Positions 1 through 23,212 of a stretch of 23,212 nt of DNA are shown piece after piece (the stretch's first letter is position 1; each line of letters begins with the position of its first letter). The translations under genes were made by a program, and so were the position numbers. The notes below the pieces were generated by a model, which was not told where the DNA came from, made no database searches, and was given only the letters and a program-made list of their open reading frames with translations. The stretch lies in NCBI GenBank assembly GCA_022925895.1, contig JAKSYS010000808.1, positions 1 through 23,212 of the forward strand, written 5' to 3'. The DNA comes from Fragilaria crotonensis (Eukaryota > Bacillariophyta > Fragilariophyceae > Fragilariales > Fragilariaceae).

Positions 1-800
1 TCAGACATGCCTGCGTGCGTCCGACCTATCGTACGGAATCCATACAAGAAGCATCAAAGCGCGTTCGGAACGATATGGTAGTTTCTAGGAAGTCAAAAGT
101 TAAGATGGAAAATGAGTTGCTGAAACCCGACAAATCCGTGTCGTCGATCGTGGTGGACGCTGAGCTTTGCGTTGTCGATGCGATACCCTCCTTTGCGAAA
201 CCTTTGGATGAAGGCGACTGCGGCGACAACGAGTGTTGGATTGTCGGCCAGAAGGGATTTAACGCACTCTCTGATTTTCCGCACTCGCGAGAAGATTGTG
301 TTGTGCATCCGATCATCAATAATGCCGAATTGCATTGTCCCAAATGCTTCTGTTACGTCTGTGACGTGCGCGTAGCCGAGTGCCGAAATTGGAAGGTACA
401 CTGTTCGGCCCGGTTTCAAGATTCATATTGGAAAGCGGAGCGATTTCGTAGGCGTCTCCAGGCCGACCAGAATAAGCCTCGATTGATGTCTTGCCCTCCT
501 TCAGCCCATCCTCGCAGGAACATTCCACTGCCTCCACGTCGACGGGATCACGTTGCAGATACTGCCAACTATCGACCCAAATCACGAACTCCTGATGTCG
601 ACAACAGTCGAAGGCGGAGTCGTAGATTGGCAGATGCGACCGCAACGAGGTCTCTGGGCTCCCGAGCCTCCAATCCCCCACCTCAACCTAGTCCCACATG
701 CCGAAGGTCTTCAGACGCCCCCGCAACGATTCCTCGTATCCCGCTACAACCTGCTGCTATCCCTTGCTGGATGAATTCATCCCGTAAAGTAGATGTGTAG
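1..800 (+). CDS. Cys-rich protein, RIN13-like motif (5' end outside window)
   Basis: The frame is open from the first base of the window to a TAG at 798-800. The first in-frame start-like codon (15) is only a GTG, so the gene probably starts upstream or in another exon. About 85 residues into the frame is a dense Cys/His motif with the pattern HP-(7)-HCPKCFCYVCDV-(4)-C-(4)-HC. This resembles a motif I know from plant proteins related to RPM1-interacting protein 13, in which CxxCYCYVCD is followed by C and HC; it is probably a small metal-binding module of unknown function. After it the protein is basic, Arg/Pro/Ser-rich and looks disordered. No enzyme domain is visible. The motif resemblance is from memory; the family assignment is tentative and cellular location is unknown. 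The low-complexity C-terminal half could also hide an unrecognised splice. Confidence 0.55.
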   Translation, partial: RHACVRPTYRTESIQEASKRVRNDMVVSRKSKVKMENELLKPDKSVSSIVVDAELCVVDAIPSFAKPLDEGDCGDNECWIVGQKGFNALSDFPHSREDCVVHPIINNAELHCPKCFCYVCDVRVAECRNWKVHCSARFQDSYWKAERFRRRLQADQNKPRLMSCPPSAHPRRNIPLPPRRRDHVADTANYRPKSRTPDVDNSRRRSRRLADATATRSLGSRASNPPPQPSPTCRRSSDAPATIPRIPLQPAAIPCWMNSSRKVDV

Positions 801-1516
801 TGTGGCTATTTGACTTAATTAATAGCATCGAAGAGAGCAGTCGAATTCCTCACGCTCCCTTTTCAGCTCCAATGGCACACACACATACTTAGTTTGCTGT
901 TTGCTGACCGTTCTTCAACACAATTCCCTTCTAGTGGGCAGCCTACCAATACCGATAGCCGATAGGTTATTTCGACCTGACGGTCATCCTCAGTGAAATC
1001 AAATAGTAGAACCCTATCATGTTGGACATAGGTCTCGGTCGTGGTCGAGCATCTCCTTGCTAATGGTTGGGTCGAAGGAGTATCATACTTGTACGAGGCT
1101 ACTTGTACTTGAGTTCTCTGAATACTCCTTTCTCCAGTACGATACGAGGTACTGGAACACGCAATACTGTACTCGCGCTGGAATCTGGAACACAAAAAAT
1201 CATTTTTTCTCACACACACAAAATCTCGCGAAAACATTCGCATTTTTCACGAATGATACTTCAACAGCAATGAATACAAAAGCCCACTGGGGAAATGCGA
1301 GCGCGAAAGTCGACACTGGCATGGAACAACTGCGTGATCGGTGACTTTCTCGTTTCACATCCTCTGTCATTGTCCTCTCTGGAATCTGGCGATCCGGAGT
1401 ACTGTACTATAGCTACTTTCGGTAACGCGTTGCACTTATTAAAGGTATTGACGGTTTTGAAACGCACTCGACCCCCTACCTTGATGCACCCTGCCTATCC
1501 TCGACCTAAACGAACA
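801..1516. other. intergenic region / kinase 5' flank
   Basis: No convincing gene. The short ORFs here on both strands have no recognisable motif. Around 1070-1160 the sequence is rich in GTAC and TACTTG words. A polyT/CACACA stretch at 1200-1225 followed by an A/C-rich run looks like a leader region. An in-frame ATG at 1295 would extend the downstream kinase by 74 residues, but those residues have no kinase-like or targeting character. Confidence 0.5.
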
Positions 1517-2446
1517 ATGTTTGATCTATGGAAATGTATTATCCAGATTACTAGATGGCTGCTTAGTCTGATCAATGAACTTTGGAGAAAAACGACTGCT
1601 CCAACCATAGAATTCGATACAGGTCGATCGGTTCGACTCGGGAAGCAGATTGCCGAAGGAGGTTTCTCGTATGTCTTTGAGGCGTTCGATCGAGCGGGGA
1701 CCAAGTATGCGTTGAAGCGCATTAATGTGGGTGAGTTAGAAGAGTTGCAGGGATGCCTCCGTGAAGCAGGAGTGCACCGGTCTCTTCGACACCCAAACCT
1801 CATGCCTCTTCTCGGCATATGTCAAGAAAAGCTTGTGGTGTACTTGCTATTTCCATACATGCAACAATCCCTGCGATCCGTTGTCAACAAATCCATCTTT
1901 GAGACCCACCCAGCAAAGAAAGCCTTCAGCGAACTTCAAGTCTTGCAACTAATACATCAAATCATGTCGGGTGTTGCAGCAATGCACGAAGCTAATTACT
2001 CCCACCGTGATATCAAATTGGAGAACATTTTATTGGATTCGACGGGAAGTCCCGTCCTTATGGATTTTGGATCCGTTGGTCGTCTCGAAGAACGGGTTTC
2101 CACTCGTCAGGACGTTCTCAACTTGATCGAGAACGCCTCACAGCACACTACGCTTGCCTATCGACCGCCAGAGCTGTTGGATGGTGGGATCCGAAGTGGG
2201 GACGAGCCTGTGGACTTTGTAAAAGTCGATGTCTGGTCTTTAGGATGCACTCTCTTTGCCATGTGCTTTGGGGCATCGCCATTTGAATGCGAATTTCGAA
2301 ATGACGAGATTCGCGTAGTGGAATGTACAGCGCTGCGAATTTTGGGAAACGTGCCAACGCCTACGAATGGTTGGTATTCTTCATTACTTCTGGACACGAT
2401 CAAACTATTGTTGACACCCGACCGTTTCCAACGACCCAACGGATGA
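1517..2446 (+). CDS. STK16/NAK-type serine/threonine protein kinase (frameshifted near C-terminus)
   Basis: This 309-aa ORF has a complete kinase domain: Gly-loop EGGFSYVF (47-54), ATP-binding Lys in ALKRI (K67), alpha-C Glu (E83), catalytic HRDIKLEN (163-170), metal-binding DFG (183-185), RPPEL (216-220) and DVWSLGC (238-244). The spelling GGFSYV, LMDFGS and AYRPPEL is that of the STK16/MPSK1/yeast Env7 branch, kinases acting at Golgi or vacuolar membranes. The N-terminus is not Met-Gly, so no myristoylation, but an amphipathic stretch (residues 4-22) with Cys7 could serve membrane attachment. I chose the ATG at 1517 because upstream in-frame residues (ATGs at 1295 and 1484) look non-coding. 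The ORF stops at TGA 2444-2446 right after QRPN; the expected last helix continues one frame over (see 2442-2576), so the gene is either frameshifted or misassembled. Confidence 0.87.
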   Translation: MFDLWKCIIQITRWLLSLINELWRKTTAPTIEFDTGRSVRLGKQIAEGGFSYVFEAFDRAGTKYALKRINVGELEELQGCLREAGVHRSLRHPNLMPLLGICQEKLVVYLLFPYMQQSLRSVVNKSIFETHPAKKAFSELQVLQLIHQIMSGVAAMHEANYSHRDIKLENILLDSTGSPVLMDFGSVGRLEERVSTRQDVLNLIENASQHTTLAYRPPELLDGGIRSGDEPVDFVKVDVWSLGCTLFAMCFGASPFECEFRNDEIRVVECTALRILGNVPTPTNGWYSSLLLDTIKLLLTPDRFQRPNG

Positions 2447-2576
2447 GGCTATGGTGGAAATTGAAGCCTTGATTCAAAAGCAGGGAGGGCGAGTACCGCA
2501 GGTGGTAAGGAAGGGCGGCGGTGAAGATGATGACAGTGATCTTGATGCTCTTCTTAGTAGCAATCGGTTCGTTTAG
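2442..2576 (+). pseudogene. out-of-frame C-terminal tail of the STK16-type kinase
   Basis: Shifting one base at the end of the kinase ORF (skipping G2441) gives DEAMVEIEALIQKQ, the expected final helix of a kinase domain after the RP motif, then an acidic tail (GGGEDDDSDLDALLSSNRFV) and a TAG at 2574-2576. The continuity shows that this was, or is, part of the kinase. One extra base (or two missing ones) near 2441 separates the frames. It may be a true mutation or a consensus error; I see no splice sites that would bridge it. Confidence 0.7.
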
Positions 2577-2777
2577 GTGTGGCGAGAGGAGCGAAGGCGG
2601 TGAGGAAGGGCGGCGGGAAGATTTTGACTGTCATCTCGATGCGCTTTTTAGTAGCAATCGATTCTTGTAGATGTGGCGCGAGGAGCGAAGGTGATGCGGA
2701 ATGGCGGCGGGGAAGAAGATGAGTGTGATCTTGACTATCTTCTTAGAAGTGATCGACTCGTGTTGCTCAAATTTTGA
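2504..2777 (+). repeat. three imperfect ~95-bp tandem copies of the kinase tail
   Basis: Units begin near 2504, 2599 and 2693 and share AAGGGCGGCGG, GATCTTGATGCTCTTCTTAG-like and GTGGCG(A/C)GAGGAGCGAAG blocks. Unit 1 is the acidic C-terminal tail of the kinase plus the bases after its stop codon. Units 2 and 3, read in the matching frame, still encode closely similar peptides: GGG-EDFDCHLDALFSSNRFL then TAG (2668-2670), and GGG-EEDECDLDYLLRSDRLV reaching TGA at 2775-2777. Unit 2 has lost one base in its glycine run. The pattern is a tandem duplication across the stop codon. Confidence 0.85.
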
Positions 2778-4294
2778 TGCCGTGTCCTTTTGTGTCTCAT
2801 GCTTAATCGCATGAATTGAAATCATACACTACAAAGAGATGCACTAATACCACGTAATCTCATTAATCCTTCACTGTTTACGTCTGTGATGCTCCAAGAT
2901 GACCCTGGAAGTGCCATTCCTCGAGATAGAACTGCGTTGAGGGCGTCATTTTAAGGGCACCATTGTGTGCTGGGTGATTGCTCAAGTCTCGCGTACATAT
3001 GTGCAGCCCTTGTAGTGTGCTGGTACTTGTAAAACGCGTCACTTAATCGTCATCAGCAGCAACGGACACTATGAATGACAAACCAAACCTGATAGCAAGC
3101 AGCAATGAATCTGATTGTGATGATGACATGCCGACGTACTCTGTTGTTAAAAAAAATCAACAACATCATTCTGACAACAATTGAAGACAACAATACATCA
3201 ATGCATCAAGAAACCAAAAATCATTTTTAACCACAATGTGACAATTGCATGCATGGTAAGGGAGAACATTGAAATTGAAGGTGATCCGACACCACATACA
3301 ATCTTCAAGGATTGAATTTTGAAATGGTATTGCGGTTGTCATGTTTGCTTTTGCGTACTGTAATTCTTGAAGATATCGTGCAACTCTCTGCAAGTTAACT
3401 TTTTGTTACATCACTGCTATTGAGACTATAGTATGTTTTCCTTTGGAAACCTTCACCAATGGAGGGACAGCACATGTACTAACCAACTACTCTCAGTATC
3501 TACATGCCTTGCATTGCTACTACTGCTACTAGGAGTTGATGAATCCCATTTACTACCAGCTATGTTCATTCCAATGATGAATACTGTATAGCAAAACTGG
3601 AAAAAGGTAGAAACACTGCAAAAACTGCAGTTGTTTCAGTTTGATTGTTCCATTCAAAAACCACAGTATTTGCAACAGCAACTAGATCACATTCAACACT
3701 TACAATGCAACAGGTGGGATCATGCCCCAGGTGTCAACAAAATCCCAACATGTGTCATGAATTGCTGTTCTGCATTGTTGGACTAGATTTGCAAATGTGA
3801 GCTGCATTGGCATCAAGACCTCATTTTTGTTATGAATGGCATCTACCGGTAGAGTCTTGTGCTCGGATCCCATAATGCACCAATTTTGTAAAGCAAACCT
3901 TATGTCTCAATCAAACCTGGATTGAGTGTTTGTTTCCATGAAAGTCAGAAATAGGTCATAACGTCATAACTGGTAAGTCATTGTCAATCAACCAAGCCGT
4001 AAACTCGTAACAAGAAGTGCTACAGTACTCTACTAGCTCTACTCTACTAGAGAGAGATAACAAAGCGTTGTTCGACAGAGCCCGTATGTTCACGACAAGC
4101 ACGCTACTCCTTGTACTGTAGTACCATGTACAGATGGACGCGGAGTATGAATACTACAGTACCGGTAGGGTACTGGATACTGGACATCTCGCAGTGTCTG
4201 CTCCCCCAAGGGGTGCGTATAGTGTCTGACCGTTACTCCTTGTTTTTGAGTTAGTACGATTTTGTAAGTTCAAGATTGAAAGCGATTGGACACC
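2778..4294. other. AT-rich intergenic region, no gene recognised
   Basis: About 1.5 kb with low GC and many stops in all frames. Short open pieces exist (for example 3071-3184, 37 codons with DCDDDMP, and 3184-3318, about 44 codons), but none has a motif I recognise; they could be remains of a transposable element. From about 4015 to 4190 the sequence changes to GTAC-rich, partly palindromic DNA (six GTAC in about 160 bases), followed by the BCDIN3D leader. No RNA gene or terminal repeat was identified. Confidence 0.5.
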
Positions 4295-5158
4295 ATGACA
4301 ACCACCGGTAGTCTCCGTTCGGAGGATGATAATCTCGAGACAGCTGGTGAGACTGCGGCAACTACGGCAACTACGGCAGTTATCCCTAAGGAGATCGAGA
4401 GCAGCATTGAACACGCCCTTCAAGAATCAGCTCAAGATATGGGTCATCGCATTGGTAACTTTCACAATTACTACTCATTCCATCCACCGTCGATACGACT
4501 GCAGCACATGGGGGCGATTCTGGACTATGTGAGGGACACGTCGTCGCGTAAGCGTAAGCGTGGTGAGCGGGAAGAACGGACATCGCCAGAGCCGTTCCGA
4601 TATTGTGATTTGGGATGCAATGAAGGGGATCTGACGATTGAGATTGCGACGGCCTTGCAAGGGGCATTGCAACAACCTGTGGAGTTCAAGGGAATGGATA
4701 TTGACGCTCAACTTATCCAACGAGCTAACGCCAAATGGAAGAATACCGACAATCTTAGTGGAACCTTTGAGTCAGCGAACATCTGTACAGATTTGGATGC
4801 AAAGATTGAAGATCGCAGTATGGACCTCATCTCTCTATTAAGTACAACCATGTGGGTCCATGTGCACGCTGGCGATGAAGGTCTAAAAAGCGTTTTGGAG
4901 CAACTTTGTCGCAAGTCTCGCAGATATTTAGTGATTGAACCACAGCCCAGCAAGTGTTATCGAAACGCTATGATTAGACTCCGAAAGATGGGTCGCCCCG
5001 AGTTGGACGTTTCGTCAGATCGATTGAAGTGGCGCCTCACGCTTGATGACGAGATTGAGAAAACTCTGAACAACTGTTTGTTCCAACGAGTGTTGACCGA
5101 CAAAGAGCTTACATCGTGGAATAGAAGTATTCACTTGTACGAAAAGCGAGATGGATGA
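4295..5158 (+). CDS. BCDIN3D: BCDIN3D-type RNA 5'-monophosphate methyltransferase
   Basis: A 287-aa SAM-dependent methyltransferase of the Bin3 family. Visible signatures: GNFHNYYSFHPP (54-65), which is nearly the metazoan BCDIN3D substrate-side motif; SAM motif I CDLGCNEGDL (104-113); acidic MDID (134-137); TTMWVHVHAGDEGL (184-197); EPQPSKCYRNA (215-225); and a final WNRSIHLYEK (275-284). Known BCDIN3D proteins methylate the 5'-monophosphate of RNAs such as tRNA-His and some pre-miRNAs; the related MePCE caps 7SK and lacks the NYYSFHPP spelling. The N-terminal 45 residues are low-complexity (Ala/Thr repeats from a CTACGGCAA tandem), and KRKR at 86-89 may be a nuclear signal. The frame opens with TTG at 4286; the ATG at 4295 (context CACCATGACA) is the sensible start. 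The stop lies 11 bp from the stop of the convergent PGM gene. Confidence 0.93.
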   Translation: MTTTGSLRSEDDNLETAGETAATTATTAVIPKEIESSIEHALQESAQDMGHRIGNFHNYYSFHPPSIRLQHMGAILDYVRDTSSRKRKRGEREERTSPEPFRYCDLGCNEGDLTIEIATALQGALQQPVEFKGMDIDAQLIQRANAKWKNTDNLSGTFESANICTDLDAKIEDRSMDLISLLSTTMWVHVHAGDEGLKSVLEQLCRKSRRYLVIEPQPSKCYRNAMIRLRKMGRPELDVSSDRLKWRLTLDDEIEKTLNNCLFQRVLTDKELTSWNRSIHLYEKRDG

Positions 5159-5169
5159 TAAAAATAGAG

Positions 5170-7383
5170 CTACACGGCCAATTCAGAAAGCGTGTCCTCT
5201 GCCGTTGTGAGCTCGGTCTCGGTCTCCTCGATGAGGCATTCTACACCGCACTCCTCATCAGTCGCATTTATAGATTCCTTGAATAACAACCGTGCTGCAG
5301 CACCAAAATCGTAACGTTCCAGCGGATCCACGGCACCTTCTTGAATCAGATTGACAGTCTTCGTAGACACGTCATATATGATAGGCACTCCATTCGGTAT
5401 GTTTAGCTGGGCGATCTTGTCTTCGGGGATATCGCATAAGTGCATGAGCAAGCCACGAATCGCATTTTCGCTGCTCGCGATTAAAACACGCTTGTTTTGG
5501 TCAACAGCTTGCGGCATGATGTTGCGTACAAAGAACGGGATTGTTCGCCGATTGCAGTCGCGAAGGGACTCAGTCTTTGGGAATTTCCGGGTAAGAATGG
5601 GGCGCCGGTATTCTATGCTTCGAATAAAGGAGTCGCTCAGAGAGTACCGCACATCAGTCATGAACTTTTGGTATCGCGGATCATTGCCAGGAAAATCAGG
5701 CGAGAATGAATTCAAAGGCGGAGGCCGAACGTCAAATCCTCGTCGCCATCTCTTGAATTGTGACTCTCCAAAAACTCGAGCAATCATCTTCTTGGACTTG
5801 CCTGTGAGTCCTCCGTAGTTGCGTTCGTTTAGTCTCCAAGTTTTCACGATGGGGAGCCATGTCGAATCAAGTTCATCTAACACGAGCCAAGCAGTTTCAA
5901 TGGCGCGAGACAACCAGCTGGTGTAAACGACATCGAACTCAAACCCAAAGCGCTTCAGCAACTTCCCCGCCTCCCTTGCTTCTTCGGTGCCTTCTGGTGC
6001 TAACGGGGGATCCTGCCAGCCAGTGAAGAGACCCAGTTTGTTGTGCTCTGTCTTCCCGTGTCGAATCATGACTATTGCCGCACCGTGACACGAGGGTGAT
6101 GCCAGCCTATCCTTCAATATCAACCGGTTCGACGTTGAGCTCACGCAGTTTTGGTATGAAATGAGTTGCTGCTTGGCCGTCGAGAGATGCTCAACGACAC
6201 TGACGTTTCCATTTGATGACGATTTTTCATCGTCGTTGAGCTGACAGGCGAGCTCCCTTTCTGCGCTGAGTTTTGTAAGCGACTGCTCCAGAGAATTCAT
6301 TGGTCTGGTAGTGTCCGAGGTCAAAGCTTTGTACCCAGGCACATTCGTCATTCTATACTGCTCTTCTCGAAGAGCCTTCTCTAATAATCCTGGCTTCTCT
6401 AGGAATGTCGCCCAAAGCTCGTTCGGCTTCTTGCCGTCAGGTCGTACCGCTTCAAGATTTCCCCGAAAATCATAAACAAGTGGGATGCCTGGCGGGATGT
6501 GAACATCGACACTGTCATCAGCTATCCCTTGTACGTACTTGACAAGCCCAAGAAGAGTGGTTGCATGACCAACAACAAGAACGTTGTGGCCCGCCAGTAA
6601 TTCAGCTTGAATCTTGTTCTGCCAAAGTGGTTTGATTCGTTTCATGCAGTCCGCCAAAGATTCCGCAGTTGGGATTTCTTTGACATCAGCGAACTTCCTG
6701 TCATTGGCACTCCAGAATGGATCCGTAGGATCCATGGGTGGCGGAGTAGCATATGGATCAGTTCGCCATTGCTGAACAAGGTCTGCTCCGAATGTTTCTG
6801 CAACTTCGGGCTTGCTCAGTCCTGTCAAGGAACCGTAGTGCCTACCATTTAGTCTCCACGATTTGAAGACCGGGAGATAGATGTTGTCCATCTCTCGAAG
6901 GATTGCCCAGGTTGAGTGAATTGCGCGCTTTAATCTAGAAGTAAAGACAACGTCTGGATCGTATCCGGCCTCGCGCAGCAGTCTACCGGCATGTTGGACT
7001 TCTCGCAAGCCTTTCTCGCTGATATCTGGGTCATTCCAGCCGCAAAACGTTGTTTTCGCGTCTGATTGCCCGTTGCGTACTAGAATTAGCGTTCCAGGTG
7101 TCTTGGAGCGCCGCCAAATGAGGTTTCTCATTCCCATCATTCGACTTGCCTCATTCAGGTGAGCCCGCCCTGGGTCAAGCCTGGGAAATATTCGTCGCCA
7201 TAGGCTTTCATCAACTAGTCGAGAGTATCCAGTGTCTGTATTATATCCAGTTTCTTTGGGTGTTCTCGTCTTGGTGCCGGTGGTAAGTCCATCGGTCAAA
7301 TGCACTCCAGCAAGCAGGAGGACGATGAGCTCGACGAGAGCAAGTAGTGCTCTGCTGCTCCTCGTTCTAAAAGCCAGCAGCAT
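5170..7383 (-). CDS. fused double phosphoglycerate-mutase-like protein with incomplete active sites
   Basis: A 737-aa protein with a hydrophobic N-terminal segment (about 12-28, signal peptide or anchor) and two tandem dPGM-type histidine-phosphatase domains (about 96-330 and 434-685) joined by a Ser/Asn-rich linker. dPGM normally needs the phospho-accepting His of RHG, Arg in TSxLxRA, Glu in LNERxYG and a second His in AAHGNS. Domain 1 has RNG (N104 for His), R153, LNGRHYG (G180 for Glu) but keeps GHA (H273). Domain 2 has intact RHG (H442), R493 and LNERNYG (E520) but reads ASSEN where the second His belongs (S638). Each half therefore lacks a different catalytic His. It may be a regulatory or structural pseudo-mutase or have altered activity; glycolytic mutase activity cannot be assumed. 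No AFAP-type plastid motif follows the hydrophobic segment, so location (ER, secreted or other) is open. Confidence 0.92.
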   Translation of the reverse strand: MLLAFRTRSSRALLALVELIVLLLAGVHLTDGLTTGTKTRTPKETGYNTDTGYSRLVDESLWRRIFPRLDPGRAHLNEASRMMGMRNLIWRRSKTPGTLILVRNGQSDAKTTFCGWNDPDISEKGLREVQHAGRLLREAGYDPDVVFTSRLKRAIHSTWAILREMDNIYLPVFKSWRLNGRHYGSLTGLSKPEVAETFGADLVQQWRTDPYATPPPMDPTDPFWSANDRKFADVKEIPTAESLADCMKRIKPLWQNKIQAELLAGHNVLVVGHATTLLGLVKYVQGIADDSVDVHIPPGIPLVYDFRGNLEAVRPDGKKPNELWATFLEKPGLLEKALREEQYRMTNVPGYKALTSDTTRPMNSLEQSLTKLSAERELACQLNDDEKSSSNGNVSVVEHLSTAKQQLISYQNCVSSTSNRLILKDRLASPSCHGAAIVMIRHGKTEHNKLGLFTGWQDPPLAPEGTEEAREAGKLLKRFGFEFDVVYTSWLSRAIETAWLVLDELDSTWLPIVKTWRLNERNYGGLTGKSKKMIARVFGESQFKRWRRGFDVRPPPLNSFSPDFPGNDPRYQKFMTDVRYSLSDSFIRSIEYRRPILTRKFPKTESLRDCNRRTIPFFVRNIMPQAVDQNKRVLIASSENAIRGLLMHLCDIPEDKIAQLNIPNGVPIIYDVSTKTVNLIQEGAVDPLERYDFGAAARLLFKESINATDEECGVECLIEETETELTTAEDTLSELAV

Positions 7384-7685
7384 ACTTCAAGTCTTGATGT
7401 GGGTGTTGAAGAAAAACGTTCTGCATTGAAGTTGTTTTGCGGATGCGACAGCATGGGATACTCAGTGCTCAGTGTATCGGAACGAATCTTGAGAAATTGA
7501 AGATGTCTCCGTTAAGCTACGGTTTGGTCATCTCACGAATATCTCAATGCGAACTCTTCCACTGGGAATGCCAAAATGCGAAGCCTGTCGGTGGGAGGGC
7601 GCAAAACTGCAAAACTATACCCACGTATGACTATAGAATTGCTCACAATATTTGTTAACAAGTAACAACAAAAGACTTCAACAAC
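7384..7685. promoter_or_regulatory. shared divergent promoter region
   Basis: A 302-bp gap between the start codons of the divergent PGM-like gene and the MLRQ/B12D-like gene must hold both promoters. The stretch just before the plus-strand ATG is A/C-rich (AACAAGTAACAACAAAAGAC), typical of a eukaryotic leader. No specific element could be defined. Confidence 0.4.
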
Positions 7686-8198
7686 ATGAACGCCCTCGCC
7701 GCAAGCATTCCTCGATTGGTTCAACGCACAGTTGTTCGCAATGCCACGACATCTGCCCGACCTGCCTTTGTCCCTGTAAGTATTCATCCGCGGATCCAAA
7801 GCTGAGATCTGAATGTGTTTGATTTGTTCCCTAACTGCTGGTTTGGAATTCGATTTCTTCAGAAACAATACGACAAGGGTGGATTCAAGAGCACTTGGCT
7901 TTCAGATCCAAGTACTTATCCGCTAATGGTCGTCATGGGAGTTGCAGTTTCTGTTGTCATCGGTATGACGGCCAACGCTCTCTCATCGTACGAGGACGTC
8001 CGCATCGATCCCAAGAAGAGGAACACTTTGGTCCGTGATTGGGGCGAAGATCACAAATATCAACCATTGATTGGAAAGATTGTCTGGTGGAATTCCTGGC
8101 AGAAGAATGCTCCTGAAGGCCTCGGAGTCGATCATCAAACATGGCTTGAAGGAAAAAAGGAATACTACAAGGACTGTGCAAAGCCAACAGATGCTTGA
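7686..8198 (+). CDS. mitochondrial MLRQ/B12D-like small membrane protein (one intron)
   Basis: The spliced product is 141 aa. Exon 1 (7686-7775) encodes 30 residues rich in Arg, Ala and Ser without acids, a good mitochondrial presequence. An 87-bp phase-0 intron follows (GTAAGT at 7776, TTCTTCAG ending 7862). Exon 2 (7863-8198) holds one transmembrane helix (YPLMVVMGVAVSVVIGMTAN) followed by SSYEDVRIDPKKR, the layout of the NDUFA4/MLRQ/B12D family (helix, then DV..DKK), small inner-membrane proteins associated with respiratory complexes. The C-terminal 60 residues (W-rich, with WWNSWQKNAPEGLG) go beyond the usual ~80-aa family length. The family call rests on the helix and the DVxxDPKKR pattern only. 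The ORF can be read back through the intron to an ATG at 7815, but the presequence exon and clean splice sites argue for the spliced form. Confidence 0.65.
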
Positions 8199-8218
8199 AT
8201 TGGCCGATCCAGGAATGT

Positions 8219-8505
8219 CAGAAAACAGGACATGTAATTGTATAACTTCCTTATGATATCGTGATGTATCCTAAGCACCTTTAGCATTGCGCAGCGTATC
8301 CACAATGATTCCGTCAGAAAACAGGACTTGTATTTGATATAACTTCCTTATAATATCGTGATGTATCCTAAGCATCGTAAGCATTGCGCAGCGTAACCAC
8401 AATGATTCCGTCATGTATCACATGTGCTTAAAAATAACCTCCTATATATTGCCATATACCCGAAACACCCTTTAGCATTGCGCAGCGAATCCACAATGAT
8501 TCCGC
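8219..8505. repeat. three imperfect ~96-bp tandem repeats between convergent gene ends
   Basis: Units start near 8219, 8315 and 8412. Each carries an ATAACTTCCTTAT(A/G)ATATCGTG-type block, ATGTATCCTAAGC, AGCATTGCGCAGCG (copies at 8283, 8380 and 8474) and CCACAATGATTCCG. Units 1 and 2 are close; unit 3 is diverged in its first half. The array lies between the stop of the MLRQ/B12D-like gene (8198) and the stop of FtsH (8514), so it forms the 3' UTRs of both genes. Confidence 0.85.
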
Positions 8506-8513
8506 GGAACCCT

Positions 8514-10523
8514 TTAGATGAGATCAGGAACGGATTGGAATGGAAGCTTGTCTCGGTTTGTCTCTTCTCCTAGAACCTCATACCCAACGGTTCTGGCCTT
8601 GCATTCAACCAACATCATTTGAAACTCTTCCGCTGAAACAACTTCTTGGTCCATCAAGACATCCTTTACCTTCTCAAGCAGGGCTCTGTTTTCGGTCAAG
8701 ATCCTCTTGGCGAGGAGATACGCGTTGTTCACAAGGCGCTCGACTTCGTCGCTCACTTGGTCCTTGATCGCGCTGCCCCATTCCGTTTGGCGACGGAGCA
8801 TGCTAAGGCCCATGAACTGAGGTGCTTGTGGTTCCGACACAGCAACGCGACCCACAACATCACTCATTCCAAACTCCTTCACCATGCGTTTCGCAATATT
8901 TGCGACCTGTTGAATGTCGTTGGAAGCACCAGTGGTCACCATATCTTCACCGTAGATAATCTCTTCTGCAAGGCGACCACCGAGAGCAACAGCCAACTGG
9001 GACTCGAGATAATGGCGACTGTACATGCCTGACTCAAGACGAGATTCTTGAGGGGCAAAGAACGTAAGACCTCCAGCTCCATTTGATCGAGGAATGATAG
9101 AGATTTTTTGCACCTGATCGTAATCAGGAACCAACGCGCCGACAATGGCGTGGCCAGCTTCGTGATAAGCGACAAGTTCCTTAACCTTGAAAACCGAGTT
9201 GCCTCCCTTCTTCTCCAAACCAACCATGACACGGTCGACGGCAGTGTCGATCTGCTCCCATCCAATGGTTGGTCTTCCAGCTCTCGCGGCAGATATGGCA
9301 GCCTCGTTCATGAGATTCTCCAATTGCGCTCCAGAGAATCCAGGAGTACGGCGAGCGATAGCCTCGAGATCGACGTCGGGTTCCAGAGGTTTGCCTCGAG
9401 AATGTACGCCCAAGATACGGGTGCGACCCTTGTAATCAGGCAAATCGACGGTCACCTTTCGATCGAAACGTCCAGGACGGAGCAAAGCCTTGTCAAGAAT
9501 GTCGAGACGATTCGTTGCGGCGATGGTAATCACGCCTGGATTGCCATTGAAACCGTCCATCTCAACCAAAATCTGGTTGACGGTCTGCTCACGCTCATCG
9601 TTACCACCGGCATAGCCGGCACCACGCTGGCGCCCGACGGCATCGATCTCATCGATAAAGATAATGCACGGCGCGTTCTTCTTAGCTTGAGCAAAGATAT
9701 CACGTACTCGAGATGCTCCTACACCGACAAACATCTCCACAAATTCAGAACCCGAGATGGAAATGAATGGGACACCAGCTTCACCCGCAACTGCCTTGGC
9801 AAGCAAGGTCTTACCGGTACCCGGGGGTCCATCGAGAATGACGCCTCTAGGTATCTTGCACCCGTTCTTGGTGTATGCCTCTGGCTGTTTGAGGAAGTCA
9901 ACAACTTCCATCAACTCCAACTTGGCACCATCGCAACCAGCAACGTCTTCAAACGTGATTCCGGTGTCTGGTGTCATCTGAATTTGTGCCTTTGATTTTC
10001 CAAAGCCCATGGGGTTTCCTGGGCCTCCCATGGTTCCACCACTACGACGACTCAGGAAGAAAAGTCCGGCGAAAAGCGCGGCGGGAAGGATCAAACTCTG
10101 CGCCAAAGAGCTGAGTTCGTTCGCTTCCTGAGCAGGAAGGACGGTCACGTCAACCTTGTGTTTCGTGAGCTGAGACAACAGATCAGGATCATTTGGAAGG
10201 CTTTCAATCTGCACACGAGTGCCTTCGACATCGACACCGAGAAGCTGGGATCCATCAGCGCTAAACGTAACTTTCTCGATCTTATCGCCATCGACAAGCT
10301 TCAAGAACTCCGAGTATCTAACACTGACAGGGGCACCGTTGGGATTGGGTTGAATGTTGGGGATGCTGGCCGACTGTTGAATCACTGCGGGTTGCGGAGG
10401 AGGCATGTCAACGCCAGCAAAACGTGCAGTGTTGACCCGCGATACCAGTGTCGATGCGGGGACGAAGGCCTCAACAAAAGAGGACATCAGCAAGGTAAGG
10501 ATGCGTGATCGGGCAAACCTCAT
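8514..10523 (-). CDS. ftsH: plastid-targeted FtsH AAA+ zinc metalloprotease
   Basis: A 669-aa membrane ATPase-protease of the thylakoid FtsH type, which degrades damaged photosystem proteins such as D1. The open frame begins with TTG at 10541; I take the ATG at 10523, which gives a signal peptide ending in VEA and then FVPAS (E18-A19-F20), the AF-type cleavage site of diatom plastid preproteins. Then come a lumen-side domain, a transmembrane helix (about 142-158), Walker A GPPGTGKT (232-239), Walker B IIFIDE (287-292), the second region of homology [20 protein letters not shown] (335-354) and zinc site HEAGH (454-458) with a third-ligand region [17 protein letters not shown] and [15 protein letters not shown] are closer to plant FtsH1/5 (type A) than FtsH2/8. 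Diatom plastid genomes are known to carry their own ftsH, so this would be an additional nuclear-encoded subunit. Confidence 0.97.
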
Positions 10524-10739
10524 CGTGTAGCTCGCTTTCAATTACTGTGAATGATTCGTTGTAGTTGTGAGTCCTAATGGCGTAGATCCTGTAGCGTCGG
10601 TATCTAAAGTCGATGACATCAATCGAAAACTTGAGAAGTCTGGATCAAGTGTCCCCGGAATCAGGATCGCATCAGCGAACACGTAAGTCAGAGTCGGCGT
10701 TGAACAAATTGATCTGACAATGATTGTGGCATGGGACTG

Positions 10740-10910
10740 AAGACTGAAGTACTGTATACTGTAGAGTATACGTACCAGTTGCACATGCTGCCCGTACACC
10801 GTACAGTGGTATTGTATACGTACAAGTCTACTCCTTGCTCGATTATGATGTGACATACTCGAGTACTCCGGACTCCGGAGTACTCCGAGTAAAGTACAGT
10901 ACCTGGTACA
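10740..10910. repeat. GTAC-rich palindromic cluster upstream of ftsH
   Basis: Ten GTAC tetramers occur in about 170 bases, many within larger palindromes (GTATACGTAC, AGTACT, GTACAGTAC). At 10857-10890 a 34-base near-perfect inverted repeat (ACTCGAGTACTCCGG / CTCCGGAGTACTCCGAGT) can form a hairpin. The 15-base piece AGTACTCCGGACTCC (10862-10876) recurs at 11300-11314. Role unknown: promoter-like element or mobile-repeat remnant. Confidence 0.6.
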
Positions 10911-10940
10911 TCCGTGACCGTGACACTATGTGGCGCGCTG

Positions 10941-11002
10941 TACCAGGCCTACGTGGCTACTTTATTTGTTTCATGAATTTGAGGTACATCCGTATTACCT
11001 CG
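10941..11002 (+). repeat. direct repeat, copy 1 (pairs with 12184-12246)
   Basis: About 62 bases matching 12184-12246 in the same orientation, including 35 identical bases (10960-10994 against 12204-12238) and a slightly diverged left part (GGCCTACGTGG-like). The copies are 1,244 bp apart and bracket the GC-rich broken gene at 11376-11920. Confidence 0.9.
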
Positions 11003-11375
11003 GAAATGCGACCGAGGTAGTACTTCTCTTATAGGATTCCACCGATCTTGCGGATTAATTAGAACTGGTACTATGTTGCATAATAGGGGTACTTGATGAC
11101 GTTTTTCGTGCGTTTGCGTGGGGCATATGAACTGCAAACAATAGTACCAGCATTTTGGGTTCTGCAACATCTGTTGCACCTACGGTATCTTTACGTGCTT
11201 CGTATATGGAACGAATGCAACTTTTTTCCCGAGGTACTCTTCTACGTTTTGCAATACTAGTTCTACTTGTAATGCAGTACCCTGACACTCTTGAGTACAA
11301 GTACTCCGGACTCCACACTCCACAGTGACACAAATAAGAACCACCTCTCAACAGAGATGGTGATGAACCATCGAC

Positions 11376-11920
11376 ACTGCCATTGGCGGCTTCGCCGCCG
11401 GAGTCGCCTTTGGCGGGCTCCTCGTTGCCACACAGATTCCGGATAATGTTGCGCCCGCCGCTCTCCCTCCCTGATGGATCTGGGAATGCTCTTTGGAGGA
11501 GCCTCCTCGTTTGCTGGCGTCAAGTCCCCACGGCCGAAGTGGCCTCCTTGCTCAAAAGCACCTTGGGACAGGCCACCCGCGCCATTCAGACGGCCGCGAT
11601 CAACGCCGCAGCCGTGGCTGTGGCAGCCCTTGTTGAACGAATTCAAGCCATCCCATGACAAATGACGGGATATGCCAAGACGGCGAAGGTCGACGAGTCC
11701 GTCGACGAGTACGACAAATCACGGGAGGCGAAGGTCGACGAGTACATACAACACGCACAATCGATTCCAGATCGAGACACCCAAGGTTTCACAAGAAAAG
11801 GTGGGAGAGGAGATGGCCGAGGAAATCGTGACGATCCCGGGCAAGGCGGTGTCTCCTGCCGAACAGCTGTTTTCATGCAAAATGGCCGATGCCTCCGTTT
11901 GCGGTTGTGACGCCTACTAA
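11376..11920 (+). pseudogene. GC-rich broken coding remnant, Ala/Gly-rich
   Basis: This block is clearly more GC-rich than its flanks. Protein-like segments appear in successive plus-strand frames: a membrane-like IGGFAAGVAFGGLLVAT (from about 11379) ending at a stop near 11474; MDLGMLFGGASSFAG from 11474; AEVASLLKSTLGQATRAIQ with a long Ala-rich helix to about 11657; then an acidic segment KVDEYIQHAQSIP (to about 11780); and finally GEEMAEEIVTIPGKAVSP to a stop at 11918-11920. No single frame holds them, which suggests an old gene broken by several indels, or a spliced gene I cannot resolve. I do not recognise the family. A minus-strand reading near 11850-12000 also looks partly protein-like, so even the strand is not certain. 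Confidence 0.35.
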
Positions 11921-12099
11921 GCGCGGCCCCTCCTTTTTGTCCAGCAGCATGTTCTTCACGAACCCCTTCTCCACAATCTGCATGACAAAAAACTCTTTGC
12001 ACAACACTAAGTTGTCTTGGCAGAATGGGACTCTCAATTGCAATCTCATGAGTTAGTTCTTCTGTTGTTCATTGTCTTAGTGCTTTTTCACTATTCACA

Positions 12100-12360
12100 C
12101 TTCACACTGTTTTTAGTATACTTGACGTACAGTACTCTATTTTATCACGGCGACAGCACGGTGTTTTTGCTATTTGGTACATATACCAAGGCCTACGTGG
12201 TTGCTTTATTTGTTTCATGAATTTGAGGTACATCCGTAGTACATCGCATACATCACACCATCATACATCATGCATCGTTCATCGTGCATCACAGTTCACG
12301 TGATCCGACTACTACTACCAGTAGTCTACCGGTAGTAGTACTGGTACTAGTACCCCGCAT
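12100..12360. repeat. GTAC-rich palindromic cluster upstream of the CCB-like gene
   Basis: Eight GTAC tetramers within about 230 bases, including CGTACAGTACT and the run GTAGTAGTACTGGTACTAGTA near 12332-12352. Two short palindromic motifs (ACCGGT, ACTAGT) lie in the same run, and CATCA/CATCG short tandem repeats precede it (12240-12295). It lies 175-430 bp before the ATG at 12534. Confidence 0.55.
12184..12246 (+). repeat. direct repeat, copy 2 (pairs with 10941-11002)
   Basis: The second copy of the 62-base direct repeat: 35 bases (12204-12238) are identical to 10960-10994. Differences are one inserted A and a few substitutions at the edges. It sits about 290 bp before the CCB-like start codon, whereas the first copy sits about 420 bp before the ftsH start on the other strand. 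Confidence 0.9.
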
Positions 12361-12533
12361 TCTACAGTGCGATAACATCTTTCGTTATGTGTAGGAGCGA
12401 TACAGAGCTCTACTGTGGGGATGAATGAACCTCACATCAACTTCCATGTGAATGAACCAGGCTGATGCCTAAATTGAGCAGTGCGCCTCAGTAGTTCGTT
12501 GCTGTCCACGGAAGATCATCGCTCGTGTAAGGG

Positions 12534-13388
12534 ATGAAAGCTTCCGTCGTTATCTGCCATGCTGTATGGTTTGGTTTATTCGACTACAGTCAAGCCTTTG
12601 CGTATGGTTCCCTGAATCGGTCGAATCACCAGCGACACAAGTCACCCACACAACTGTATGCCAAAGATAGTAAGGGCGTCTATGCTCGTCCGTCGGCTGC
12701 TATTGAAAGGGGTTCTGGTTTCTTCATTCCTGGACTGGAGGGTCCTCGAGTCAGACTTTTGTTCGGTCTTACAGTCTTGATCCTCACGGCCGTGAATCAT
12801 GTTTTGGCGGATGTAACGGCCTACTCCTTGACCGAAACATTGGCAGTTGGATATTCGATGCTACTGTTGTTGCAAGCTGCGATTGAATTCGGGAAGGAAG
12901 AAAACGGTTATGTGTTATCATTGGATCGTTCAGAGGCATCTGCGTCGGATCCAAACTCAACTACCGGCGACGTGAGCCTCCTGCAACAATGGGCCTTGGA
13001 CTCCGTCTCCCCGGAATGGAATGAGAAAGTGCAATGGTCAGCGGCGTCCTACATCGCGCTGACACCAGCGAAAACAATTTTGCTATTGGACAAGGATCAC
13101 GTGATTTATAGCCTCGGGTTGAAGGAAGGTGATCTTGATGAAAAGCAAGAATCAACTGGATGTACAGCTGCCATTGAAACGTTGTCCAAAGCAAAAAGTG
13201 GACGTGTTTCATTGCCATCCACACATCCTGCCGTCGTACTTTTGGCCCCTCAAGAATATCGGTGCGTAGTCCTGCAAAGCATTAATGACAGGCAATGCTG
13301 GATGGTGGCATCCGACCAACTCATTCAAGCCTTCACCAACCAAGACCTGAGATGGTTGGGTCAACTTACTAGCTACATTAATGAATAA
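12534..13388 (+). CDS. CCB2/CCB4-like cytochrome b6f cofactor-assembly protein, plastid-targeted
   Basis: A 284-aa protein. The N-terminus is a signal peptide with the cleavage motif SQ-AFAYGS (F22), followed by a Ser/Arg/His-rich transit-like stretch, as expected for diatom plastid import. Two transmembrane helices follow (about 73-92 and 100-118), then a soluble domain of about 160 residues. The C-terminal pattern (a Trp, VASDQL, AFTNQDLRWLGQLTSYI) resembles the CCB2/CCB4 (DUF2930) family, whose members attach heme c(i) to cytochrome b6 on the stromal side of the thylakoid; the conserved end there reads roughly GFTxxDxxWLxxLAxKL. The match is to the domain architecture and C-terminus only, and CCB2 and CCB4 cannot be told apart. 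The ATG at 12534 is favoured because it gives the targeting signal. Confidence 0.7.
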   Translation: MKASVVICHAVWFGLFDYSQAFAYGSLNRSNHQRHKSPTQLYAKDSKGVYARPSAAIERGSGFFIPGLEGPRVRLLFGLTVLILTAVNHVLADVTAYSLTETLAVGYSMLLLLQAAIEFGKEENGYVLSLDRSEASASDPNSTTGDVSLLQQWALDSVSPEWNEKVQWSAASYIALTPAKTILLLDKDHVIYSLGLKEGDLDEKQESTGCTAAIETLSKAKSGRVSLPSTHPAVVLLAPQEYRCVVLQSINDRQCWMVASDQLIQAFTNQDLRWLGQLTSYINE

Positions 13389-13435
13389 CTCTGAGCAGAA
13401 CTTAATTCAATTTTGAGGTTTCCTAGACTGATATC

Positions 13436-13681
13436 TTAATCGTTGTTTCCCCTCTTCTTGGTAGAGTCAATTACTTTTGAAATGCCAGACAAGACCAAAT
13501 AAGCAGCGAACCCATAGCCAACTACGTTCATGGATCCCAATGCGCCACGGGAGTAACTGCCCCAGACAGATACTATCCGGCGGATGGCTTCATCCCACGC
13601 TGCCGAGGTAGAGAGAATCAAGACATGCTCGATGGTGATCTTTTCACCCGATGTCACTCCAAGATCAGATAATGCTCCCAT
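13436..13681 (-). CDS. small single-helix membrane protein, unknown
   Basis: An 81-aa ORF. ATG 13681 is the first start after an upstream in-frame stop. The N-terminal half is soluble (residues 1-48, with an amphipathic stretch AAWDEAIRRIVSVWGSY), followed by one hydrophobic helix (about 52-68, VVGYGFAAYLVLSGISKVI) and a basic tail KKRGNND. Small size and tail anchor suggest an accessory subunit or assembly factor of an organelle membrane complex, but I recognise no family. It converges on the CCB-like gene with 47 bp between the stops. A GTAC-free, T-rich region upstream (13700-13860) would hold its promoter. An upstream exon cannot be excluded. Confidence 0.5.
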   Translation of the reverse strand: MGALSDLGVTSGEKITIEHVLILSTSAAWDEAIRRIVSVWGSYSRGALGSMNVVGYGFAAYLVLSGISKVIDSTKKRGNND

Positions 13682-14368
13682 CTGTCGACTTTGTGTGTCT
13701 CCAAATGATTCTTCAAAGAAATGGATCGCTCAGACGCGGACAGCAGCTCACAATACGTGAATGATGGACTCCGAGTAGCTGCTGGTTGCTTGTGTTGGGT
13801 GTGCGGATTGCGGATGTATGACTGTATCAGATATATTGTACAATTGTACCAGAAGATAACATGGAGTGCGAAAAGTGACACAAGTTCAACATTTTGAACT
13901 CAACAGTAAACAGTATTCATACTATGTACCGTACTTGGAGGACTACGACGCTACCGGTAGCGTTATAGGTACATTTTACTATACTCCGAGTACTACAGTA
14001 AACAAAAATCCGTCTGCTGTACACTACGCAGTAGGCATAGTAGTCCAGTATCCAGTAATACTGGGATGTGTGTGGTGTTCATAGGCGCCGGTACTTGTAC
14101 AAGATGGACATACAGTAGGGGAACGTGTATGCATACATAGAGCATAGAGTGAAAGAGCTTGTCGCAACCGTCCATTAAATGTGTCGTACAAGTGCATATT
14201 CCAGAGTCCAAGGACCAAGGACTCGTATGATGTATTGGAGCTACACATGCCATCCTAATTCATAACTCATAAGTAAGTATTATTTGAACACGAAGGATCC
14301 AACACCCTTAGTCGAACGGCACCACTCAATCAGTCCTCGAGTAGAGCGTCCACCAACTAATCGCAATC
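13682..14368. other. intergenic region between the 81-aa protein and eIF3b
   Basis: No gene seen. From 13920 to 14105 there are seven GTAC tetramers and palindromes such as CTACCGGTAGCG, a third example of the GTAC-rich type, lying 260-450 bp before the eIF3b ATG. A short inexact repeat CCAAGGACCAAGGACT lies near 14208. The bases before the ATG at 14369 (AACTAATCGCAATC) look like a leader. Confidence 0.5.
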
Positions 14369-16591
14369 ATGGGTCTCAACGACACGATTACCAACGTAGA
14401 TGATCTTGAGGCGGAGGCCGCCGAGCTCGATGGATATTTCAGTGATACTCCTTTGGAACCACAGCCAAACTATCCTCCGTTGCGTGACTCGTTTGAAAAC
14501 GCTTTGATCATCACTAATCTGCCGAAGGTGACGCAGGCCAAAGTAGAGAAACTGGCGAAGGTTGTTATGAAGCTCGTGTCTAGAGTCGGCACTCTTGCTT
14601 CCAATCCAGACACTGGTTACAATGGAATGCATATGCCTTACTCCGAGGAGAAAGGCGGCACTCACGGCTTCTGCTTCATCGAGTACGAGACGGTCGAAGA
14701 TGCCAAGAACGCCGTTGACGTACTCCAAGGTTACAAGTTTGACAAAAATCACAACTTGACGGTCATGCCGTACACACACGCCTTGCGCTTGAACGATGTT
14801 CAAGAGACGGAGTTTACCGAACCAAAACCAGCTCCTTTCATTGAGAAACCAAACGCAAACGCTTGGTTAGAGGATTCGAATCAAAGAGACTCGTTTGCGA
14901 TTCGCCATGGAAGAGAAACCGCCGTTTTGTGGAGTGACGGAAAGAATCCACCTGTGGTTGATTACGATGGTAGTCGTGAGAAGGAAGCTGGCGTGTCGTG
15001 GTGCGAATACTACTGCCATTGGAGTCCGAAAGGAAGTTACTTGGCTACTTTAGTTCCGTCAAAGGGTGTGATTCTCTGGAGTGGTGAGAAGTATGAAAAG
15101 ACCGCTCGCTTTCCATCGCCGGGTGTTGAGTTTGTTATCTTCAGTCCTCAAGAAAACTACATTCTCACCAGCAACAATCGCCGTGACGATCCTCATGCCA
15201 TCAAGGTATTTTCCATTCAGACGGAAAAGCTCCTGCGAGCCTTTCCATTGTACCCAGTAAACATCGAATCCAAAGATGGGAATACTCCTCCACCACCATT
15301 TCAATGGTCACACGACGATGCCTACCTTGCTCGCGTTGGCAAGGATTTGGTTTCTATTTATGAAACGCCAGGCATGAAACTACTCGATCGTCGTTCCCTC
15401 GCAGCCGACGGTATTCACGAGTTCCAGTGGTCTCCAAAGGCTAACATTTTGGCATACTGGGTAAGTTCGTACCGGCGGCGCCTCTTCTGCTCGCATATCA
15501 ACAATCAGAACTCACACTTTTCTCTGTGTCTAGGCTCCTGAGGTAAAGAACTCTCCTGCACACGTTGACTTGATTGAGCTTCCGAGTCGTAAGCAGCTGC
15601 GGCAAAAGAATCTCTTCAATGTTGCGAAATGTAGTATGGTTTGGCAGTCAAATGGAGATATCTTGGAGTCAAGGTTACCCGACATACCAAATCAAAGAAA
15701 ACACTGTACAACAACATCGAATTGTTCCGTCTCAACGAGCCTGGTGTTCCAGTGGAGATGCTTGACACTAAGGATGCGGTCATGGCGTTGAGCTTTGAAC
15801 CGAGAGGCCATCGATTCGCCATGATTCATGCCGAAAACCCGAGTAGCACTAAAGTCGATGTATCTTTCTATAGCATGAAGAAGCGCGTCGAAACAGCGGG
15901 AAAAGGCAAGAAAGGGGGCAAGGTTATTCAGGAAATCAACGAGCTCAATAAGATCGAGACATTGGAAGGCAAGCAGTGCAACTGCCTGTTTTGGAGTCCT
16001 GCTGGCCAAACTATCCTCATGGGCAGTTTGGGTGAGTCTTCGTCAGGTACACTCGAGTTTTATGATGTTGACACCAAGAACTTGGTAGTGAAGGAACACT
16101 ACCGTTGCAACCAAATTGCGTGGGATCCTTCAGGACGCACGGTCGCAACCATCGTGTCGCAGCCTATTGGTGGAGGCCACTTCAAATTTGCCATGGACAA
16201 CGGCTACATTCTTTGGAGTTTCCAAGGAAAGCAGCTTGTTCAACAGTCATATGAAACATTCTTCCAGCTGCAATGGCGTCCTCGCGAGACTCTGCTGTCA
16301 AAGTCCCAGGTTTCTCAAATCAGGAAAAACTTGAAGAACTATGAGAAGCAGTTCGACTCTCAGGACAAGGAGCGCCAACGCGCTCTCAAGCTTGAAGAAA
16401 CGAAGGGCAAACGCGCCCAACGCACTAGGTACCGCAACCTTGTGGCTCGTCTCAAAGCCATTCGTGAACGCGAGAAACCACAGCGCATTGCACTCATGGG
16501 TGGATACGACGATGACGACGAATCGAACTATGTGACAATTCAAGTCACGGTCGAGACGGTGCTTAGCACCAAGGAGGAAACTGTCATCTAA
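14369..16591 (+). CDS. EIF3B: eukaryotic translation initiation factor 3 subunit B (one intron, one frameshift)
   Basis: eIF3b is the scaffold of the eIF3 complex on the 40S ribosome. Exon 1 (14369-15460, 364 codons) has the RRM (about 43-135; RNP2 IITNLP, RNP1 GFCFIEY) and the first beta-propeller blades (WSPKGSYLATL, VEFVIFSPQENYI, FQWSPKANILAYW). A 73-bp phase-0 intron follows (GTAAGT at 15461, TAG ending 15533). Exon 2 gives PSRKQLRQKNLFN and VWQSNGD, then the frame is lost: YLGVKVTRHTKSKK continues in another frame from 15659. One base is missing around 15657-15661 (GAT-TAT read as GATAT). The rest (to TAA 16589-16591) encodes the remaining propeller and the basic helical C-terminus that binds partner subunits, for about 716 aa in all, normal for the family. 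The reading frame shown in other eIF3b proteins spans this site without a break, so a sequencing error is likely. Confidence 0.96.
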
Positions 16592-16641
16592 TGCTCGAGT
16601 AAGCCGGCGTAGCTCGTAGTAGACATCACATTTGTTAAATA

Positions 16642-19600
16642 CTATATGCTTTTAGTTGTATTTTGCTTTTTGACGACCTTATCGAGTCGAACGCAATTCT
16701 CAGCAAACACGATTTGCTCGTCTTCCATTCGATGGAGAATAGGGATGTAGACTTCCTTCGAAGTTGGCAGGAGCAAGCCAAGACGTGGAGGTATCTCTCG
16801 CTGCAATAGCATGTCTGCAGCAATTGCAGTTGTATACCCGACCGTCTTGGACATCGCGGACAGCTTCTCATCGCCGTCTACCTTCAAGGTTGAGGAGTGT
16901 AATTCTGTTGCACCGTCGTCGAACGATCCAATGACTTCGTGATGCAGCAACACCAAATCGGACTCTCCGGGCAGGAACGATAGCTTTTCCTTCAACACAT
17001 GAGCAAACGAGTCGATTACGCTGTCGTGATTAACGAATGGCTTGGAATCGAAGAGTTGCAAAGAGTTGCTGCACTGCCTAGCCCTTTCTGCCAGTTGATG
17101 GTCTCCATTCGCAGCAGCAAGAAAAAGATCGTTGGAATCGCCTCCTTCAGCAAGTCGTCTCTTGAGATTGTGCATCATCTCTCCCCAGGTCTGGAACTCT
17201 ACTGAAGTGTCGCGGAAGAAACCGAGTTCCCGGTAAACATTCATCAAAGAAGAATAGCCAGTGTACCGCAAGGTCCCACGAAAACACGTGCTGGCAGAAT
17301 GGATACCGTATTTTTCGAGGTATTTGAGGGAGTCCCTATTCGGGAGGTATTCCAGATCAAGTTTGCTCCAAGGTCCGTGGAAGCGCCGTGCAGTCGTCAA
17401 GAGATTTTCGCCAGCGACGCGCACAACGACACCATTCGTCTTGTACTTGGCATCATTCACACATGCACCGACAGCTCCCCTTGGATTCCAACTGAACTTA
17501 TATCGAAAATGGTTGTCAGCTGCGGATGGGGACGGCAAGCCTCCGCAAAAGCTTCGAAAGCTCCTCACAGTCCCACCTCGAGAGTGAATGTTGTCGATGA
17601 TCCGCAGAGCGCTCATATGATCCAGTCCTGGATCAAGGCCGACTTCGTTGATGATTGTTATTCCGGCCGCCTTAGCCGGGAGGTGCATATCTCTCATCTC
17701 ATTGCTTTCGTAGCTCGCGGTAACCAGGTTGGTGCCACAACCAATGCATATTTGTGCTACCATAGGATGAAACGTTGCTGGTAAGAAGCTGACTACCACG
17801 TCCGCCTGGCGTATCAAAACCTCTAACGTCTTCACATCTTGCATAACGTCAATGGCGATGTGCTTCCCATTGGACGCGCGACTTGCTACAGCTCTTGCCA
17901 TCCCTTCATCTTGACCGGCAACCAAAATTTGTCGATGCGACTTGCGCCCTAAATGGTCAACTAACCCACTTGACACCATGCCTGACCCCAATATTAGGAT
18001 ATTCTGGGTGACCTCTGTATTCACAAATGTCTGCGAAGCTTTGGGAGTTTTTTCGTGAAAGCGCTTGACCAGAGCGTCAGCAGTGCTAAAACTGTCGGAT
18101 AGCACATTGATCTGGTCAAAAACGATATCAAGAGTCGATTGATTGGAGGAGGACACATTGAGGACGACCCGCGACTTCCGGGGAGATCGCAATGGATCTC
18201 CGCAAACATCACACTCGAAAAGAGCAAACTGGCACCCTTGTCCCTCGATAACATCGAGCGCTTGATTGATCAAAGCAGTGTCGAACAAGTGTCCTTCCAT
18301 GCTCAAAATCATGGAGCACTGGTGATTTCCTGGAGGATGACTATGTCGAGACATTAGAGTTTTGATGTACTTGAAACCATGAGTGAGCTCTCCTGCAGAG
18401 GCAATACAGGCCTTTCTAAGCGCAGTAGGGAAACACTCGAGACGGTCGACAGAGCTACCCGCTGTTTCTCCTTCTGAATTCTGGATTATTTGCCTCACAA
18501 ATGGCAACAGAGTGTCGCCAAAATGTTCACTACTGTCTTTTGGAAGCTCTGAGGGAAGGATGTCAACCCCTGAAACAGTGACGCCACAGCCCGACACGTC
18601 ATCGATGATTTCTTTCCCTAGGCGTGGGTCGTACTCGTAGAATGGTCTTTCTATGGAGGTTACTCGATGGAGAAATTCAATTGAACCACCAACGTCACAG
18701 GTGATGTCTGCAACAACTTGCAGCCTTGGCGTATTCTTTCGTCAGAAAACATGTCGCGCATTTCTAGTTTTGTGAGCAGGCGGGGAAATCTCTCATTCCA
18801 GTATGCTGTATTCACCAGAACAGAAACATGCTTGGCAATTCTTTGACTGAAATTAGAGGCATACTCATTGGGTTGTTCTTGATAATGCTTCCGATCGAAT
18901 GGCGTGCCACTCTTATGCTGCACGGCGTCTGCAGCACCGACAGGAAGAATGTATATGCACGTTTGAAAAGACTTTTCTTGAACAATAGACGAAAGGTCGT
19001 CAACAGTCACAATTTTGTGTGGCAATGCTTGAAGCACTTCCATTGCTCCATTATGCGCTTTCCCCCCTTTACCAGTGACGCAGATAACGAGAGGTTCCAT
19101 CTGAAGTCCCTCACTTTGAATCTGCTCTCCAACGATTTTCAGACACCTCCATGCTGCATTCAAGTCTGTGTAAGTGTACGTCGGTGGTATGTGCAATAGA
19201 GGCGTTGAAATACCACGGTGAAGGAGGCGTCGACCAAGTGCGTGAAGCGCATTGTTGGCACCGGCAATCCCAGCAAACCTTCCGAACGCAACCAAACGTT
19301 TTCGATTTTCCTCTCGGCCTTGACCGCTTGAACACAATCCCGGTTCCACGATGCATTCGTAATCATATAATTGTATCTTCTTGTCAAGAACGTACTTGAG
19401 GAGCGACATGTTTTCTGGCTGACCCTTTATGACATGAGAGAAAAAACAGTATGCTTTCTCTCCCAAGAGGTCTTGTTCGCGGAGTGGCCTCTTGACTCCG
19501 AGAATCAAGTCTGCGTCTGTGAGATCGTCTTGAACGACAGCACCTGCAAGTTCGTACTGATTGTCAGGGAATGCTCGACGGCTGGAGGGCTGAACAATAA

Positions 19601-19817
19601 TCTTTTCAAGTAAGCCACTTGACTGATACTCTTCAATCAGGCCTGCCACGTGCTTGGGACACAGAGGTGCCCGACGTTCCCACAAATTGTAGGTCTCTCT
19701 CATTATCCCAAGTACCAAGCCCGTCGAATTGCTCATGCTCCTAACGATCAACCTGCCTTCTCGCGCCCGAAAACGACAAGATGCCGACGCTAGCTTTAGC
19801 ATCTTCGAGCTCATCAT
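16642..19817 (-). CDS. LKR/SDH: bifunctional lysine-ketoglutarate reductase / saccharopine dehydrogenase (one frameshift)
   Basis: This enzyme makes saccharopine from lysine and 2-oxoglutarate and then cleaves it to aminoadipate semialdehyde and glutamate, the first steps of mitochondrial lysine breakdown. The N-terminus (MMSSKMLKLASASCRFRARE) looks like a mitochondrial presequence. The LKR half begins LGIMRETYNLWERRAPL and includes SHVIKGQPENM. The SDH half has an interdomain GHLFDTALINQALDVIE, as in plant LKR/SDH, the Rossmann motif ILGSGMVSSGLVDHL and NEVGLDPGLDHMSA. The two halves are in different frames: after GCK (18719-18717) the continuation VADITCDVGGSIEFLHR (from 18714) needs one extra base. 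The second ORF has no ATG at its start (GTG at 18597), which confirms that it is not a separate gene. Restoring the frame gives about 1,058 aa, close to plant enzymes. It converges with eIF3b with 50 bp between stops. Confidence 0.96.
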
Positions 19818-20181
19818 GTCTCTCGTTGTTGTTTAGTATAATGCGCATTCGAACTACATGATGACAGCAATCTTCAATCGTGGGACGAGATGTCAGTCGC
19901 GTAATTCCGAAGTTCTTTCGAATCCACGATTGAAATCAGTATATTGTCAAATTGTGTCTCGAGCTCACATGTCACAGGGTTGGTTCGACTAACGCGACTA
20001 GGACTAACGCTAGTAGCATATGGTATGCACAACTGATAGCTAGTTTGACACCTGGCGGGAAGGTGGCACCGAGATAGCAAAAGGGTGATGCCCTGCCTTC
20101 CCATACCGACAAAAATGACAGACTTCATGTCCTCGGTCTCCCACGTAGTTTTGCAAGTGGGATCTCATACCCGATTCCAGT
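19818..20181. other. intergenic region upstream of LKR/SDH
   Basis: 364 bp between the LKR/SDH start and the apyrase stop. Short ORFs here lack motifs. Unlike the 5' flanks of most other genes in the window, it has no GTAC cluster. It must contain the apyrase 3' end and the LKR/SDH promoter, but no element could be defined. Confidence 0.4.
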
Positions 20182-21924
20182 TTACGACCTCGTTGACTCC
20201 ATGGCGACATCTGAGCACTCGTCTTTAGTAGCATTCGCTTTAGCACCCCGTTCGCTTCGAGCCTCCACTCGCCGCTGTTCAGCGTGCTGACTCAAAGCAT
20301 ACCCCAACGACCACTCGACTTCGCTTCCATCTACCAGGAAGCAGAATGTAATGTCACGCGATTCGGGTGCGAACCCAAAACCATCTCGGAGCAGGCTAAC
20401 CATATATACACTCTCCAAGCATCGATGGGGTAGAACATCCGCACGCGTGTACACGTGGGCCTCATGTTGGATCTCAGCAAGATCCTCGTGCCAATTTCGA
20501 GAACAAAGACCATCAAGCGCATCGTGCAATTCCTGGATACTCGGAGTAGGCCAAGAGAGATTAAGAGCGTCGTGTGCTTCTTTCGAAGGATGGGAAAGGA
20601 CGCGAAGGCTATCGAGAGAGAAATAGAACAGCGACATGGCGAAAAACTTTCCTCGAACAGGAGGGTGCTTGACACCGCCAACTCTGCCGCCTAATTGTTC
20701 ATCAGGTTCATAGTGCGGGATTAGTCTTTGAACTTGCTCAATGCATGCCGACGAATTTCCTGTTCCTAGTAACGTGTACCCCTTCCATTCAATCTCATAG
20801 CCGGGGAATGTGCATGGATTGTCAATAATCTTGGCATCGCAGAAACCATCGCATTCTTCCGATGCTTCCTTACGTCTGTCCTGCACCCAAGTTTCCCATA
20901 GTCGCTCTCGAAAGCGATCGACCCCATACGCCAAATATGATGTTGAAAAGAATTCCTCTTCAGCAAGATGGGCGGTTCCTCGCTGAGTCTGCTCGCATTG
21001 TTCATTCTCGCAAGTATCCGATTCAACATGAGGCAAGTAAACGATTTGAGTGGAACTGCCTCCCATGTCAAGAGCACCCAGGGGGCCGTGACTAGCCTCG
21101 CTACTATCGCCGACGGGTCCTAGACTGGTATCGATTAATCCCTCCAAAAAGTTGGCAGCGACAGCGCCGTAAAAGCCCTCCAAGTCACCGCTGAGGGTAA
21201 AGATGTCATCCCTGGCAAGTCCGCGAAAAACGAACTTCTCGTTTTCCACTAGCCCTTGATACAGGGCATCATAAACGGCTTCTTGTTCATCTTCTTCCAA
21301 GAGTCTCATTCCTGCAGTCGCGGCAAACTTGACACTTGTGGACAGATGATATTCGGGGGGCACAATCTGAGCGGCATAATCAAACACGTGCACAATGTGA
21401 TCAGCCACAGCGGTGGCATTTATAGGTATGGACGTATCCGTGCGACCAAAGGCAGAGAGAGGCACGAACGATCGATCGGATCCTCGTCGAATGCAATCAG
21501 TCTTGCCGGAAGCGTCATTTACGGGTACAAATTCGAAAATGTGAAGACGAGAGCCTGTTGAACCACCGTCAATGACCTGAAATGAAGACAAACAGTAACG
21601 TGAGTTATTCATGCCAGACATCCATTCGACACGGACGAAGGGGTGGCAACAGCACCATCCCGAGAGGAGGAACACCAGCATCGTTGGGTTCTTACTCCAT
21701 GCTGAATTGGAGGCAACAGGAAGCGCCTGATGGAAAAAGCAAGACTACGTAGAGCCAATACTAATTCCCACTAAGAATGCTTTTCCACGACATGTTCATC
21801 TCATAAAGCGCAAACTTACAATGCTGAATGGAGACTTCTGCAGAATCTCGTCTGCTGATGCATACTCCGCAATGGAAGAAAGGATGCATAGGACGAAGGG
21901 AATATATTTTGAGACAGCGCCCAT
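20182..21924 (-). CDS. secreted GDA1/CD39-family apyrase (one intron)
   Basis: The spliced product is 499 aa. Exon 1 (21924-21820) encodes a signal peptide (M-GAVSKYIPFVLCILSSIAEYASA) and 10 more residues; a 243-bp phase-0 intron (GTAAGT at 21819, ATTTCAG ending 21577) leads into exon 2 (21576-20182). The splice joins PFSI to VIDGGSTGSRLHIFEF, the apyrase conserved region 1. ACR2 is TAGMR (about 122-126), ACR3 SGDLEGFYG with catalytic E168, ACR4 LDMGGSSTQ (204-212) and ACR5 WSLGYAL (about 457-463). Such enzymes remove the terminal phosphates of nucleoside tri- and diphosphates in the ER/Golgi lumen or outside the cell. There is no C-terminal membrane helix or KDEL-type signal, so a soluble secreted or luminal protein is expected. 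Reading straight through from an ATG at 21681 would replace the signal peptide by intron sequence. It lies head to tail behind LKR/SDH. Confidence 0.95.
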
Positions 21925-22757
21925 TCTTTGTTAACGTTCGATGAATCTTGTTAAAGGTTTGGCCAAATTAGCAGTTCTTGGTCTCTGAATTATCCCGCTC
22001 GTTGGCAGGGGACAATCGGAGATTTTGATGTGCTTTGAAAGCGAAGCTCGCAATCGCAGAAGCTCTATTGTATGGAGTCAATGGAATTCAAGAAGCAGGA
22101 TAAGAGAAGGCGCCTTTTGAAGAATGTCAGATGGACGAAAATGTGACTTCGATGAGGACCAGATGGGCGCTGTGATTAAAATTTTCCCTTACGAGACTGC
22201 AACCGCTACAAGTATGAAGTGTAGAAGATGTCATACAGGGAATACACGTTGCCGCAGTACGGAATTCTATTAGTACTATTGGAATCTGCTTATTCATACG
22301 TAGAACCGATGGTATGGACGTTGCAATTTGCAATACCAACAGGACGTTGTCTCCACATCGATTTGATTGGTTCAGCAAAGCTGTGTTGCGGGGGAAACCA
22401 ATCTCCTTCCTCTGATGACGTTTGGTTGATAGCGTCTGCGCCGTGGTTCGAAAGTCCGACATGGATGACGTGGTCATGTCCGTGTGTCCGAATCTCTGAA
22501 GAATAGCGTGTCTGTGCTTTGCATGGAGAACACAACATTACTTTCCTCGTAGCAGTACTAGAGAACGCAAAACCAGGTACTGTAGTATGACCTCACTGGT
22601 AGACAATTCTGTAGAAGTACTGGAGTACTAGGTCCTACTGGTACTTATACCTCATCCGCGGCGTCACGAATCGTGCCTGGCTAAAAATCTCTATCATAGC
22701 TACAAAAGTACTCGTACACCGGTATGATATTGTTCGCGAGAAAACCCTATCGCTGCG
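21925..22757. other. divergent intergenic region, apyrase / acidic protein
   Basis: About 830 bp between divergent starts. A 49-codon ORF (22124-22273; CRRCH and CR motifs) and a 92-codon ORF (22228-22506) are open but have no recognisable domain and overlap each other and an antisense ORF, so I do not call a gene. From 22545 to 22720 there are seven GTAC tetramers with palindromes (GTACTGGAGTACT type), again just upstream (40-210 bp) of a plus-strand start codon. Confidence 0.45.
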
Positions 22758-23212
22758 ATGATCAATAGCGACGGGACAACAACGACAACCACCGAGGACC
22801 CTGTGCCTGCGATTGTGAAACAAAGCCCCATGATCCATGCGGGCGATGATGCCATTGGCCCCAGAGATCTCGCGGGCAACAAAGTCATCGAAATAGGTCC
22901 AACCGTAGGACTACCAGTACTTCCCACCCCGTCAACTTTAAGCAGCGAGAACGAAGAGGATGAGCAGGACGCACACTCACCAATTGTTGTAAAACCTTTG
23001 GATAACAATGATTCATGTGAGGAAGGAAAAGAGCAGGACGACCGAGAGCCTTTGAACACGGCAGAGCCCATGGAAATCGAACCCTCTCGAAGCGAGGACG
23101 AGGACAATGATGACTTGAAGCCCTATTGGGCGAGGTAACGACTGGTGCGTCATCTGAGAAGTCAAGACGGAAAACGAAGAAGAATGGTTGTGGCTCCAGA
23201 AAGCGGGTCGGA
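22758..23212 (+). CDS. acidic, low-complexity unknown protein (3' end unresolved)
   Basis: An ORF from ATG 22758 encodes a Thr-rich start and then a strongly acidic, Ser/Pro/Glu-rich, probably disordered chain (SSENEEDEQD, SRSEDEDNDD) to a TAA at 23136-23138 (126 aa). The stop is probably not the natural end: from 23135 another frame stays open to the edge and gives a basic stretch (SEKSRRKTKKNG, CGSRKRVG), an acidic-then-basic layout common in nuclear proteins. A GTAACG at 23135 could instead be an intron donor whose acceptor lies outside. No domain is recognised. Confidence 0.5.

Follow-up and report, generated by a model that had tools for sequence, protein, structure and literature searches.

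A tandem phosphoglycerate-mutase protein of Fragilaria crotonensis with a degenerate first domain and a serine in place of the second catalytic histidine in the other

Phosphoglycerate mutases (PGM) of the cofactor-dependent type (dPGM) commonly dimerise, and the second histidine of their active site is regarded as a core catalytic residue of the histidine phosphatase superfamily. Residue numbers are those of E. coli GpmA, counted from Met as position 1. In the parts considered of an account of a dPGM crystal structure with vanadate and 3-phosphoglycerate, H11 is the nucleophile, the equivalents of R10, N17, R62, E89, and H184 touch the transferred group, and the backbone nitrogen of G185 also contacts it (PMC3169400); the mapping onto GpmA numbering, by an offset of two, is our own. 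Human PGAM1 H186R, altered at the position equivalent to the second histidine, was used as a catalytically inactive form in the part of the source considered, the introduced residue being Arg and not Ser (PMC10582428). Among diatoms, the organellar PGAM1 and PGAM2 may resemble the protein described below in being PGAM-type proteins of secondary-plastid algae with targeting extensions, and the parts of that account considered here describe no tandem two-domain PGAM (PMC11371179). Searches of open-licence literature turned up no paper with a tandem dPGM in its title or displayed abstract, and searches with exact phrases gave 0 papers.

The stretch of F. crotonensis DNA analyzed here (23,212 nucleotides; the window) encodes such a tandem protein on its minus strand, on which all protein features given below lie. 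Translation of positions 5170–7383 yields an uninterrupted ORF of 737 codons, with an in-frame TGA two codons upstream of its ATG. It also yields a hydrophobic N-terminus (aa 1–33; 7285–7383) that, judged from the sequence, resembles a signal peptide or anchor; any cell compartment assigned to the protein on that feature would be inferred. Domain 1 (D1; aa 96–345; 6349–7098) has a degenerate active site within a dPGM fold, and a linker of about 88 residues with coding-like codon usage (aa 346–433; 6085–6348) leads to domain 2 (D2; aa 434–690; 5314–6084), which has a near-complete dPGM active site and is followed by a short tail. Alignment places a 22-residue insertion in D2 (aa 574–595; 5599–5664) that is absent in the five bacterial rows of the alignment. 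A codon-usage model, for which seven further ORFs of the window served as training data, ranked frame 0 top in 7 of 7 segments, linker included; its lead was narrow in the insertion segment of 26 codons (0.000 vs −0.020). The Pfam model PF00300 matches two stretches of the protein, and the full-length protein reaches 465.8 bits with TIGR01258 (pgm_1), whose cut-off is 81.7. Each domain is a dPGM by sequence match (TIGR01258) and by fold. These results confirm the fusion of two mutase domains, the intact ORF, and the hydrophobic N-terminus that a sequence-only reading of the locus had proposed.

In the region 4295–5170, a neighboring plus-strand ORF, methyltransferase-like by eye, stops at 5158, which leaves 11 bases to the end of the tandem PGM gene. 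The two genes thus run toward each other, and an overlap of their 3′ ends is probable. On the other side, a small gene with apparently two exons (7686–8200, plus strand) begins some 300 bases from the ATG of the PGM ORF, on the opposite strand. Its product has a presequence-like N-terminus and, by eye, one hydrophobic stretch, and is perhaps a mitochondrial membrane protein. A short direct repeat in three copies (8283–8312, 8380–8409, and 8474–8503) adjoins the 3′ end of an FtsH-like ORF. Some neighboring ORFs carry what we take to be plastid-type presequences (for example, SQA-FAYG in the ORF at 12534), suggesting a secondary plastid.

AlphaFold2 models were built for single domains from 44-row alignments; as these consist of true dPGMs, a dPGM fold is the expected outcome. 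Mean pLDDT was 90.5 for D1 and 86.2 for D2, falling below 50 in the D2 insertion (model residues 159–167) and tail. The top Foldseek matches were 3fdz_B for D1 (TMt 0.92) and 1e58 for D2 (TMt 0.84), and each domain, as modeled, forms a complete dPGM by itself. The two domains share 32% identity with each other, and their mean identities to 89 prokaryotic dPGM homologues are 42% (D1) and 45% (D2). In a quick tree containing both, D1 and D2 join with a support of 78 that is not starred and carries a long-branch warning, the branches measuring 6.8 and 5.39. The pair may have originated by tandem duplication or by fusion of two separate genes.

The baseline for judging the active sites came from a prokaryotic genome search that confirmed 587 stretches, of which the best 80 were taken; the comparison set then comprised 89 loci. 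Eight residues (R10, H11, N17, R62, E89, R117, N186, and R189) are invariant in 89/89 of these homologues. The second histidine (H184) is present in 88, the sole exception being a protein from a Woesearchaeota metagenome-assembled genome (MAG), L007, which reads ASGN; position 185 is Gly in 88, Cys in one, and Glu in none. No tandem dPGM occurs among the 89 loci, where each match lies within one ORF and no ORF repeats the domain. Nor was a tandem relative found in viral contigs: the four matching contigs are all single-domain, and of two stretches that fit a search pattern neither encodes a relative. Among phages and plasmids, no record had a single location that covered 80% of the query.

Conservation was then compared between 17 chosen active-site positions and 63 other columns conserved in at least 90% of rows, six further C-end columns being left out. 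D1 keeps 10 of the 17 active-site positions and 41 of the 63 other columns, and D2 keeps 14 and 47, respectively; for the 14 picked positions in the N-terminal half, the counts are 9 and 13. The active site of D1 is thus preserved no better than its other conserved columns, and that of D2 only slightly better. Of the six side chains that contact the transferred phosphate under our mapping of the structure, based on the parts of that account considered (PMC3169400), D1 keeps three (R, R, and H) and D2 five. Since the first histidine and Glu89 are found in 89/89 homologues and the second histidine in 88/89, the substitutions in both domains lie far outside ordinary variation.

D1 has lost key catalytic residues. 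Its motifs read RNG and LNGRHYG in place of the canonical ones: N104 (AAC; 7072–7074) replaces the nucleophile His11, G180 (GGT; 6844–6846) the acid-base Glu89, and T208 (ACT; 6760–6762) Arg117. The RHGxSxxN loop has a two-residue gap, and N17 aligns with either D or a gap. The second histidine is retained as H273 (CAT; 6565–6567) in a GHA motif, though G185, N186, and R189 around it are lost. By position, D1 carries N at 11, C at 23, G at 89, T at 117, A-T-T at 185–187, and L at 189. It lacks six of the residues that are invariant in 89/89 homologues (His11, Asn17, Glu89, Arg117, Asn186, and Arg189), nucleophile and acid-base residue included. The sequence-only reading had named RNG, LNGRHYG, and the kept GHA, all of which stand, but understated the losses, as T23, R117, G185, N186, S187, and R189 are also gone. 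A single-base error would suffice for N104 alone and fails to account for the whole set. Judged by its residues, D1 is probably a non-catalytic pseudo-mutase site, and it cannot act as a conventional phosphohistidine enzyme.

D2 presents a different picture. It has RHG and LNERNYG, with the nucleophile H442 (CAC; 6058–6060) and the acid-base residue E520 (GAA; 5824–5826), and its phosphate and carboxylate binders are in place: the equivalents of R10, N17, R62, R90, Y92, K100, R116, R117, and N186 are retained. Its C-terminal half keeps N640 and R643, which correspond to N186 and R189. The second catalytic histidine is missing. Where AHGN is expected D2 reads SSEN, with S638 (AGC) and E639 (GAA) replacing His184 and Gly185 (5467–5472; Ser codon 5470–5472). 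Changes around the site comprise T at 14 (in place of Ser), H at 16, N at 91, S-S-E at 183–185, and A at 187. A single base-call error is excluded for the serine, as CAC to AGC takes two base changes. The Glu at 185, found in 0 of the 89 homologues and in 0 of the 15 archaeal serine-bearing proteins described below, would put a carboxylate beside the phosphate site and may matter for function.

A codon check found N104, H273, H442, and S638 exactly as the sequence-only reading had given them, so its statement that each domain lost a different histidine holds for both substitutions. The symmetry it implies is misleading, since D1 lost six invariant residues and D2 only one of the six phosphate side chains.

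The natural occurrence of the same substitution was followed in the relatives of L007. A search around its genome (G001) covered 99 related genomes, 70 of them with any match, and a search of its phylum covered 371 genomes, 35 of them with a match at E 1e-40. Together they gave 58 best-scoring loci, five weaker matches of the phylum search being left out; a relative was present at E 1e-30 in 48 loci, of which 41 were unique and 40 readable at the second-histidine position (L146 is cut short). That position is His in 25 and Ser in 15 of the 40. The Ser-type proteins are L007 (identical to L090), L093, L097, L101, L108, L121, L122, L123, L125, L126, L128, L131, L141, L143, and L145, with the serine encoded by AGC in ten genes and by TCN in five. 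Twelve read SGN and three SHN, giving 12 Gly and 3 His at position 185; the three (L131, L141, and L145) read ASHN, as though the histidine had shifted one position along. All 15 keep R10, H11, N17, R62, E89, R90, Y92, K100, R116, R117, N186, and R189. Near Arg62, Ser58 is replaced by Asn in eight and by Gly in one of the 15 Ser-type rows, and is changed in 0 of the 25 His-type rows.

Neither apgM nor iPGM_N was detected in any of the 15 Ser-type genomes (controls positive in 12/14 and 6/14 genomes, respectively), and enolase is present in all 15. In 11 of them the Ser-type gene shares contig and strand with enolase and is at most 1 kb away from it, with a gap of less than 20 bases in five of these; this arrangement was not seen in G001, G012, G032, and G248. 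In 12 of the 15, no PF00300 protein besides the Ser-type one was detected; others occur in G001, G012, and G119, and none of the 15 reaches the cut-off of NF038349, the archaeal-type dPGM model. Seven His-type relatives that were examined also lack apgM and iPGM and possess enolase. The absence of these enzymes is therefore a trait of the whole group and not of Ser-type genomes in particular, and the group seems to rely on a dPGM with either residue. As genome completeness is unreported, the absence of another PGM from Ser-type genomes is not proof; the simplest inference is that the Ser-type dPGMs carry out the PGM step. The Ser-type dPGMs around the Woesearchaeota MAG are possibly a functional class. 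Because D2 shares five transition-state side chains with them, loss of the second histidine does not show that D2 is dead, and it may still be active. The earlier suggestion of a paired pseudo-enzyme accordingly holds for D1 alone; in D2 the single lost histidine does not prove inactivity, since archaeal dPGMs that are intact elsewhere carry the same substitution, most of them as the sole PGM-type protein detected in the genome.

The His/Ser label was traced on a tree of 66 rows, which comprised the 40 readable relatives, a random draw of 25 of the 87 other homologues, and D2. The label switches seven times, D2 included (6–7 over bootstraps), and at least three switches are forced by well-supported branches, which may represent one gain and two losses. 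A clade with support 99/88 unites eight of the Ser rows. D2 sits beside two bacterial His-type rows (82/62) and apart from the archaeal Ser rows, in a tree whose bootstrap had not fully converged. As it does not group with the archaeal Ser rows, its serine looks to have arisen independently, however unsure the placement. Its branch is long (3.32), so constraint on D2 looks relaxed relative to true dPGMs.

The explanation we favor, tentatively, is that a non-catalytic D1 is fused to a possibly active Ser-type D2, the only site that might still transfer phosphate. In this mechanism, 2,3-bisphosphoglycerate would phosphorylate D2 on H442, E520 would act as the acid-base residue, and R441, N448, and R493 would hold the phosphate. 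S638 would occupy the place of the second histidine, while the backbone NH at position 639 could still make its contact. D1 would most likely be an integral structural partner or a regulatory half that binds anions. Arguments against this explanation are the use of human PGAM1 H186R as an inactive form, although it has Arg and not Ser, the Glu at 185 of D2, and the long D2 branch. The activity of D2 and the partner role of D1 are what we infer; residue losses, modeled single-domain folds, and the natural serine substitution are the observations at hand.

A strong rival, which we consider quite possible, holds that both sites are dead and that a two-domain pseudo-enzyme binds phosphoglycerates or a partner protein, regulating or scaffolding glycolysis. 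D1 is plainly non-catalytic by its residues, D2 has gained a Glu beside the position of its missing second histidine, and both domains have long branches in the joint tree, yet the dPGM fold is modeled for each. A dead site, however, need not keep 13 of 14 N-half positions, nucleophile and acid-base residue included, as D2 does (D1 keeps 9), and the second histidine looks dispensable in archaea.

Early gene decay, or a local sequence error in one genome whose orthologues are canonical, is improbable. The sequence comes from a single genome, and an active site in D1 kept no better (10/17) than other columns (41/63) is what the lack of catalytic constraint would produce. Against this stand 737 open codons, a favored frame 0 in 7/7 segments, the confident folds, the two changes behind the serine codon, and the many independent changes in D1. 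Decay as the main reading was thus rejected on an intact, coding-like ORF, in line with the sequence-only view that this is not simple decay, which the 42–45% identity to prokaryotic dPGMs and the modeled folds also bear out.

Still less probable is that D2 acts as a phosphatase or mutase on another phosphorylated substrate and not as a glycolytic PGM. The histidine phosphatase superfamily holds many phosphatases, several of whose models match below their cut-offs, and the 22-residue insertion could change access to the site; the best models, however, are those of dPGM (465.8 bits for TIGR01258, vs 108.9 for the best phosphatase model, ribazole_cobC), and D2 retains each of R90, Y92, K100, R116, and R117.

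Least credible is the proposal that the halves cooperate through intramolecular domain swapping, in a composite site of the D2 N-half (H442 and E520) and the D1 C-half (H273): the two retained histidines are complementary, and the best PDB match in phmmer aligns aa 437–563 and 213–315 (a product of local scoring, not of structure), but dPGM sites form within the fold of one chain, each domain alone models as a complete dPGM, and the would-be donor half in D1 has lost G185, N186, and R189, whereas D2 keeps N640 and R643 in its own C-half.

Returning to the favored pairing of a dead D1 with a possibly live D2, a broader and rather doubtful proposition can be derived. It states that dPGMs can work without the second histidine, that Ser replaced it more than once (in the archaeal group and in the algal D2), and that in the alga a dead twin domain was fused as a permanent partner, only the Ser-type half turning over. 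Should D2 prove active, glycolytic mutases could do without a histidine regarded as core, and motif rules under which such proteins count as inactive would be wrong. The archaeal Ser-type enzymes encoded beside enolase make this dispensability directly testable. A permanently fused dead/live pair would, if true, be an unusual design for an algal glycolytic enzyme.

Compared with known systems, both domains resemble the dPGMs (GpmA/PGAM1; TIGR01258, PF00300) in fold and at most conserved positions, and D2 has the nucleophile, acid-base, and phosphate-binding residues in common with them. Canonical dPGMs, as represented by the 89 homologues, consist of one domain with RHG and LNER, the second histidine being present in 88 of the 89. 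The tandem protein instead consists of two fused domains, the first without His11 and Glu89 and the second without the second histidine. The Ser-type archaeal dPGMs (ASGN or ASHN; for example, L007, L093, L097, and L131) share with D2 the replacement of that histidine by Ser, the retention of the other tested site residues (nearly all of them in D2), and a variable position 185 (His in 3/15). Unlike D2, they are single-domain proteins with no pseudo-domain and stand nearer to canonical dPGMs, whereas Glu at 185 and Thr at 14 occur in D2 and in none of the 15 archaeal Ser-type rows.
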